Shown here piece after piece: positions 1-58,740 of a DNA stretch of 58,740 nt. Under the pieces are notes generated by a model. The model saw only the letters and a program-made list of their open reading frames with translations, was not told the DNA's origin and did no database searches. Within the stretch, counting starts at the first letter, position 1; each line of letters opens with the position of its first letter. The stretch is from Planctomycetales bacterium (lineage in GTDB: Bacteria; Planctomycetota; Planctomycetia; Pirellulales; S012-138). The stretch spans positions 1-58,740 of the forward strand of contig WFOE01000119.1 of assembly GCA_015488215.1 (NCBI GenBank). Reading direction: 5' to 3'. A program made the translations under genes and the position numbers.

Positions 1-28
1 CATGCCTCCACTCCCCCAAGCCCTTACC

Positions 29-62
29 AAAAAACCTCGCCCCGGCATGGGCCGAGGCGAGG
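29..62 (-). terminator. Intrinsic terminator of glnA
   Basis: Read on the minus strand this is a 12-bp stem (CCTCGCCTCGGC paired with GCCGGGGCGAGG, one G-U pair) with a 4-nt loop, followed directly by six T. It starts 30 bp after the glnA stop codon, the expected place for the end of the glnA transcript. Confidence 0.85.
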
Positions 63-91
63 CGGGCTGAAAAGGGGGCGGGGGATGAACC

Positions 92-1507
92 TTAGATGTC
101 GAAGTACAGGCAGAACTCATACGGATGCGGCCGCAGCCGGATGGCATCCGCTTCGTTCTCCCGCTTGTAGCTGATCCAGGTTTCGATCACGTCTTCGGTA
201 AACACGTCCCCACGCCGCAGGAACTCGTGGTCTTCTTCCAGGGCGCAGAGGGCCTCTTCCAGCGAGCCGGGCGTCTGGGGCACCTTGGCCAGCTCTTCCG
301 GCGGCAGATCGTAGATGTCCTTGTCCAGCGGCTCGCCCGGATCGATCTTGTTCTGAATCCCATCCAGGGCGGCCATCAGCATGGCCGAGAAGGCCAGGTA
401 GGGGTTGCAGCTTGGGTCGGGGCAGCGGAACTCCACCCGTTTGGCTTTCGGGCTGGTGCTGTACATCGGAATGCGCACCGCCGCCGAGCGGTTCCGCTGC
501 GAGTAGGCAAGGTTCACCGGAGCTTCGTAACCCGGCACCAGCCGCTTGTAGCTGTTGGTCGTCGGGTTGGTGAAGGCCAGGATGGCCGGGGCGTGCTTCA
601 GGATGCCGCCGATGGCGTACAGGGCCGTCTCGCTCAGACCCGCATAGCCGCTTCCGGCAAACAGCGGCTCGCCGCCTTTCCACAGCGAAAAGTGCGTGTG
701 CATCCCCGAGCCGTTGTCGCCAAAAATCGGCTTGGGCATGAACGTGACCGTCTTGTTGTGCCGCCGGGCCACGTTCTTGACGATGTACTTGTAGATGACC
801 AACTGGTCGGCCATGTGGACCAGTTCCTGGAACCGCAGGTCGATTTCGGCCTGGCCGGCGGTGCCCACCTCGTGGTGCTGGCATTCTACCTCCAGCCCGC
901 AGTCGATCATCGTCTGCATCATCTCGTTGCGGATGTTCATCATCTGGTCGGCCGGAGGCACCGGGAAGTACCCCTCCTTGTGCCGCAGCTTGTAGCCCAG
1001 GTTCGGGTTTTCTTCCCGGCCGCGGTTCCATTCCCCTTCGATGCTGTCGATGAAATAGAACCCTTGATTGGCCGTCTGGTCGAAACGCACGTCGTCGAAG
1101 ATGAAGAACTCCGCCTCGGGGCCGAAGTAAGCCACGTCGGCCACGCCGCTGCTTTTCATGTAGTTGACCGCTTTGCGGGCCACGTTGCGCGGGTCGCGGC
1201 TGTAATCCTCACGGGTGATGGGGTCCTGGATGTTGCAGATCATCACCAGCGTGGGGATTTCGGTGAACGGGTCGATGAACGCCGTTTCCGGCTGGGGCAC
1301 CACGAGCATGTCGCTTTCGTTGATGCTCTGCCAGCCGCGGATGCTCGACCCGTCAAAGCCCAAGCCGGACTCGAACGTGTCCTCGTCCAGCTTGTCCACC
1401 GGAATGGTGAAATGCTGCCACAGCCCAGGAAAGTCCATGAACCGCAGGTCCACGGCTTTCACGCCACGGTCGCGACACAGCGCCAGCACCTCTTGGGGAG
1501 TCTTCAT
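92..1507 (-). CDS. glnA: Glutamine synthetase, type I
   Basis: Makes glutamine from glutamate, ammonia and ATP in the cytoplasm, the main entry of ammonium into metabolism. The 471-residue length fits bacterial GSI. Visible motifs are the N-terminal beta-grasp with GSSIRGW, the ATP-binding [16 protein letters not shown] block, the NRSAAVRIP glutamate-binding block and a C-terminal IYDLPPEE that places a Tyr at about residue 399, the position adenylylated in enterobacterial GSI. Control by adenylylation is therefore possible, but no adenylyltransferase or PII gene lies in the window. The gene stands alone, with a terminator after it, and upstream a sigma-54 type promoter plus a terminator-like hairpin in the leader. 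The assignment is secure. Confidence 0.97.
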
Positions 1508-1549
1508 CGATACGGCACCTCAACATGCGAAAAACCAGAAGGAATACCC

Positions 1550-1573
1550 AAAAAGCCTCCCGCAGCGGGAGGC
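1550..1573 (-). terminator. Terminator-like hairpin in the glnA leader
   Basis: On the minus strand the palindrome GCCTCCCGCTGCGGGAGGC (7-9 bp stem) is followed at once by five T. It lies between the sigma-54 type promoter (1621-1638) and the glnA start codon at 1507, so a transcript from that promoter must pass it. This is the layout of an attenuator. It could instead be a REP-like palindrome that lies next to an A-run by chance; no alternative anti-terminator pairing was established. Confidence 0.5.
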
Positions 1574-1620
1574 TCCCACCAAGTATCGACTTCCCGGGAA
1601 GCCGAATAGCCGCCCTGTGA

Positions 1621-1638
1621 TAGCAACCCGGGTGCCAA
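1621..1638 (-). promoter_or_regulatory. Sigma-54 (RpoN) type promoter of glnA
   Basis: The minus strand reads TTGGCACCCGGGTTGCTA, matching the -24/-12 consensus TGGCAC-N5-TTGC with the invariant GG and GC exactly 12 nt apart. The predicted start is near 1612, giving a leader of about 105 nt. Nitrogen control of glnA through sigma-54 is well known in other bacteria, which supports the call. No NtrC-type activator site was recognised upstream. Confidence 0.75.
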
Positions 1639-2185
1639 CATGCAAGCATCAAGCAGGCTTTTTGTTGTAAGTTACTGATTAGCAATGTATTGCGGAAACA
1701 AAAAAACACATTCCTGAGGTCGTTTCTCCCCGCCGGGACTCCCTCGTTGCGCCTAATGCGCGCAGGACTGCATAACATTTGGGCAAGCAGTGTTGGTTTG
1801 GGGTATATGAGAAGGCTGTGTAAGCTTTCGTGGGAGATAGTCCGCTCCTGCGAGCTCACGGCCCCAACTGGGGTGTGGTAGCGCAAGTTCTTATTCTATT
1901 GCTTCTTGCAGTGTGAGCGCGCAAAGGGATCGGATAATCAGGAGAAGCCGCGGACAACAAAGCGATGGGCCAACTGCCCGATTTTTAGGCAATCGAGCGG
2001 GGAGGACTTCCTGGAGAGCACCCTTGATGAATCGTTTTCTGCCAAGTTGGGCAAGCCCCGGTGGTGTTATATGATGGGAAGCGTTTTCCGGCCGCGAAGA
2101 CTTGGCAAACCGCGGCTTGGTCCTTACCCGTTTCCCAACGCCCAGGAAGCCTTGTCCTGGTTCTCTCCTGCCTGTGGAAAAAACG
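1639..2185. other. Divergent intergenic region between glnA and the sulfatase gene
   Basis: No gene is supported here. The stretch 1650-1810 is clearly richer in A+T than its surroundings, which suits a control region. The only weak structure is a CCCC-aact-GGGG hairpin near 1862-1875. No promoter for the sulfatase could be fixed. Confidence 0.4.
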
Positions 2186-3690
2186 ATGCGGCGATTCGTC
2201 TGGCTTGGCATCGGGCTTGTGCTTGGGCTGATTTCGCTTCCGGCGGATGCGGCCCCGCCTCGGCCCAACATGGTGCTCATCTATGGCGACGACGTGGGCT
2301 ACGGCGACCTGGGCTGCTACGGGGCGAAGCTCATCCCCACGCCGAACCTGGACCGCCTGGCCGCCCAGGGGCTGCGATTTACCGACGCCCACTGCACGGC
2401 CGCCACGTGCAGTCCTTCCCGATTTGCACTGCTGACGGGCGTGCACGCCTTCCGCCACCGGGTGCGCGTGCTGCCGCCAGGTGCGGGGCTGGTCATTCCC
2501 ACCGACGCGTTCACTCTGCCGCGGATGTTCAAACGGGCCGGCTACCACACGGCCGTGGTGGGCAAGTGGCACCTGGGGCTCGGTCCCCGCCGGGGCAAGC
2601 TGGACTGGAACGGTCCCATCCGGCCCGGCCCGCTGGAACTGGGCTTCGACTACGCCTTTCTGCTCCCTTCGACCAATGACCGCGTGCCCTGCGTTTATGT
2701 GGAGAACCATCGCGTGGTGGGCTTGGAGCCGCAGGACCCGTTGTTCCTGGGCCGACAGCGGCCTCCGGTTCCCTGCACCGAGTATCCCGACGGCAAGAAG
2801 CACCCGGAGGCGATGACTTACTACCGCAGCAGCCACGGACACAACAATTCGGTCATCAACGGCATCGGGCGGATTGGCTACCAGTGGGGCGGGCGCCAGG
2901 CCTTGTGGAACGACGAGACGATGACCGACGAGTTCGTCCGCCGGATTAAGCGGTACATCGCTTCGCGGGCGGGGAAAGGACCGTTTTTCCTCTACTTCGC
3001 CTCCCAGGCAATCCACGTGCCCAGAACCCCGCATCCGCGGTTCCACGGCAAATCGAAGCTCACCTACCGTGGCGACGCGATGGTCGAGTTGGATTGGGCC
3101 GTGGGCGAAATCCTCCGCACGCTGGACGAACACGGGCTTACCAGGAACACCATCGTCATTTTCACCAGCGACAACGGCCCGGTTTACGACGACGGCTACC
3201 GCGACGGCACCACGGTCCTTACTTCCACGGCCGAGGTGGACCGGGGACAGGGCCCTATCGTGGCGGCAAGTACCAGATCTACGAAGGCGGAACCCGGGTG
3301 CCTTTTATCATTCGCTGGCCGGGACACATCCGGCCGGGAACCACCAGTCCCGCCCTGATTACCCAAGTGGGGCTGCTGGCCACGTTTGCCGAGCTGCTGG
3401 GCGTGGAGCTACCGCCCGGACAGGCTGAGGACAGCCGCAGCTTTTTGCCCGCCCTGCTCGGCCGGGACCAGCGGGGGCTGCCGTTTATCGTCGAAGAAGC
3501 CGGCGGGGTGGCCCTGCGGCAGGGCCCCTGGAAATACATCCCCCGGACCCGCCGGTGGAAAGAACAGCTTTACCACCTGGAGCGTGATCCGGGCGAACAA
3601 CATAACCTGCTGCGGCAACATCCCGAACGGGCCCAAGCCATGAAACGGCTGCTGCAACAAATCCGGCAGCGTCCGCTGCGGAAACTATAA
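2186..3690 (+). pseudogene. Secreted sulfatase, interrupted by a one-base frameshift
   Basis: A type I sulfatase would hydrolyse sulfate esters of polysaccharides outside the cytoplasm. The start at 2186 gives a signal peptide (MRRFVWLGIGLVLG, then LPADA). Metal-binding GDDVGYGD follows, and CSPSR carries the Cys (about residue 75) that is converted to formylglycine. The frame then breaks at about 3248-3253: translation runs off to a stop at 3358, while the rest of the family sequence (GPYRGGKYQIYEGGTRVPF and a C-terminus ending at 3690) continues in another frame. Adding one base after GGACA would restore DRGHGPYRGG. Either the gene is freshly inactivated or the assembly has a single-base error. 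Both halves look otherwise undamaged. Confidence 0.85.
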
Positions 3691-3705
3691 GAGCGTGCAC
3701 AAAAC

Positions 3706-3758
3706 CTTCTGGCGCTGTTCCAAGCCTCGGGCGAGGCGCTTGCAGCCGGAAGTTTTTT
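3706..3758 (+). terminator. Intrinsic terminator after the sulfatase
   Basis: An outer stem CTTCTGGC (3706-3713) pairs with GCCGGAAG (3745-3752, one G-U), encloses a smaller CCTC/GAGG hairpin, and is followed by six T. It lies 15 bp after the sulfatase stop and separates that gene from the next. Confidence 0.65.
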
Positions 3759-3836
3759 GCCAGCCTGTAAAACAACCCGGATAACCGGGACCGCATCCGG
3801 TCCGGGGCGCTCGTTGCTCGTCCAAGGAGGTGGCCG

Positions 3837-4784
3837 ATGGTCGATTTTCAATATCTCTACCGCGGGCTGTGCGCCCTGGCGAGCTGCCACCGGGTAGGCC
3901 CTCTGGCCGGACATCTGGGAGCGGCCGTGGTGGCCGGGTACTTTCTGGGCGAGGACCAGCCCCAGTGGCCCGAGGCCGTGTTTCGCGGTATCGAAGGCGA
4001 GCTGGATCGAATTATTGCCGGGGAAGAAGCCATCTGGTTCAACGCACGCCAGGCGGGTATCACGCCCCGCGAGCTGTTCCGCCCCTTTCCCGAAGGCAAA
4101 CCCGTGGCCCGAGCGTTGGACCGTCTGGCTCAGGCGCTGACCCCTTCGCTTTCGCGGCTGCGGCAATCCGGGCACAACGTCATCTTTGCCACATTGGCCA
4201 TGCGGGCCCTGGGCAGCCACGAACAATACGCCACCGAGGAAATCGTTTCGGGGATTGCCAAACTGCTTGGTCAGTTCCGCCAGGCTTCGCCCGGTCGAGG
4301 CTACTACGGTAAGCCGCAAGGCTGGCGGCGCGGGGACCAGGTGAAGCTCCCCCCGGAGCAGGTCAAGCCGTACCGCTCGCTGATGCACATGGTCGAAACC
4401 ACACTCGGGGAGTTGGCGGCCACGGCGTCGGTGCGCAAACAGGGCTACGGGGGGCTGTGGCATCTAATCAACCACGCTGCGGCTGTGGTGGAGCTGGACC
4501 GGTTGGGCTACCGGACCCTGGCCCGCACGGCGCTGAAGGCCCACGCCCACCACCTGGCCTTGTGGCGAGGGCTGCCGGTGGTGGAAAAAGAACTGGGGCC
4601 TATGGTCCCTGCCGAACACGACCCCTGGACGCCCGCGTACTGGCAGGGAATGCTCAAGCGGGACCAGGCCCGGCTTACTCACCGGATTAAAACGCTGTTT
4701 GGGTATTTCACGCTGCGGCGTCTGGTGGAAGATGCCGCACTGCTCCGGCGAGCGGACCGGGCGCTGCGTTATCTGATGGCCTGA
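3837..4784 (+). CDS. Hypothetical protein, helical, no recognised domain
   Basis: The 315-residue product has no signal peptide and no convincing membrane segment. It is rich in Ala, Leu and Arg and looks all-helical. Several His-containing patches (MHMVET, WHLINHAA, KAHAHHLALWRG) might bind a metal or cofactor, but no family motif was recognised. The start is backed by the AAGGAGG Shine-Dalgarno at 3822-3828. A terminator lies upstream and 179 bp separate it from the TPR gene, so it may be transcribed alone. I do not recognise it. Confidence 0.7.
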   Translation: MVDFQYLYRGLCALASCHRVGPLAGHLGAAVVAGYFLGEDQPQWPEAVFRGIEGELDRIIAGEEAIWFNARQAGITPRELFRPFPEGKPVARALDRLAQALTPSLSRLRQSGHNVIFATLAMRALGSHEQYATEEIVSGIAKLLGQFRQASPGRGYYGKPQGWRRGDQVKLPPEQVKPYRSLMHMVETTLGELAATASVRKQGYGGLWHLINHAAAVVELDRLGYRTLARTALKAHAHHLALWRGLPVVEKELGPMVPAEHDPWTPAYWQGMLKRDQARLTHRIKTLFGYFTLRRLVEDAALLRRADRALRYLMA

Positions 4785-4963
4785 GCCACCCTGGAACCGA
4801 CGCAGCTCGCGTGGCGGCCGGTAGGGCCGGCAGGTAGAATAACTAGAAGGAGCGAACCGGAAGGTAACTTTGAACAGCGGAGTTTCCCGCCCGGGGCGTT
4901 GGGCTCCGGGTTCTGGGGAGCAATTGTGCGGAAACTGACCGATTTACCGGCCGAGGATGCCCG

Positions 4964-7228
4964 ATGACCGTTCGCATCGTGTTCGTGGTTTTGGCCTGGG
5001 GGATGGCCTCTGGGGTGGCTTTTGCCGGGCTGCCGCTGGTGGCTCCGCCCGTCTCGCCGGCAAAGGAGCAGCCGGCCCCGTTGGTGCTGGACCGTATCGA
5101 AGAAACCCTGCCGCCGCTGCCCCGCAGCCCCGAGGAGGAAGACCGCCTGCGGGCGCAGGCCCTGTTCGCCACCGCTCGGATTAAGCAGCGGCAAGGCAAG
5201 CTGGCCGAAGCCCTGGCTCTTTACCAGCGGGCGTTCCGGCTTGATCCGCACTCCTATCCCATTCTGGAAGAAATCGTCGCGCTTTCGTTCCGGCTGAAGC
5301 GGGCCGACCAGGCAATCCGCTACGCGGAAAAGGCGGCCCAGTTGGGCGGACAGAACCGGCGGTTTTTCCAGGTGCTGGCCGATTTTCTGGTGCAGGCCGG
5401 ACGGCTGGAAAAAGCGATCCAGTTCTACCGCCGCGTGCTGGAGCTGGAATCGCCCCAGGAGAAAAAAACCGCCCAGCACGTGTTGGTGGTCATGCAGTTG
5501 GGCCGTCTCTACGCCGTGACCAAGCGGTACCGCGAGGCGGCTCAGGCTTTCCGCGAAGTGCTCCATGCCCTGGAAAACGCCAAGCAGTACGGCATCGACG
5601 CCCGAGTGCGGGCACGGTTGCTGGGCAACGCCGGGGCCACTTATCGCCTGATGGGCCGAGCGTTTCTGGAAGCCGGGGAGCTGAACCGGGCCGAAGAGGC
5701 GTTCCGCACCGCGCATGCAGTCAGCCGCGACCAGCCCACCTGGCAGTACCACCAGGCGCTGCTGGCCCTGCGCCGCGGCAAGCCCAAGCAGGCGCTTGAG
5801 CATCTGGAAGAATACTTCCAGCTCAAGGGGACCAGCCGCCGCCAGGAACCTTACGAGCTGCTGCAGCAAGTGCTGGAGAAGCTGGGCCGAAAGAACGAGC
5901 TAATCCCGCGGCTTGAAAAACTGCACCAGGCCGACCCGAAAAACGTCTATCTGGCCTTGTTTCTGGGCAAGCGGCTCGTGGAAGCCCGGCAATGGAAGAA
6001 AGCGGCCGCGGTGCTGGAACAGGTGGCTTCCACGGACCTGAAAGCCACCCCGGACCACGCCCCACTGGTGGGCCAGGCCCTGCGGTTGCTGGTGCAATCG
6101 GCCCGGCAGCTTCAGGATGCGGAATTGCTGGCCCGGGCGCTGGGCAGAACCATCGACGTGGCCGGGGAGCTTGACCCGGTGGAAGAAGAACTCAAGGTGG
6201 CCCTGGAACAGAAGCCGCTTGTCGAAAAGCTGCTGCAACGAGCCGAGAAACAGCTCCAGCAGGCCAAGGCCGACTTCGGCCAGGTGGTGGCCGCGGCCCT
6301 GGTGGCCGTCCGGGCCGGCAAACCGGACCTGGCCCGGAAGCTGTTCCTCCACGCCATCAAACTGCGGCCCGACGAGGAAGCCGCCCTGCTGATGAACTGG
6401 GGACTGGCCCTGCTGGAAGATTATCCCCGGCAGGCAGCGGAAGTGTTCCGTCGGGCCGTGGAGCAAAAGGTCAATCCGGACGGCCAGGTCGCCTTCTTGC
6501 TTTACTGGGCGCTGTCGCTGGAGCTTTCCGGGCAGACGGACGAGGCTTTGAAAGTAATCGACCGGGCCATAGCGGCCGCTCCGGGCAACCCGCAAATCGA
6601 AAGCCGCAAGCCCTGGATTTTGTACCATGCGGGTCGTTACGAGGAGGCGAGGCGCGGCTTCCTGAAACTGCTGGAAAAATACGGCGACAACTACGAAAAC
6701 GAAGCCGTGCGGCAGGTGGTCCGCACCGCCCGGATGATTCTGTCGAACATCGCCGTGATTCGGGACAATCTGCCCGAAGCAGAAGAGTGGCTCGAACAGG
6801 TGCTGGATGAGTTTCCCGACGACCCCGGGGCGCTGAACGACCTGGGCTACCTTTGGGCCGACCAGGGTAAGCATCTGCACCGGGCCCTGGAAATGATTCG
6901 GAAAGCCGTGGCCGCGGAACCGGACAATGCGGCCTATCTGGATTCGCTGGGTTGGGTGCTCTATCGCCTGGGTCGCGTGGAAGAAGCCCTGAAGTACCTG
7001 GAACGGGCTGTGGAGCTACTGGGTCAGGATCCCGACGGCGTGGTGCTGGACCACCTGGGCGACGTGTACCACACCCTGGGACAACACGACAGAGCCGTCC
7101 AGATGTGGCAACGAGCCCTGAAGGCTCTGGACCCCAAGATCGAGCAGAAGAAAATCGACCAGGTACGCCGCAAGCTGCAACGAGCCAAAGCCTCGCAGGG
7201 CCGTCGTCGGCAGGGCACCGTTCGATGA
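4964..7228 (+). CDS. Exported TPR-repeat protein
   Basis: The 754-residue protein opens with a signal peptide (MTVRIVFVVLAWGMASGVAFAG) and is otherwise tetratricopeptide repeats. Clear units include the stretch KLAEALALYQRAFRLDP near residue 80, the GRLEKAIQFYRRVLEL unit near 150, and RVEEALKYLERAVELL near 675, with some degenerate helical pairs between. TPR arrays act as protein-protein scaffolds; with an export signal this one should work in the periplasm or at the envelope. The C-terminus is short and basic. No enzymatic domain is seen and the partner is unknown. The YebC-family gene follows after 146 bp. Confidence 0.85.
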   Translation: MTVRIVFVVLAWGMASGVAFAGLPLVAPPVSPAKEQPAPLVLDRIEETLPPLPRSPEEEDRLRAQALFATARIKQRQGKLAEALALYQRAFRLDPHSYPILEEIVALSFRLKRADQAIRYAEKAAQLGGQNRRFFQVLADFLVQAGRLEKAIQFYRRVLELESPQEKKTAQHVLVVMQLGRLYAVTKRYREAAQAFREVLHALENAKQYGIDARVRARLLGNAGATYRLMGRAFLEAGELNRAEEAFRTAHAVSRDQPTWQYHQALLALRRGKPKQALEHLEEYFQLKGTSRRQEPYELLQQVLEKLGRKNELIPRLEKLHQADPKNVYLALFLGKRLVEARQWKKAAAVLEQVASTDLKATPDHAPLVGQALRLLVQSARQLQDAELLARALGRTIDVAGELDPVEEELKVALEQKPLVEKLLQRAEKQLQQAKADFGQVVAAALVAVRAGKPDLARKLFLHAIKLRPDEEAALLMNWGLALLEDYPRQAAEVFRRAVEQKVNPDGQVAFLLYWALSLELSGQTDEALKVIDRAIAAAPGNPQIESRKPWILYHAGRYEEARRGFLKLLEKYGDNYENEAVRQVVRTARMILSNIAVIRDNLPEAEEWLEQVLDEFPDDPGALNDLGYLWADQGKHLHRALEMIRKAVAAEPDNAAYLDSLGWVLYRLGRVEEALKYLERAVELLGQDPDGVVLDHLGDVYHTLGQHDRAVQMWQRALKALDPKIEQKKIDQVRRKLQRAKASQGRRRQGTVR

Positions 7229-7374
7229 ATCGAAGGGCCGGAGTATGTCGGCCGGCCGGTGGTGGGCACTGGTTGGCGGAAGGCTTTTGCAGGGCTTATG
7301 CTGAATACATGGCGGTAGCCCTTCGGTTTTCTCCTCCTCATGTGTGGTGAGAGCAAAAGGAGCAACACAGAGCG

Positions 7375-8124
7375 ATGGCAGGACATTCGCACTGGGCCGG
7401 CATCAAGCACAAAAAAGCGGCCGTGGATGCCAAACGCGGCAAGCTGTGGAGCAAGCTTTCCCGGGCGATCATCGTGGCGGCCAAGTCCGGCGGCGGCGAT
7501 CCCGAAGCCAATCCCCGACTGCGGCAGGCCATTGCCGACGCCAAAGCGGCCAACATGCCCAACGAGAACATCACTCGGGCCATCAAGAAAGGCACAGGCG
7601 AGCTGGCCAGCGAACAGCTCGAAGAAATCGTCTACGAAGGCTACGGGCCCGGCGGCGTGGCCGTCATGTGCGAGATTCTGACCGACAACCGCAACCGCAC
7701 CGCTTCGGAAGTGCGCAAAATCTTCGAACGCCACGGGGGCAAGTTGGGTACCAGCGGCTGCGTGGCTTGGCAGTTCCATCGCAAAGGGTTGTTCATCATC
7801 CCGGCCGGCCAGACCGACGAGGACACCCTGATGGAAGTGGCTCTGGAAGCCGAAGCCGAAGACGTAAAACCCCAGGGCGAAAAGTTCGAAGTGCTCTGCG
7901 ACCCGGCCCACTTCGAACAGGTGGCCCAGGCGCTGCAACAGGCCGGCATCACCCCGGAGCTGAAGCAGATTACCCTCATCCCCGAAACCACCGTGGACCT
8001 GGACGCGGAGACGGGCCGCAAGGTGCTCAAGCTGCTCGAAGCCCTGGACGACCACGACGACGTGCAGAACGTGGTGGCCAACTTCAACATGCCCGAAGAA
8101 GTCATGGCCGAGCTGGAAGCCTGA
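7375..8124 (+). CDS. yebC: YebC/PmpR-family DNA-binding / translation factor
   Basis: The N-terminus MAGHSHWAGIKHKKAAVDAK and the 249-residue length are diagnostic of the YebC family (TACO1 in mitochondria). Members have been described as transcriptional regulators such as PmpR and, more recently, as factors that help ribosomes through stalling sequences such as polyproline. Sequence alone does not tell which applies. The three-domain arrangement is complete, including the NxNRTASEVRKIFERHGG block. An AAAAGGAG Shine-Dalgarno precedes the ATG. The protein is cytoplasmic. Confidence 0.95.
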   Translation: MAGHSHWAGIKHKKAAVDAKRGKLWSKLSRAIIVAAKSGGGDPEANPRLRQAIADAKAANMPNENITRAIKKGTGELASEQLEEIVYEGYGPGGVAVMCEILTDNRNRTASEVRKIFERHGGKLGTSGCVAWQFHRKGLFIIPAGQTDEDTLMEVALEAEAEDVKPQGEKFEVLCDPAHFEQVAQALQQAGITPELKQITLIPETTVDLDAETGRKVLKLLEALDDHDDVQNVVANFNMPEEVMAELEA

Positions 8125-8443
8125 ACCGCCGCCGGTTCTGCAATCGGCATGGGGCGAGACAACGCCTGTCCGTGTTGTGTTTTTCTCCCCGAGCAAGCTT
8201 AGGGCTCGCCAACGGTAAGAACCAGGGGGGCTTGCATTAGTGCAGAAGCAGCTTCTCGCCCTCCACGCCTCCGAGCCCCCACGCCCCTGGCCGGTGCAAG
8301 CCGGCGTCTCAAATCGGCGTCGGGCAGAATCTTTCTGACGGCGCCGGTCCGGTTGTGCCAATCGTTCGCGGCAGACGCCCTGGCGGCACAACTCTTTATT
8401 TTGCGGGCAAGTTCCGCCGAAAACCCTTTCGTGCGGTTTGCAT
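8125..8443. other. Intergenic region after yebC
   Basis: No gene is supported. A weak ACAAC/GTTGT hairpin followed by GTTTTT at about 8159-8186 could end the yebC transcript. A small palindrome with GAGC and GCTC arms (about 8193-8212) ends in GGGCTCGCC and resembles the outer arm of the REP pair at 42783-42868. Confidence 0.35.
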
Positions 8444-8459
8444 TGGCACGCATTGTGCA
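8444..8459 (+). promoter_or_regulatory. Sigma-54 (RpoN) type promoter
   Basis: TGGCACGCATTGTGCA matches the -24 element TGGCACG exactly and the -12 element TTGCA in four of five positions, with GG and GC 12 nt apart. Transcription would start near 8470, 48 bp before the gene at 8518. The upstream 300 bp carry no gene, leaving room for an enhancer. Confidence 0.6.
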
Positions 8460-8517
8460 ACATCGCTGAGGTGAAATCCGGTGCCAATGAGCCTTTGACC
8501 AACGAAGGGGTTGTGCC

Positions 8518-9228
8518 ATGGTCGCTGCCGCGTCCCGACGCCCTCCGCTGTTTCTGCCCGCAGAAGAACCCGCTCCGGCGGCGGTAACGCGGACGCTTCC
8601 CGTGTCGCCACGGCGCATGCACTCCACCCTGCCCGGCTATGCGCAGCTTAAGGCGGAACTCCCGCCGGCGCTGGCCGAGCAGTTGGACCTTTGGATTGAC
8701 CGCTATCTGGCCCAACGAGGCCAGGGGTGGCTGCTCAGCCCGGCCGACTTTCTGCACTGGCTGTTTCGCCATCCGGAGCTTCCCGATACCCAGCGGGGAA
8801 CGGTGGCCCACTTGTTGGCCCTGGAGTTGATTCAGCAGGAGCGTCAGGTTCGCCGTGACCAACTGGAACGGTTCTACCGCTGGAATCGGGCCAGCCGGCG
8901 CCGGCTTCGCCGGGGCGAGCTTACGCTGGCCGACCGTGTGGTGGCCAACCCGCTGGTGGTGCGGCTTGGCTGGCAGGAGGCCAGCGGCCAGCAAGGAGTG
9001 CAGACGGCCCAGGAAGTTCAATGGCTGTTCTTCCCGGCCGAAACGCGCCTGGTGGCCCTGCGGCCCAAGCCCGGTGTGTTGGAACTGCTGGCTCCGTTGG
9101 CCCGGTCGGGGGCTCAGGGGATTTCGCTTGGGCAATGGCTGGAAGAGCTTTCGGCCCCGCAGGCAGCTCGGCTGCTGCGGCTTTTGCCGGAACTGTTCCA
9201 GTTGGGGCTTGCGGCTCTGGCCCCGTAG
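8518..9228 (+). CDS. Hypothetical protein behind a sigma-54 type promoter
   Basis: The 236-residue cytoplasmic protein has a proline-rich N-terminus, then a helical, arginine-rich body containing LSPADFLHWLFRHPELPDTQ and two leucine-rich segments near the C-terminus. There is no signal peptide and no membrane span. No domain was recognised. The ATG at 8518 fits the promoter-like sequence 48-70 bp upstream; a second in-frame ATG near 8617 is possible. It stands alone between gene-free stretches. If the promoter is real, the gene should answer to a sigma-54 activator, possibly nitrogen or stress, but nothing in the protein says which. Confidence 0.65.
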   Translation: MVAAASRRPPLFLPAEEPAPAAVTRTLPVSPRRMHSTLPGYAQLKAELPPALAEQLDLWIDRYLAQRGQGWLLSPADFLHWLFRHPELPDTQRGTVAHLLALELIQQERQVRRDQLERFYRWNRASRRRLRRGELTLADRVVANPLVVRLGWQEASGQQGVQTAQEVQWLFFPAETRLVALRPKPGVLELLAPLARSGAQGISLGQWLEELSAPQAARLLRLLPELFQLGLAALAP

Positions 9229-9257
9229 CAGGTCGCCCCGGCGAAGGACCTGGCCGG

Positions 9258-9668
9258 TCGTCTTTGAGCACACGGGTTCGGGAGATTCGGCCCGGCGTTT
9301 CGGCAAGCCTCGGACGAAAAAGTTCTTGGGCCCTTCGTCCTGTGTTAAGGGGGGAGCAGGAGCTCGCGGTGATTGCTCACGACACGCCTCCGGCAAAACT
9401 CCCGGCTGTGTTCTGTCGCCTCATTGGCAAGCCACCGACCTCAATCCCCGGAGGACGGCACGACCGTCGGCGCCTGGGTGCTGCCGCACCAAGGGCTTGG
9501 TGGCTTGGCGGCGTGGGGGGATGGGGGGAGAGCTTCCGCTCCAGGCAGGGAATCGGCTTGCGGCGTGCGGCATGCGACTTACGCGGAGCTTCCGCTCCGC
9601 TGCGAGAACAAGCGCCGATTCTGACAAATGCCAAGTCGAGTCGTCTGCCGGCGCGTTCGAAGACGATT
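9258..9668. repeat. Dispersed non-coding element, copy A
   Basis: This gap holds a mosaic element. Its left part (about 9290-9425) matches 16001-16140 at roughly 70 percent by eye. It also has a degenerate run of four heptamers (9322-9349) and the 70-bp unit at 9551-9620. The outer edges look like weak terminal inverted repeats: TCGTCTTTGAGCAC at 9258 and, on the opposite strand near 9654-9667, TCGTCTTCGAACGC (11 of 14). The 16-mer at 9258 recurs exactly at 42741, just before copy C. No transposase is encoded. Confidence 0.6.
9551..9620 (-). repeat. 70-bp heptamer-hairpin unit, copy A
   Basis: It begins AATCGGC and ends GCCGATT. It contains four tandem heptamers of the type GGCTTGC (9554-9581), then a perfect 7-bp hairpin GCGGAGC-TTCC-GCTCCGC (9583-9600). 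In ungapped alignment to the reverse complement of 42878-42947, 58 of 70 positions agree. Confidence 0.8.
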
Positions 9669-9707
9669 GGCGGAGCAATTTGTCCGGCCGGTGGGCCGTC
9701 GGACCGG

Positions 9708-10997
9708 TTACGCCGCCTTGGCCGATACGGCAATCTGCGGCACCTGGTACACGGCAAGCGACCACTGACCGTTCGATCCGGCGGCCCGACGCAGCTTGCG
9801 CGGCGATTTGACCACCGCCTGCCCGACCGATTGCCACTGGCCGCGGCGTGCCAGTTGCCGAAGCGAAGCGGCTCCCGGTGCGTCCTGCCCCGGGGAGTCC
9901 GGGGCCAGCAGAATCAGGTGCCCGTGCGGGGCAAGGTGTTCCAGTGCTTGGGCTACCAGGGCGGACCAGTCGGTCTTAGTGATTCCATCGGGAGTGACCA
10001 GCAGGGCGTCGAACTGGCCGGCGGGGTCCTGGGCCGTCTCGGCGGGCAATCCGGCGGCAATCTCCACGTGCCGGTAGTTGCCCCAGCGGACGCGGAGCCG
10101 GTGCCGCAGCACGTCGTCCGGTTCCACCAGGAGCACGCGTTCGCACTCCAGCAGATGGGGAACCCAGGCGCCGGTGCCGGCCCCCAGTTGCAGGACACTG
10201 CGGCCCAGGTAAGGCAGGAACCCCTGGGCCACCTGGTGGCGGAACCGTTTCTGTTGTTCCAGATGCACGTGGAACCACACGCCCGCGTGGTTCGTGTATC
10301 GGCGGTCCAGCCAAGCATAGCGGACCATGGCGCCCAGGGCCTTCAGCCCATCGATGGGGCCAATCTTCTTCCCCTCTTCCCAGGTGCGGCGGTGATAGGA
10401 GATGGGCACTTCCCAGATGCGGGCGCCCCATTGGGCCAGGCGGCAGGTCAGCTCCGGCTCCAGCGTGAAGGTGCAACTGCTGAGCCGCAGTTGCCGCAGC
10501 ACGTCGGCCCGAATCATCTTGTAGCAGGTTTCCATGTCTGTGAGCGACAAGTCGGTCAGCATGTTGGAAACCCAGGTCAGGAACCGGTTCACCAGCGTGT
10601 GCCAGTAGGGGTGCACCTGGCGGGTGGCGCCGGCGTAGCGGGAGCCGAACACCGCGTCGGCTTTTCCTTCCAGGATGGGCTGAAGCAGCCGGGGGAGTTC
10701 GGCCGGGTCGTATTCCAGGTCGGCGTCCTGCACTACGGCCACCTGGCCGCTCATGTGGGCGATGGCGGTGCGGATGGCCGCTCCCTTGCCCTGGTTGTGG
10801 CGGTGCTGGACGGCCACCACGCGGGGGTCTTCGGCCTGCCAGCGGCGCAGCAGCTCCCAGGAACCGTCGGTGGAGCCGTCGTCCACGGCCACCACTTCGC
10901 GGCGGACCGGCAGCGGCACTTCCAGCACGCGGCGCAGCACGGTGTCCAGCGTGCCGGCTTCGTTATAGACCGGAATAAGGATTGAAAGCGTCTCCAT
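9708..10997 (-). CDS. Family 2 glycosyltransferase fused to a methyltransferase-like domain
   Basis: Residues 1 to about 230 are a GT2 of the dolichyl/polyprenyl-phosphate sugar transferase kind: ILIPVYNE, VAVDDGSTDGS, QDADLEYDP and the METCYKM block. This family usually moves a sugar from a nucleotide to a lipid phosphate on the cytoplasmic face of the membrane. Residues about 265-429 look like a Rossmann methyltransferase (VLQLGAGTGAWVPHLL, then VLLVEPDD). The start at 10997 (METLSILIP) is preferred over longer forms because the family begins there. There is no transmembrane segment. It is the last gene of the hemH-maf cluster, 195 bp after maf. The fusion points to lipid-linked sugar or polysaccharide work, but the substrate is unknown. 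Confidence 0.88.
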   Translation of the reverse strand: METLSILIPVYNEAGTLDTVLRRVLEVPLPVRREVVAVDDGSTDGSWELLRRWQAEDPRVVAVQHRHNQGKGAAIRTAIAHMSGQVAVVQDADLEYDPAELPRLLQPILEGKADAVFGSRYAGATRQVHPYWHTLVNRFLTWVSNMLTDLSLTDMETCYKMIRADVLRQLRLSSCTFTLEPELTCRLAQWGARIWEVPISYHRRTWEEGKKIGPIDGLKALGAMVRYAWLDRRYTNHAGVWFHVHLEQQKRFRHQVAQGFLPYLGRSVLQLGAGTGAWVPHLLECERVLLVEPDDVLRHRLRVRWGNYRHVEIAAGLPAETAQDPAGQFDALLVTPDGITKTDWSALVAQALEHLAPHGHLILLAPDSPGQDAPGAASLRQLARRGQWQSVGQAVVKSPRKLRRAAGSNGQWSLAVYQVPQIAVSAKAA

Positions 10998-11192
10998 CGT
11001 CACCGCCGAGGTTCTCCTTGGTGGGAACGCGGCTTTCCGGCCCCGGGGCGCCGGAAAGGCTTCTTCTTGCAGGCTAACAAGCCGCCCGAACGCTTGCCAC
11101 CGGGGGAGCTTTCGGCCGGCCGGACCGGCGGGAAACAAGCGGCGGGATTCTAGCGTCCCCTTTCCCGGGGCTAAAGAGCAGCTTGGCCGGTG

Positions 11193-11828
11193 CTATCGTT
11201 CGGCAGGCTCCGCGCCGTCTTCCACGCCGGCCCGCCAGCGACGCAGCAACGCCAGCACCGCTTCCAACGGCAGGCCCACCACGTTCGACTCGCTCCCCTG
11301 GACGATGTGCAACCAGCCGGGTCGGTCTTGCAGCCCGAAGGCACCTGCCTTCCCCTCCCACAGCCCGGTATCCAAGTAGGCTTCGATCTGCTCCGGGTCC
11401 AGCCGGTCCATCACCAGCGTGGTCTTTTCCAACAGATGTTCTTCGCAGCCTTCGGGTTCCAGGGCCAGGCAAACGCCGGAATAGACGAAGTGTTCCCGGC
11501 CCGATAGCAGTTGCAGCATTCGGCGCGCGTCGTCCCGATCTCGCGGCTTGCCCAAAAGCTGCCCGCAGCAGACGGCCACCGTGTCGCAGCCCAGCACGGC
11601 CAGAGGCTCTTGAGGCTGCATGCGGCGCAAGCGTTGCAGCACGTCGCGGGCCTTGGCCCGGGCCAGCCGCAATACCAGCTCCGGGGGCGATTGACCGGAA
11701 CAGAGGCCGCATTCGGCCTCGGGCCGCGGCGGCATCAGCTCGAAGCGAACCCCGGCTTGTTGGAGCAGCTCCCGTCGCCGGGGCGAGCTGCTGGCCAGAA
11801 TCAACTTACGGGAAGAGACGGCGTTCAT
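11193..11828 (-). CDS. maf: Maf-family nucleotide pyrophosphatase
   Basis: Maf proteins hydrolyse non-canonical or modified nucleoside triphosphates to monophosphates, and some affect septum formation. The 211-residue product has the N-terminal LILASSSPRRRELLQQAG signature, the KARDV motif, the catalytic LGCDTVA block, GKPRD, the SGVCLAL strand and the LPLEAVLALL C-terminus. The start at 11828 is set by the family N-terminus. It lies 68 bp after hemH on the same strand and is probably co-transcribed with it. Whether it is the dTTP/UTP or the m7GTP type was not decided. Confidence 0.93.
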   Translation of the reverse strand: MNAVSSRKLILASSSPRRRELLQQAGVRFELMPPRPEAECGLCSGQSPPELVLRLARAKARDVLQRLRRMQPQEPLAVLGCDTVAVCCGQLLGKPRDRDDARRMLQLLSGREHFVYSGVCLALEPEGCEEHLLEKTTLVMDRLDPEQIEAYLDTGLWEGKAGAFGLQDRPGWLHIVQGSESNVVGLPLEAVLALLRRWRAGVEDGAEPAER

Positions 11829-11896
11829 GGTCTGCTGCAAAACACGCGGAGGGAACTTTGGTGCCCCCTGGGACGAACCTACCGGGCAAGCCTTCT

Positions 11897-13000
11897 TCAG
11901 TCTGCGGGTGTTTGCTCCCCTGAAGCTCCGGCCGGGGGCTCCTGCTGCGGGCCGGGGCGTTGCGGGCCGGGGCGTTGCGACCCAGGACGTTGCGGCCGGG
12001 GACAGCAATCCGGCGGGCACTCCGGCGGCCAGGGCTCGCTTCCGGCCACGGCCAGGGCCGGGGTGCCGCGGACTCGCTCCTCGATCAAATCCACAATCAT
12101 CTCGACAAACACCGGATGCACCCCCGGCGTGGCGGCACGGGCGAGGGCCAGTCCCAACTGCTGGCAAAGCTCGGCCGCTTCCACATCCAGGTCGTAGATT
12201 ACTTCCATGTGGTCCGAAACGAAGCCCACGGGCACCAGCACCACCTGTTGCACGCCCGATTCGGGCAAGCGCCGCAGGTGGTCCAGCACGTCCGGTTCCA
12301 GCCAGGGAACCTGGGGCGGACCGCTGCGGCTCTGATAGACCAGGTCCCAGTGCTCGACCGGCACGGCCTGGGCCACCCAGGTGCAGACCTGGTGCAACTG
12401 CTCGGCGTAAGGGCACTGGCGAGCCATGGACAGCGGCAAGCTGTGGGCGGTGAACACGACCCGGGTGGCCGCTTCTTCCGGCGGCCGGGGGAGTCGGGCC
12501 AAGGCTTCGCGGGTCCGTAGGGCCATCACCTCGACAAACCGCGGATGGTTGTAAAAGGGGCGGATTTTATCAATCCGCGGGGCCTGCTCACCCACGGCCT
12601 GGCGAGCCTGTTCCAGGTCTTCCAGATACTGCCGGCAACTGGAATACGAGCTGTAGGCCGAAGTGACAAACGCCAGCGCCCGGCGCACCCCGTCGGCGGT
12701 CATTTGGGCCACCGTGTCGGGCAGCAGCGGGTGCCAGTTCCGGTTGCCCCAGTAAAGCGGCAGTTCCAGCCCCCGGGCGCTCATCCGCTCCCGCATCGCC
12801 GCCAGCAGTCGGCGGCATTGCTGGTTGATCGGGCTGACCCCGCCGAAGCGATAGTAATGCTCGGCCACTTCCCGCAGGCGTTCCTCGGGGACGTTCCGCC
12901 CCCGGGTGACGTTTTGCAAAAAGGGCATTACCTGCTCGGGTCCTTCGGGGCCGCCGAAGGAAACCAGCAGCACGGCGTCGTAAGGGGGGCGATGGTTCAT
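11897..13000 (-). CDS. hemH: Ferrochelatase, actinobacterial-like, probable [2Fe-2S] type
   Basis: Inserts iron into a porphyrin at the end of heme synthesis. The signatures VSFGGPEGPEQVMPFL, TSAYSSYSSCRQY, FTAHSLP, YQSRSGPPQVPWLEPD and VPVGFVSDHMEV-DLD resemble the actinobacterial, coproporphyrin-type enzymes more than the enterobacterial ones, so the substrate may be coproporphyrin III. Cys122 (in SSCRQ) and a C-terminal cysteine group (Cys328, Cys332, Cys333) sit where known enzymes bind a [2Fe-2S] cluster; cluster binding is inference. A proline-glutamine tail of about 30 residues built on QRPGP follows, coded by a short tandem repeat at 11950-12005. The start at 13000 is set by MNHRPPYDAVLLVSFGG. 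It is first in the cluster with maf. Confidence 0.93.
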   Translation of the reverse strand: MNHRPPYDAVLLVSFGGPEGPEQVMPFLQNVTRGRNVPEERLREVAEHYYRFGGVSPINQQCRRLLAAMRERMSARGLELPLYWGNRNWHPLLPDTVAQMTADGVRRALAFVTSAYSSYSSCRQYLEDLEQARQAVGEQAPRIDKIRPFYNHPRFVEVMALRTREALARLPRPPEEAATRVVFTAHSLPLSMARQCPYAEQLHQVCTWVAQAVPVEHWDLVYQSRSGPPQVPWLEPDVLDHLRRLPESGVQQVVLVPVGFVSDHMEVIYDLDVEAAELCQQLGLALARAATPGVHPVFVEMIVDLIEERVRGTPALAVAGSEPWPPECPPDCCPRPQRPGSQRPGPQRPGPQQEPPAGASGEQTPAD

Positions 13001-13144
13001 TTCCGCAGCGGCTCTCCAAACCTGACTCTTCCCGGAAGCAAAACACTTGGCCCGCTTCGAGCTTATCCGATACACTCCAGCAGGACCACGCCCGGCACTC
13101 GGGCCTTGGCACTTGCGGGTCAGGCGAAGCGACAGGACTGCCCC

Positions 13145-13897
13145 ATGCGCGTCGTTTTCCTGGGCACCACCGGCTACCATCCCAACGACCGGCGGCACAC
13201 GCTGGCCGTGCTCTTACCCGAAGTGGGCGTACTGCTCGACGCCGGCACGGGGCTGTTCCGGCTCCCCCGCTATTTGCAAACTTCGCAACTGGATATTCTG
13301 CTCAGCCACGCCCACCTGGACCACGTGGTGGGACTGACCTATCTGCTGGGGATGGTGCATCGCCGGCCGCTGGAAGCCATTCGCGTCCACGCCCAGGAGG
13401 CCAAACTGCAAGCAATCGAAGAACACTTGTTCTCCGAGTTGTTGTTCCCGGTGCGGCCCCCGCTGACGATGTGCCCGCTGCCCCCGGCCGAACTGCCGCT
13501 GCCGCAGGGGGGCACGGCCCGGTGGTTTCCGCTGGAACACCCGGGCGGAGCGGTCGGCTACCGGCTCCGCTGGCCGCAGGGGGAACTGGCCTACGTGACC
13601 GATACGACCGCCACCCCGGAGGCTCCCTACCTGGAAGCGATTCGCGGCGTGGAGCTGCTGATTCACGAATGTTACTTTCCCGACCACGAGGCCGAGCTGG
13701 CCCGGCGAACCGGCCACAGCCACACTTCGGCCGTGGCCCGACTGGCCGCCGAAGCCGAAGTGGGGCAGTTGGTGCTGGTGCATATGGACCCCGGCAGCGA
13801 AGCCGAAGACCCCATCGACCTGAACCGCGCCCGCCGCATCTTCCCGGCTACGACGCTGGCCCACGACGAACTGGAGCTTTCCCTGGGTAGCGGCTGA
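13145..13897 (+). CDS. Metallo-beta-lactamase-fold hydrolase (RNase Z-like)
   Basis: The 250-residue product opens MRVVFLGTTGYHPNDRRHT, has the zinc motif SHAHLDHVVG, a later His-Glu pair (IHECYF), the GHSHTS motif and a C-terminal LVHMDPG strand. This is the order of the RNase Z/ElaC and phosphodiesterase branch of the fold. It lacks the long exosite arm of true RNase Z, so the substrate could be a phosphodiester, a small ester or tRNA ends. It is cytoplasmic and transcribed divergently from hemH, with 144 bp between the starts. Confidence 0.87.
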   Translation: MRVVFLGTTGYHPNDRRHTLAVLLPEVGVLLDAGTGLFRLPRYLQTSQLDILLSHAHLDHVVGLTYLLGMVHRRPLEAIRVHAQEAKLQAIEEHLFSELLFPVRPPLTMCPLPPAELPLPQGGTARWFPLEHPGGAVGYRLRWPQGELAYVTDTTATPEAPYLEAIRGVELLIHECYFPDHEAELARRTGHSHTSAVARLAAEAEVGQLVLVHMDPGSEAEDPIDLNRARRIFPATTLAHDELELSLGSG

Positions 13898-14217
13898 AAC
13901 GGGCCAGGGGCGGCGGTGTCTCCGCTCCCGGCGGGCAAATCGGCATGGGAAACTCCCGGGTGGGCAGGCCTTCCTGTGCCGGGGCGTTTGGCCCTTTGCG
14001 GCGTTTTCTCGGCCGCGGCTGTACGAAGCGTATTTTGCGTGCCGCAGGCAACATTCCTACGACTGGAATCCACCGGGACGGAATCGCGGCCGACGCGACG
14101 GTTCGCGTCAACTGCTCTCCTGCCGCCGGACGATGACACGGCCCAGGGAGGGAGCCGAACCGGAGGAGGGACACCTGGCACACACCCCGGTTCCGCTTCG
14201 ATTAGGATCCCCCTGCC
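13898..14217 (+). other. Intergenic region without a gene
   Basis: Nothing convincing is present in these 320 bp. There is GC-rich sequence with small imperfect palindromes and no clear terminator or promoter. A GGAGGAGGGAC purine run lies some 45 bp before the next gene, too far to be its ribosome binding site. Confidence 0.3.
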
Positions 14218-14979
14218 ATGAAAAGCCCCCTGGCCCTGGTGGCCCGCAAGGTGCGCAACTTCGCCGGCAATCTGCGCCGGCTGGGGCTGCGGGAAACGTT
14301 GCGGCTCTATCGCTATCGGCTTGGCGAATACTACCGCGACTGGCGCCTGGGCATCCGCACCACCGGCTTGCTCTATCCCGACGCCACGGAAGCCGATCCC
14401 GACTATCAGCCTTACGAAGCCGCCCATTACCGCTGCCTGCACCAGGCGATGCGGTACTTCGATCCGCACCCGGAGCGGGACGTGCTGCTGGATTACGGCT
14501 GCGGCCTGGGCCGGGCGGTGGTGGTCGGGGCGCTTTACCCGTTTCGGAAAGTCATCGGCGTGGAGCTTTCCGCGGAGCTGAGCCAGGCGGCCCGGCAGAA
14601 CGTACGTCGGGCGGCTCCGCGGCTGCGTTGCTCGGCGGTGGAAATCGTCACGGCCGACGCCGCGGAGTACCAGGTGCCGCCGGAGGTAAACTGCGTGTTT
14701 CTGTTCAACCCGTTCACCGGCCCAGTACTCCGGGCAGTGCTGGTTCGGCTGCACCACTCCTGGCAACAGCATCCGAGAAAGCTGCGGCTGGTTTATCTGT
14801 ACCCCAGCCACGAACCGAACCTGCTGGAAGAGTGCCACTGGCTGGAAGCGGAGCGGGAACTGGGCACGTTCGACTGGGAGGGGGTGCGGATGATTGCCTA
14901 CGCCAGCCGCGAACCGGCTCGGCTTGACACCGCCGCCGCCGAGCCGCAAAACAACCGCTGGAGCGTTTCCCCGCCCTAG
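14218..14979 (+). CDS. SAM-dependent methyltransferase, class I
   Basis: The 253-residue protein has the Rossmann SAM-binding strand [17 protein letters not shown] near residue 90, the acidic VIGVELS at the end of the second strand, VTADAAEY as motif III and FLFNPFTG as motif IV. Residues 1-85 are basic and amphipathic and could touch a membrane or another protein. The substrate is unknown. It ends 12 bp before the UDP-glucuronate decarboxylase gene, so the two are probably one operon and may act in sugar or polysaccharide modification. Confidence 0.85.
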
Positions 14980-14991
14980 AGGCCCCGAACG

Positions 14992-15960
14992 ATGATCCAG
15001 CGGATTCTGGTAACCGGCGGAGCCGGTTTTTTGGGCTCGCACTTGTGCCAGCGCCTGGTCGAACAAGGGCACGACGTGCTGTGCCTGGACAATTTCTTCA
15101 CCAGCCAGAAGAGCAACGTGGCCCATCTGCTCGACCGGCCCAACTTCGAGCTAATCCGCCACGACATCACCCGGCCCATCTGGCTGGAAGTGGACCAGAT
15201 TTACAACCTGGCCTGTCCGGCCGCGCCGGGCCATTACCAGCACAACCCCATCAAGACAATCAAGACCTCCTTCCTGGGCACGATGCACGTGCTGGGGATG
15301 GCCAAGCGGTGCGGGGCGCGGGTGCTGCAAGCTTCCACCAGCGAAGTTTACGGCGACCCGGAAGTCCACCCCCAGGTGGAAAGCTACCGCGGAGCGGTCA
15401 ATCCGATTGGGCCCCGGGCCTGTTACGACGAAGGAAAACGGGCGGCCGAAACCCTCTGCTTCGATTACCGCCGCCGCCACCAGATTCCGGTGGTGGTGGT
15501 GCGCATCTTCAACACTTACGGCCCGCGAATGCACCCCTACGACGGCCGCGTGGTGTCCAACTTCATCCGCCAAGCGCTAGCCGGGGAGCCGCTTACCATC
15601 TACGGGGACGGCTCGCAGACGCGCTCCTTCTGCTACGTGGACGACCTGGTCGAAGGGCTGCTGCGGGCGATGCAGGTGGCCGAGGAGTTCCCCGGTCCGG
15701 TCAACCTGGGCAACCCGGAAGAGTTCACCATCGCTCAGTTGGCCCAGTTGGTCATCGAGCTGACCGGTTCTTCTTCGCCGGTGGAGCGCCGCCCTGCGCC
15801 TGAGGACGACCCGGTGCGCCGCCGCCCGGATATCTCGCTTGCCCGGAAAGTGCTCTCTTGGGAACCGACCACTCCGCTGAAAGAAGGTTTGCGGCGGACT
15901 ATCCAGTGGTTCCGCTCAATCCGCCTGGAGGACTACCGCCCGCCCACGCCGAATTTTTAG
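14992..15960 (+). CDS. UDP-glucuronate decarboxylase (UDP-xylose synthase)
   Basis: An extended short-chain dehydrogenase that oxidises UDP-glucuronate, decarboxylates it and reduces the product to UDP-xylose for polysaccharides. The NAD-binding [11 protein letters not shown], the [17 protein letters not shown] block typical of this branch, [10 protein letters not shown] and the catalytic Tyr145/Lys149 (YDEGK) are present. The [10 protein letters not shown] and [15 protein letters not shown] blocks complete the 322-residue protein, the usual length of the single-domain soluble form. It is cytoplasmic. The methyltransferase gene is 12 bp upstream. Confidence 0.93.
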
Positions 15961-16000
15961 GTGTCCAGCCGGGCCTTCGGCTGCATCAGCACACGCCCCG

Positions 16001-16217
16001 GCTCGGCGATTCGACGAGCTTCGGACAAAAGGTCCTGGGTCTTGCGTCTTGTGTCTTGGGCCGCCAGGAACTCGCGGCGATGGCTCACTATGCGTCGCGG
16101 CAAGATTGCCGGGGGTGTTGCGTGGTTCGTTGTGTATTTTGGGCGAGAATTGGCGCTGGTTCTCGCGCCGGAGCGGAAGCTCCTGCTCAAGACCCAAGGC
16201 GCAAGACGCAAGACCTT
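16001..16217. repeat. Dispersed non-coding element, copy B
   Basis: The left part (16001-16140) aligns with 9280-9425 of copy A. It contains four exact tandem heptamers of the type GGTCTTG (16031-16058). At 16148-16217 is a 70-bp unit in the same orientation as copy C, with hairpin GGAGC-GGAA-GCTCC and four heptamers of the type CAAGACC. The two heptamer runs are thus inverted about 130 bp apart. An open reading frame crosses this element in frame with the protease downstream, but it looks accidental. Confidence 0.7.
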
Positions 16218-16260
16218 CCCAAGTGGCAGTTTTCCTCCGGGAGCGCCGTCGGATTTGCTC

Positions 16261-16284
16261 ACAGGCGAATTGTCGCCTGTTTTG
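16261..16284 (+). terminator. Possible terminator after repeat copy B
   Basis: A perfect 8-bp stem ACAGGCGA-ATTG-TCGCCTGT ends in TTTT. It would stop transcripts coming from the decarboxylase operon and the repeat, about 120 bp before the protease start. The T-run is short. Confidence 0.4.
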
Positions 16285-16407
16285 GCGAACTGTCCGCGGT
16301 CCCCGGCAGCCGCCTTGGCCCCCGCCCGGCGACAGGATAGGCTTGAAGAAAGGCGCGTTTCCGCCCGCCCGAACGTCGGTTTAGCTGCTTGCGTGGAGAG
16401 TGCGCGA

Positions 16408-17415
16408 TTGACCAGGCCGGACCCTGCTGACCCCTTGCCTTCGGAACGGTTGTCTTCCCCGCCGGACGTGCTGGAGCTTTCCTCGGCTCCGGCCGACGAA
16501 GCCGTTCAGGCGGCGGTCCCTTCCGTCCCGCCGGCTCCACCGGCCCGAAAACGCACCTGGCCCCTGGCTCTGGTGTTGTTTCTGCTTACGTGTTTTTCCA
16601 CGTTCTGGAGCGGGGCCTTTACCAACAGCCGGCTGGATCTGACCCCCTGGATCGACTGGGGCGTGGCCGATCTGGTGATGCTGGCCGTTTCGCGCTGGGA
16701 CATGGGCCTGGAGTACATGCTGGCCATCATGGGCATCCTGCTGGCCCACGAGATGGGCCACTTCGTTACCGCCCGCTGGTACCGCATTCCGGCCAGTTTG
16801 CCCTATTTCATCCCCATGCCGCTGAGTCCCTTTGGCACGATGGGGGCGGTAATCCTGATGCACGGCCGCCAGGCGGATCGGAAACAACTGTTCGACGTGG
16901 GCCTGGCCGGTCCGCTGGCCGGTCTGCTGGTCTGCCTGCCGGTGCTGTATGTGGGCATTGGCCGGGCGGTCCCCGATCCCCAGCCGGTCATCGAGTTCCA
17001 CCAGCCGTTGCTGATGCAAGGGCTGGTGGCCTGGCTCCGCCCGGAACTGAGCGGCAAAACGCTGGTGATGAGTCCTCTGCTGATGGCCGGCTGGCTAGGC
17101 CTGCTGATTACCGGACTGAACATGCTGCCGGTAAGCCAACTGGACGGTGGGCACGTCTGCTACGCCCTGCTGGGACGCCGAGCCCACCTGGTGGCCCGCG
17201 CCCTGTTCGTCGCCGCCGTGACTTTTATGTTTCTGACCGGCCGATATACCTGGCTGCTGCTGATGCTGCTGATTCTGCTCATCGGGCTGCGGCATCCGCC
17301 CACCCGGGACGATACGGTCCCCCTGGGCTGGGTCCGCGCGGCAGTGGGGTGGCTGTCGCTTTTGATCCCGGTGGTGTGCTTCAACCCGCTGGGGATTACG
17401 GTGCACGGTTTTTGA
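16408..17415 (+). CDS. Site-2 protease family (M50) membrane metallopeptidase
   Basis: This intramembrane zinc protease family cuts membrane-bound substrates such as anti-sigma factors. From a TTG start at 16408 the product is 335 residues: a cytoplasmic Pro/Ala-rich head, a first span (WPLALVLFLLTCFSTFW), the HEMGH zinc motif at residues 114-118 inside a span, a conserved PYFIPMP loop, and LNMLPVSQLDGGH supplying the third zinc ligand. Several further spans follow. No ATG precedes the conserved part. A GGAGAG 8-13 bp before the TTG decides this start; the GTG at 16393 is the alternative. Longer forms run into the repeat element. Confidence 0.85.
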   Translation: MTRPDPADPLPSERLSSPPDVLELSSAPADEAVQAAVPSVPPAPPARKRTWPLALVLFLLTCFSTFWSGAFTNSRLDLTPWIDWGVADLVMLAVSRWDMGLEYMLAIMGILLAHEMGHFVTARWYRIPASLPYFIPMPLSPFGTMGAVILMHGRQADRKQLFDVGLAGPLAGLLVCLPVLYVGIGRAVPDPQPVIEFHQPLLMQGLVAWLRPELSGKTLVMSPLLMAGWLGLLITGLNMLPVSQLDGGHVCYALLGRRAHLVARALFVAAVTFMFLTGRYTWLLLMLLILLIGLRHPPTRDDTVPLGWVRAAVGWLSLLIPVVCFNPLGITVHGF

Positions 17416-17662
17416 ACGCCGGGGCAGACTGGTAAGATGTTATAGGGCCGTTTCCTCAATCGCCGAGTTGGACATCTACGGAGGGGGCAAAAGAGCTTTT
17501 GGCCAACCCGCCAGCTTCGGTAAAGAAGGGTCGGCAACTTGCCACGCCAACGGGAGCAGCCAGCGGATACGCGACGTCGCGGCACGGAGTGGAGACGTCT
17601 GCTGGTGTGCCCCAGGACGAGTGGCTGGAGACTGGAATCGTACTGGGTTGCGCTTTTGAATT

Positions 17663-18835
17663 CTAGCTGCCGCAGGGATCGCAAGCGGCAACCGGCACGC
17701 GCATCAGCACGGTGCGCGGCACGTAATAGGTTTCCACCACCGGCACGCGGCGCACCACGGTCCGCGGCACTCGCACGGTTTTCACTTCCTTGACCATGCG
17801 GCACGTGCGCACGGGAACCTTTTCCTCCCGCTGCTCGTAGATCATGCGGCATGTGCGCACCGGAACACGCTGCACCCGTTGCTCCTCTACCCAGCGACAT
17901 ACCCGAACCGGCACCTTGTACTGCACCTGTTCGACCACGGGCCGGCAGACTGTAACCGGCACGCGCTGCACCCGCTGTTCGTAAACGATGCGGCACACCT
18001 TCCGCGGCACTTGCTTGACCACCTGCTGCGGCACGTAGCGGCACACTTGCACCGGCACGCGACGCCGCACTTGCTCCGGCACGTAGGTGGTCACGGGCAC
18101 CTGGCGGGTGACGAGCTGCGGTTTCCACACCCGGCGGACCACCGTCTGTGGCGGCTCCTGCACCGGCACCCAGTACAGCCCCGGTGGACGATAAGCCATC
18201 TGGCCGGTGGCCGGATCCGGCTCGCAACGCCCGGAAAGCCAACGCAGACGGTTGCGCACGCGGCCGGGTACGGTAACGCATTCGGTAACCCAGCAGCCGC
18301 GGTCCTCCTGCACCGTGCGGTAAGTGACCACTGGCCGCATCACCGTGTAGCATTCTTCGCGGTAGTTGGTTTCAATAACCGGGCGCATCACGGTGTAAGT
18401 GACCTGTTCCATCTTGGTTTCCACCACGGGTCGGGCCACCGTGTAGCGGTGTTCCCGGTAGCGCGTCTCCCGCACATAACGCACCCGCTGGTAGCTACAG
18501 GTGCGGTACTGGGTTTCCCACACCGGACGCCGCACCGTGTAGCGACATTCCCGGTAGCTGGTTTCCACCACGGGTCGGGCCACCGTGTAGCGGCGGGTTT
18601 CGTAGCGGGTTTCCCACACCGGGCGATAGGAAACCACTTGTTGCTCCTGCCACTGGGTTTCGCACACGTAGCGGTACACGGTCCGCTGGCAGGGCTGAAG
18701 GACCGTCTGGCACACGACGCGGTAACAGCACGTCTCCTCGGCCCAGCTTGCCTGGGGCCGGACCGCCTCCAGGGCAAAGGCCAGCAGGACGGCAGCGAAC
18801 GCTCCACCGGTTTTCAACACTCGGGCGGGTTTCAT
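17663..18835 (-). CDS. Exported YTV-repeat protein, probable cell-wall protein
   Basis: After a signal peptide (to about residue 32, SWA) the 390-residue protein is almost all repeats of 16 residues. The first half has at least five units of the type RYTVARPVVETSYREC. The second half has about eight units of the type VPVRVCRWVEEQRVQR, one Cys in most. A proline-rich link (PPGLYWVPVQEPP) divides them. It is very basic and Cys-rich. Similar YTV-motif proteins are reported from the cell wall of Rhodopirellula-type planctomycetes, where disulfides are thought to link them; that role is inferred here. The start at 18835 gives the signal peptide. Confidence 0.85.
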   Translation of the reverse strand: MKPARVLKTGGAFAAVLLAFALEAVRPQASWAEETCCYRVVCQTVLQPCQRTVYRYVCETQWQEQQVVSYRPVWETRYETRRYTVARPVVETSYRECRYTVRRPVWETQYRTCSYQRVRYVRETRYREHRYTVARPVVETKMEQVTYTVMRPVIETNYREECYTVMRPVVTYRTVQEDRGCWVTECVTVPGRVRNRLRWLSGRCEPDPATGQMAYRPPGLYWVPVQEPPQTVVRRVWKPQLVTRQVPVTTYVPEQVRRRVPVQVCRYVPQQVVKQVPRKVCRIVYEQRVQRVPVTVCRPVVEQVQYKVPVRVCRWVEEQRVQRVPVRTCRMIYEQREEKVPVRTCRMVKEVKTVRVPRTVVRRVPVVETYYVPRTVLMRVPVAACDPCGS

Positions 18836-19235
18836 GGCCTGGGGTCCTCGGCGTAAAAGCGACCTTTCCAAGCGGTGATATACCGTGCCACTCAACTCTG
18901 GCACGCAGAAATGCTCCTGGCAAACTTCGCACAACCTTCACCGTGCCGCCTGGGACGGGAACTCTCAAGTGAAAAACCGCCGAAATCGCCGAGAAAAACT
19001 CAAGTTCCGGCCCCCTTTCGGTAAACCTCTCCTGCTGGCCCACGCAGGTGTGCTGCGAGGAGTTTTCCGGTCGCGGGGCGGGGAGAAGATGCCCAAAAGC
19101 TGCTGGCCCGGTCCCCGGCGTTTTCGCGGCGGTTGTCAAGCTCCGGGGGGGAGCCTACTTTGAAAAGTGGCCCTCCGTTTCGGCGGCGGCCCGTCCGGTT
19201 TGGTTCCCTGCGGCCGTAGCAGAAAGCTCCTTGCG
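18836..19235. other. Divergent control region of the YTV gene and trpE
   Basis: No gene is present. A perfect inverted repeat lies at 18884-18905. No tryptophan leader peptide, T-box or attenuator could be made out before trpE. Confidence 0.35.
18884..18905. promoter_or_regulatory. Perfect inverted repeat upstream of the YTV gene
   Basis: CGTGCCA and TGGCACG face each other across 8 nt, about 50 bp before the YTV start codon. The length suits a dimeric repressor site or a leader hairpin. TGGCACG also resembles a sigma-54 -24 box, but a GC at the right spacing is missing on both strands. Confidence 0.35.
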
Positions 19236-20756
19236 ATGTACTTTCCCGACCACGGCGAGTTTGCCCGGTTGGCCTCGCAGTACGATTTCGTGCCCGTTTT
19301 CCGGCGGTTGCTCAGCGATTCGCTCACGCCGGTTACGGCTTTCCAGCGTTTGGCCGCGGGGGGGAGCGACGCCTTTTTGTTCGAAAGCGTCGTAGGCGGA
19401 GAGAAGATTGGCCGCTACAGCTTTCTGGCCGTCGATCCCTACCAGACGTTTCTGGCCTACGAACAGCAGGTGGAACTGCAAAACGCCGCGGGGGAACCGC
19501 TCCGCCGCTGGCAAGCCGAAAACCCTCTGGCCGAGCTGGCTCGCCTGGTGGCCCAGGTGCGCGTGGCCCAGGTGCCGGGCCTGCCGCCCTTTTCCGGCGG
19601 AGTGGTCGGTTACGCCGGGTACGATACGGTCCGCTACATCGAACGGCTGCCGAACGCCCCGCCGGACGATCGCCACGTGCCGGACCTGTATTTCGGTTTT
19701 TACGACTCGATGGTCGTCTTCGACCAGGTGGACAAGACGCTGTTGGTGGTGGTGCTCGCCCCCACCGGAGGGCCGAGTTCCTCCAGCGCCCACCAGGCAG
19801 CCTACCACGCCGCCCAGGAGCGGATCGACGCGCTGGTGGCCCGGCTCCAGCAGCCCTGGCAGCCGCCGCCGCTGGCCGACATCCACACCGCCGGCGAGCC
19901 GCAACTGGAGTTCCAGAGCAACTTCACCCGGGAACGCTTCGAGCAGGCCGTGGAGAAGTGCCTGGAGTACATTCGGGCCGGAGACATCTTCCAGGTGGTG
20001 CTTAGCCAGCGGCTGGAACTGCCGCTGCGGGTGCCGCCGTTCGAAGTGTATCGCACGCTGCGGGTGGTCAATCCCAGCCCGTTTATGTTCTACCTCCGCT
20101 GCCCTCAACTGACCCTGGTGGGCAGCTCCCCGGAAATCATGGTCCGCGTGGTCGATGGCCGCATCACGGTGCGGCCGCTGGCCGGCACGCGGCCCCGAGG
20201 GCGAACCGAGGAAGAAGACCGCCGCCTGGCCCAAGAGCTGCTGGCCGATCCGAAGGAACGGGCCGAACACGTGATGCTGGTGGACCTGGGCCGCAACGAC
20301 GTGGGCCGAGTCAGCCGCTTCGGTTCGGTCGAGCTGGAAGACGTGATGACCATCGAACGCTACAGCCACGTGATGCACATCACCTCCAGCGTCCACGGAC
20401 AATTGCTGCCGGACAAGACGGCCTTCGACGCCCTGCAGGCCTGTCTGCCCGCCGGAACCGTCTCCGGCGCCCCGAAAGTGCGGGCCATGGAAATCATCGA
20501 CGAGCTGGAGCCGCATCGCCGCGGACCTTACGCCGGGGCGGTGGGCTACGTGGATTTTCACGGCAACATGGACACCTGCATCGCCCTGCGCACGCTGGTG
20601 GTGAAAGACCAGCGGGCCTACATTCAGGCCGGGGCCGGCATCGTGGCCGACAGCGTACCCCGGCGGGAATACGAAGAGACGCTCAACAAAGCCAAGGGGT
20701 TGCTCAAAGCCATCGAGATTACCCAGCAGCGCGTGGCCGGCGCGCCGACTGGATGA
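19236..20756 (+). CDS. trpE: Anthranilate synthase component I
   Basis: Converts chorismate to anthranilate, the first step of tryptophan synthesis, with ammonia delivered by TrpG, which is not in the window. The 506 residues show the N-terminal domain with the regulatory-type FLFESVVGGEKIGRYSF motif (the ESV stretch binds feedback tryptophan in known enzymes). The catalytic half has GDIFQVVLSQR, SPSPFM-type pairing, PLAGTRPRG, LVDLGRNDVGRV and the AGAGIVADS end. Strong conservation separates it from the related PabB. The start at 19236 is set by MYFPDHGEFARLA. It heads a plus-strand run of genes, but only it belongs to tryptophan synthesis. Confidence 0.95.
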   Translation: MYFPDHGEFARLASQYDFVPVFRRLLSDSLTPVTAFQRLAAGGSDAFLFESVVGGEKIGRYSFLAVDPYQTFLAYEQQVELQNAAGEPLRRWQAENPLAELARLVAQVRVAQVPGLPPFSGGVVGYAGYDTVRYIERLPNAPPDDRHVPDLYFGFYDSMVVFDQVDKTLLVVVLAPTGGPSSSSAHQAAYHAAQERIDALVARLQQPWQPPPLADIHTAGEPQLEFQSNFTRERFEQAVEKCLEYIRAGDIFQVVLSQRLELPLRVPPFEVYRTLRVVNPSPFMFYLRCPQLTLVGSSPEIMVRVVDGRITVRPLAGTRPRGRTEEEDRRLAQELLADPKERAEHVMLVDLGRNDVGRVSRFGSVELEDVMTIERYSHVMHITSSVHGQLLPDKTAFDALQACLPAGTVSGAPKVRAMEIIDELEPHRRGPYAGAVGYVDFHGNMDTCIALRTLVVKDQRAYIQAGAGIVADSVPRREYEETLNKAKGLLKAIEITQQRVAGAPTG

Positions 20757-20811
20757 GCCCCGCTTGCGGCGACGATCCTCCCGGCAGGAGCCAAGTCTTC
20801 GCCAGCCCCCT

Positions 20812-21132
20812 ATGCCCAAGCTCAAACGCGGTTTCAATCCGTTCTATGCGGCCCTGATGATTGTCGGCGTGGCCTTTGCCGTATCGGCCATTGTGTACGG
20901 CATCATGGCCTTGCGGGAACTGCGCGGCGTGGTTCCGGCCCCGGGCCAGCGGGGGCTGATGGCCTGGATGTCCGAACACGGGGAATGGCTCCTGGGTGTG
21001 GAGCTGGCGTTGCTGATGCTGCTTTCGCTGGCCGCCATGCTCACGGACGATTACTGGTTCAAAAAACAGCAGCGTTCCGCGGGCGAAGCGGACCTAAAAC
21101 GCCCTTCGGACCAGGAAAAGCCGCCCGAGTAG
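20812..21132 (+). CDS. Small membrane protein with two spans
   Basis: The 106-residue product has two hydrophobic helices (AALMIVGVAFAVSAIVYGIM and LLGVELALLMLLSLAAMLT) and a charged C-terminal tail. No family was recognised. The start at 20812 (MPKLKRGFNPFY) is chosen over an upstream in-frame codon because the family-like part begins there. It follows trpE by 55 bp and is probably co-transcribed. Confidence 0.7.
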   Translation: MPKLKRGFNPFYAALMIVGVAFAVSAIVYGIMALRELRGVVPAPGQRGLMAWMSEHGEWLLGVELALLMLLSLAAMLTDDYWFKKQQRSAGEADLKRPSDQEKPPE

Positions 21133-21261
21133 AAGCTCCGCCGGGGGCGGACGCCCCTGCTGCTGCAAAGGGGGGCGGGTGCTTTCCCCCGGCCCGGTAA
21201 GTTGGCTATGCTTGCGGGTGTTTCCCGAACGAGAGTTTCCGCCTGCCCAGGAGAGTGTGCC

Positions 21262-21642
21262 ATGAAAGTGGTCGCCGCCCAGGACGTGCCGGCCCAGCCG
21301 GTTCAGATGGAAGGGGCAGTCGGCTGCACCGTGCGCTGGCTGGTGGACGAGACGGACGGAGCACCGAACTTCGCCATGCGGCAGTTCGAGGTAGCCCCGG
21401 GCGGACACACGCCCAAGCACCATCATCCTTACGAGCACGAAGTCTATGTGCTTTCCGGCCAAGGCGAAGTGCTGCAAGGGGACACGCCCCACCCCATCCA
21501 GGCCGGCGATGTAATCTACGTGGCCCCGGACGAAGTGCACCAGTTCCGCAACACGGGCACCGAGCCGCTGCGGTTCCTGTGCCTGGTGCCGCACCTGGAC
21601 CAGCGCCCCGGCCGCGCCCCGGCCGACTGCGATCCCCAGTAA
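21262..21642 (+). CDS. Cupin-domain protein
   Basis: A single-domain beta-barrel of 126 residues. The motif PGGHTPKHHHPYEHEVYVLSG gives the His and Glu ligands for a metal, and the second motif GDVIYVAPDEVHQFRN gives the last His. Such small cupins include sugar isomerases, dioxygenases and mere binding proteins, so the function is open. A GGAGAG lies before the ATG. ligA follows after 30 bp, which suggests one transcript without a clear functional link. Confidence 0.85.
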   Translation: MKVVAAQDVPAQPVQMEGAVGCTVRWLVDETDGAPNFAMRQFEVAPGGHTPKHHHPYEHEVYVLSGQGEVLQGDTPHPIQAGDVIYVAPDEVHQFRNTGTEPLRFLCLVPHLDQRPGRAPADCDPQ

Positions 21643-23700
<2,058 letters not shown>

Positions 23701-23850
23701 CGGCTGGAATCGCAAACCGACCGCTTCGGCTTGACCGGTTGCTTGACCTGCCCTGGCCCAGCAAATACGCTGCTTGCGTACTTTTCGGATTCCAAGAGGG
23801 CCGGAACCGATTGGTCTTTGCTACCCCGTGCTACCAAGGAGCAACTGCCC

Positions 23851-25395
23851 ATGTCCGTCCGAACGCGGCTGATGATCATGATGTTCCTGGAGTATTTCAT
23901 CTGGGGCGCTTGGGCCGTGGAGATGGGGGGCTACATGGGCACGGTGCTGCACTTCACCGGCTGGGAAATTGGCTGGGTCTATACCTGCACGGCCATCGGG
24001 GCGATGATCTCGCCGCTTTTTCTGGGCTATGTGGCCGACCGGCTCTTTTCCAGCGAAAAGGTAGTGGCCCTGCTCCACCTGCTGGGAGCGGGGTTGCTGT
24101 TCCTGGCCGCCACGCAGACCCAATTCTGGCCCTTGTTTATCACGATGGTGGCTTATGCGGTGCTTTACACGCCCACGCTGGCTTTGACCAACTCGATCAG
24201 CTTCCATCACATCGACGATGCCGACAAAGAGTTTCCCATCATTCGCGTGCTGGGCACCATCGGCTGGATCGTGGCTGGGCTGATCGTAGGTTCGGTGTTC
24301 CGCCCGAACCAGGAAGTGCTGGGCCATTCGGCCTTTTTGTACCTGGCGGCCGGATCGTCGCTGGCTCTAGGCGTGTTCAGTTTCTTTTTGCCTTACACCC
24401 CTCCGGCCAAGGACGAGCAGGAGTCGGAATCTCCGGCCACCAACGATTCGGACCGCCAGGGGATCGTTCAACTGTTGCTAGAGGATCGTTCGTTTCTGGT
24501 GTTTGCCCTTTCGGCGTTTTTGATTTGTATTCCCTTGGCCATGTACTACGGCTATGCCAACCTGTTTCTCACCGAACAGGGGTACCCGGCCCCCACCAGC
24601 CTGCAAACCATTGGTCAGATGACCGAGGTGGTATTCATGTTCTTGATGCCGTGGTTCATCGCCCGGTTGGGCGTCAAGCGCATGTTGGGTATGGGAATGC
24701 TGGCCTGGGTGCTCCGCTATGCCCTTTTCGGATCGTTGTGGCCCCCGCTGGTCATCGTGGGCTTGCTGCTGCACGGGATTTGCTACGACTTTTTCTTCGT
24801 GGCCAGTCAGATTTACGTGGACAACCGGGTGGATGTGCGTCAGCGGGCTCGGGCTCAGAGCTTCGTGGCGTTTCTGACCTACGGGGTGGGGATGTTCATC
24901 GGTTCGCTGGTAGGCGGGAAGATCGTGGACCTGTATCCTTCGGCCAATCAGGCTCCGGCGGTGCTGATTGCCGCCTCGGGCAAGTCCGAGCAGATCCAGG
25001 CCACGTTGCCGGACTGGGAAGCCTACGTGAAGAACGTGCTGAAGGTCGATCTGGTCAAGAACCCCAACCCGGTTGTCCCCTTGGACCAGGTACCCGAAAA
25101 GTTCCGCTGGGAACGCCCGAACGAAAAAATCACGCTTGAGTATCCCAAGGATTCGCTGGTCAAGCTGCTTCGCCAGGCCGACGCCGACGGGGACGGAAAA
25201 GTGACCCGATTGGAGTGGCTCTTGGGCTCGTCGCACCGGTGGCCCTGGATCTGGTTCTGGCCCGGGCTGATGGCCGCGGTGACCCTGGCCGGGTTCTGGC
25301 TGCTGTTCCAGGAACCCAGGCCGGAGGTGGTCGAGGGGATGATCGAAGAAGCCCCGTTGGGAGCCGGCGAGGGGCCCGAGCCCCAGGTGGGTTGA
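23851..25395 (+). CDS. MFS transporter (nucleoside:H+ symporter-like) with an EF-hand loop
   Basis: A 514-residue inner-membrane carrier with about twelve hydrophobic helices, resembling the nucleoside:H+ symporter branch of the major facilitator superfamily (FLEYFIWGAWAVEMGGYM at the N-terminus, EFPIIRVLGTIGWIVAG). Unusually, a hydrophilic insert before the last helix (about residues 380-465) holds the 12-residue loop DADGDGKVTRLE (444-455), with D, D, D and E at EF-hand ligand positions 1, 3, 5 and 12. Calcium binding is inferred. AAGGAG lies 9 bp before the start at 23851. The substrate is not certain. Confidence 0.85.
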   Translation: MSVRTRLMIMMFLEYFIWGAWAVEMGGYMGTVLHFTGWEIGWVYTCTAIGAMISPLFLGYVADRLFSSEKVVALLHLLGAGLLFLAATQTQFWPLFITMVAYAVLYTPTLALTNSISFHHIDDADKEFPIIRVLGTIGWIVAGLIVGSVFRPNQEVLGHSAFLYLAAGSSLALGVFSFFLPYTPPAKDEQESESPATNDSDRQGIVQLLLEDRSFLVFALSAFLICIPLAMYYGYANLFLTEQGYPAPTSLQTIGQMTEVVFMFLMPWFIARLGVKRMLGMGMLAWVLRYALFGSLWPPLVIVGLLLHGICYDFFFVASQIYVDNRVDVRQRARAQSFVAFLTYGVGMFIGSLVGGKIVDLYPSANQAPAVLIAASGKSEQIQATLPDWEAYVKNVLKVDLVKNPNPVVPLDQVPEKFRWERPNEKITLEYPKDSLVKLLRQADADGDGKVTRLEWLLGSSHRWPWIWFWPGLMAAVTLAGFWLLFQEPRPEVVEGMIEEAPLGAGEGPEPQVG

Positions 25396-25462
25396 GCGTG
25401 CCGGGCCACCGGTTCAAGGGCCGGCCCCTTTCGAGCGATTTGTGCGCCACGGCGGAGGTGCT

Positions 25463-26371
25463 ATGAGCGGGCAAGGCTCGGACGCCTGGAACGTGCTGCG
25501 GCTGCTCCAGTGGACCACCGCCTACCTGGAACGGCACGGCTCGGACTCTCCCCGGCTCGATGCCGAAGTGCTGCTGGCCCATGTGCTCCGCTGGCCCAGG
25601 ATTGAGCTTTACGCCCGCTACGACTACGAGCCGGACGAAGAGCAACGGGCCACGTTCCGCGAGTTGGTGCGTCGCCGGGCCGCCGGGATGCCGGTGGCTT
25701 ACCTGGTGGGAGAGAAGGAGTTTTTCTCGCTGCCGTTCCAAGTCTCCCCGGCCGTGCTCATCCCGCGGCCGGAAACCGAGTTCGTCCTTACTGCTCTCCT
25801 GGACCTGGTGAAACAACGCGGGCAGCAGCAGGAGCGGCTGCGGATTGCCGACGTGGGCACCGGCAGCGGCTGCCTGGCCGTCTGCGCCGCCCGGCACCTG
25901 CCGCAGGCCCAGGTGACGGCCATCGACATCTCTTCCCAGGCTCTGCAGATTGCCGAAGAAAACGCCCGGCGACACCAGGTGGCCGAGCGGATTCGCTTCG
26001 TGCAGGGGAACCTGTTGGAGCCGGTCGCCGAGGAACGGTTCCACTACGTGATGAGCAATCCGCCCTACCTGACCGAAGCCGAACTGGCCCAAGCCCCCGT
26101 GGAAGTTCGCCAGTACGAACCCACGGTGGCCCTGGTGGCCGGGACCACAGGCACGGAAGTGATTGCCCCGCTGGTGGAGCAGGCCGCCCGATGCCTGTTT
26201 GCCGAAGGGGCGCTTGTGTGCGAGATAAGTCCCATGATCCACCAGCGCGTGCTGGGACTTTTCGAGCCCGAGCTATGGAGCCGCGTAGAGACGGTTTCGG
26301 ATCTGGCCGGACATCCCCGGGTGGTGGTGGCCGTGCGCCAGGGAGAACGGACCGGCCCAACCTGGGACTGA
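25463..26371 (+). CDS. prmC: Peptide chain release factor N5-glutamine methyltransferase
   Basis: Methylates the Gln of the GGQ motif in release factors RF1 and RF2, which speeds translation termination. The 302-residue protein has the helical N-terminal domain with RLDAEVLLAHVL, the linker IPRPETEFV, the SAM-binding VGTGSGCLAVCAA and the catalytic SNPPYLT. The start at 25463 follows a GGAGGTG. It is 67 bp after the transporter and may share its transcript. Confidence 0.93.
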   Translation: MSGQGSDAWNVLRLLQWTTAYLERHGSDSPRLDAEVLLAHVLRWPRIELYARYDYEPDEEQRATFRELVRRRAAGMPVAYLVGEKEFFSLPFQVSPAVLIPRPETEFVLTALLDLVKQRGQQQERLRIADVGTGSGCLAVCAARHLPQAQVTAIDISSQALQIAEENARRHQVAERIRFVQGNLLEPVAEERFHYVMSNPPYLTEAELAQAPVEVRQYEPTVALVAGTTGTEVIAPLVEQAARCLFAEGALVCEISPMIHQRVLGLFEPELWSRVETVSDLAGHPRVVVAVRQGERTGPTWD

Positions 26372-26439
26372 ACCGCCCCAGGGTGTTGGGCGTTCCGCAG
26401 CCGGAAAAGTGCGAATTGGACAAAAAAGCAGAATCCGCG

Positions 26440-26467
26440 TTGCTTCGCGGCCGACAAAGAGTAAGAT
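26440..26467 (+). promoter_or_regulatory. Candidate promoter of the cold-shock gene
   Basis: TTGCTT and TAAGAT are separated by 16 bp, a fair match to the housekeeping -35/-10 boxes. The start would lie near 26474, giving a leader of about 220 nt before the cold-shock gene; long leaders are typical of cold-shock mRNAs. A 5-bp CCGCG/CGCGG hairpin overlaps the -35 box. Confidence 0.4.
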
Positions 26468-26695
26468 AACAACAATGGTTTTTCGAGTTGGACCGGTCCC
26501 CGGTAGGTGGGAGCCGCCGGAGAAGCACGGTTTGTGAAGCACGTCTTGGGTCTGCCCTCTTGGGTTGTTGTCTCTGTGCGCTGCTCCACGTCCCTGCGGC
26601 CTCTTGCGACCCCCGCCCTTTAAGGATTGTGTTTGCGTAAATGCGTCCTTCCGGGACTCCGGCTGGTCCTGCGGTTGTGTGAGAGGGTTTGTGTC

Positions 26696-26902
26696 ATGCA
26701 ACAGGGGGTCATCAAAAAGTTGGTGACGGATCGCGGATTTGGTTTCATTTCCGGCGATCGCAACGACGTGTTCTTCCACTTGTCGGCCGTAACCGATGCG
26801 CGGTTCGACGACCTGTACGAAGGTCAGCATGTGGAGTACGAACTGGATCGCGACGGCCGAGGTGGTCGCGGCCCCCGGGCTTCGGTCGTTCGGCCCGTGT
26901 AA
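26696..26902 (+). CDS. Cold-shock domain protein
   Basis: A 68-residue single-stranded nucleic acid binding protein. The two RNA-binding motifs GFGFIS and DVFFHLS are present, preceded by MQQGVIKKLVTDR, and the C-terminus is Arg/Gly-rich (GRGGRGPR). Such proteins act as RNA chaperones. Length and motifs are typical. The start at 26696 is set by the family N-terminus. A strong terminator follows 57 bp after the stop. Confidence 0.93.
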   Translation: MQQGVIKKLVTDRGFGFISGDRNDVFFHLSAVTDARFDDLYEGQHVEYELDRDGRGGRGPRASVVRPV

Positions 26903-26959
26903 GCCCAAGCGGAATGAAACCTGTCGTTTCGGGTCCATGAAAACCTGAACCCAAGCAAT

Positions 26960-26995
26960 GGAGTCCTGCTCCCGTGGCAGGGCTCCTTGTTTTTT
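26960..26995 (+). terminator. Intrinsic terminator of the cold-shock gene
   Basis: A 10-bp stem GGAGTCCTGC / GCAGGGCTCC (one G-U) with a 7-nt loop, followed by TTGTTTTTT. Confidence 0.85.
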
Positions 26996-27130
26996 GGTAC
27001 CGCGGGTACGCTTGCAGAAAGCCGTACGCGGACATCCGTCGCGTTGGCAGATAGAAAGGCAAGCCAGAAACAAAGCGGCAACCCCCAATAACCACCCGAG
27101 TGGCTATCTCCTGCTGCAAACACGCACGTC

Positions 27131-28072
27131 ATGTGGTCAATCCGCTGGGCAAACGACCAGATTACGCTGCGCCAGGCCGTGGAGCTGCTTGGCCTGGGGG
27201 AAGAAGTGCTGCGGCCGCCTGTTTATCCCCCCTGTCCTTTTGCCGGGGAAGAAGAACCCGCGGCGTTGTTCCGGGCGGTGCTGGTCTTTGCCGGAGAAAA
27301 CCCGGTGGCGGCCGTGGGCTTGCAGCGACTCAGCCGCGGGCGAGGGGTGCTCTACCTGCCGCTGCAATCGCCCTGGACGGAGCTACCTCCGATGGCAGCC
27401 GATGGGTTGGCGGAGGCCCTGCGCCCTTTGCTGTTAGAAGAGGTCTGCTGTCTCTGGCAAGTCTTGCTGGACGACCAGCAGGCGCACTGCTGGGGCAAGT
27501 GGCTCGGCCAGCTCGGCTTTCGTTCTTTGGCTACGGTCCAGTACTGGCGATGCATGGCAGGAAACTTTCCCGAAGCGAAACCCATCGGCCCGGGCGACAT
27601 CGTGGCGGCCAGCACGCTGCCGCCGGGGCAGCTTGCGGCCCTGGTGGAACGGACCTATGAGGGCAGCCGGGATTTCCCGGAGCTGGCCGGGCTGGACACA
27701 GCGGCCGAGGCGTTGGCTTCCTACTGGCGCACCGGCCAAGGCGGCGACGAACACTGGTACGTGGGCCTGGCCCCGGACGGTACGCCCACCGGAACGATTC
27801 TGCTGTCCCAGTCGGAACCTTCCTCCGGAACCGCCTGGGAACTGTGTTACCTGGGGGTGGTTCCCCGGTTCCGACGGTGCGGCTGGGGACGCTATTTGTT
27901 GCGCCTCGCGCAGTGGCAGGCCAGGCGGCACGCGGTGCGCGAAATCCTGCTAGGCGTGGACCAGCGCAACCAGCCGGCCGCGCGCCTGTATGAAGAAACC
28001 GGTTTTACACCTTTCCAGCAACGGGCCCTGTTTTGCCGGTTGCCGCAGAGGGCCGAGCCTTCCGGCCGTTAA
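27131..28072 (+). CDS. GNAT-family N-acetyltransferase
   Basis: A 313-residue protein whose C-terminal half is a GNAT fold: CYLGVVPRFRRCGWGRYLL is the acetyl-CoA pyrophosphate loop (R/Q-x-x-G-x-G/A), and QPAARLYEETGF is the usual closing motif. The N-terminal half (1-150) may be a degenerate second GNAT-like domain, with a VAAVGLQRLSRGRGVLYLPL pattern. The substrate is unknown. It is convergent with the phosphodiesterase gene; the two stop codons overlap in the palindromic TTAA at 28069-28072. Confidence 0.85.
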   Translation: MWSIRWANDQITLRQAVELLGLGEEVLRPPVYPPCPFAGEEEPAALFRAVLVFAGENPVAAVGLQRLSRGRGVLYLPLQSPWTELPPMAADGLAEALRPLLLEEVCCLWQVLLDDQQAHCWGKWLGQLGFRSLATVQYWRCMAGNFPEAKPIGPGDIVAASTLPPGQLAALVERTYEGSRDFPELAGLDTAAEALASYWRTGQGGDEHWYVGLAPDGTPTGTILLSQSEPSSGTAWELCYLGVVPRFRRCGWGRYLLRLAQWQARRHAVREILLGVDQRNQPAARLYEETGFTPFQQRALFCRLPQRAEPSGR

Positions 28073-28725
28073 ACCCGCCGCATCTGCACCTGAACCTGGC
28101 CGTCGTCGTCCAGGTCGATCTGGGCGTAGCGACCATCCATGGCCGAGCCGCAGTTGACCACCACCGTCTCGCCCAGGCGGGTGGTGCCACGGGCTTCGTG
28201 AATATGACCACAGACGACCAGAGCCGGTTGGTGCTTGTCGATAAACTGCCGCAACGCGCGGCTGCCCACGTGCTCGCCCCGGGCGGTCAGGTCCAGCGGC
28301 GTATCGTAAGGGGGCGGGTGGGACAACACCACCTGCAACGCCGCTTGCCGAACTTGCTCGTAGCCGTCCTGAAGACTTTGGGCAATCTCCTCTTCGGTCA
28401 GCTCGTACATCGTGCCGTGCCAGGGCGGCATGGCCGAAACGCCAAAGAACCCCACCCCTTGAAAAACCACCCCTTGGTGGAACAAGGAAACCCCCAATCG
28501 GCGGAGCGTGCTGTCAATCTCCGGCGAATCGCAGTTGCCGGCCACGGCGAACACTTGGGCTCCGGTGGCCTGGGCAATTTCGACCATCCTTTGTGCAATC
28601 AACGAAGTGCCGAAGTTGGTCAAGTCTCCCCCCAAAAGAATGACATCGGCTGCCCCTGCGTGCCGGAGGATTTGCTGGAGCATCTCCTGCTGTCCGTGCA
28701 GGTCGGTGATTCCAAGCAAACGCAT
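28069..28725 (-). CDS. Calcineurin-like metallophosphoesterase (YfcE/Mre11-like fold)
   Basis: The 218-residue protein carries the dimetal motifs in order: GITDLHG (usual GDxHG with T for G), GGDLTN, AGNCDSP, LSHPPPYD and CGHIHEARG. Small members of this type hydrolyse phosphodiesters or phosphomonoesters; the substrate cannot be read from sequence. It is cytoplasmic. The start at 28725 is set by MRLLGITDLHG. It is divergent from larB across 313 bp. Confidence 0.88.
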   Translation of the reverse strand: MRLLGITDLHGQQEMLQQILRHAGAADVILLGGDLTNFGTSLIAQRMVEIAQATGAQVFAVAGNCDSPEIDSTLRRLGVSLFHQGVVFQGVGFFGVSAMPPWHGTMYELTEEEIAQSLQDGYEQVRQAALQVVLSHPPPYDTPLDLTARGEHVGSRALRQFIDKHQPALVVCGHIHEARGTTRLGETVVVNCGSAMDGRYAQIDLDDDGQVQVQMRRV

Positions 28726-29038
28726 TGGCCACCTCGAACCAGGGGACGACAATAGGGATTAACTGCTTACACGATATGGTATTTCGCACCATAAGGCGAG
28801 CAAATTCCAGCGGGGGGGAAGGATTCCCCCCGCCAGGACGGAAGCCGTTCCCTCACAACCGGCAAAACCGGTCCAGTTGTTCCCAACAAAGCCCGCGCGG
28901 AGCTTTACCCTTGGCCGGGCGTTTCCGCATACTACGGCTTGGCCGGTGGTAGGGGATACCATCAGAAAAACGATTCCCTGCCGTTTGCTGCTTTTGACGA
29001 AACCCGGCTCCCCCGCTTATCGAACAGGAACTCGCACG
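28726..29038. other. Divergent intergenic region before larB
   Basis: No gene is supported. A strong GC hairpin (28810-28833; about 10 bp, GCGGGGGG against CCCCCCGC, one bulged G) is followed by a smaller ACGG-AAG-CCGT palindrome. They resemble REP sequences and have no T-run. Confidence 0.4.
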
Positions 29039-29854
29039 ATGGACTGGGAGCAGATTGTCCCGCTGCTGGAACAAGCTCGGGCCGAAGGTTGGAGCTGGAG
29101 CACGTTTCTGGCCCAGGTCGCCTCGACCGGAGTAGCCACCACGCCGGGAGCTCAGGTGGACCTGGATCGCCACGGCCGCTGCGGTTATCCGGAGGTGGTC
29201 TTTGCCCAAGGCAAATCGCCCGAGCAAGTGGTACAAATCGTGGGCAAGTTGCTGGAACACTCCGGCACGGCTCTGGTGACACGCGTTGATGAGCAGACGG
29301 GCCTGTTGCTTCGGGAGCGCTTTCCGCAAGGAGAGCTGCATCCGCTGGGACGGACGTTCCGCCTGGGCTGCTGCCGCCCGGGCGCCCCCCGCGGCCACGT
29401 GGCCGTGGTGGCCGCCGGCACCAGCGATCTGCCCGTGGCCCACGAAGCCGAACAAACCGCGCTGTGGATGGGAGCCCAAGTCGATCTCGTGGCCGACGTG
29501 GGCGTGGCCGGACCGCATCGGCTTTGGACCTGCTTGCCGCGGCTGCAACAGGCCCAGGCGGTGGTGGTCACCGCGGGAATGGAAGGGGCGCTGCCCAGCG
29601 TGGTGGCTGGTTACGTATCTGTGCCGGTGGTGGCCGTGCCGACCAGCGTGGGTTACGGGGCAGCCCTGGGCGGCGTGGCCGCTTTGTTGGCCATGCTCAA
29701 CAGTTGTGCGGCCAACGTGGCGGTGGTGAACATCGACGCGGGCTTCAAAGCCGGCTACCTGGCGGCGATGATCGCCCAAGCCGGCGCCGCGACTGGCTCG
29801 GCCCCCGGGAAAGACCGCCCGCACTCACCCCAACAGGAGGGCCCGGCCCGATGA
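29039..29854 (+). CDS. larB: Nickel-pincer cofactor biosynthesis protein LarB
   Basis: LarB carboxylates the pyridinium ring of nicotinic acid adenine dinucleotide and releases AMP, the first step to the nickel-pincer nucleotide of lactate racemase. The 271-residue protein has the LarB N-terminal part with CGYPEVVFAQGKSPEQ, then a PurE-like domain: VAAGTSDLPVAHEA, VTAGMEGALPSVVAG, VPVVAVPTSVGYGA and MLNSCA-VVNID with the conserved Cys. LarC and LarE, needed to finish the cofactor, are not in the window. It overlaps nnrD by ATGA, so the two are translationally coupled. The start at 29039 is set by MDWEQIVPLLEQ. Confidence 0.92.
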   Translation: MDWEQIVPLLEQARAEGWSWSTFLAQVASTGVATTPGAQVDLDRHGRCGYPEVVFAQGKSPEQVVQIVGKLLEHSGTALVTRVDEQTGLLLRERFPQGELHPLGRTFRLGCCRPGAPRGHVAVVAAGTSDLPVAHEAEQTALWMGAQVDLVADVGVAGPHRLWTCLPRLQQAQAVVVTAGMEGALPSVVAGYVSVPVVAVPTSVGYGAALGGVAALLAMLNSCAANVAVVNIDAGFKAGYLAAMIAQAGAATGSAPGKDRPHSPQQEGPAR

Positions 29855-30723
29855 CTGCTTCGCTCCCCTGGGACCGAACCGCTTTGCCACGGCTGAAGCC
29901 CCGGTCCCCCCAAAGCCACAAGGGGCACTATGGGCACCTGCTGGTCGTTGGCGGCAGCCGAGGCATGGCCGGAGCCGTAGCCCTGGCCGGCATGGCCGCT
30001 TTGCGCAGCGGAGCGGGACTGGTCACGCTGGCCGTTCCCCGCGAAGTGCAACCCGTGGTGGCCGCCATCGAACCGGCCTATATGGTCTGGCCGCTGGAGT
30101 GCGACGGCCAAGGCCGTTTGACCCCGCAGGCGACCGAACAGCTCGGCCCGTTGCTGGAACGAGCCACCGCCGTGGCTCTGGGACCGGGGCTGGGGCGAAG
30201 CGATGCGCTGAACGAGCTGGTCCGGCGGCTCTACCTGCAAGTGGAACTTCCGCTAGTCCTCGATGCCGACGGCTTGAACGCCCTGGCCGCCCAGGGCGTG
30301 CCCGAGGGGGCTCCGGCTGCTCGGGTGCTCACGCCGCATCCGGGCGAGTTTGCCCGGCTGGCCCGCGTGGCCACCGCAGAAATCGCCCGGGATCGTCCCG
30401 GGCTGGCCTGGCGATTCGCCTGCCGGTACCGGCTCACCCTGGTGCTCAAAGGCCACCGCAGCGTGGTCTGCGATCCGGACCACGTGAGCGAAAACCTGAC
30501 CGGCAACCCGGGCATGGCCACCGGCGGCTCGGGCGACGTACTCACCGGCGTGGTCGGAGCCCTGTTGGCCCAGGGATTGCCGCCTTACCCGGCGGCTCGG
30601 CTGGCTGTGTTCGTCCACGGCAAAGCGGGCGATCTGGCCGCCGCAGAACTGGGCCAGGTGGCGATGACAGCCAGCGACCTGCTCGAGTTCCTCGCCCCGG
30701 CCTGGCAGTCGCTTGCCGAGTAA
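29851..30723 (+). CDS. nnrD: ADP/ATP-dependent (S)-NAD(P)H-hydrate dehydratase
   Basis: Repairs NADHX and NADPHX, the damaged hydrated forms of NADH and NADPH. The 290-residue ribokinase-fold protein has HKGHYGHLLVVGGSRGMAGA, GPGLG, the VLDADGLNAL strand, LTPHPGEFARL and the catalytic NPGMATGGSGDVLTG. The NnrE epimerase domain that is often fused in front is absent. The ATG lies inside the larB stop (ATGA). Since LarB also acts on a pyridine dinucleotide, the pairing may be functional. Confidence 0.92.
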   Translation: MTASLPWDRTALPRLKPRSPQSHKGHYGHLLVVGGSRGMAGAVALAGMAALRSGAGLVTLAVPREVQPVVAAIEPAYMVWPLECDGQGRLTPQATEQLGPLLERATAVALGPGLGRSDALNELVRRLYLQVELPLVLDADGLNALAAQGVPEGAPAARVLTPHPGEFARLARVATAEIARDRPGLAWRFACRYRLTLVLKGHRSVVCDPDHVSENLTGNPGMATGGSGDVLTGVVGALLAQGLPPYPAARLAVFVHGKAGDLAAAELGQVAMTASDLLEFLAPAWQSLAE

Positions 30724-30840
30724 GCGTTGCCGCCTGGGGAAAGAGCCGGCTTTTCCGGCAGTATGGGGTACGGACTCACCCCAAACGGCGAATCGGCCAG
30801 GAGGTAATGCCGCCCGGGGTGAACGAGCGCCCCGGGGCAA

Positions 30841-32034
30841 TTACGCGGCGGCTTCGGCTTTGCCGCGGCTGTGGAGTTCCACGTACTGGGCAATGCTCTG
30901 GACCACGTACTGTTGCTCTTCCGGTTCCAGGTGGGCAAACGCCGGCAGGGCGATTGTTTCCCGGGCAGCACGCTCCGTCTCCGGCAGCCGCCCTGCGGCC
31001 AAAGAGGCAAAGCAGGGCTGCTGGTGCAGCGGCACGGGATAGTAGATTTCGGTGCTTACGCCGCATTGGGCCAGGTGGGCTCGCAACGCATCCCGGTGCT
31101 CGGCCGGAACGCGGATGACGTACTGGTTCCATACGTGCGTTCGCCCACGCAGCGTAACGGGAAGCCGAACCCAGTCGGTAAGCCCGTACTGCTGGAACAA
31201 CTGCCGGTATCGGGCGGCGTTTTCCTGCCGGCGCGCCGTCCAGTGGGGCAACCGCCGCAGCTTGACCAGCAAGGCGGCTGCTTGCAGCGCGTCCAGGCGG
31301 CTGTTGATTCCTACCACGGAGTGATGATACCGAGGCTGCATCCCGTGGAGCCGGAACAGCCGCAGGCGTTGGGCCAGATGGGCGTCGTCGGTGGTAATCA
31401 TGCCTCCGTCGCCCAGGCCGCCCAGGTTCTTGGTCGGATAGAAACTGAAACAACCGGCCGTGCCCAGGCTGCCCGCCCCGGCTCCTTCCATCGCGGCCCC
31501 TATCGCTTGTGCGGCGTCTTCGATCAAGTGCAACCGATGCTCCTGCGCCAGTTGCCGCAGGCGGACCATGTCGGCGCACTGGCCGAACAAGTGGACGGGG
31601 ATGATGGCCTTGGTTCGCGGGGTGATGCGTCGGGCCACGTCGTCCACATCCAGTGTGTAGCCTTCCGGTTCGATGTCGGCAAACACCACCCGGGCCCCCA
31701 GCCGCCAGGGGGCGCTGGCCGTGGCGAAGAAGGTATAGCTGGGCACGATGACTTCGTCGCCGGGCCCCACGTCCAGGGCCATCAGCGCCAGCAGCAGTGC
31801 GTCGCTTCCCGAGGCGCAGCCCACGGCGTGTTTCACGCCGACCAGTTGGGCAATTTCCCGTTCCAACTGTTCGACCACCGGCCCAAGCACAAACCGGCCG
31901 GAACGCACCACCTGGACCAAAGCGTCGATCAACGGCTGTTGCAGTTCCTGGGTTTCCCGGGCAATACCCACTAGGGGCACCTGTCGGGCCGGCCCGAAGG
32001 GGTTCTCCTGCGGAGTGGGTGTTTGGCGCGTCAT
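30841..32034 (-). CDS. DegT/DnrJ/EryC1 PLP-dependent sugar aminotransferase
   Basis: Transfers an amino group to a keto-sugar nucleotide for cell-surface polysaccharide. The 397-residue protein shows VGCASGSDALLLAL, the VIVPSYTFFATA block, IEDAAQAIGA with the PLP-binding Asp, and SFYPTKNLGGLGDGG with the PLP Lys202. This is the normal length. A GAGGGAG lies before the ATG at 32034, which decides that start over one 33 nt upstream. It lies alone, divergent from smc; the exact sugar is unknown. Confidence 0.92.
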   Translation of the reverse strand: MTRQTPTPQENPFGPARQVPLVGIARETQELQQPLIDALVQVVRSGRFVLGPVVEQLEREIAQLVGVKHAVGCASGSDALLLALMALDVGPGDEVIVPSYTFFATASAPWRLGARVVFADIEPEGYTLDVDDVARRITPRTKAIIPVHLFGQCADMVRLRQLAQEHRLHLIEDAAQAIGAAMEGAGAGSLGTAGCFSFYPTKNLGGLGDGGMITTDDAHLAQRLRLFRLHGMQPRYHHSVVGINSRLDALQAAALLVKLRRLPHWTARRQENAARYRQLFQQYGLTDWVRLPVTLRGRTHVWNQYVIRVPAEHRDALRAHLAQCGVSTEIYYPVPLHQQPCFASLAAGRLPETERAARETIALPAFAHLEPEEQQYVVQSIAQYVELHSRGKAEAAA

Positions 32035-32307
32035 GCGAACTCCCTCGTGAAGCAAAAGCGCTGGCAAGGCTATCGGTGCAAGCGGCCCGGGGCCGCAGTC
32101 GGATTTGCCGTGGCACCATAGAAGCCCCTGCCCGGAGAATCAATGCCAACTCTCCGGCAAGGGGAGGCGCCGGTCGGAAAACGTGCTCTTGGTGCGGCCC
32201 TGCTGGAGCAATATCCTAAAGAAAGCGCCTGTGGTCGATTTGCCTCACCGGCCTTGCAGCCCGGCGCAGGCTGCTTGCCGGTTCGGAAGCGGTGCCTGTA
32301 AGGCTCG

Positions 32308-35300
32308 ATGCTCAAAGCCCTGGAACTTGCCGGTTTCAAAAGTTTCGCCGACCGGACGCGGTTCGAGTTCGGTCCCGGCATCACCGTGGTGGTCGGGCCC
32401 AACGGATCGGGCAAGTCCAACATCGTCGATGCCATCAAGTGGGTGCTGGGCGAGCAGAGCGTCAAGAGCCTGCGGGGCAAAGAGATGGCCGACGTGATTT
32501 TCAACGGCTCGGCCACGCGGCGCGGGCTGGGCAGCGCCGAAGTGACGCTCACCCTGGACAACACCACCGGGTTTCTCAATTTTCCCGCTCCCGAAGTGCG
32601 GCTGACCCGGCGCGTCTATCGCAGCGGCGAAGGCGAGTACCTCATCAACGGCCAGCCCTGCCGCCGCAAGGACATCCGCGACCTGCTGGCCGGCACCGGC
32701 ATCGGCGCCAACACCTACAGCATCATCGAACAGGGCAAGGTCGATCACCTGTTGCAAGCCTCGCCGCAGCAGCGGCGGCTGGTGTTCGAGGAAGCGGCCG
32801 GTATCAGTCGCTTCCGCACCAAAAAGATCGAATCCCAGCGACGCCTGGAACGCATCGAACAGAACCTGGCCCGGCTCAAGGCAATTGTGGACGAAGTGGG
32901 GACGCGGCTCCGCACCGTCCGCCAGCAAGCCGGCAAGGCCGAAAAGTACCGCCAGTACACCCAGCGGCTGCAACAGCTCCGCACCGAAGTGGCCCTGAGC
33001 GACTGGCGACGCCTCAGCCGCCAACTGCTGGCTCTGGAAGAAAACCAGCGCCAGTCCCGGCAGCAACTGGAGGAGCTTCAGCAACGGCTCGAGCAACTGG
33101 AACACCTCCAGCACCAGCATCGCCAGGCGCTGGAGGGGGCCGAAGAAGCCCACTCTCGCACCCGGGCCGAGCTAGCCCAGGTGGAACAAGAGATTGCCTC
33201 GCTGCAAGGGGCGCTGGGGTCCCAGCGAACGCTGCAAGAAGAACTGCACCGCCAGTGGGAACAGCGGGGCCGGGAGCTGCTGGCCCTCTGCCGTCGGTGG
33301 TTTGCCTTGCGGCAAAACCAGCGGCAACTCGAAGGGCGGCTACACGAAGCCCAGCAACAATTCGACGCGGCTCGGCCCCAGGTCCGCCAGGCCGAACAGC
33401 GCCTGCACGCCCTGGAACAGCAACGGGAAGAGCTGGCCCGGCGCAACGAACAACTCCGCCGCGAGTATCTGGAACTGCTGCGGCAGGTGTCCCAGCACGC
33501 CACTGCGCTTCAGCAAGTGCAGCACCAACAGGACCAACTGCGGCAACAACTGGCCCAGAACCAGTCCCGCCGCGAAGCCCTGCAGACCCGACGCCGGCGA
33601 TTGGAACAAACCCGCCGTTCGCTTGAGGAACAACGGGAACAACTGGAACAGGCCCACGCCCGGGAACGGCAACAGGTCCAGCAGGCCGAAACGCAACTCC
33701 AACAGCTCGACCAGGAACACCGGGAACTGTGCCAGCGGATTGCCCGAGCTGAAGCGGAGCTGGTGGCCCTGGACCAGCAAATCCAGTTGCTCCAGCAATG
33801 GGACCAACAGCGGGAGGAAATGTCGCCGCTGGCTCGTTGGATTCTGGAGCAAGCCCAAGAGGGCACGGCTCCCTGGAACCAGGTGCTGGGCGCGGTGGCG
33901 GATCTGCTAGCCGTGCCGGTGGCTTCCGCCCGGGTGATCGAAGCCGTGTTGGGCCCCCGAACCGGCTACCTGGTGGCACGGCATTCGCCCGAACTGATCG
34001 CGGCCCTGGGCCGCCTCGAACAGCAGCACGGCGGACGGGTGGGGCTGCTGTGGCTAGACCGGCTGCCCGACCCGCCGGACCTGGACTTGCAAGGAGCCCC
34101 GGGGATTATCGCCCGGGCCGACTACCTGGTCGAAGAACCGGCCGAGCTGCGCGGGCTGGCCGCCGGTTTGTTGGGCCGCTGCTGGGTGGTGCGCACCTGG
34201 GACCAGGCCTGGCAGTGGCATCGCCGCTCCCGGGAAAAGTGGCCCCAGTTGCGACTTGCCTTCGTTACGCCCGAAGCCCAGCTCATTCTGCCCGATGGAC
34301 ACGTGGTTGTGGGCCGCAGCCAGGTGGCCACCGCTCCTCTGCTGCGGCAAAGCACACTGGAACAACAGCAAGAGCAACTGCAACGCCTGGAGTCCCAGTT
34401 GGCTTCCTGGAACGAGCAACTGGACCGGCTAAGCGACCGCGTCCACCAGCAGCAACAGCGGCTGCAACAGGCCCAAGAAGCCGCCCATCGCACCCACCAG
34501 CAGATGCTACAAGTCCGGCACGAACTCCAGCAGCTCGACCAGCAGGGCAAAGAGCTGGCCCAAGAGGACGACCGCCTCCGCCGCGAGTCGGCCCTGGCTG
34601 TGGAACAACTGGAACAGACCCAGGTGGAACTGCAACAACGCAGCGCGGAACTAAACCAGTTGGAGACCCGGGCCGGACAGCGCCGCCGGGAACTGGACGC
34701 CCTGGAACAGCAACGCTTCGGCCTGGAACAGCAGTGGCAGGAAGCCGCCCAACTGGCCACGGCGGCCAAAATCCAACTGGCCAAACACGAAGAACGCCTT
34801 CAGGGCGTCCGGCAGCAACTGCAAGCCGGCCGCAACGACGTCGAACGTGTGGCCGAGCAACTGGAACAGCTCCGAAGCCGCCAGCGGGAACTGCTCCAGC
34901 GCATCGGCGACGCGGAACGGGCGGCCTTGCAGTCCACCGCGTTGCTCAACGCCCGGCACCTGGCCCGGCAACAACTGCTGGCCGCGCTGAGCGAAACCCA
35001 GGCCCGATTGCAACAGGTGCAAGCCGCCGCTCAGGCCGCCCAACGACAGTGGCAGCAAGTGCAGGAAGAACACCAGCGGTTGCAGAACCAGTTGCACGCC
35101 CAGGAACTGGCCGCCAAGGAACTGCGCACCCAGCGCGAAGCCCTGGCCGCCCATCTGCACGAAGAATACGGCATCGAGCTGGCCGAACTGGACCGGCAAA
35201 GCAGTGGCAAGCTGCTGGCCCGACGCAGCGAAGCCGAAGAAGAAATCGAACAACTGCGGCAAAAGCTCCAGGCGTTGGGCAACGTAAACCAACAGGCCCT

Positions 35301-35952
35301 GGAAGAACTCCAGGAGCTGGAAGAACGCTACCAGCAGCTCTCCACCCAGTACGAAGACCTGGCCCGCAGCGGTCGCTCCTTGCAGCAGATTATCGCCCGC
35401 ATCAACGCCGACAGCCGGCGGCTGTTCCTGGAAACGCTGGAGCAGGTTCGGGAACACTTCCAGGAGCTGTTCCGCAAGCTGTTCGGGGGCGGCCGGGCCG
35501 AGCTGGTGTTGGAGGAAGGGGTGGACGTGCTGGAAAGCGGCGTGGACATCGTGGCCCAACCCCCGGGCAAGGAACTGCGGAACTTGTCGCTGTTGAGCGG
35601 CGGGGAAAAGACACTCACCTGCGTGGCGCTCTTGCTAGCACTTTTCCGCACACACCCGAGCCCCTTCTGCGTGCTGGACGAGGTGGACGCGGCGTTGGAC
35701 GAAGCCAACATCGAGCGGTTCGTCGGCGTGCTGCGCGAGTTTCTGGACATGACGCATTTTATTATTGTCACCCACTCCAAGAAGACGATGACGGCGGCCA
35801 ACACGCTCTACGGGGTAACGATGGAGGAGTCGGGTGTCTCCAAACGGGTGGCCGTACGTTTCGAGGACGTGGGCGAGGACGGGGAGATTCTTCGCCCCGA
35901 ACCGCAAGCGGAGCAGGCAGCCGGGGAAGACGAGGAAACCCAGGCGGCCTGA
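32308..35952 (+). CDS. smc: Chromosome segregation protein SMC
   Basis: Forms the ring-shaped condensin that compacts and separates chromosomes with ScpA and ScpB. The 1214 residues have the N-terminal ATPase half with Walker A GPNGSGKS (30-37), a long Gln/Glu/Leu-rich coiled coil, a hinge at roughly 505-670, a second coiled coil, then the C-terminal ATPase half with LSGGEKTLT (about 1095) and Walker [14 protein letters not shown]. The coiled coil is unusually rich in Gln. It is complete and intact. Confidence 0.97.
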
Positions 35953-36386
35953 AAAGGGGGAACGCTCCCCCAACTTGTTGGCAAAGCCCTCCTAGAGTGC
36001 CGTGCCGGGGAAAGCGTCAATCCGGCGGTTCGTTTCCGCCCGCCGTGCAACCCCTACAACCGATACGACTGGCGAAAGGTTTAAAGTCGGCCCTTGGGAT
36101 GAATCGACACTAAACAACGGGCGCAAACCCGCGCCCGTGAGGAACGCGTCCAGAAGGGGAGCGCCACCAAGGGGGGAAACGCTTGACCTGCCGTACCGGG
36201 CCCAGGGGGGCCTCCAAGCTCGGAACGGTTTTCAACCGTCCGCAAGCCGGGTCTTCGTCCCACCTTCGCGGCCTCTCGTCAGCTTGGCGCAATCGTGTGC
36301 AGAGTAGCCAGTGCGTGAGAAGGACGAAGGTTCCCTATTTTACGGATTTTCACTGGCTTCTGCGTGTCAAGCTGTCGATGAATAAA
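35953..36386. other. Hairpin-rich intergenic region after smc
   Basis: No gene is supported. Palindromes seen are GGGGGA-ACGC-TCCCCC at 35956-35971 (possible smc transcript end, no T-run), a perfect 8-bp stem ACGGGCGC / GCGCCCGT at 36117-36138, and ACGGTT-TTC-AACCGT at about 36224-36238. I looked for RNase P RNA, tmRNA, SRP RNA and 6S RNA signatures and did not find them. Confidence 0.45.
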
Positions 36387-36534
36387 ACTGGGTCAAGCAT
36401 TCACTGCTGCGAGTGCCTTGACCCGGTTGGAAGCGATTGTGGGATCCCCCGCAACCCAGGTGCCTGGTGCAATGCGGTGTTGCCCAGGCGGGGGGTGAAG
36501 ACGGTTCCTCAGCCGGTGCGTCGCCCGACGCACT
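36387..36534 (+). other. Structured leader: three consecutive stem-loops
   Basis: Just upstream of the HTH-receiver gene lie three stem-loops. The first is 36387-36427: 11 bp, ACTGGGTCAAG with CTTGACCCGGT, one G-U, with a CACT/AGTG inner stem. The second is 36446-36494: CCCCC/GGGGG outside and GCCTGG-t-GCAA with TTGC-CCAGGC inside. The third is 36516-36533: a perfect 7-bp GTGCGTC-GCCC-GACGCAC, 36 nt before the start codon. They may be a cis-acting RNA or DNA sites for the regulator itself. Confidence 0.5.
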
Positions 36535-36569
36535 GCGGTGGTTGAAACAAGCAAGTTGGAGAGCCTGGT

Positions 36570-37151
36570 ATGCCAAGTTCCAAGGTTTATACAACTGGCC
36601 AAGTCGCGAAGATCTGTAAGGTTGCCCCGCGCACGGTGAGCAAGTGGTTCGACTCGGGTCGGCTCAAAGGGTACCGGATTCCCGGTTCCCAGGATCGCCG
36701 CATCCCGCGCGAGTACCTGATCAAGTTCCTCAAGGAGCACGGGATGCCCTTGGGCGAACTGGAAGACGAAACCACGGCCAAGGTGCTCATCGTGGCCCAG
36801 GATCAGGTGCTCATCGAAAACATGAAGCGCGAGCTGCCGCCGGAGAAGTCGTTCAAGGTGGCCACGGCCGCCAGCGGCTTCGAGGCCGGTATCCAGGTCG
36901 AGAGCTTCACGCCGGACTGCATCGTGGTCGATTTTTCCATCGGCCGCACCGAAGCGCTGCAAATCTGCCAGAACCTGCGGCGCAACCCCTCGTTTTCCGA
37001 CGTGATTCTTATCGCCCTGTTGCCCGATGACGGCAGCTCCACCAGCTTCGACCGCTCCTGCATCAACGAGACGTTCAAGAAGCCGTTCGACGCCTCGTTG
37101 CTGGCCGAGCGCATCCGCACCCTGGTCGGTGCTCGCAAGGAGCTGCTCTAA
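36570..37151 (+). CDS. Regulator: excisionase-like HTH fused to a receiver domain
   Basis: Residues 1-60 are a MerR/excisionase-type winged helix (VYTTGQVAKICKVAPRTVSKWFDSGRLKGYRIPGSQDRRIP), a DNA-binding part. Residues about 68-193 are a CheY-like receiver with the phospho-acceptor Asp121 (CIVVDFS) and Lys171 (KKPFD). The first acidic pocket is reduced to AQD, so phosphorylation may be weak or altered. The DNA-binding domain in front of the receiver is the reverse of most response regulators; the arrangement is familiar in planctomycetes. No histidine kinase is nearby. Two hairpins, one a terminator, follow. Confidence 0.88.
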   Translation: MPSSKVYTTGQVAKICKVAPRTVSKWFDSGRLKGYRIPGSQDRRIPREYLIKFLKEHGMPLGELEDETTAKVLIVAQDQVLIENMKRELPPEKSFKVATAASGFEAGIQVESFTPDCIVVDFSIGRTEALQICQNLRRNPSFSDVILIALLPDDGSSTSFDRSCINETFKKPFDASLLAERIRTLVGARKELL

Positions 37152-37164
37152 CGCCCCAAAAGCC

Positions 37165-37199
37165 GCGTCCCTGGCCTGCTCCCCAACTTCCAGGGACGC
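37165..37199 (+). other. Hairpin after the HTH-receiver gene
   Basis: A perfect 10-bp stem GCGTCCCTGG / CCAGGGACGC with a 15-nt loop, 14 bp after the stop codon and just before the terminator. It may protect the 3' end of the mRNA. Confidence 0.5.
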
Positions 37200-37222
37200 T
37201 CGGCTTCGGAAACCACCGCCGC

Positions 37223-37261
37223 AACCGGACCCGGACCTGCACCGGGTCCGGTTTGGTTTTT
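37223..37261 (+). terminator. Intrinsic terminator of the HTH-receiver gene
   Basis: A perfect 12-bp stem AACCGGACCCGG / CCGGGTCCGGTT with a 7-nt loop, followed by TGGTTTTT. It lies between two convergent genes. Confidence 0.88.
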
Positions 37262-37276
37262 GCGCCGGCGGAACTT

Positions 37277-37999
37277 TTATTCCTGCCGCTCCAGCAGTTC
37301 GGCCAGGTGCAGCACCTCCACCTGGGCGCCCCGGCGGTGCAGATAGCCGCCGATGTTCATCAGGCAGCCGGTGTCGGTCGAAACCACCGCGTCGGCTCCC
37401 GAGCGGAGAATACACTCCCCCTTGTCCCGAACCATCGCCCCGGAAATCTCCCCATAGCGGACCGAAAACGACCCGCCGAACCCGCAACACTGGTCCTGCC
37501 GCAACAAGGGAACCAGCTCGGCTCCTTCCACGTGGCGGATCAACTGCTCCACTTCGTCCTGCTGTCCCAAGACCCGCAAGTGACAAGCGTAATGATACGC
37601 CACGCGGCCACGGTACCGGGCGCCCACGTCGAGCACCTGAAGCCGATTGACCAGAAAGTCGGAAAGCTCGTAGGTTCGATTGGCCAGCTCCACGGCCCGC
37701 TCGTGCCACGCCGACTCGTCCTGGAACAGATGTGGGAACTCTACCTTGACCATTGCCGCGCAGGAGCCGGATGGGACCACCACCGGGGCATCGTCGGCAG
37801 AGAAGACCTCAATCGTGTGCCGGGCCACCTGCCGGGCCCAGTCGCGATAGCCGCTGTTGAACAGCGGCTGGCCGCAGCAGGTCTGCTGCTGGGGAAAGTG
37901 GACCTCGTGGCCCAGGCGGTGCAGCAGGTTCACGGTGGCCTTGCCCACTTCGGGCCGTAACACGTCTCCCAGGCAGGTAATCATCAGTTGCACGCGCAT
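37277..37999 (-). CDS. Cysteine-rich CCG-domain oxidoreductase subunit (LutA/YkgE-like)
   Basis: The 240-residue protein has two CCG repeats: TCCGQPLFNSG with a following SGSCAAM, and HYACHLR-DQCCGFGG with DTGCLMNIGG. This matches the LutA/YkgE family, which with LutB and LutC oxidises lactate, or the heterodisulfide-reductase-like subunits of glycolate oxidase. LutB and LutC are not beside it. It is cytoplasmic. The cysteines probably bind an iron-sulfur cluster; the exact substrate is inferred only. It is 48 bp before the end of the GGDEF-like gene, on the same strand. Confidence 0.88.
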   Translation of the reverse strand: MRVQLMITCLGDVLRPEVGKATVNLLHRLGHEVHFPQQQTCCGQPLFNSGYRDWARQVARHTIEVFSADDAPVVVPSGSCAAMVKVEFPHLFQDESAWHERAVELANRTYELSDFLVNRLQVLDVGARYRGRVAYHYACHLRVLGQQDEVEQLIRHVEGAELVPLLRQDQCCGFGGSFSVRYGEISGAMVRDKGECILRSGADAVVSTDTGCLMNIGGYLHRRGAQVEVLHLAELLERQE

Positions 38000-38047
38000 G
38001 GGAGCGATTGTAGGCCACAGGGCCGGAATTGCGTAGCCCCGGCGCTG

Positions 38048-39460
38048 CTACGACGCTGTTGCAGAAACCGGCTCCTGGGCAGCGTCCTCGGCGGCGTACT
38101 GGAAGCTCCAAGCGACGAGTTTCAGCGGGGGAGATTGCACCACGCCGATCTGCGTGCCGTCGTGCACCGCCGTGCAGTTGCGCCCGTGTTCCTTGGCGTG
38201 TTGGAGCGTCTCTTCGGCGCGAAGACAGGTGGCCTGAAAGCTGTCCCCTGGCAGGCACTCAGCCACTCCGCAGGAGACGCGCAGGGCCACCGGCCCCGAG
38301 GGAGCAAGAAACTCGCCTTCTTCGACCGACTGCCGGATCCGCTCGGCTACGACCGAGGCGTTGTGCGGGCTGGCATCGCCCAGAAAGATGAGAAACCGAT
38401 CGCCGCCGTAGTAGCCCACTCGGTCGAAGCCGCGGTTCTGTCGTATCGCCTGAGGGAAAGCCTGGGCCAGGGTTTGCAACAGCCAGTCGCCCAGCCGGGT
38501 TCCCAACTGCTCGTTCCAGGTGCTCATCTGGTCCACGCCCACCAGCACCACGCTGGCCTGGCGCATGCTGTGCGGGTCTTCCAGTCGCCACTGGTCCACC
38601 AGGTGGCAGAGGCCGATGCGCGTGGGCAACCCGGTAAAGCAGTCGGTCAGTAGTTTCTCGGCATCGGGAACTTCCAGCACCTGGGGCACAAAGGCATCCA
38701 GCGCCACGCTGGCCGTCTGCTCCAGCAGGCCGTGCAGCCGCCGGATGAGGGCCTTCAGTTCCCGTTGCAGGCGTTGGGCCCGGGCGGCCGGGTCTTCGCC
38801 GGCCGAAACCATCCGCAGGTTGTTCCATGCCGTTTCTATCTGAGCCGCCTGGTCCAGCAGCATGTGTTCCAGATGCTCAATCTTGTCAGAGTCCACCGCA
38901 GAGCCGTGGGCCCTCATCCGCTCCAACACCTGCTGCTGCACGGCCAGCCATTGCCGGCCTGCCCCTTCCAGCGTCTCCAGCACCTGCTGTAACGGTTCCG
39001 GTGAAGGAGCTTGGAGTAGTTCGGTAGCCAGTTCTTCGGCTTGGGCGAGCTGCTGCAAGAAGTGGCGGGACTGCTCGTCCAGAATGGACGTGGTGCAGAG
39101 GACCAGTTCCTCCTGGGAAGAGGCCGCCTGGAAGCGGTCGGCCACTTGCTGGGCGAGTGCGTCGCCGCCGTCCGTAGGGGAAGATTCTGCACCGGGGGAA
39201 GGAATCGCTTCCTGTTCTTTCTCCTGGGTCACTGCCGTTTCCTGGGCCGCTGCTGCCGGCGCCGGGGCATCTACCTCCGCCGCAGAAGTTTCTGCAGAAG
39301 AGGGGCTCTCTTCCGGCGAAGTTTCCGGTTGCGGAACGTCCTGAGACCGGGGAACCGACGGCAGCGGGAACTCCGGTTCCAACCACTGACGCAGATACCA
39401 CCCGGCGGCCACTCCTAGCACCAGGTTCACTGTGGCAACGATAATCCAGTACAAGCTCAC
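38048..39460 (-). CDS. Membrane protein with a degenerate GGDEF domain
   Basis: The 470 residues start with one membrane span (YWIIVATVNLVLGVAAGWYL), then an acidic Ala/Pro/Glu-rich linker, a helical region (about 110-270), and a C-terminal GGDEF-like domain. The active-site loop reads GGDRF (352-356), so the second acidic residue needed for cyclic di-GMP synthesis is Arg. The domain otherwise keeps its start (CFTGLPTRIGLCHLV) and its end (CLRAEETLQHAKEHGRN). It may be a sensor that binds nucleotide or partner without making c-di-GMP. It precedes the CCG protein by 48 bp, probably in one transcript. Confidence 0.85.
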   Translation of the reverse strand: MSLYWIIVATVNLVLGVAAGWYLRQWLEPEFPLPSVPRSQDVPQPETSPEESPSSAETSAAEVDAPAPAAAAQETAVTQEKEQEAIPSPGAESSPTDGGDALAQQVADRFQAASSQEELVLCTTSILDEQSRHFLQQLAQAEELATELLQAPSPEPLQQVLETLEGAGRQWLAVQQQVLERMRAHGSAVDSDKIEHLEHMLLDQAAQIETAWNNLRMVSAGEDPAARAQRLQRELKALIRRLHGLLEQTASVALDAFVPQVLEVPDAEKLLTDCFTGLPTRIGLCHLVDQWRLEDPHSMRQASVVLVGVDQMSTWNEQLGTRLGDWLLQTLAQAFPQAIRQNRGFDRVGYYGGDRFLIFLGDASPHNASVVAERIRQSVEEGEFLAPSGPVALRVSCGVAECLPGDSFQATCLRAEETLQHAKEHGRNCTAVHDGTQIGVVQSPPLKLVAWSFQYAAEDAAQEPVSATAS

Positions 39461-39902
39461 CGCCAGAGTCCTCGGGAAATTGAACCGGGCCCCGTCATCC
39501 GAAAATCCGAGTGCCCGGCAGGAAAATCGTGCCCCAGCCTATGAAAAGCCTAGCTTTTCCTGCCGAGAGGGGGACGCGCTGAGCCAGCAAAGAGGGTTCC
39601 CAAACCGGACCGAAGGACGATTTTCCCCTGCCTGGGCGGCTGCGGTTGTATCCCCCGACCGGCCGAACTGGTACATTCGATACAATCCGACGTTTGCCTC
39701 GTTTTGCGGGGGCGGCCGTGGCCGCAGCCACTGGGTGCTTCCCGCACCGATGCAAGAAAGCGTTTATTCCTGGCATCGGCCCTCGGACTTCAGGCCGAGG
39801 CCCGCGAAGCGCGCAGTACGATTTGTGGGCAACGGTTGATGAGGGAGAAAACCGCAGCGAAGGCGGCTCCTCGCTTCGCTTTCAACTAGCAGGAAACAAG
39901 CC
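39461..39902. other. Divergent intergenic region with a REP-like palindrome
   Basis: No gene is present. At 39780-39799 lies CCTCGG-ACTTCAGG-CCGAGG, whose core CGGACTTCAG is shared with the REP pair at 42783-42868. No promoter was fixed for the 910-residue protein downstream. Confidence 0.45.
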
Positions 39903-42635
39903 ATGCGGCGCTTAGGTTGTGCTGGCCGGTTCGAATGGGCGGGGGGACTTCTGGCCCTTCTCCTGGCAGTTGGCCTCCACAGCCCGGCTGCGGCCCAAGT
40001 TCGAGACATCCAAGTGCTGGCCGTAACCGATGGCCGCCTGGGTGTGGCCCTGGTGGAACTGGAGTTCTTCCGCCGCGGCGGGCCTCGGCCCGGCGAGTTG
40101 TTCGTGGAACCGCAACCGGGACGGGTGATGTATCCGGCCGCGGGAAACGGTCCAGTCCGGGACGCGCTGCGCAACGTGTTACGGCTGCGGGCGCGTCGGG
40201 CCACCGTGGCGTTTTTGTTCCGGGGCCGGGAACCGTTCGAAGCCACGCTGCACCTGCCGGCTCCGGTGCGCGTGCGGGTAGTGCCCCAACCGGGCAATCC
40301 GCGTGCGGTGGCTGCTCGCTGGTGGCAGCTTTGGCATCAGCGGCCCGTGGCCCGGCTGATGCAACCCCGTAACGAAAACTACCCGCCGCTGGTGGAGCAC
40401 TACCTGGAAATGATGCTGGCCCGGCGGCTGGGCTTGCCTGCGGCCACGCCCCGGCTGCGACCGCCCTGGACCCCGGCTCTGCCGGCCATGGAAGACCTGC
40501 TGGGGCCGCTCACCGGCACCGAGCAATTGCAACTGGAGTTCCAGCGGCGGCTGTTTGCCCAGGCCACGGCGGACGTGCGTCGCGGGCCGCTGCCTGCGTT
40601 CGAGCCGCAACTACTGCAATTGCGGCAGCTCCCCCAGGTCGAAGTGGAACCGCTGGCCCGCTACGTGCCCGAGGAATGCGTTTACATCCGCTGCGGCAGC
40701 TTCGACAACTTCCTGTGGCTGCGGCAGGTGATGGAACGCACCGGCGGCGACGTGCGCAATCTGCTGGCCGGACGCGGCGTAAGCCACCGCCTGGACCAGA
40801 AAATCCAGCAGCAACTGGCCATGGAATACGGCCCGATGAGCAAAGTGTTCGGCCCCCTGGTCGTTGCCGACGTGGCCCTGGTGGCCACCGACGGGATGAT
40901 GGTCCAAGGAGCCGGGCTGGGGCTGCTGTTTCAGGTGCGCAACTCGTTCCTGTTTACCACCGAAGTGCGCCGCCAGCGGGCTCAGATGCGCAAGCGGTTT
41001 CCCCAAGCCCAGGAAAAAACGGTCCGCATCGCCGGCACGCCCGTTTCGTTCCTTGCCACGCCGGAAGGGCGGGTGCGTTCCTACTACGTGGCCAAGGACG
41101 ACGTGCATCTAGTAACCAACTCGCGGTGGCTGGTGCGCCGGTTTCTGGAAGCCGCCGCGGGCCGGGGGTCGCTGGCCCGGTGCCCTTCGTTCCTGCTGGC
41201 CCGGCAGCGGCTGCCGCTTTCGCGCAAAGATACGATTTTCGTCCATGTTTCGGACCGGTTCTTCGAACACTTGGCTTCGCCGGCTTACCGCATCGAGTGG
41301 TATCGCCGCCAGCAGGCCGTGGCTGCCGTGCACCTGGCCCAGTTGGCTTACCTGGCTGGTCGGGCCGAAGGAATCGAGCAGCCCACCCTGGAAGAGCTTT
41401 CCGCCGCGGGGCTTTTGCCCCCGGGGTTTGGCCCCCTGCCGGACGGAAGCCGCACGCTGCTTACTGAAAACGGCGAGGCGACCAACGACCGCCGCGGCGC
41501 GTTGGGCTATCTGGTTCCCATCGTGGACCTGCCGGCCCAGGACGCCACGGCCGAGGAGGCGGCTCGCTACGGCCGGTTTTTGAGCCAGTACCGCAACCAA
41601 TGGGGACGAATGGACCCGGTTTCGGTGGCCCTGCGCCGCCGCGGCGTGCGCAAGGACGGCAAAACAGAACAGATCGAGTTGGAAGTGTGGCTGGCCCCCT
41701 TTACCCACACCCAGGGGGTTCTGGCCCGATTGGACGCCCCGGATCGCCAGCGGCTGCGGCCCGTGCCGGGCGATCTGATTTCGCTGGAAGTGAACACCCG
41801 GGGCGATCACCTTTTTGCAGGCTTGCGCGACGTGGCCCCGGTGCCGCGGGAACTGAACCTGCTGGGCCGCCGTCACGATTCGGCCCTGGGGCTGTTGCTG
41901 GAACTCGTCTTCGGCGGCCCGCGATTCCTGGTCGGCTACATCGGTTCCACGGCCAACGGAGCGGGGCTGCAAGGCTGGGTGGACCCGCAAGGGTTCGGCC
42001 CCCCCAACCCCCAGGGACTGGCTCCCGGTCCGGCGGGATTGTGGCAGCGCCGGGTGGGTTCTTACACCTACTTTTCCTTCCACCCGCAAGTGCTGTTGCA
42101 GGTGCCGCCGCTGGTGGTCATGGAGCCGGCGCCGGAACCAGCCCAGGCGCGGCTCCACGTGGGCGATCTGGCCGAAACCAACGCCGCCCGGTTCATCGAC
42201 TCGCTGGCCTATATGCAACTGCGGCGCACCTCGCGGGGAAATGCCCGGTTTTTGAACCGCCTGGTGGAACAGCTCCAGGTGCCGCCGGAGAAGGCTCCCC
42301 AGGTCGCCCAGCGGTTGCTCCAGGCCGAGTTGGTTTGTCCCCTGGGAGGCCGCTATCGCTTGCAGCCGGGTCCTGTGCCGCGGTGGGTCAGCACGGCCGA
42401 AGGGAAGCCCGCTGTGCGCGAGGAAGGCTACTACTTCGGCCCCTTGAACTGGCTCAAAGACCTGCAAGCCGAGCTGCTGTTGGCCGAAGGCGATTTGCGA
42501 ATCAAGGGTCGCGTGCAGTTGGTACTGCCCCCGGGGCCGGCTGAACCGGGCGACGGCAAGCCCGCGGAAAACAAGCCTCGGGAGCGAAAGCCGATGGTGG
42601 AAGAACTGCCCCCGCCGCCAGCGGTGCCCCGATAG
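39903..42635 (+). CDS. Large secreted protein of unknown function
   Basis: The 910-residue protein has a signal peptide (AGGLLALLLAVGLHSPAAAQ) and no later membrane span, so it is exported. The body holds segments such as RYVPEECVYIRCGSFDNFLWL, VFGPLVVADVALVATDGMM and GALGYLVPIVDLPAQ, and a proline-rich C-terminus (PPPPAVPR). It looks like the kind of large secreted protein known only in planctomycetes. No catalytic motif was recognised. Reading frame and codon use are regular over the full length. Confidence 0.82.
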   Translation: MRRLGCAGRFEWAGGLLALLLAVGLHSPAAAQVRDIQVLAVTDGRLGVALVELEFFRRGGPRPGELFVEPQPGRVMYPAAGNGPVRDALRNVLRLRARRATVAFLFRGREPFEATLHLPAPVRVRVVPQPGNPRAVAARWWQLWHQRPVARLMQPRNENYPPLVEHYLEMMLARRLGLPAATPRLRPPWTPALPAMEDLLGPLTGTEQLQLEFQRRLFAQATADVRRGPLPAFEPQLLQLRQLPQVEVEPLARYVPEECVYIRCGSFDNFLWLRQVMERTGGDVRNLLAGRGVSHRLDQKIQQQLAMEYGPMSKVFGPLVVADVALVATDGMMVQGAGLGLLFQVRNSFLFTTEVRRQRAQMRKRFPQAQEKTVRIAGTPVSFLATPEGRVRSYYVAKDDVHLVTNSRWLVRRFLEAAAGRGSLARCPSFLLARQRLPLSRKDTIFVHVSDRFFEHLASPAYRIEWYRRQQAVAAVHLAQLAYLAGRAEGIEQPTLEELSAAGLLPPGFGPLPDGSRTLLTENGEATNDRRGALGYLVPIVDLPAQDATAEEAARYGRFLSQYRNQWGRMDPVSVALRRRGVRKDGKTEQIELEVWLAPFTHTQGVLARLDAPDRQRLRPVPGDLISLEVNTRGDHLFAGLRDVAPVPRELNLLGRRHDSALGLLLELVFGGPRFLVGYIGSTANGAGLQGWVDPQGFGPPNPQGLAPGPAGLWQRRVGSYTYFSFHPQVLLQVPPLVVMEPAPEPAQARLHVGDLAETNAARFIDSLAYMQLRRTSRGNARFLNRLVEQLQVPPEKAPQVAQRLLQAELVCPLGGRYRLQPGPVPRWVSTAEGKPAVREEGYYFGPLNWLKDLQAELLLAEGDLRIKGRVQLVLPPGPAEPGDGKPAENKPRERKPMVEELPPPPAVPR

Positions 42636-42782
42636 CGGTGCCCCGATGAGTTTGCACTCAGGCTCCGGGAAGCAGATCGGCCACGGCGAGAAACTACGCC
42701 CTTTTGCAAGTTTTGAACTCGTTGTTGAGTACCCAGCCCATCGTCTTTGAGCACACCAACCGATGATACCACTCGGCGCTTT

Positions 42783-42868
42783 GGCGAGCCCCGGACTTCA
42801 GTCCGGGGAGACAAGAGGAAACGCTTTTCTGTTATTTCTCCTCCGGGAACTGAAGTTCCCGGCTCGCC
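42783..42868. repeat. Inverted pair of REP-like palindromes
   Basis: CCCCGGACTTCAGTCCGGGG (perfect 8-bp stem, TTCA loop) and, about 40 bp on, the oppositely oriented CCGGGAACTGAAGTTCCCGG. The flanks are also inverted: GGCGAGCC at the left and GGCTCGCC at the right, with GGGGAGA facing TCTCC inside. The whole can fold as one large cruciform, like the paired REPs (BIMEs) spread by IS200-type RAYT transposases. No such transposase is in the window. Confidence 0.8.
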
Positions 42869-42877
42869 GACTGCAAG

Positions 42878-43000
42878 AATCGGCGCTTATTTTTGCACTG
42901 GTGCGGAAGCACCGCGCAAGCCGCAGGTCGCAAGCCGCAAGCCGATTCGTGCCCGGTGCGGAAGCTCCCGCTCAAGACCCAGGACCCAAGACGCAAGATC
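42878..43000 (+). repeat. 70-bp heptamer-hairpin unit, copy C, plus a partial second unit
   Basis: 42878-42947 is bounded by AATCGGC and GCCGATT, with hairpin GGTGC-GGAA-GCACC and four heptamers of the type CGCAAGC. The second, partial unit (about 42951-43000) repeats the hairpin and has four heptamers of the type CAAGACC (42973-43000). It matches the right half of copy B closely, including the flank CTTCC-N2-AGTGG. Confidence 0.8.
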
Positions 43001-43068
43001 TTCCGGAGTGGAAGCACCCTTCTTCTCATCCCCATTCCCTGCAAGCCTTCAGGCCCCCCAAGCCCCAG

Positions 43069-44298
43069 CTACAAATAATAGTCGCCGCGGTCGGGTGCGG
43101 GGGTCAGTTGCTGGAGCTTTTCCGGGTGTTCGACGAGGTCTTGCAGCCACCAGTTGGTGCTGTGGTACAGGCAGGTAACTTCGCGGCAGTGGTGTGCCGC
43201 GTCGAAGCGGAACAGAGCTTCGCCCAGCTTGTGCCGCGTTTGCTCGCAGCTTTCCGCGTCGCGGTAGGCCCGGCGGTCGGCAATCATGGCCGGTACGGAG
43301 CTGCGGTACACCGGGCAGTTGAACAACCCGTGCGGAGTGAGCACCTGACGGAAAAACTGCATGTGACACTGGTGCGGCTGGCGGGTGAACTGCCGCCAGG
43401 ACTGCTTTTCCAGTAGCACCAGATTGGTGCTTTCGACCACCTTGAAGTGCTCGTCTTCAAGCCGCTTGGCTTCTTCCACGGCGCGGCGGATTTTCTCTAC
43501 CACGGCGTGCATCTGCTCGGCGGCCCGAGTCGGGTCCAGCACTTCCGAGCCGGTCTCCTCGGCCCGGATAAGAAACGGCTTAATCGAAAAGTAATCGAAG
43601 CGGTGTTGCTTGGCCAATCGGGCGGCTGGGACGATCTCGTGGATGTTTTCGACGATTTTCGTGTCGTCGCGCTGTGCCCCCCGCCAGGTGACGATAAACG
43701 AAAAGCCCATCATCACAGCCGGGTTGCGGTCTTTGATTCGGGGAACCCAGCCGCAGATTTCTTCCAGGGTGACTTTTTGCCGGGGGCGGTGCATTCGCTG
43801 GAACGTCTCGTCGGTGCCGGAATCCAGCGACAGGCGAACCCAATCGCCGGCGGTCATGTACTGCACCGCTTCGTAGATGCGGTCGTTGCGCCCGCCGTTG
43901 GAGACGACGGCCACTTGCAGGTCCAGTTCCTTGAGCAATTGCACCACCTGGACAAACCGGGGATAAACGGTCGGCTCGCCGCCGCCGATGAGGATGACGC
44001 TTTTGAGCCCTCGGGCGGCCATCTGCCGCAGGGATTCCAGCAGCTCTTCTTCCTTGTGCTTGACGCCGGAGTTGAGGATGTCCCAGTCGATGCAGTGGTC
44101 GCAACGGTAGTTGCAGGCGGTGGTCAGGTCGAGATTGATCGACACGGGCGCCCACTGCGGCGGGGGCGGAGGCTCCTGCCCGGCGCTGCGCGCCTGCTGG
44201 GCGCGGCGGAACCACTGAACGTAGTCCCGTACTCGTTCAATCAACGATTCCTGAAGCAGCTTGCGGCTAAAGTCGTGAAATTCGTGAATGTCGTCCAT
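43069..44298 (-). CDS. Radical SAM protein with SPASM-like C-terminal cysteines
   Basis: The 409-residue enzyme has the radical SAM cluster motif CNYRCDHC (Cys62, 66, 69), the GGGEPTVYP segment and LSLDSGTDETF. The C-terminal third keeps extra cysteines (CHMQFF, FNCPVYRSS, CREVTCLY) that could bind further iron-sulfur clusters as in SPASM/twitch proteins. That group modifies peptides, proteins or sugars; the substrate is unknown. The start at 44298 is set by MDDIHEFHDFSRK; longer forms are low-complexity. It is 71 bp after the oxidoreductase gene, so probably one operon. Confidence 0.88.
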   Translation of the reverse strand: MDDIHEFHDFSRKLLQESLIERVRDYVQWFRRAQQARSAGQEPPPPPQWAPVSINLDLTTACNYRCDHCIDWDILNSGVKHKEEELLESLRQMAARGLKSVILIGGGEPTVYPRFVQVVQLLKELDLQVAVVSNGGRNDRIYEAVQYMTAGDWVRLSLDSGTDETFQRMHRPRQKVTLEEICGWVPRIKDRNPAVMMGFSFIVTWRGAQRDDTKIVENIHEIVPAARLAKQHRFDYFSIKPFLIRAEETGSEVLDPTRAAEQMHAVVEKIRRAVEEAKRLEDEHFKVVESTNLVLLEKQSWRQFTRQPHQCHMQFFRQVLTPHGLFNCPVYRSSVPAMIADRRAYRDAESCEQTRHKLGEALFRFDAAHHCREVTCLYHSTNWWLQDLVEHPEKLQQLTPAPDRGDYYL

Positions 44299-44369
44299 CC
44301 GTGGTCTTTCCTTCTTCCGTGAAGCCGTCTTTCTTGGCGTTGCCTTGGGATCGGGCTTTTTCCGCGGGT

Positions 44370-45467
44370 TTACAGCCCAGCCGGGGAAACTTCGCCTGAG
44401 TCGTGCGAATGCAGTGGTGGCATGTGCGGTGCAGGCGCCTGAGGGTGCTCCCGGGGCTTGGCCACGGCGGCGCAGGCGGCCTCCCAGACCATCCACAAGA
44501 TGCCCAACTGGGTCAACACCAGCTTGTAGTCCTCGCGACTCATTCCACCCTGGCGACACCGGTGCAGAAAGTCCTGCACCAGCAGCTCAAGCGGATCGTC
44601 GAGCTGCACGGCGTGTGTGGCTTCTGCAGACGGGGACCAGGCCGCCGGGGCCTGTTCCGGGTGTCCCGGCTCCAGGTACAGTTCGTACTGCGGCCAGGCA
44701 ATTCGCCGACGGACCCACTGCAAGTCGATGGCATAACCGGCCCGGCGCGGCTGCCGGGGCTCCTGAACCAGTTGGGTGCGGAAGACGGTCAGCCCGCGGG
44801 GGTGAACATAGACAAAAGCGATGTCCCAACCACGGATTTCCCCGGCCGCGTCGTGCCGAGGACGCACGTCCAGGTGGAGGATGCGTCCTTCGGCAGCCGT
44901 AACGGCCTGAAGCAGGCTCAGGGCATGGGTCAGGGCATGGGGGATCATCTCCACCCCCTTGCAGGAAGGGGCCAGCCGCACCTGCACGTCCCGGGCAGGT
45001 GCCGTGCGGATAAGCGACCGGGGATACAGTTGGCAAAACCCGGACAGGGTGTAGGGCCAGGGGTGGTTAACCATCAGCACCCGGTGCTGCCGCCGCAGTT
45101 GGTCGATGGTTCCCTTGGCGGCCAGAGCCGGGCAGTGTTGTCCGTCAAAACACAAAGGCTTTTCGCACAACACGTGCAGCCCCACGGTGGCAGCCATCTG
45201 CAGATGTTGCAGGTGCAAAGGGGTAGGAGAACAGATGACCAGGGCATCGAGCCGTTCGCGGTTCAGCATCTGACCGACCGAATCGTAAGCCCGCGGAGCC
45301 ACGCCGTGTTGTTGGTGGATTTCGCGGGCGGCTTGCCGGGCCGTTTCGTCGCTGCTGGCGGCCACGGCCACCAGCTCGGCTCCGTGCCGGAGGAGGTAGC
45401 GGATCAGAAACGGTCCCAGTCCCTCGCGGCGTCGCCGCGGTCCGACTACCGCCACACGCACAGCCAT
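44370..45467 (-). CDS. Gfo/Idh/MocA-family oxidoreductase
   Basis: The 365-residue NAD(P)-dependent protein opens MAVRVAVVGPRRRREGLGPF, a divergent Rossmann nucleotide site, then has ALVICSPTPLHLQHLQMAATVGLHVLCEKPLCFD, the EKP motif of the family. The C-terminal half is the usual beta-sheet domain (EMIPHALTHALSLL holds the catalytic-type His). The last about 30 residues are His/Pro-rich. It likely acts on a sugar or sugar nucleotide. First gene of the pair with the radical SAM enzyme; divergent from aroK. Confidence 0.87.
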   Translation of the reverse strand: MAVRVAVVGPRRRREGLGPFLIRYLLRHGAELVAVAASSDETARQAAREIHQQHGVAPRAYDSVGQMLNRERLDALVICSPTPLHLQHLQMAATVGLHVLCEKPLCFDGQHCPALAAKGTIDQLRRQHRVLMVNHPWPYTLSGFCQLYPRSLIRTAPARDVQVRLAPSCKGVEMIPHALTHALSLLQAVTAAEGRILHLDVRPRHDAAGEIRGWDIAFVYVHPRGLTVFRTQLVQEPRQPRRAGYAIDLQWVRRRIAWPQYELYLEPGHPEQAPAAWSPSAEATHAVQLDDPLELLVQDFLHRCRQGGMSREDYKLVLTQLGILWMVWEAACAAVAKPREHPQAPAPHMPPLHSHDSGEVSPAGL

Positions 45468-45699
45468 CGGTTTGCCCTCTTCATGGCGCTGGTGGCGCAG
45501 AAGTGGAACAGAAATGCCCGCCGGTCCGCATGGGTATTTGCTCGTATTGGAAGAATCGACGAGAAACGGCAGCCCATGTTGGCAAAACCCGCTCCAGCGG
45601 CCAAGATCAACTACGCTGCAGTTGCCTTCGCTGCTGGCGGTGGTATCGTGCCAGCAAAGGTGGCCGCCGAATCCTCGTCCGCTACCGCAGGGTGCCCGC

Positions 45700-46266
45700 A
45701 TGTCGGATACTCCGGCTCCCAAACTGGTGCTGATTGGCTACCGAGCCACGGGCAAGACCACCGTGGCCCGACTGCTGGCCGAAAAGCTCGGCTGGCAGTG
45801 GGTGGATACCGATCAGTTGGTGCAGCATCGCTCGGGCAAGACGATCGCCGAGCTGTTCCAGCAGCAGGGCGAAAGCGGTTTTCGCCGCCTAGAACACCAG
45901 GCGCTGCAGCAGGTTCTGGAACGTCCGGAGCCGCTGGTCGTGGCCGCCGGCGGTGGCATAGTAACCCAGGAGGAAAATCGGCAGTTGTTGCGCAGGCAGG
46001 CCGATTGGGTGGTGTGGCTCCAGGCCCCGGTGGAAGTGATTGCCGCCCGGCTGCAAGCCGATCCGGCTTCGGCCCAAACCCGGCCCAGCTTGACCGGCCG
46101 CAGTATTACCGAGGAAGTGAAGCACGTACTGGCCCAGCGCCGCGTGTGGTATGCTTCCTGTAGCCAGTTGGCCATCGACACCGGGCAACAGGAGCCGGAC
46201 GAAGTGGCCGCGGAGATACTTCGCCGCCTGGAGCTTCTTTCCCCGAAACAAGGCAACGGCCAGTGA
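45700..46266 (+). CDS. aroK: Shikimate kinase
   Basis: Phosphorylates shikimate at O3 with ATP, step five of the chorismate pathway. The 188-residue P-loop kinase has GYRATGKTTVARLLA (Walker A), the DTDQLV shikimate-binding Asp motif, FRRLEHQAL, the AAGGG loop and RPSLTG in the lid. The start at 45700 is set by MSDTPAPKLVLIGYRATGK. Its stop overlaps the GTG start of the peptidase gene, so the two are coupled without an obvious metabolic link. Confidence 0.95.
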   Translation: MSDTPAPKLVLIGYRATGKTTVARLLAEKLGWQWVDTDQLVQHRSGKTIAELFQQQGESGFRRLEHQALQQVLERPEPLVVAAGGGIVTQEENRQLLRRQADWVVWLQAPVEVIAARLQADPASAQTRPSLTGRSITEEVKHVLAQRRVWYASCSQLAIDTGQQEPDEVAAEILRRLELLSPKQGNGQ

Positions 46267-47642
46267 ACGTGTTGGTAGCTTCGGGCATGTTTCTGCTGGG
46301 CGCATGCCTGGGAGCGGCGGCCAATCTGGCTATTTATCGCCTGGCCTACTGGCCGCGGCCCTGGAGCCCTTGGAACCCGCTGGCCGATTGTCTGGCCCGA
46401 GCCTGGGGCGGGCGGCCCCTCCCCTGGCCCTGGCTGGCCGACTCCCGTGACGGCCGGGGCAGCACGTCCCGGCGGAAAAAAACGAACCGCCATGTCCATT
46501 CGCGGCCACCTTCTTTTTCCTGGCAACTGTTCGTGCCCGTCTGGGGGTGGCTTGTGCTGCGGGCCAAAGCCCCCTGGAAAAAGTGGCCGGAGCTGTTTCC
46601 GCCCGGGTTTTGGATTCGCGGGCTGCTGGTCGAACTGGGCACGGGCGCGCTGGTGCTCTGGTGGTTCCACCATGCGGTGAAAGCGTGGCTGGGCATGTCG
46701 TTGCCGCAAGGCGTGCCATCGGAGGCGGAACTTCCCGGCGCGTGGTCGGCCTGGGGCACCTGGGTTTGGGGGGTGGGATTGTACTTTTTCCTCATCGTCG
46801 CTAGCGGCATCGACCTGGACGAATGGACCATTCCCGACGCGGTCACCGTCCCCGGCACTCTGCTGGCTCTGGTCCTGGCCGCGCTGTGGCCTCAGGCGGG
46901 CCTGCCGGTCTGGGGCGAACAGGCCCTGGAAGTACTCGGCCCTTTCTGGCCCCAGAAGGTACAGCAGTGGTTGCCGCCGGGACAGTGGGGCTCGCTTGGC
47001 GTTCTGGGCGGCTGTGCGTTGTTGTGGTGTTACGCCCTGGTGCCGCGCCGCTGGTACCCGCGACGAGGCTTGCGATTTGCCCTCTGGTTCTTCTTCGCCC
47101 GCATGGTTACCCATCGCACCACGCGGCGAGCGCTTGTATTACTGTTGGCCCTGGGGATGGTCAGCGCAGGGCTTTGGTATCGCGGAGGGGAAGCCTATGC
47201 TGGCTGGGTGCGAGCGATGATTGGTCTGGGCGGCGGCCTGATGCTGGCCTGGTCGGTGCGAGTGGTAACCAGCCTGGCGCTACAGAAGGAAGCCCTGGGC
47301 TTTGGCGACGTGACGTTGATGGGCATGATTGGCGCCTACCTGGGCTGGCAGATGACCGTGGTGGTGTTTTTCACGGCTCCGCTGGCCGCACTGGCGCTGG
47401 TGTTGCTGGTCTGGGTCCTAGCCCGGTCGCTTCAGCAGGCGTTACCTTACGGGCCGGCGCTGTGTCTGGCCGCCGGGGTGCTGGTGGCCCGATGGGCCGG
47501 GGTGTGGGAAGCCGTAGGGCCGCTTTTTGCCCAGGCCCCGCTGGTGCTGGTTGCCTTGGTAACTTGCCTGCCGCTGATGGCCCTTTTGCTGCTGCTGATC
47601 CGCCTGCTGAAGTGGTGCCTAGCCCGGGAAACCACGTCCTGA
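46263..47642 (+). CDS. Prepilin peptidase family (A24) membrane aspartic protease
   Basis: Cuts type IV prepilin-like leader peptides at the inner membrane. The 459-residue protein has about eight membrane spans and both catalytic Asp motifs: IDLDEWTIPD (first Asp at 184) and GFGDVTLMG (Asp349). The N-terminal part starts like the family (ANLAIYRLA) but lacks the paired CxxC cysteines of the methyltransferase domain, so it may only cut. A GTG start inside the aroK stop (GTGA) is used. A long basic, poorly conserved loop lies at 60-110. Confidence 0.87.
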   Translation: MNVLVASGMFLLGACLGAAANLAIYRLAYWPRPWSPWNPLADCLARAWGGRPLPWPWLADSRDGRGSTSRRKKTNRHVHSRPPSFSWQLFVPVWGWLVLRAKAPWKKWPELFPPGFWIRGLLVELGTGALVLWWFHHAVKAWLGMSLPQGVPSEAELPGAWSAWGTWVWGVGLYFFLIVASGIDLDEWTIPDAVTVPGTLLALVLAALWPQAGLPVWGEQALEVLGPFWPQKVQQWLPPGQWGSLGVLGGCALLWCYALVPRRWYPRRGLRFALWFFFARMVTHRTTRRALVLLLALGMVSAGLWYRGGEAYAGWVRAMIGLGGGLMLAWSVRVVTSLALQKEALGFGDVTLMGMIGAYLGWQMTVVVFFTAPLAALALVLLVWVLARSLQQALPYGPALCLAAGVLVARWAGVWEAVGPLFAQAPLVLVALVTCLPLMALLLLLIRLLKWCLARETTS

Positions 47643-47701
47643 AAGTCCGAAGCCCCCCTGCCAGGCCAAAGAAAGGCAGCCGCACCTACCTCCGGAAGCG
47701 T

Positions 47702-48448
47702 TCAGCCGGTTCCGAACATTTGTTCGGGGGGAATCTGGTACGCCCGAATCCGCCAGGAACCTGCTCCTTTGGAACCCACGGGGCGCACGAAACTCACAGA
47801 TAGCGTCACGTCTTTGGTTTTGCCATCTTGATCCACCACGCGCAGCTTGTACTCGCGGCTAAGTATTTCCGTGTTGTTCTCCGCGAGCCGGCCCCAGGTC
47901 AACGACTCAAGCACTTTCACTTCCTGGGCCGAAGCGAGAAACGATATGGTCAGGTCCTGCTTGAATGTTTCCAGCGCCTCGGCCAGGGAGGGATCGGACG
48001 AATACTCGGCGGCAATCTTCTCCGGAGAGATACGAACCCAAGGGTCGCGGGTTAGTTGATGCGCCTTGGCCAACTGGCCGCTGCGCAGGTATTTCAAGAA
48101 CTGCTGTAACACGGCGTCCGCCTGGCTTTCCACCCGGGCCGTCTCCACCGCCTGATAGGTAATGGCGCCGGCGGCGAAAAACACTCCCAAAAACACCCCC
48201 AACCATGCAGCGCGCCGACCAATGGGAACCGGTTCCACGTCTTGCGTCTGCCACAGCGCGGCCGCTCCGAGCAGGGTCGCGACCAGGGGAATCCACAAAA
48301 AGCAAGAGCTTACCAAGACCAGAGCCGACGCGATTCCCAGCAACAGGGCCAGAATCGCCATCCAACTGATCGGTCGGGAAGAAGGATGGGACTCGGCCAG
48401 AGCCTCGGTCTGACCAAGCCCTACATTTTCGGTTTCAGTGGCCGACAT
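47702..48448 (-). CDS. Membrane protein with two spans, unknown function
   Basis: The 248-residue product has a Glu/Thr-rich cytoplasmic head, two spans (WMAILALLLGIASALVLVSSCFLWIP and AAWLGVFLGVFFAAGAITY) and a soluble tail of about 130 residues. The span pair with GRRAAWLG between resembles DUF4190-like proteins. The tail looks like a small alpha/beta domain. The start at 48448 (MSATETENVG) follows AAGG. It is convergent with the peptidase gene. Confidence 0.75.
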   Translation of the reverse strand: MSATETENVGLGQTEALAESHPSSRPISWMAILALLLGIASALVLVSSCFLWIPLVATLLGAAALWQTQDVEPVPIGRRAAWLGVFLGVFFAAGAITYQAVETARVESQADAVLQQFLKYLRSGQLAKAHQLTRDPWVRISPEKIAAEYSSDPSLAEALETFKQDLTISFLASAQEVKVLESLTWGRLAENNTEILSREYKLRVVDQDGKTKDVTLSVSFVRPVGSKGAGSWRIRAYQIPPEQMFGTG

Positions 48449-48637
48449 GGCGGAGCCTTGACAGTCTGTTTTGCAGTTCGGCGGCGGACAAAGGAAACTG
48501 CACCGTGCGAACGTTTCTGCCCTGAAGTCCATCCTACTTGAACAGTTCGCGGCGCAAAGACTCTTGCCGCTCTGGCAGCAGCACCCGCGGCGAAAGCCGC
48601 CGGAAGCTCTCACTCCCAAAACGCCGAGGGCTTCCCG

Positions 48638-49999
48638 CTACGACTTGCCCAGTACTTCTTCGATCGATTCGCCCAGAATCTCCACCATCCGGTCGGCCTG
48701 TTCCCACTCGGTCACGTAACAGGGGGCGATGTTGTACACGTCGCCCCGAAGGCGAGTGAACATCCCTCGCCGCTGCGTGGCCTGGTGGACCCGTTCGCCG
48801 ATGGCCTCTTCCGGCGGGAACTCGGCCTTGGTTGCCTTGTCGGCCACCAGCTCCACGGCGGCCATCAGCCCCAGCCCGCGCACCTGGCCCACATGCGGGT
48901 GGCTCTCCAGCGAGCGCAGTCCCGTCAGGATGCGCCGACCTAGCTCGCAAGCCCGCTCCAGTAACCCCTCGCGTTGCAGAATCCGCAGCGTCTCCAGCGC
49001 CACGGCACAGCCGACCGGGTGGCCCGAATACGTATAAGCGTGCATCCACTTTCCCTGGCCCTGGTCAATCGCTTCGGCAATCTGGTCGCTTACGCCCATG
49101 CCGCCCAAGGGAAAGTAGCCGCTGGTGATCCCCTTGGCAAAAGTGACGATATCCGGCTCCACGCCGTAGTGCTCCAGGGCGAACCAACGCCCCGTGCGGC
49201 CAAAACCGGTGATTACTTCGTCGGCAATCAGCAGCACCTGGTAGCGGTCGCAGATTTGGCGCACTCGGGGCCAGTAATCGTCCTGGGGCACAATCACCCC
49301 GGCGGCCCCCTGCACCGGCTCGCCCACAAACGCCGCCACGCGGTCGGCCCCCAGCCGCAAAATCTCCTCTTCCAGCAAGTCGGCGGCTGCCTGGCCCGGG
49401 GTGCGGCGATCCTCGGGCCCCCGGGGCTCGAAGCGGAAGCGGTACGGATAAGGACTTTCGATGTGCGAAAACTCCGGCGCAGTGGGGCCGAAAGCGTCCC
49501 AGTAGCCCGGGATGCCCGTGGCGCTCATCGCCCCCAGCGTAGTCCCGTGGTAGCCCCAGCGACGGCTGATGATGTGCACCTTTTCCGGCTTGCCCTGGAG
49601 CTTCCAGTAATAGCGGGCGGTTTTGAAGGCCGCCTCGTTGGCTTCGGCCCCCCCGCTGGTGAAGAAAAAGCGGTTAATCCGGCCGTAACAGAGCTGGGCC
49701 AACTGCTCGGCCAACTGCACGCTCCAGGGGTTGGTCGAACCGGCATAGCCGGAAGCGTAAGCCAGGCGTTGCATCTGTTCGGCGGCGGCTCGGGCCAGCT
49801 CCTGCCGCCCGTGCCCCAGAATCACGTTCCACAGCCCGGACAGAGCGTCCAAATACTCCCGACCATCGGCATCGACCAGCACGGCCCCTCGGCCGGCCAC
49901 CCAAACGTGGCCCTGCTGCTGCAACGCAGGCTTGTGCAGCGAATGGACCTGATACTGCTGATCCCGGGCAAGCCAGTCGACCCGTTCGGATTCCACCAC
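48638..49999 (-). CDS. Class III PLP aminotransferase
   Basis: The 453-residue enzyme has the class III order: FFTSGGAEANEAAFKTAR, the WGYHGTTLGAMSATG segment, FVGEPVQGAAGVIVP, LLIADEVITGFGRTG with Asp260, and the PLP Lys289 in TFAKGITSGYFPLGG. The family moves amino groups from omega-amino acids, diamines or taurine to pyruvate or 2-oxoglutarate; the donor is not decided by sequence. The start is GTG at 49999, with GGAG 5 nt upstream. It is divergent from the sulfite reductase gene. Confidence 0.92.
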   Translation of the reverse strand: MVESERVDWLARDQQYQVHSLHKPALQQQGHVWVAGRGAVLVDADGREYLDALSGLWNVILGHGRQELARAAAEQMQRLAYASGYAGSTNPWSVQLAEQLAQLCYGRINRFFFTSGGAEANEAAFKTARYYWKLQGKPEKVHIISRRWGYHGTTLGAMSATGIPGYWDAFGPTAPEFSHIESPYPYRFRFEPRGPEDRRTPGQAAADLLEEEILRLGADRVAAFVGEPVQGAAGVIVPQDDYWPRVRQICDRYQVLLIADEVITGFGRTGRWFALEHYGVEPDIVTFAKGITSGYFPLGGMGVSDQIAEAIDQGQGKWMHAYTYSGHPVGCAVALETLRILQREGLLERACELGRRILTGLRSLESHPHVGQVRGLGLMAAVELVADKATKAEFPPEEAIGERVHQATQRRGMFTRLRGDVYNIAPCYVTEWEQADRMVEILGESIEEVLGKS

Positions 50000-50042
50000 G
50001 GTTGCTCCTGCTCCATCTGGGGGGTGTCGGCTGGGATTCTCG

Positions 50043-50070
50043 TTGACAGCGGGCCAGAAACGACTACACT
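50043..50070 (+). promoter_or_regulatory. Promoter of the sulfite reductase gene
   Basis: A perfect -35 box TTGACA at 50043-50048 and a TACACT -10 box at 50065-50070, with 16 bp between. Transcription would start near 50077, giving a leader of about 180 nt. Confidence 0.5.
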
Positions 50071-50080
50071 TTTCTGTTGA

Positions 50081-50096
50081 TTACTATGTTTAGTAA
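50081..50096. promoter_or_regulatory. Palindromic operator candidate
   Basis: TTACTATGTTTAGTAA is a perfect 6-bp inverted repeat with a 4-nt centre in an AT-rich stretch, a few bases after the predicted start of transcription. It has the size and place of a repressor site; the regulator family is unknown (Rrf2-type is a guess). Confidence 0.45.
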
Positions 50097-50256
50097 AAAA
50101 GTCATGTTAGGCTGAAGCCATCGGGCCGCTTGTTCCGATCTTGCCTTATAGCGGGAATGTTGCGATTGTGCCACCGCCTGGCAGGATCCTGGGGCGGCGC
50201 TGCCTGAGGAAAAAAACACGGAGCCTAACTATCCGCTTCTGTCAACGAGGGTCACG

Positions 50257-51915
50257 ATGAGCCAGCAGCCGATCACCGACCTGGAAACCGCCCGGCGACG
50301 CCGGCTGGAACGCCGACGCCAGCGAGCCCAGCGCCCGGTCACTCACGAAGAGATCCTGCGCCGCAATCTGGCCGAGCGGATCAAGCACGAAAAACTGCCT
50401 TACCACGTGGACTTGCAACGCCTGGCCCAGACCAGCTACGAGGAAATCCACGAAGACGACATTCTGCGGTTGCACTGGTTCGGCCTGTATCACGACAAGC
50501 CGAAAGTGGGCCGCTTCATGATGCGGGTGAAGATTCCAGGCGGGCGACTCACTCCTGAGCAGGCTCGCTGCATCGGACAAGTGGCCGTGGACTTTGGCCG
50601 CAACCGCCTGGAGCTGACCACGCGGCAGGACCTTCAGATTCACGACATCCAGCTTCCCGCCGTGCCGGAAATCTTCCGTCGGTTCGACACCGTGGGCTTG
50701 ACCACCCGCGGGGCGTGCGGGGACGTGTTGCGCAACATCACCTCCTGCCCCGTGGCCGGAATCTCCCGCGAGGAGCTGTTCGACGTCTGGCCGCTGATCC
50801 GCGCCGCCCAGGAACGCTTCTCCGGCAAGGACGAGTTCGGCAATCTGCCCCGGAAACACAAGTGGACCATCGGCGCCTGCCCCTGGCATTGCAACGCCCC
50901 GGAAATCCACGACGTAGCCCTGCAGGCGGTCATCCAGGACGGCACGCAGGGCTATGCGGTGTGGGTCGGTGGCGGACTTTCCACCGTGCCGCGGGTGGCC
51001 CGCAGTTTGGGCGTGTTCGTCACCCACGACGAAGCCCTCGAAGTGCTCGAAGCCGTGCTGCATATCTGGAGCACCGATTTGAAGTACCGGCTCACCCGAG
51101 CCAAGGCCCGCTTCAAGTTCCTGGTGGACGACTACGGCGTGGACACGGTGCGGGAAAAGATTCAGCAGCGGATCGGGCGCACGCTCACCCCGCTGCAACA
51201 GGAGCCCCGAGCCCGCGGCCGCAACTCCCACCTGGGCGTGCATCCGCAGAAACAACCCGGGCTGAACTACGTGGGCTTTCCGGTCTTTCCCGGCCTCCTC
51301 AGCGGCGAGCAGCTCATCCGGATTGCCGATGTGGTGGAACGGGCCGGCGGCGACATCCGCCTGACCCGGGAACAAAATCTGGTGGTGGGCAACGTGCCGG
51401 AAGAAAAGACCCAAGAGCTGATCTCCGGCATGGCGCAGGCCGGGGTGTCGCTGGAAGGGAACCCCCTTCGGGGTCAGTCCATCGGCTGCACTGGTGACCC
51501 TTACTGCAACTATGCCGTGGGCGACACCAAGCCCAAACTGGTGCAATTGGTCGAAGCCCTCGAACAGCGCTTTGGCAACGACGTGGCCGGACTGCACATT
51601 TACCTGGACGGCTGCCCGCACTCCTGCGGCCAGCACTGGGTGGGCGACATTGGCGTGCAGGGCACCACGGCCAAAACGCCCGAGGGCAAAGTGCCGGCCT
51701 ACGACATCCTGCTCCGCGGCGGTCTGGGGGCCCAACCGGCGATTGGCAAGGCCGTCGTCCGCCGCGTGCCGCACTACGAACTGATTGATACGGTCATCCG
51801 TCTAGTGGACCATTACCTGAAACACCGCCAGGAAGGAGAAACCCTCCAGCAGTTCTTCACCCGGCTGGAAGACCAGCAAATCCAGGCGGTGGCCGCCGGC
51901 CAGGTGGCCGCATAG
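50257..51915 (+). CDS. Ferredoxin-type siroheme sulfite (or nitrite) reductase
   Basis: Reduces sulfite to sulfide, or nitrite to ammonia, by six electrons using siroheme and a 4Fe-4S cluster. The 552-residue protein has the two-fold repeat of the family. The cluster Cys are in IGCTGDPYCNYA (from about residue 409) and LDGCPHSCGQ (from about 449). The assimilatory cysH gene 98 bp downstream points to sulfite. The start at 50257 follows GAGGGT. It is cytoplasmic. Confidence 0.9.
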   Translation: MSQQPITDLETARRRRLERRRQRAQRPVTHEEILRRNLAERIKHEKLPYHVDLQRLAQTSYEEIHEDDILRLHWFGLYHDKPKVGRFMMRVKIPGGRLTPEQARCIGQVAVDFGRNRLELTTRQDLQIHDIQLPAVPEIFRRFDTVGLTTRGACGDVLRNITSCPVAGISREELFDVWPLIRAAQERFSGKDEFGNLPRKHKWTIGACPWHCNAPEIHDVALQAVIQDGTQGYAVWVGGGLSTVPRVARSLGVFVTHDEALEVLEAVLHIWSTDLKYRLTRAKARFKFLVDDYGVDTVREKIQQRIGRTLTPLQQEPRARGRNSHLGVHPQKQPGLNYVGFPVFPGLLSGEQLIRIADVVERAGGDIRLTREQNLVVGNVPEEKTQELISGMAQAGVSLEGNPLRGQSIGCTGDPYCNYAVGDTKPKLVQLVEALEQRFGNDVAGLHIYLDGCPHSCGQHWVGDIGVQGTTAKTPEGKVPAYDILLRGGLGAQPAIGKAVVRRVPHYELIDTVIRLVDHYLKHRQEGETLQQFFTRLEDQQIQAVAAGQVAA

Positions 51916-52013
51916 CCCTGGAGTTGCCCGAGTTTTGATCCCGCATACGGAACCCTCGGGGACCCGGACGTTCCCCGATTTCCAAGCCGCTCCGTGCCAC
52001 GGAGGTCGCTGCG

Positions 52014-52934
52014 ATGAGCACCGTCCCTCAACCTGAACCCAAGCCCTCGCCGAAACTTTCCTTGTGGCAGGCTGACAACAACCAGGGAGAACACTCCATG
52101 AGCCAAGCCGACCTGAAACGAAGCCACGAACCCCGGGAACTGATGGACGATTATGAAGCGGGCCATTGGGCCACGCACTTCGAAGACCGCGAGCCGGAGG
52201 AAGTGCTCGAATGGGCCCTGCAACGCTTCCATCCTCGCATGGCCGTCGTCACCAGCTTGCAGGCCGAAACGCTCGTGCTGCTGGACATGGCTTGGCACAT
52301 CAACCCGGAGGTGCGGGTCATTACGGTCGATACGGGCCGGTTGCCGCAGGAAACCTACGAGCTGATTGACCGGATTCGGGACAAGTACGGCATCAAGGTG
52401 GAAGTGCTGTTCCCCGACACCCGCGTGGTCGAAGCCATGGTCCGCAAGCACGGTCCCAATCTGTTCTACAAGAGCGTGCCGCTGCGGCTGTTGTGCTGCC
52501 ACATCCGCAAAGTGATTCCCTTGCAGCGGGCGCTGGAAGGACTGGATGCCTGGGTGACCGGGCTGCGACGGGAACAGTGGGCCACCCGGGCCAACATCCG
52601 CAAGGTGGAACTGGACCACGACCACGGCGGTATCGTCAAGCTCAACCCCTTGGCCGACTGGACCAAAGAGGACGTGTGGAATTACATCAAGGAGTTCGAC
52701 GTCCCTTACAACCCCCTCTATGACAAAAACTACACCAGCATCGGCTGCGCCCCCTGCACACGTCCCACCAAACCGGGCGAAGACCCGCGGGCGGGCCGCT
52801 GGTGGTGGGAAAGCGGCGCCCCCAAGGAATGCGGCATCCACTGCACCGTGGAAACCGGCAGCTTCGAGCACGAAGTGAAGGCCATCCTGGGCGAAGCCGG
52901 CGACATGGTGCACGAAGGCGGCTCCGGCATCTAA
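52014..52934 (+). CDS. cysH: Adenylyl-/phosphoadenylyl-sulfate reductase
   Basis: Reduces activated sulfate to sulfite in cysteine synthesis, feeding the upstream sulfite reductase. The 306-residue protein has the PP-loop domain (VVTSLQAETLVLLDMA, VDTGRLPQETYEL). It keeps the Cys pair 161-162 and Cys245/Cys248 (GCAPC), which bind a 4Fe-4S cluster in APS reductases, and ECGIHC near the end with the catalytic Cys. APS is thus the likelier substrate than PAPS. GGAGGT lies 7 bp before 52014; a second good start is 52098 after GGGAGA. Confidence 0.93.
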   Translation: MSTVPQPEPKPSPKLSLWQADNNQGEHSMSQADLKRSHEPRELMDDYEAGHWATHFEDREPEEVLEWALQRFHPRMAVVTSLQAETLVLLDMAWHINPEVRVITVDTGRLPQETYELIDRIRDKYGIKVEVLFPDTRVVEAMVRKHGPNLFYKSVPLRLLCCHIRKVIPLQRALEGLDAWVTGLRREQWATRANIRKVELDHDHGGIVKLNPLADWTKEDVWNYIKEFDVPYNPLYDKNYTSIGCAPCTRPTKPGEDPRAGRWWWESGAPKECGIHCTVETGSFEHEVKAILGEAGDMVHEGGSGI

Positions 52935-52974
52935 CGCTTGTCGAAGACCAGAACAGGGGAAACCAGTCGGGCTC

Positions 52975-54225
52975 TTATCCGGCAAAGCCGTAGCGGCGGT
53001 CGATTTCCTGTTGATACTGGTTCGCCTGGCCGGAGAGTACCTCGTCGACCGTCACGCGTCGCCCGGCGGTCGCCGACTCCAAAATGGCAAACGCGCAGGC
53101 CAGATCGCGCAGGCCCTCCTGACCGCTGGTTTCCGGCTGAGTTCCCTGCCGAATCGCCTGGAGCCAGTCCAGTTGGTTCAGGGCGAAGCTGTCGCGCAGT
53201 CCCAACGGGAACCACCGCTGTTTCAGCTCCTCGGGAGCTTGCGACCAGAACAGCTCATCCAGCGCGGCGGAAGTGCCGTCGGCCAGGGTGACTTCGTTGC
53301 CTGTAACGCGCCCGCCGGCTCCGTACCACACGGTGCCCTGGCCCATCCGGGTCGGACCGCCGCGGCCGGCCCAGCTTGCGCACAGATTGCCCACGGCGCC
53401 GCTTGTGCTTTCGAAAGCGGCAAAGAACGTATCGTCGGCGTCGCAATCGATCTGCTGCACCACGTTGCCTTGGGCATCGCGAATTACTCGCCGTGGCTCT
53501 ACCACGGCCGTCTGGCCGCAGATTGCGGTGACCTCGCCGGCCACCTGGCGAATCTGGTCGAAAAAGTGCACGCCCAGGTCCAGGCTCAAGCCGCCCCCTT
53601 CCAGTCGCCGGTGCCGCCAAGGGGTTTGGGCCACCACCAGATCCGGCGCCCACCACGTGGCCACGTAGCCCAAGTAGAGCATCTGCAACGGCCCCAGCGG
53701 TCCTTGGGGACCGAAAGCCCAAGTGAGGTATCGGGTCTGTTCGTTTTGGCGGAAGTTTTCAAACACGCCGAAGACCAGCCCGCGGCGCTGGGCCTCCTGG
53801 CACATCCAGCGGGCGGCCGCCACCGAGACGGCCAGCGGCTTTTGCGTAAGCAGGTGCTTGCCGTATTCAAACGCGGCCTGGGCCACCTGGTGGTGCAGCT
53901 CGTGCGTGGTGAAGTCGTTCACTGCGTCGATGGGGGCTTCGGCCATCATGCGACGATAGTCGGTATAGACTTCCACCGGCACGTCGGGCTGGAAGTCCGA
54001 AAGATATTCGTCGCCGATGGCCAGGGGGTCGCCCGGGATGTCGCTCACCGGGGGCCGTTGCGGCGGTCCTTCGCCGCGGCGGATGTACATCCGGGCGTCT
54101 TCTTCTTTGCGGGCGCAGAGGGCCGCAATCTGGAAGTCCTCCACTCCGGCTTCTCGCAGCAGCCGGTAGCCTCGCAGGTGGGCAGCCAGAATCCGCCCAC
54201 AGCCGACGATGCCGATGCGAATCAT
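52975..54225 (-). CDS. Gfo/Idh/MocA-family oxidoreductase
   Basis: The 416-residue NAD(P)-binding protein starts MIRIGIVGCGRILAAHLRGY, has the AVNDFTTHELHHQVAQAAFEYGKHLLTQKPLAVS motif (QKP for EKP), a long middle domain with GGGLSLDLGVHFFDQI, and a C-terminal CAFAILESATAGRRVTVDEVL. It acts on an unknown sugar derivative. It is intact and convergent with cysH, with 40 bp between. The start at 54225 is set by the family N-terminus; longer forms run into AT-rich DNA. Confidence 0.88.
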   Translation of the reverse strand: MIRIGIVGCGRILAAHLRGYRLLREAGVEDFQIAALCARKEEDARMYIRRGEGPPQRPPVSDIPGDPLAIGDEYLSDFQPDVPVEVYTDYRRMMAEAPIDAVNDFTTHELHHQVAQAAFEYGKHLLTQKPLAVSVAAARWMCQEAQRRGLVFGVFENFRQNEQTRYLTWAFGPQGPLGPLQMLYLGYVATWWAPDLVVAQTPWRHRRLEGGGLSLDLGVHFFDQIRQVAGEVTAICGQTAVVEPRRVIRDAQGNVVQQIDCDADDTFFAAFESTSGAVGNLCASWAGRGGPTRMGQGTVWYGAGGRVTGNEVTLADGTSAALDELFWSQAPEELKQRWFPLGLRDSFALNQLDWLQAIRQGTQPETSGQEGLRDLACAFAILESATAGRRVTVDEVLSGQANQYQQEIDRRYGFAG

Positions 54226-54439
54226 GGGCACGTCCGTTCCAGGGGGATGTTTTCGCAATCGCCAGGTTTCCCAGGGGTAATGCCTTATGTTGGGGTGTGG
54301 TTTTCGGGGGGTCAAACGATTTTTTGCTCGGAGAGTGAAAACCACCGCAGCGGCCTTCCTCGCTGCTCTGGCCGCAGGGCATGGCCGTTGATACTATGAA
54401 AGTAGAGAACGTCACTCGTACGAGGGCCAACCACCAGCC

Positions 54440-54796
54440 ATGCCAGAAACCGGTCGTTCGCTGGAAATCATCGAGCCGGTGGGATTGCGGGTCCTGGTTC
54501 GCAAAGATGAAGAACGCCGCACCACCCGCGGGGGAATCCACCTGCCGGACGAGGCCAAGATCCCGGTCATCACTGGTCGGATCGTCGCCTTGAGTGCCCA
54601 GGTGGAAAACGACCCGGACTACCCCCTGAGCAAGTACGACAAGGTGATCCTTGACCCACGGAACAGCATCCCGGTGGATTTCGAGAAGGACAACCGGTTG
54701 TTCGTCGTGCCGGTGGAAGACATCGTTGCGGTTTATCGCCGCCCTGAGGCCCCCGCCAGCGAACAGCCCGAGGAAGGCGAAGACCTGGAGTTCTGA
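54440..54796 (+). CDS. GroES-like co-chaperonin, no groEL beside it
   Basis: A 118-residue protein of the Cpn10 fold: VGLRVLVRKDEERRTTRGGIHLPDEAK matches the N-terminal strand and start of the mobile loop; GRIVALSAQVENDP and YDKVILDPRNSIPVDFEKDNRLFVVPVEDIVAVY complete the barrel. A charged tail of about 18 residues follows. GroES caps GroEL to assist folding. No groEL and no CIRCE site were seen, so it may be a second copy with its own job. Confidence 0.83.
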   Translation: MPETGRSLEIIEPVGLRVLVRKDEERRTTRGGIHLPDEAKIPVITGRIVALSAQVENDPDYPLSKYDKVILDPRNSIPVDFEKDNRLFVVPVEDIVAVYRRPEAPASEQPEEGEDLEF

Positions 54797-55098
54797 ACGG
54801 GGAGCAATTGGTTCCTGAATAGACCAGCCGACGTTCTCCACCGTCGAGCTGTGGATTCAGGTGGCAGAGGGTGTGCGGGCTTTGGAAACACAGGGGGGAT
54901 ATCTTGTTTGCGCACTGGTACAAAAAGCGACTCTTCGCAAAAAGGCGCCCCTCGTGTTTCGTGTCTGCCTAGCGACTAGTCAACACTGCAAGCGGTGTAC
55001 CCCTGGAACGGGCGCTGCCGTTACGCAATCGCAAGAGCCCTCTCTTTATGCTCAAGGACCCTATTGGTTGATTGCTTCATAGGCGTTATGCGCGCCGA
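54797..55098. other. Intergenic region between convergent genes
   Basis: No gene and no convincing terminator were seen. A weak GCGACTCTTCGC-type hairpin lies near 54930. Sequence composition is more AT-rich than the coding DNA around it. Confidence 0.3.
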
Positions 55099-56454
55099 CT
55101 ACAGCAACTCTTCAATCGGCGTGCCGTAGTTGTTGATGGCCGTGGGACGCCCGGCGTGGTTGACGAAGTGGGTGTCCAGGTCGATTCCCAACGCCTTGTA
55201 GATGGTGGCAATCACGTCGGCGGGCTTGAGCGGGCGTTGGACGGGGAATTCGCCCTTGGGGCTCGAGGCGCCGACCACCTGCCCGCCGCGAATCCCTCCA
55301 CCGGCCAGCATCACCGACATGACGTTGCCCCAGTGGTCGCGTCCCGCGTTGGAGTTGACCCGCGGCGTACGGCCGAACTCGCCCATGACGCAGACCAGCA
55401 CGTCGTCCAGCATGCCGCGCTGGTCCAGGTCTTCGATGAGTGCGGAGACGGACTGGTCGAACGTCGGCAGGCGGCTCTTCATTCCGGCTTCGATGTTGGA
55501 GTGGTGGTCCCAACCGCCGTTGTGCACGCTCACGCAGGTTACACCCGCTTCGACCAGCCGCCGGGCCAGCAACGCGCTTTGGCCGTACACGTGGCGGCCG
55601 TAGCGGTCGCGGGTGCGGGGATCTTCCCGGTTGATGTCGAACGCTTCCCGGGCGCGACGGCCGGTGATAATCTCGAACGCCTTCTGGTTGAAGCGGTCCA
55701 CGCCGTCCATGGTGCCGGTGGTGTCGGCTTCCCGTTGCAGCTTGTCCAGCGAAGCCAGCAGCGTGCGGCGGTCCTGAAGCCGCTCCACGGTCACCCCGCT
55801 GGGCAGGTTCAGGTTCCGCACCTGGAAGTTGGGGCTGTTCGGGTCGCTGTTGACATCATAGGGGTTGTATGCCACGCCCAGGTAGGTGGCGCTCAGGTAG
55901 CCGGGCCGGATTCCTACGGTCATTGCGTAGGGGACCGCCACAAAGGGGGGCACGCCTGGGGCGTTAGCTCCCTTGATTCGCGAGATAATGGCCGGGAACG
56001 AGGGAAACTTGGGCGTGCGGTTGGCCGCCGTGGAGCCCAGATAGCCGGTCAGCATCCAGTGGGCCGCGGCAAAGTGGTCCCCGTTGTTGTGATGCACCGA
56101 ACGCAGCAGGGCAATGCGGTCCATGACCCGAGCATGGCCCACCAGCAGCTCGTTCAGGTACACGCCGGGGACGCTGGTCCGAGTCACGCCGAACGGCCCG
56201 CGGTACTCGGCCGGAGCGTCGGGCTTCGGGTCGTAGGTTTCCATGTGGGTGGGCCCGCCGTCCATCCAGTAAAGGATGACGGATTTCTTCCGCTTGTTCG
56301 GTCCCGCTTGTGCCTGGGCTCGCAGCAGGTCGGCCATGGTCAGGCCCAGTACGCTCAAGCCGCCCACTTGCAGAAAATCGCGTCGGGTCACTCCGTCGCA
56401 ACGCCCGGACCGCACACGGCAGGGGATGGTCAACATGGCCGTTACTCCGAACAA
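55099..56454 (-). CDS. DUF1501 protein, Tat-exported
   Basis: The 451-residue protein has a twin-arginine signal (TRRDFLQVGGLSVLGLTMADLLRAQ) and the DUF1501 body with ILYWMDGGPTHMETYDPKPD, RSVHHNNGDHFAAAHWMLTGY, VSVHNGGWDHHSN and CVMGEFGRTPRVN-GRDHWG. The fold belongs to the alkaline-phosphatase/sulfatase superfamily and is very abundant in planctomycetes; the role is unknown, perhaps polymer degradation with a DUF1553 partner, not present here. The start is at 56454 or 56436. Confidence 0.92.
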   Translation of the reverse strand: MFGVTAMLTIPCRVRSGRCDGVTRRDFLQVGGLSVLGLTMADLLRAQAQAGPNKRKKSVILYWMDGGPTHMETYDPKPDAPAEYRGPFGVTRTSVPGVYLNELLVGHARVMDRIALLRSVHHNNGDHFAAAHWMLTGYLGSTAANRTPKFPSFPAIISRIKGANAPGVPPFVAVPYAMTVGIRPGYLSATYLGVAYNPYDVNSDPNSPNFQVRNLNLPSGVTVERLQDRRTLLASLDKLQREADTTGTMDGVDRFNQKAFEIITGRRAREAFDINREDPRTRDRYGRHVYGQSALLARRLVEAGVTCVSVHNGGWDHHSNIEAGMKSRLPTFDQSVSALIEDLDQRGMLDDVLVCVMGEFGRTPRVNSNAGRDHWGNVMSVMLAGGGIRGGQVVGASSPKGEFPVQRPLKPADVIATIYKALGIDLDTHFVNHAGRPTAINNYGTPIEELL

Positions 56455-56802
56455 ACGGGGAGGGAAGTCGTTCAGGCGGGAAACTCCAGGCGGTCAATCG
56501 GCCTAGAAACTCGTATGGTCATTGTTACAGATAAGGCCGCCGCAATGCAAGCGCAAACATATTTTGATGCGTCCGCTTCCCTCTCGCCGCCGAGTCGATG
56601 CAAAGTGCTATCTGCCGGTCCTGGGGCCTTACGGGTACCGGGGATTCCACCCCTCGGGCCGCCTGGCTGTTCCGCCCGCACCACTTACCGGGCCAGCAAA
56701 GTTTGCCGAAAGGTTACAGTCCCCCGGCTGCGGCTGCCGATAACCAAGGACGATCCGGTCCCAGTGGCGAAGGGCCCATGTGCCTCTTGCGGCGGAATCA
56801 CC
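56455..56802. other. Divergent intergenic region
   Basis: No gene, no clear promoter and no notable repeat in these 348 bp. An AT-rich patch lies at about 56510-56570. The downstream reading frame is open through the region but lacks a good start before 56803. Confidence 0.3.
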
Positions 56803-57594
56803 ATGTGGTGCGCGCAGTGCATGCAGGATGTGCCAGTGCTCCGGGAAGGCGGCAAGCCCCGGTGTAGCCGCTGCCGGCAAGCGCTGGTGGTCCAGGAGAC
56901 GCAACCGCATGAGGACCCCGGCCAGGCAGTCGCCCAACAAGAGGGCCAACCGGCCCCCGGTAAGCCCGCTCCCAGCCGAGCCGTGCTGGAACAGGAGCTA
57001 GACCTCCTGGAGTGGCAGTTGCTTCAGACCCGCTGCGAGCTGGAAACGATCCAGGCCGTTTTGCATCGGGAACCGGAGGACTGGCGGTGGCTTTGGGCCA
57101 GCGAGGGCTATCTGCGTTGGGACCCTTGCAGCGTGGCCGTCCGCGGCCCCCGCCGCAACGAGCCGCCCCGGGGAGAGGAAGCTCCCGCCGGGCAACCTGC
57201 TGTGGAAGCTGAAGTACCGGCCGCTTCGGCCTGGGCGCGGTACTTGGGCGAGCTGTTGATTTACGTGGCCGCGATGTTCTTTTCGCTGGGAGCAGTGCTG
57301 GGAGCCTGGGCCCACTGGGGAGGCCGCGAACAGTTCTGGCCCATCGCCTGGCCCGCTCTGGCCGGTTCGGCCGCTGGGTTGTTGCTGGGTGTGCTGCTGC
57401 GGGCCTGGGCGGGTCCGGCTGCCGCAACGCCGACGCGGCAGACCGACTCGACCGAACCGATTCCCCAATCACGGCGTGTAGGTGGCCATAGGGCCGACTC
57501 CCGTTCTCTGCACACCGGCCCGCATTGGTCCCCGGCCGTTCACACGGCGGCGGAACTCCGCTGGCAAAATCCACAGGACGCAACGACCGAATAG
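56803..57594 (+). CDS. Zinc-ribbon membrane protein of unknown function
   Basis: The 263-residue product starts with a four-Cys zinc ribbon (Cys3, Cys6, Cys21, Cys24), a Gln/Pro-rich link, a short coiled coil (58-90), the WRWLWASEGYLRWDP segment, then two spans (about 151-170 and 179-200) and a polar tail. No family was recognised. The ATG at 56803 follows GGCGGA. A GTG upstream would add a CASC pair and is possible. It is convergent with rsmE. Confidence 0.72.
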   Translation: MWCAQCMQDVPVLREGGKPRCSRCRQALVVQETQPHEDPGQAVAQQEGQPAPGKPAPSRAVLEQELDLLEWQLLQTRCELETIQAVLHREPEDWRWLWASEGYLRWDPCSVAVRGPRRNEPPRGEEAPAGQPAVEAEVPAASAWARYLGELLIYVAAMFFSLGAVLGAWAHWGGREQFWPIAWPALAGSAAGLLLGVLLRAWAGPAAATPTRQTDSTEPIPQSRRVGGHRADSRSLHTGPHWSPAVHTAAELRWQNPQDATTE

Positions 57595-57657
57595 GCGAAA
57601 GGCCCAAGCCTTTACCTGAATGCCGCTCAGAAATGCGCAATCGCCCAGGACCGCGAA

Positions 57658-58422
57658 TCATTTTATTCCTGGCGGCCCTTCGCCCCCTTCCAGCCACAAA
57701 CCCACCGCTCCCACCAGCAGGCAGGCGGCTGTTTCGATTCGCAAAGTGCGCCGGCCCAACTGCACCAGTTGCCAGCCGTGTTGCCGGGCCAGTTCCAGCT
57801 CGGCGGGAGTGAATCCGCCTTCAGGGCCAACGCTCAGCCAGAAAGCCCCGGCTGCCCGAAGGGCCGTGGTGCGTAACAGCTCACACAGCGGCACTCCCTG
57901 GTCCGGTTGAGCCAGCAATTTTATCACCCGCTGGCGGTCCGGCTCGGTTTGCCGGGCAATCCAACGGGAAAAATCACAGCCCGGGCGCACCTCCATCAGC
58001 CGCGTGCGGCCGCACTGTTTGGTGGCCTCTTGCACCCAGCGGCTCAGTCGGGCCAGCCCCTTGGCATCCACCCGAACCACACTCCGGGCGGTTTGCAGGG
58101 GAACCAGTGCCGTCAGCCCCAGTTGCACCAGGGATTCCACCATTGCTTGTTGCCGGGGGGCCTTGGGCAACGCGGTGCCCAGCAGCACAGGCACCGGGAG
58201 TTCGCGGTCCACTCGGCGCCGGGCGAGCAGTTCCAGCTCCACGCTACGGCGGGAGATGGAAGCCACCCGGGCCGTGTATTCCCAGCCCGTGCCGTCCAGC
58301 AGCACCACCTCGTCCCCCACCACGGCCCTCAGCACCCGACCAAGATGATGGGCTTCCTGACCTTCGAGCACCACACGGTGCTGGTCCTCCTGGATTGGCT
58401 CGGGCACAAAGAAGCGGTGCAT
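57658..58422 (-). CDS. rsmE: 16S rRNA m3U1498 methyltransferase
   Basis: Methylates U1498 of 16S rRNA in the small subunit. The 254-residue protein has the PUA-like N-terminal domain (MHRFFVPEPIQ, HHLGRVLRAVVGDEVVLLDG), LGTALPKAPRQQAMVESLVQLG, and the SPOUT knot with SVGPEGGFTPAELELARQHGW and VQLGRRTLRIETAA. It is complete; the start is fixed by the family N-terminus. Confidence 0.93.
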   Translation of the reverse strand: MHRFFVPEPIQEDQHRVVLEGQEAHHLGRVLRAVVGDEVVLLDGTGWEYTARVASISRRSVELELLARRRVDRELPVPVLLGTALPKAPRQQAMVESLVQLGLTALVPLQTARSVVRVDAKGLARLSRWVQEATKQCGRTRLMEVRPGCDFSRWIARQTEPDRQRVIKLLAQPDQGVPLCELLRTTALRAAGAFWLSVGPEGGFTPAELELARQHGWQLVQLGRRTLRIETAACLLVGAVGLWLEGGEGPPGIK

Positions 58423-58652
58423 GGCTCACGGGACAGCGAGGGCGGGTACGGTCACGGGTGTGATTGTAGCGATTGTTCGGGCAATGCGGCCAGCGGGCGG
58501 AAAAACGCTTCCCGCGGCGGGGCTTTTAGGGCTCCCGGCCGATTCCCCGGGGCTAAAGTTGTGAGGACACGTTTTTGCTCCCGAGCGGTCTGCCAGGGCA
58601 GGATGCCTCGGGACTCCAGGCCCGTTCCCCCCCTACAGGGCAAGGTGACACG

Positions 58653-58740
58653 ATGCGCTTTCTCTCGTGTAGTTTGGCGGTGCTGGGGCTTTTGGCCCAG
58701 GCGGGCTGTCAGACGACCATCCCCTCGGCCCCAATGCAGG
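58653..58740 (+). CDS. Lipoprotein, cut by the window end
   Basis: Only 29 codons are inside. They encode a short basic N-terminus, a hydrophobic stretch and a lipobox LAQAGC (Cys at residue 19), so the mature protein is an envelope lipoprotein. AAGGTG lies 6 bp before the ATG. The rest is outside the window and the function cannot be told. It is divergent from rsmE across 230 bp. Confidence 0.6.
   Translation, partial: MRFLSCSLAVLGLLAQAGCQTTIPSAPMQ

Follow-up and report, generated by a model that had tools for sequence, protein, structure and literature searches.

The systems closest to the repeats reported here are the REPs and REPINs with RAYT (TnpA_REP) transposases, the BIMEs and the class 3 TnpA_Y1 transposases (PMC3733652, PMC2817692, PMC6006769) and, among modular repeats, the BOX elements of streptococci (boxA-boxB(n)-boxC; PMC3049150). 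Class 3 genes are adjoined by palindromes that also occur in high copy genome-wide, an arrangement that was called reminiscent of REPtrons; it is described only briefly there, with a call for experiments (PMC6006769). We found no paper in the open-licence literature on the planctomycete mosaic described below.

The window analysed here, a stretch of 58,740 nucleotides of a Planctomycetales genome, had been reported in a preliminary description to hold a 70-bp unit in three copies, referred to here as a (9551-9620, minus strand), b (16148-16217) and c (42878-42947, plus strand). The description holds for units a and c: each consists of a GGAA-loop hairpin followed by four heptamers, and the two are identical at 58 of 70 positions in an ungapped comparison. 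Unit b has the 5' half and the hairpin in common with them but carries heptamers of another type (CAAGACN, not GCAAGNC) and matches unit a at 38/70 and unit c at 33/70 ungapped positions; it is therefore not the same 70-mer. What had been read as a partial fourth copy at 42951-43000 is a second hairpin followed by a CAAGACN array. The parts are listed below, with the basis of each assignment in brackets; positions 42783-43000 represent one complete example of the mosaic arrangement in the window.

9529-9542, minus: degenerate second P3 hairpin (GGAGCGGAAGCTCT) near unit a (sequence)
9551-9584, minus: type-A heptamers of unit a (sequence, pattern scan)
9585-9598, minus: P3 hairpin of unit a, GGAGC-GGAA-GCTCC (sequence, pattern scan)
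9599-9620, minus: P2-like 5' module of unit a (sequence)
16031-16060, minus: separate antisense type-B heptamer array, about 70 bp past the stop of the upstream gene (sequence, pattern scan)
16143-16166, plus: P2 palindrome of unit b, GCGAGAA...TTCTCGC (sequence)
16170-16183, plus: P3 hairpin of unit b (sequence, pattern scan)
16188-16215, plus: type-B heptamers (CAAGACN) of unit b (sequence)
42783-42810, minus: P1 palindrome, left half of a REPIN-like pair (GGCGAGCC-CCGGACTTCAGTCCGG-GGAG) (sequence and pattern scan)
42811-42840, no strand: 30-bp spacer of the inverted P1 pair (sequence; fits the spacer class of P1 pairs)
42841-42868, plus: P1 palindrome, right half (CTCC-GGGAACTGAAGTTCCC-GGCTCGCC) (folding)
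42872-42897, plus: P2 palindrome (TGCAAGAA...TTTTTGCA), within which the reported 70-bp unit begins (folding)
42900-42913, plus: P3 hairpin of unit c, GGTGC-GGAA-GCACC (sequence, pattern scan, folding)
42914-42947, plus: type-A heptamers (GCAAGNC) of unit c, with GCCGATT at the end (sequence)
42955-42968, plus: second P3 hairpin, with the middle pair mismatched (GGTGC/GCTCC) (pattern scan)
42973-43000, plus: type-B heptamers (CAAGACN), four copies (sequence)

In computed folding, the P1 pair at 42783-42868 forms a single long hairpin (-49.5 kcal/mol, z -5.8). Elsewhere in the window, 24- and 48-bp tandem repeats at 18029-18622 lie within a predicted gene (17663-18835, minus) for a repeat-rich protein.

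Exact matches to the hairpin-plus-heptamer pattern number 212 in the 4.29 Mb of this genome, rather than the three copies first noticed, and a reversed control pattern gives none, so the repeat is real and not a product of chance. Counted with exact patterns, which give lower bounds, the P3 hairpin (GGWGCGGAAGCWCC) is present in 493 copies here (genome G000), 827 in the sister species G002 and 24 in a further congener, G001, with 0-3 copies in each of 37 other relatives; the corresponding counts for P1 are 321, 664 and 20, with 0-1 in the other relatives. Of 398 genomes drawn from the class, G002 not among them, only this one contained the full pattern, and in a scan of public species genomes all of the matches listed were JALSGI01 contigs (Planctomycetota bacterium isolate 354-166), whose numbering agrees with G002. 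The repeats are thus lineage-specific, being restricted to one planctomycete genus. With the class-wide matches confined in this way and no match in Rfam, a widespread RNA was rejected, and the small RNA that had been offered as one reading of the unit gained no support as an independent RNA.

The anatomy and location of the modules were analysed in a sample of 1.56 Mb (36% of this genome) favouring contigs known to hold units, with genes predicted by our own simple periodic Markov caller, whose gene starts are approximate. The 70-bp boundary is not a natural one; the unit consists of P3, a GGAA hairpin of 14 nt, joined to alternative tails, namely type-A heptamers (89 copies), a palindrome P4 (58), type-B heptamers (37), octamers (27) or other sequence (40). 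Among the type-A copies the number of heptamers differs in exact 7-nt steps, and two main kinds of left module occur. P1 (CTCC-stem-GGCTCGCC) often lies upstream of P3 in the same orientation, with a modal gap of 33 bp (exactly 33 in 43 copies), and is present in 89 of the 115 gaps that bear P3, where about 16 would be expected if the two were independent. Adjacent P1 copies form inverted pairs in which the -+ order predominates over the +- order (48 versus 5 in G000, 54 versus 6 in G002), with a spacer of mostly 25-44 bp. P3 forms no inverted doublets, 58 of 64 close pairs being direct. At one locus (L170, 9331-9524), P3 hairpins alternate in orientation at a regular 32/58-bp spacing and resemble BIME-2; similar spacing is seen in G001 (contig C389) and G002 (contig C13).

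The preliminary description had also pointed to compensated arm changes between units a and c as a hint of selection on structure. Between these two hairpins the compensation amounts to one base pair, A-T versus T-A, and the same single pair is what supports the GGAA hairpin more generally: across 60 copies of the P3-P4-P1 composite the middle pair of P3 is UA in 30, AU in 18, UG in one and unpaired in 11, the other four pairs being invariant. For the neighbouring P1 the idea holds, as 6/9 pairs of its stem show compensatory changes in these 60 copies. Over the whole composite, 93.8% of cells pair and 117 cells are changed on both sides, compared with 48 in shuffles that ignore the relatedness of copies and no more than 27 with the partner slid. 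Since the copies were selected with fixed P3 arms and P1 feet and the shuffle is blind to relatedness, the argument is carried by the interior pairs of P1, for which selection on structure is well supported.

A Pfam search for Y1_Tnp was negative for this genome and for G001 and returned five proteins from G002; a protein query with a Y1 gene of G002 likewise gave no hit in the first two, four in G002 itself and distant relatives in the order. The contig ends of this genome are rich in modules (42 of 138 have one within 200 bp, compared with 2.9% of random stretches), so a transposase associated with the arrays could be absent from this assembly. The G002 proteins feature HUH and WWT motifs and Y-x3-Q, where the published class 3 has YV[VI][AENY]EQ (PMC6006769), and by their sequence appear class-3-like, close to but not identical with that class. 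All four G002 genes (L064, L067, L070 and L073) have a P1-type palindrome within about 40 bp of the stop, and in L073 and L064 the stop codon falls within it. In L064, L067 and L073 inverted P1-type palindromes also lie 23-67 bp before the start (for L067 a start near position 2067 of the locus is used in place of that of the longest frame), so that both ends are bracketed; in L070, whose downstream palindrome is seen, the upstream side runs off the contig. Although G002 holds about 660 strict P1 copies and only four class-3-like genes were examined, chance bracketing is unlikely, because inverted palindromes stand 0-70 bp from the gene ends in three of three complete loci.

Among the related genes of other relatives, one from another genus of the order (G015; L350, 1362-2125) is bracketed by different paired palindromes (cggcggggTTTATccccgccg); the others that were examined show no such bracketing or no intact frame. 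G002 also encodes a different Y1_Tnp-like gene just below the Pfam cut-off (L077, 1111-1890), which sits between two near-identical module stretches of about 200 bp and is adjoined by a GGGAGGGCGAGGCTCCC palindrome. As a transposase for P3 it was rejected, the flanking P3 copies being direct repeats of a longer array.

Comparison with G002 at the DNA level yielded 3 comparable gaps and protein-level orthology 40. Of these 40, three are empty here and filled in G002, and three others are occupied in both species by differing content; this sample favours repeat-bearing G002 contigs, so gains and losses are not countable from it. In one divergent gene gap (L323 17680-18082 versus L226 3715-4269) G002 has a palindrome array that this genome lacks. 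The compared sites showed no target-site duplication, though their junctions are blurred, the divergence between the two species being too great to place exact insertion points at the filled G002 sites. Copies in this genome are more diverged than those in G002: gap pairs with a common stretch of 80 bp or more at no less than 95% identity number 1 of 9180 here and 12 of 3828 there.

Taken together, the directly observed features (copy number, location, pairing, doublets, linkage, species differences and the bracketing of the G002 transposases) make it probable that the units are cassettes of a genus-restricted, REP/REPIN/BIME-like non-autonomous mosaic, whose P1 palindromes were spread by a TnpA_Y1 transposase and which is now orphaned in this genome. 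The core of such a mosaic would be the P1 palindrome in inverted pairs with the 25-44 bp spacer, and its frequent layout would run from P1 through P2 and P3 to a tail of type-A heptamers, type-B heptamers, octamers, or P4 and another P1. We infer that P1 pairs spread in the past through a class-3-like TnpA_Y1 single-strand DNA transposase and that P2-P3-heptamer cassettes hitchhiked with these pairs or were duplicated together with them, after which the number of heptamers would have changed by whole 7-nt units, probably through slippage. Since 84 of the 228 P3 copies lack a P1 within 150 bp and P3 copies standing close together are mostly direct repeats, the cassette may also spread by duplication or other means. 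In this genome the transposase would be gone or lie in an assembly gap, presumably with loss of activity; the population looks orphaned because no transposase was found and the copies have diverged. The earlier suggestion of a non-autonomous mobile element was thus broadly right in view of the copy number, the extragenic location, the presence and absence between species and the P1-bracketed transposases of the sister species, except that the 70-bp unit is a cassette inside a larger mosaic and not the element itself.

The location of the modules bears on a different explanation, in which the cassettes are functional 3'-end elements, retained because the hairpin and heptamers at gene ends, acting in the transcript or in the DNA, terminate transcription, shield mRNA 3' ends or serve as a protein-binding site. 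Only 9 of 259 hairpins lie inside predicted genes, though coding sequence makes up 81% of the sample, and modules occupy 41 of 132 convergent, 91 of 495 tandem and 8 of 176 divergent gaps of at least 50 bp; P1 avoids promoter-side gaps. A 3'-end role would fit this avoidance of divergent gaps as well as the orientation of the hairpins: of 68 tandem-gap regions, 56 have the hairpin on the strand opposite to the flanking genes (p=6e-8), and these antisense copies sit at a median of 107 bp past the upstream stop; in convergent gaps, 25 of 34 copies within 150 bp of a stop are antisense to that gene. Orientation tracks the flanking genes and not GC skew, and replication-strand bias was rejected as its cause. 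However, 404 of the 495 tandem gaps are without a module, the tail type varies freely, orthologous gaps can be module-free and the sense strand has no U-tract, and REPs and other bacterial small repeats likewise favour convergent or tandem gaps (PMC3733652, PMC3049150). We therefore regard retention for a 3'-end function as unlikely. That the hairpin-heptamer cassettes are not passengers but were co-opted as gene 3'-end elements, read by a heptamer-recognising protein, strikes us as distinctly improbable; if true, it would account for their consistent facing toward the stop of the upstream gene.

Mutation alone could also be invoked, with template switching at replication keeping the stems perfect and slippage copying the heptamers, and no transposase involved. 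The exact 7-nt steps and the discrete perfect versions of the stems would follow, but hundreds of dispersed sites, sharp inverted doublets at 25-44 bp and the bracketing of transposase genes would be left unexplained, making this account very doubtful. A MITE moved by a DD[E/D] transposase, with the perfect 8-bp inverted repeat of units a and c (GAATCGGC/GCCGATTC) as its ends, is hardly credible and was rejected, since the ends are not conserved across copies: the left module is often different (ACGAGCACGAGCG), the right tail often lacks GCCGATT, unit b is without the repeat, no target-site duplication was seen, and copies are chained with other modules instead of being discrete.

The mosaic that we favour shares with the REP/REPIN systems short extragenic palindromes in hundreds of copies (above a threshold of 100), inverted doublets with a short spacer (for P1, 48 versus 5, but not for P3), compensatory stem variants (P1, 6/9 pairs), a preference for convergent and tandem gaps and, in the sister species G002, transposase genes with inverted bracketing copies. 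It differs in that no such gene was found in this genome, that the G002 transposases are class-3-like and that hairpin-heptamer cassettes are linked to the palindrome here. The 5' GTAG/CGTC tag of REPs has no fixed counterpart: GYRG/CYRC occurs within 10 nt of 52/258 P3 copies at no fixed position, and none was seen at P1 by eye. With the class 3 TnpA_Y1 systems (PMC6006769) it has in common planctomycete genes with HUH and WT motifs and a Y..Q motif, whose spacing in G002 (Y-x3-Q) departs from the published one, together with palindromes next to the genes and in high copy genome-wide. Inspection by eye of the P1 copies adjoining the G002 genes did not show the 5' foot CnGA. Like BIMEs, it chains several palindrome types with inter-palindrome modules, and alternating orientation is seen in P1 doublets and in a few P3 arrays, but most neighbouring P3 copies are direct and arrays of heptamers and octamers occur among the tails. 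BOX elements are likewise modular, with an internal array of variable number and enrichment between convergent genes; they belong to another phylum and have another make-up, and the likeness drawn here is one of organisation. The genus appears to hold three stages, with many copies and transposases in G002, many diverged copies and no detectable transposase here, and few copies in G001, which makes the life cycle of palindrome populations testable. Since neither the GTAG tag nor the CnGA foot was found, we describe the mosaic as working like REPs and BIMEs and not as a classified member. P1 behaves as the REP does in REPINs, and the whole is a lineage-specific, BIME-like mosaic, in which a hairpin with swappable heptamer tails forms a cassette absent from descriptions of standard REPs.
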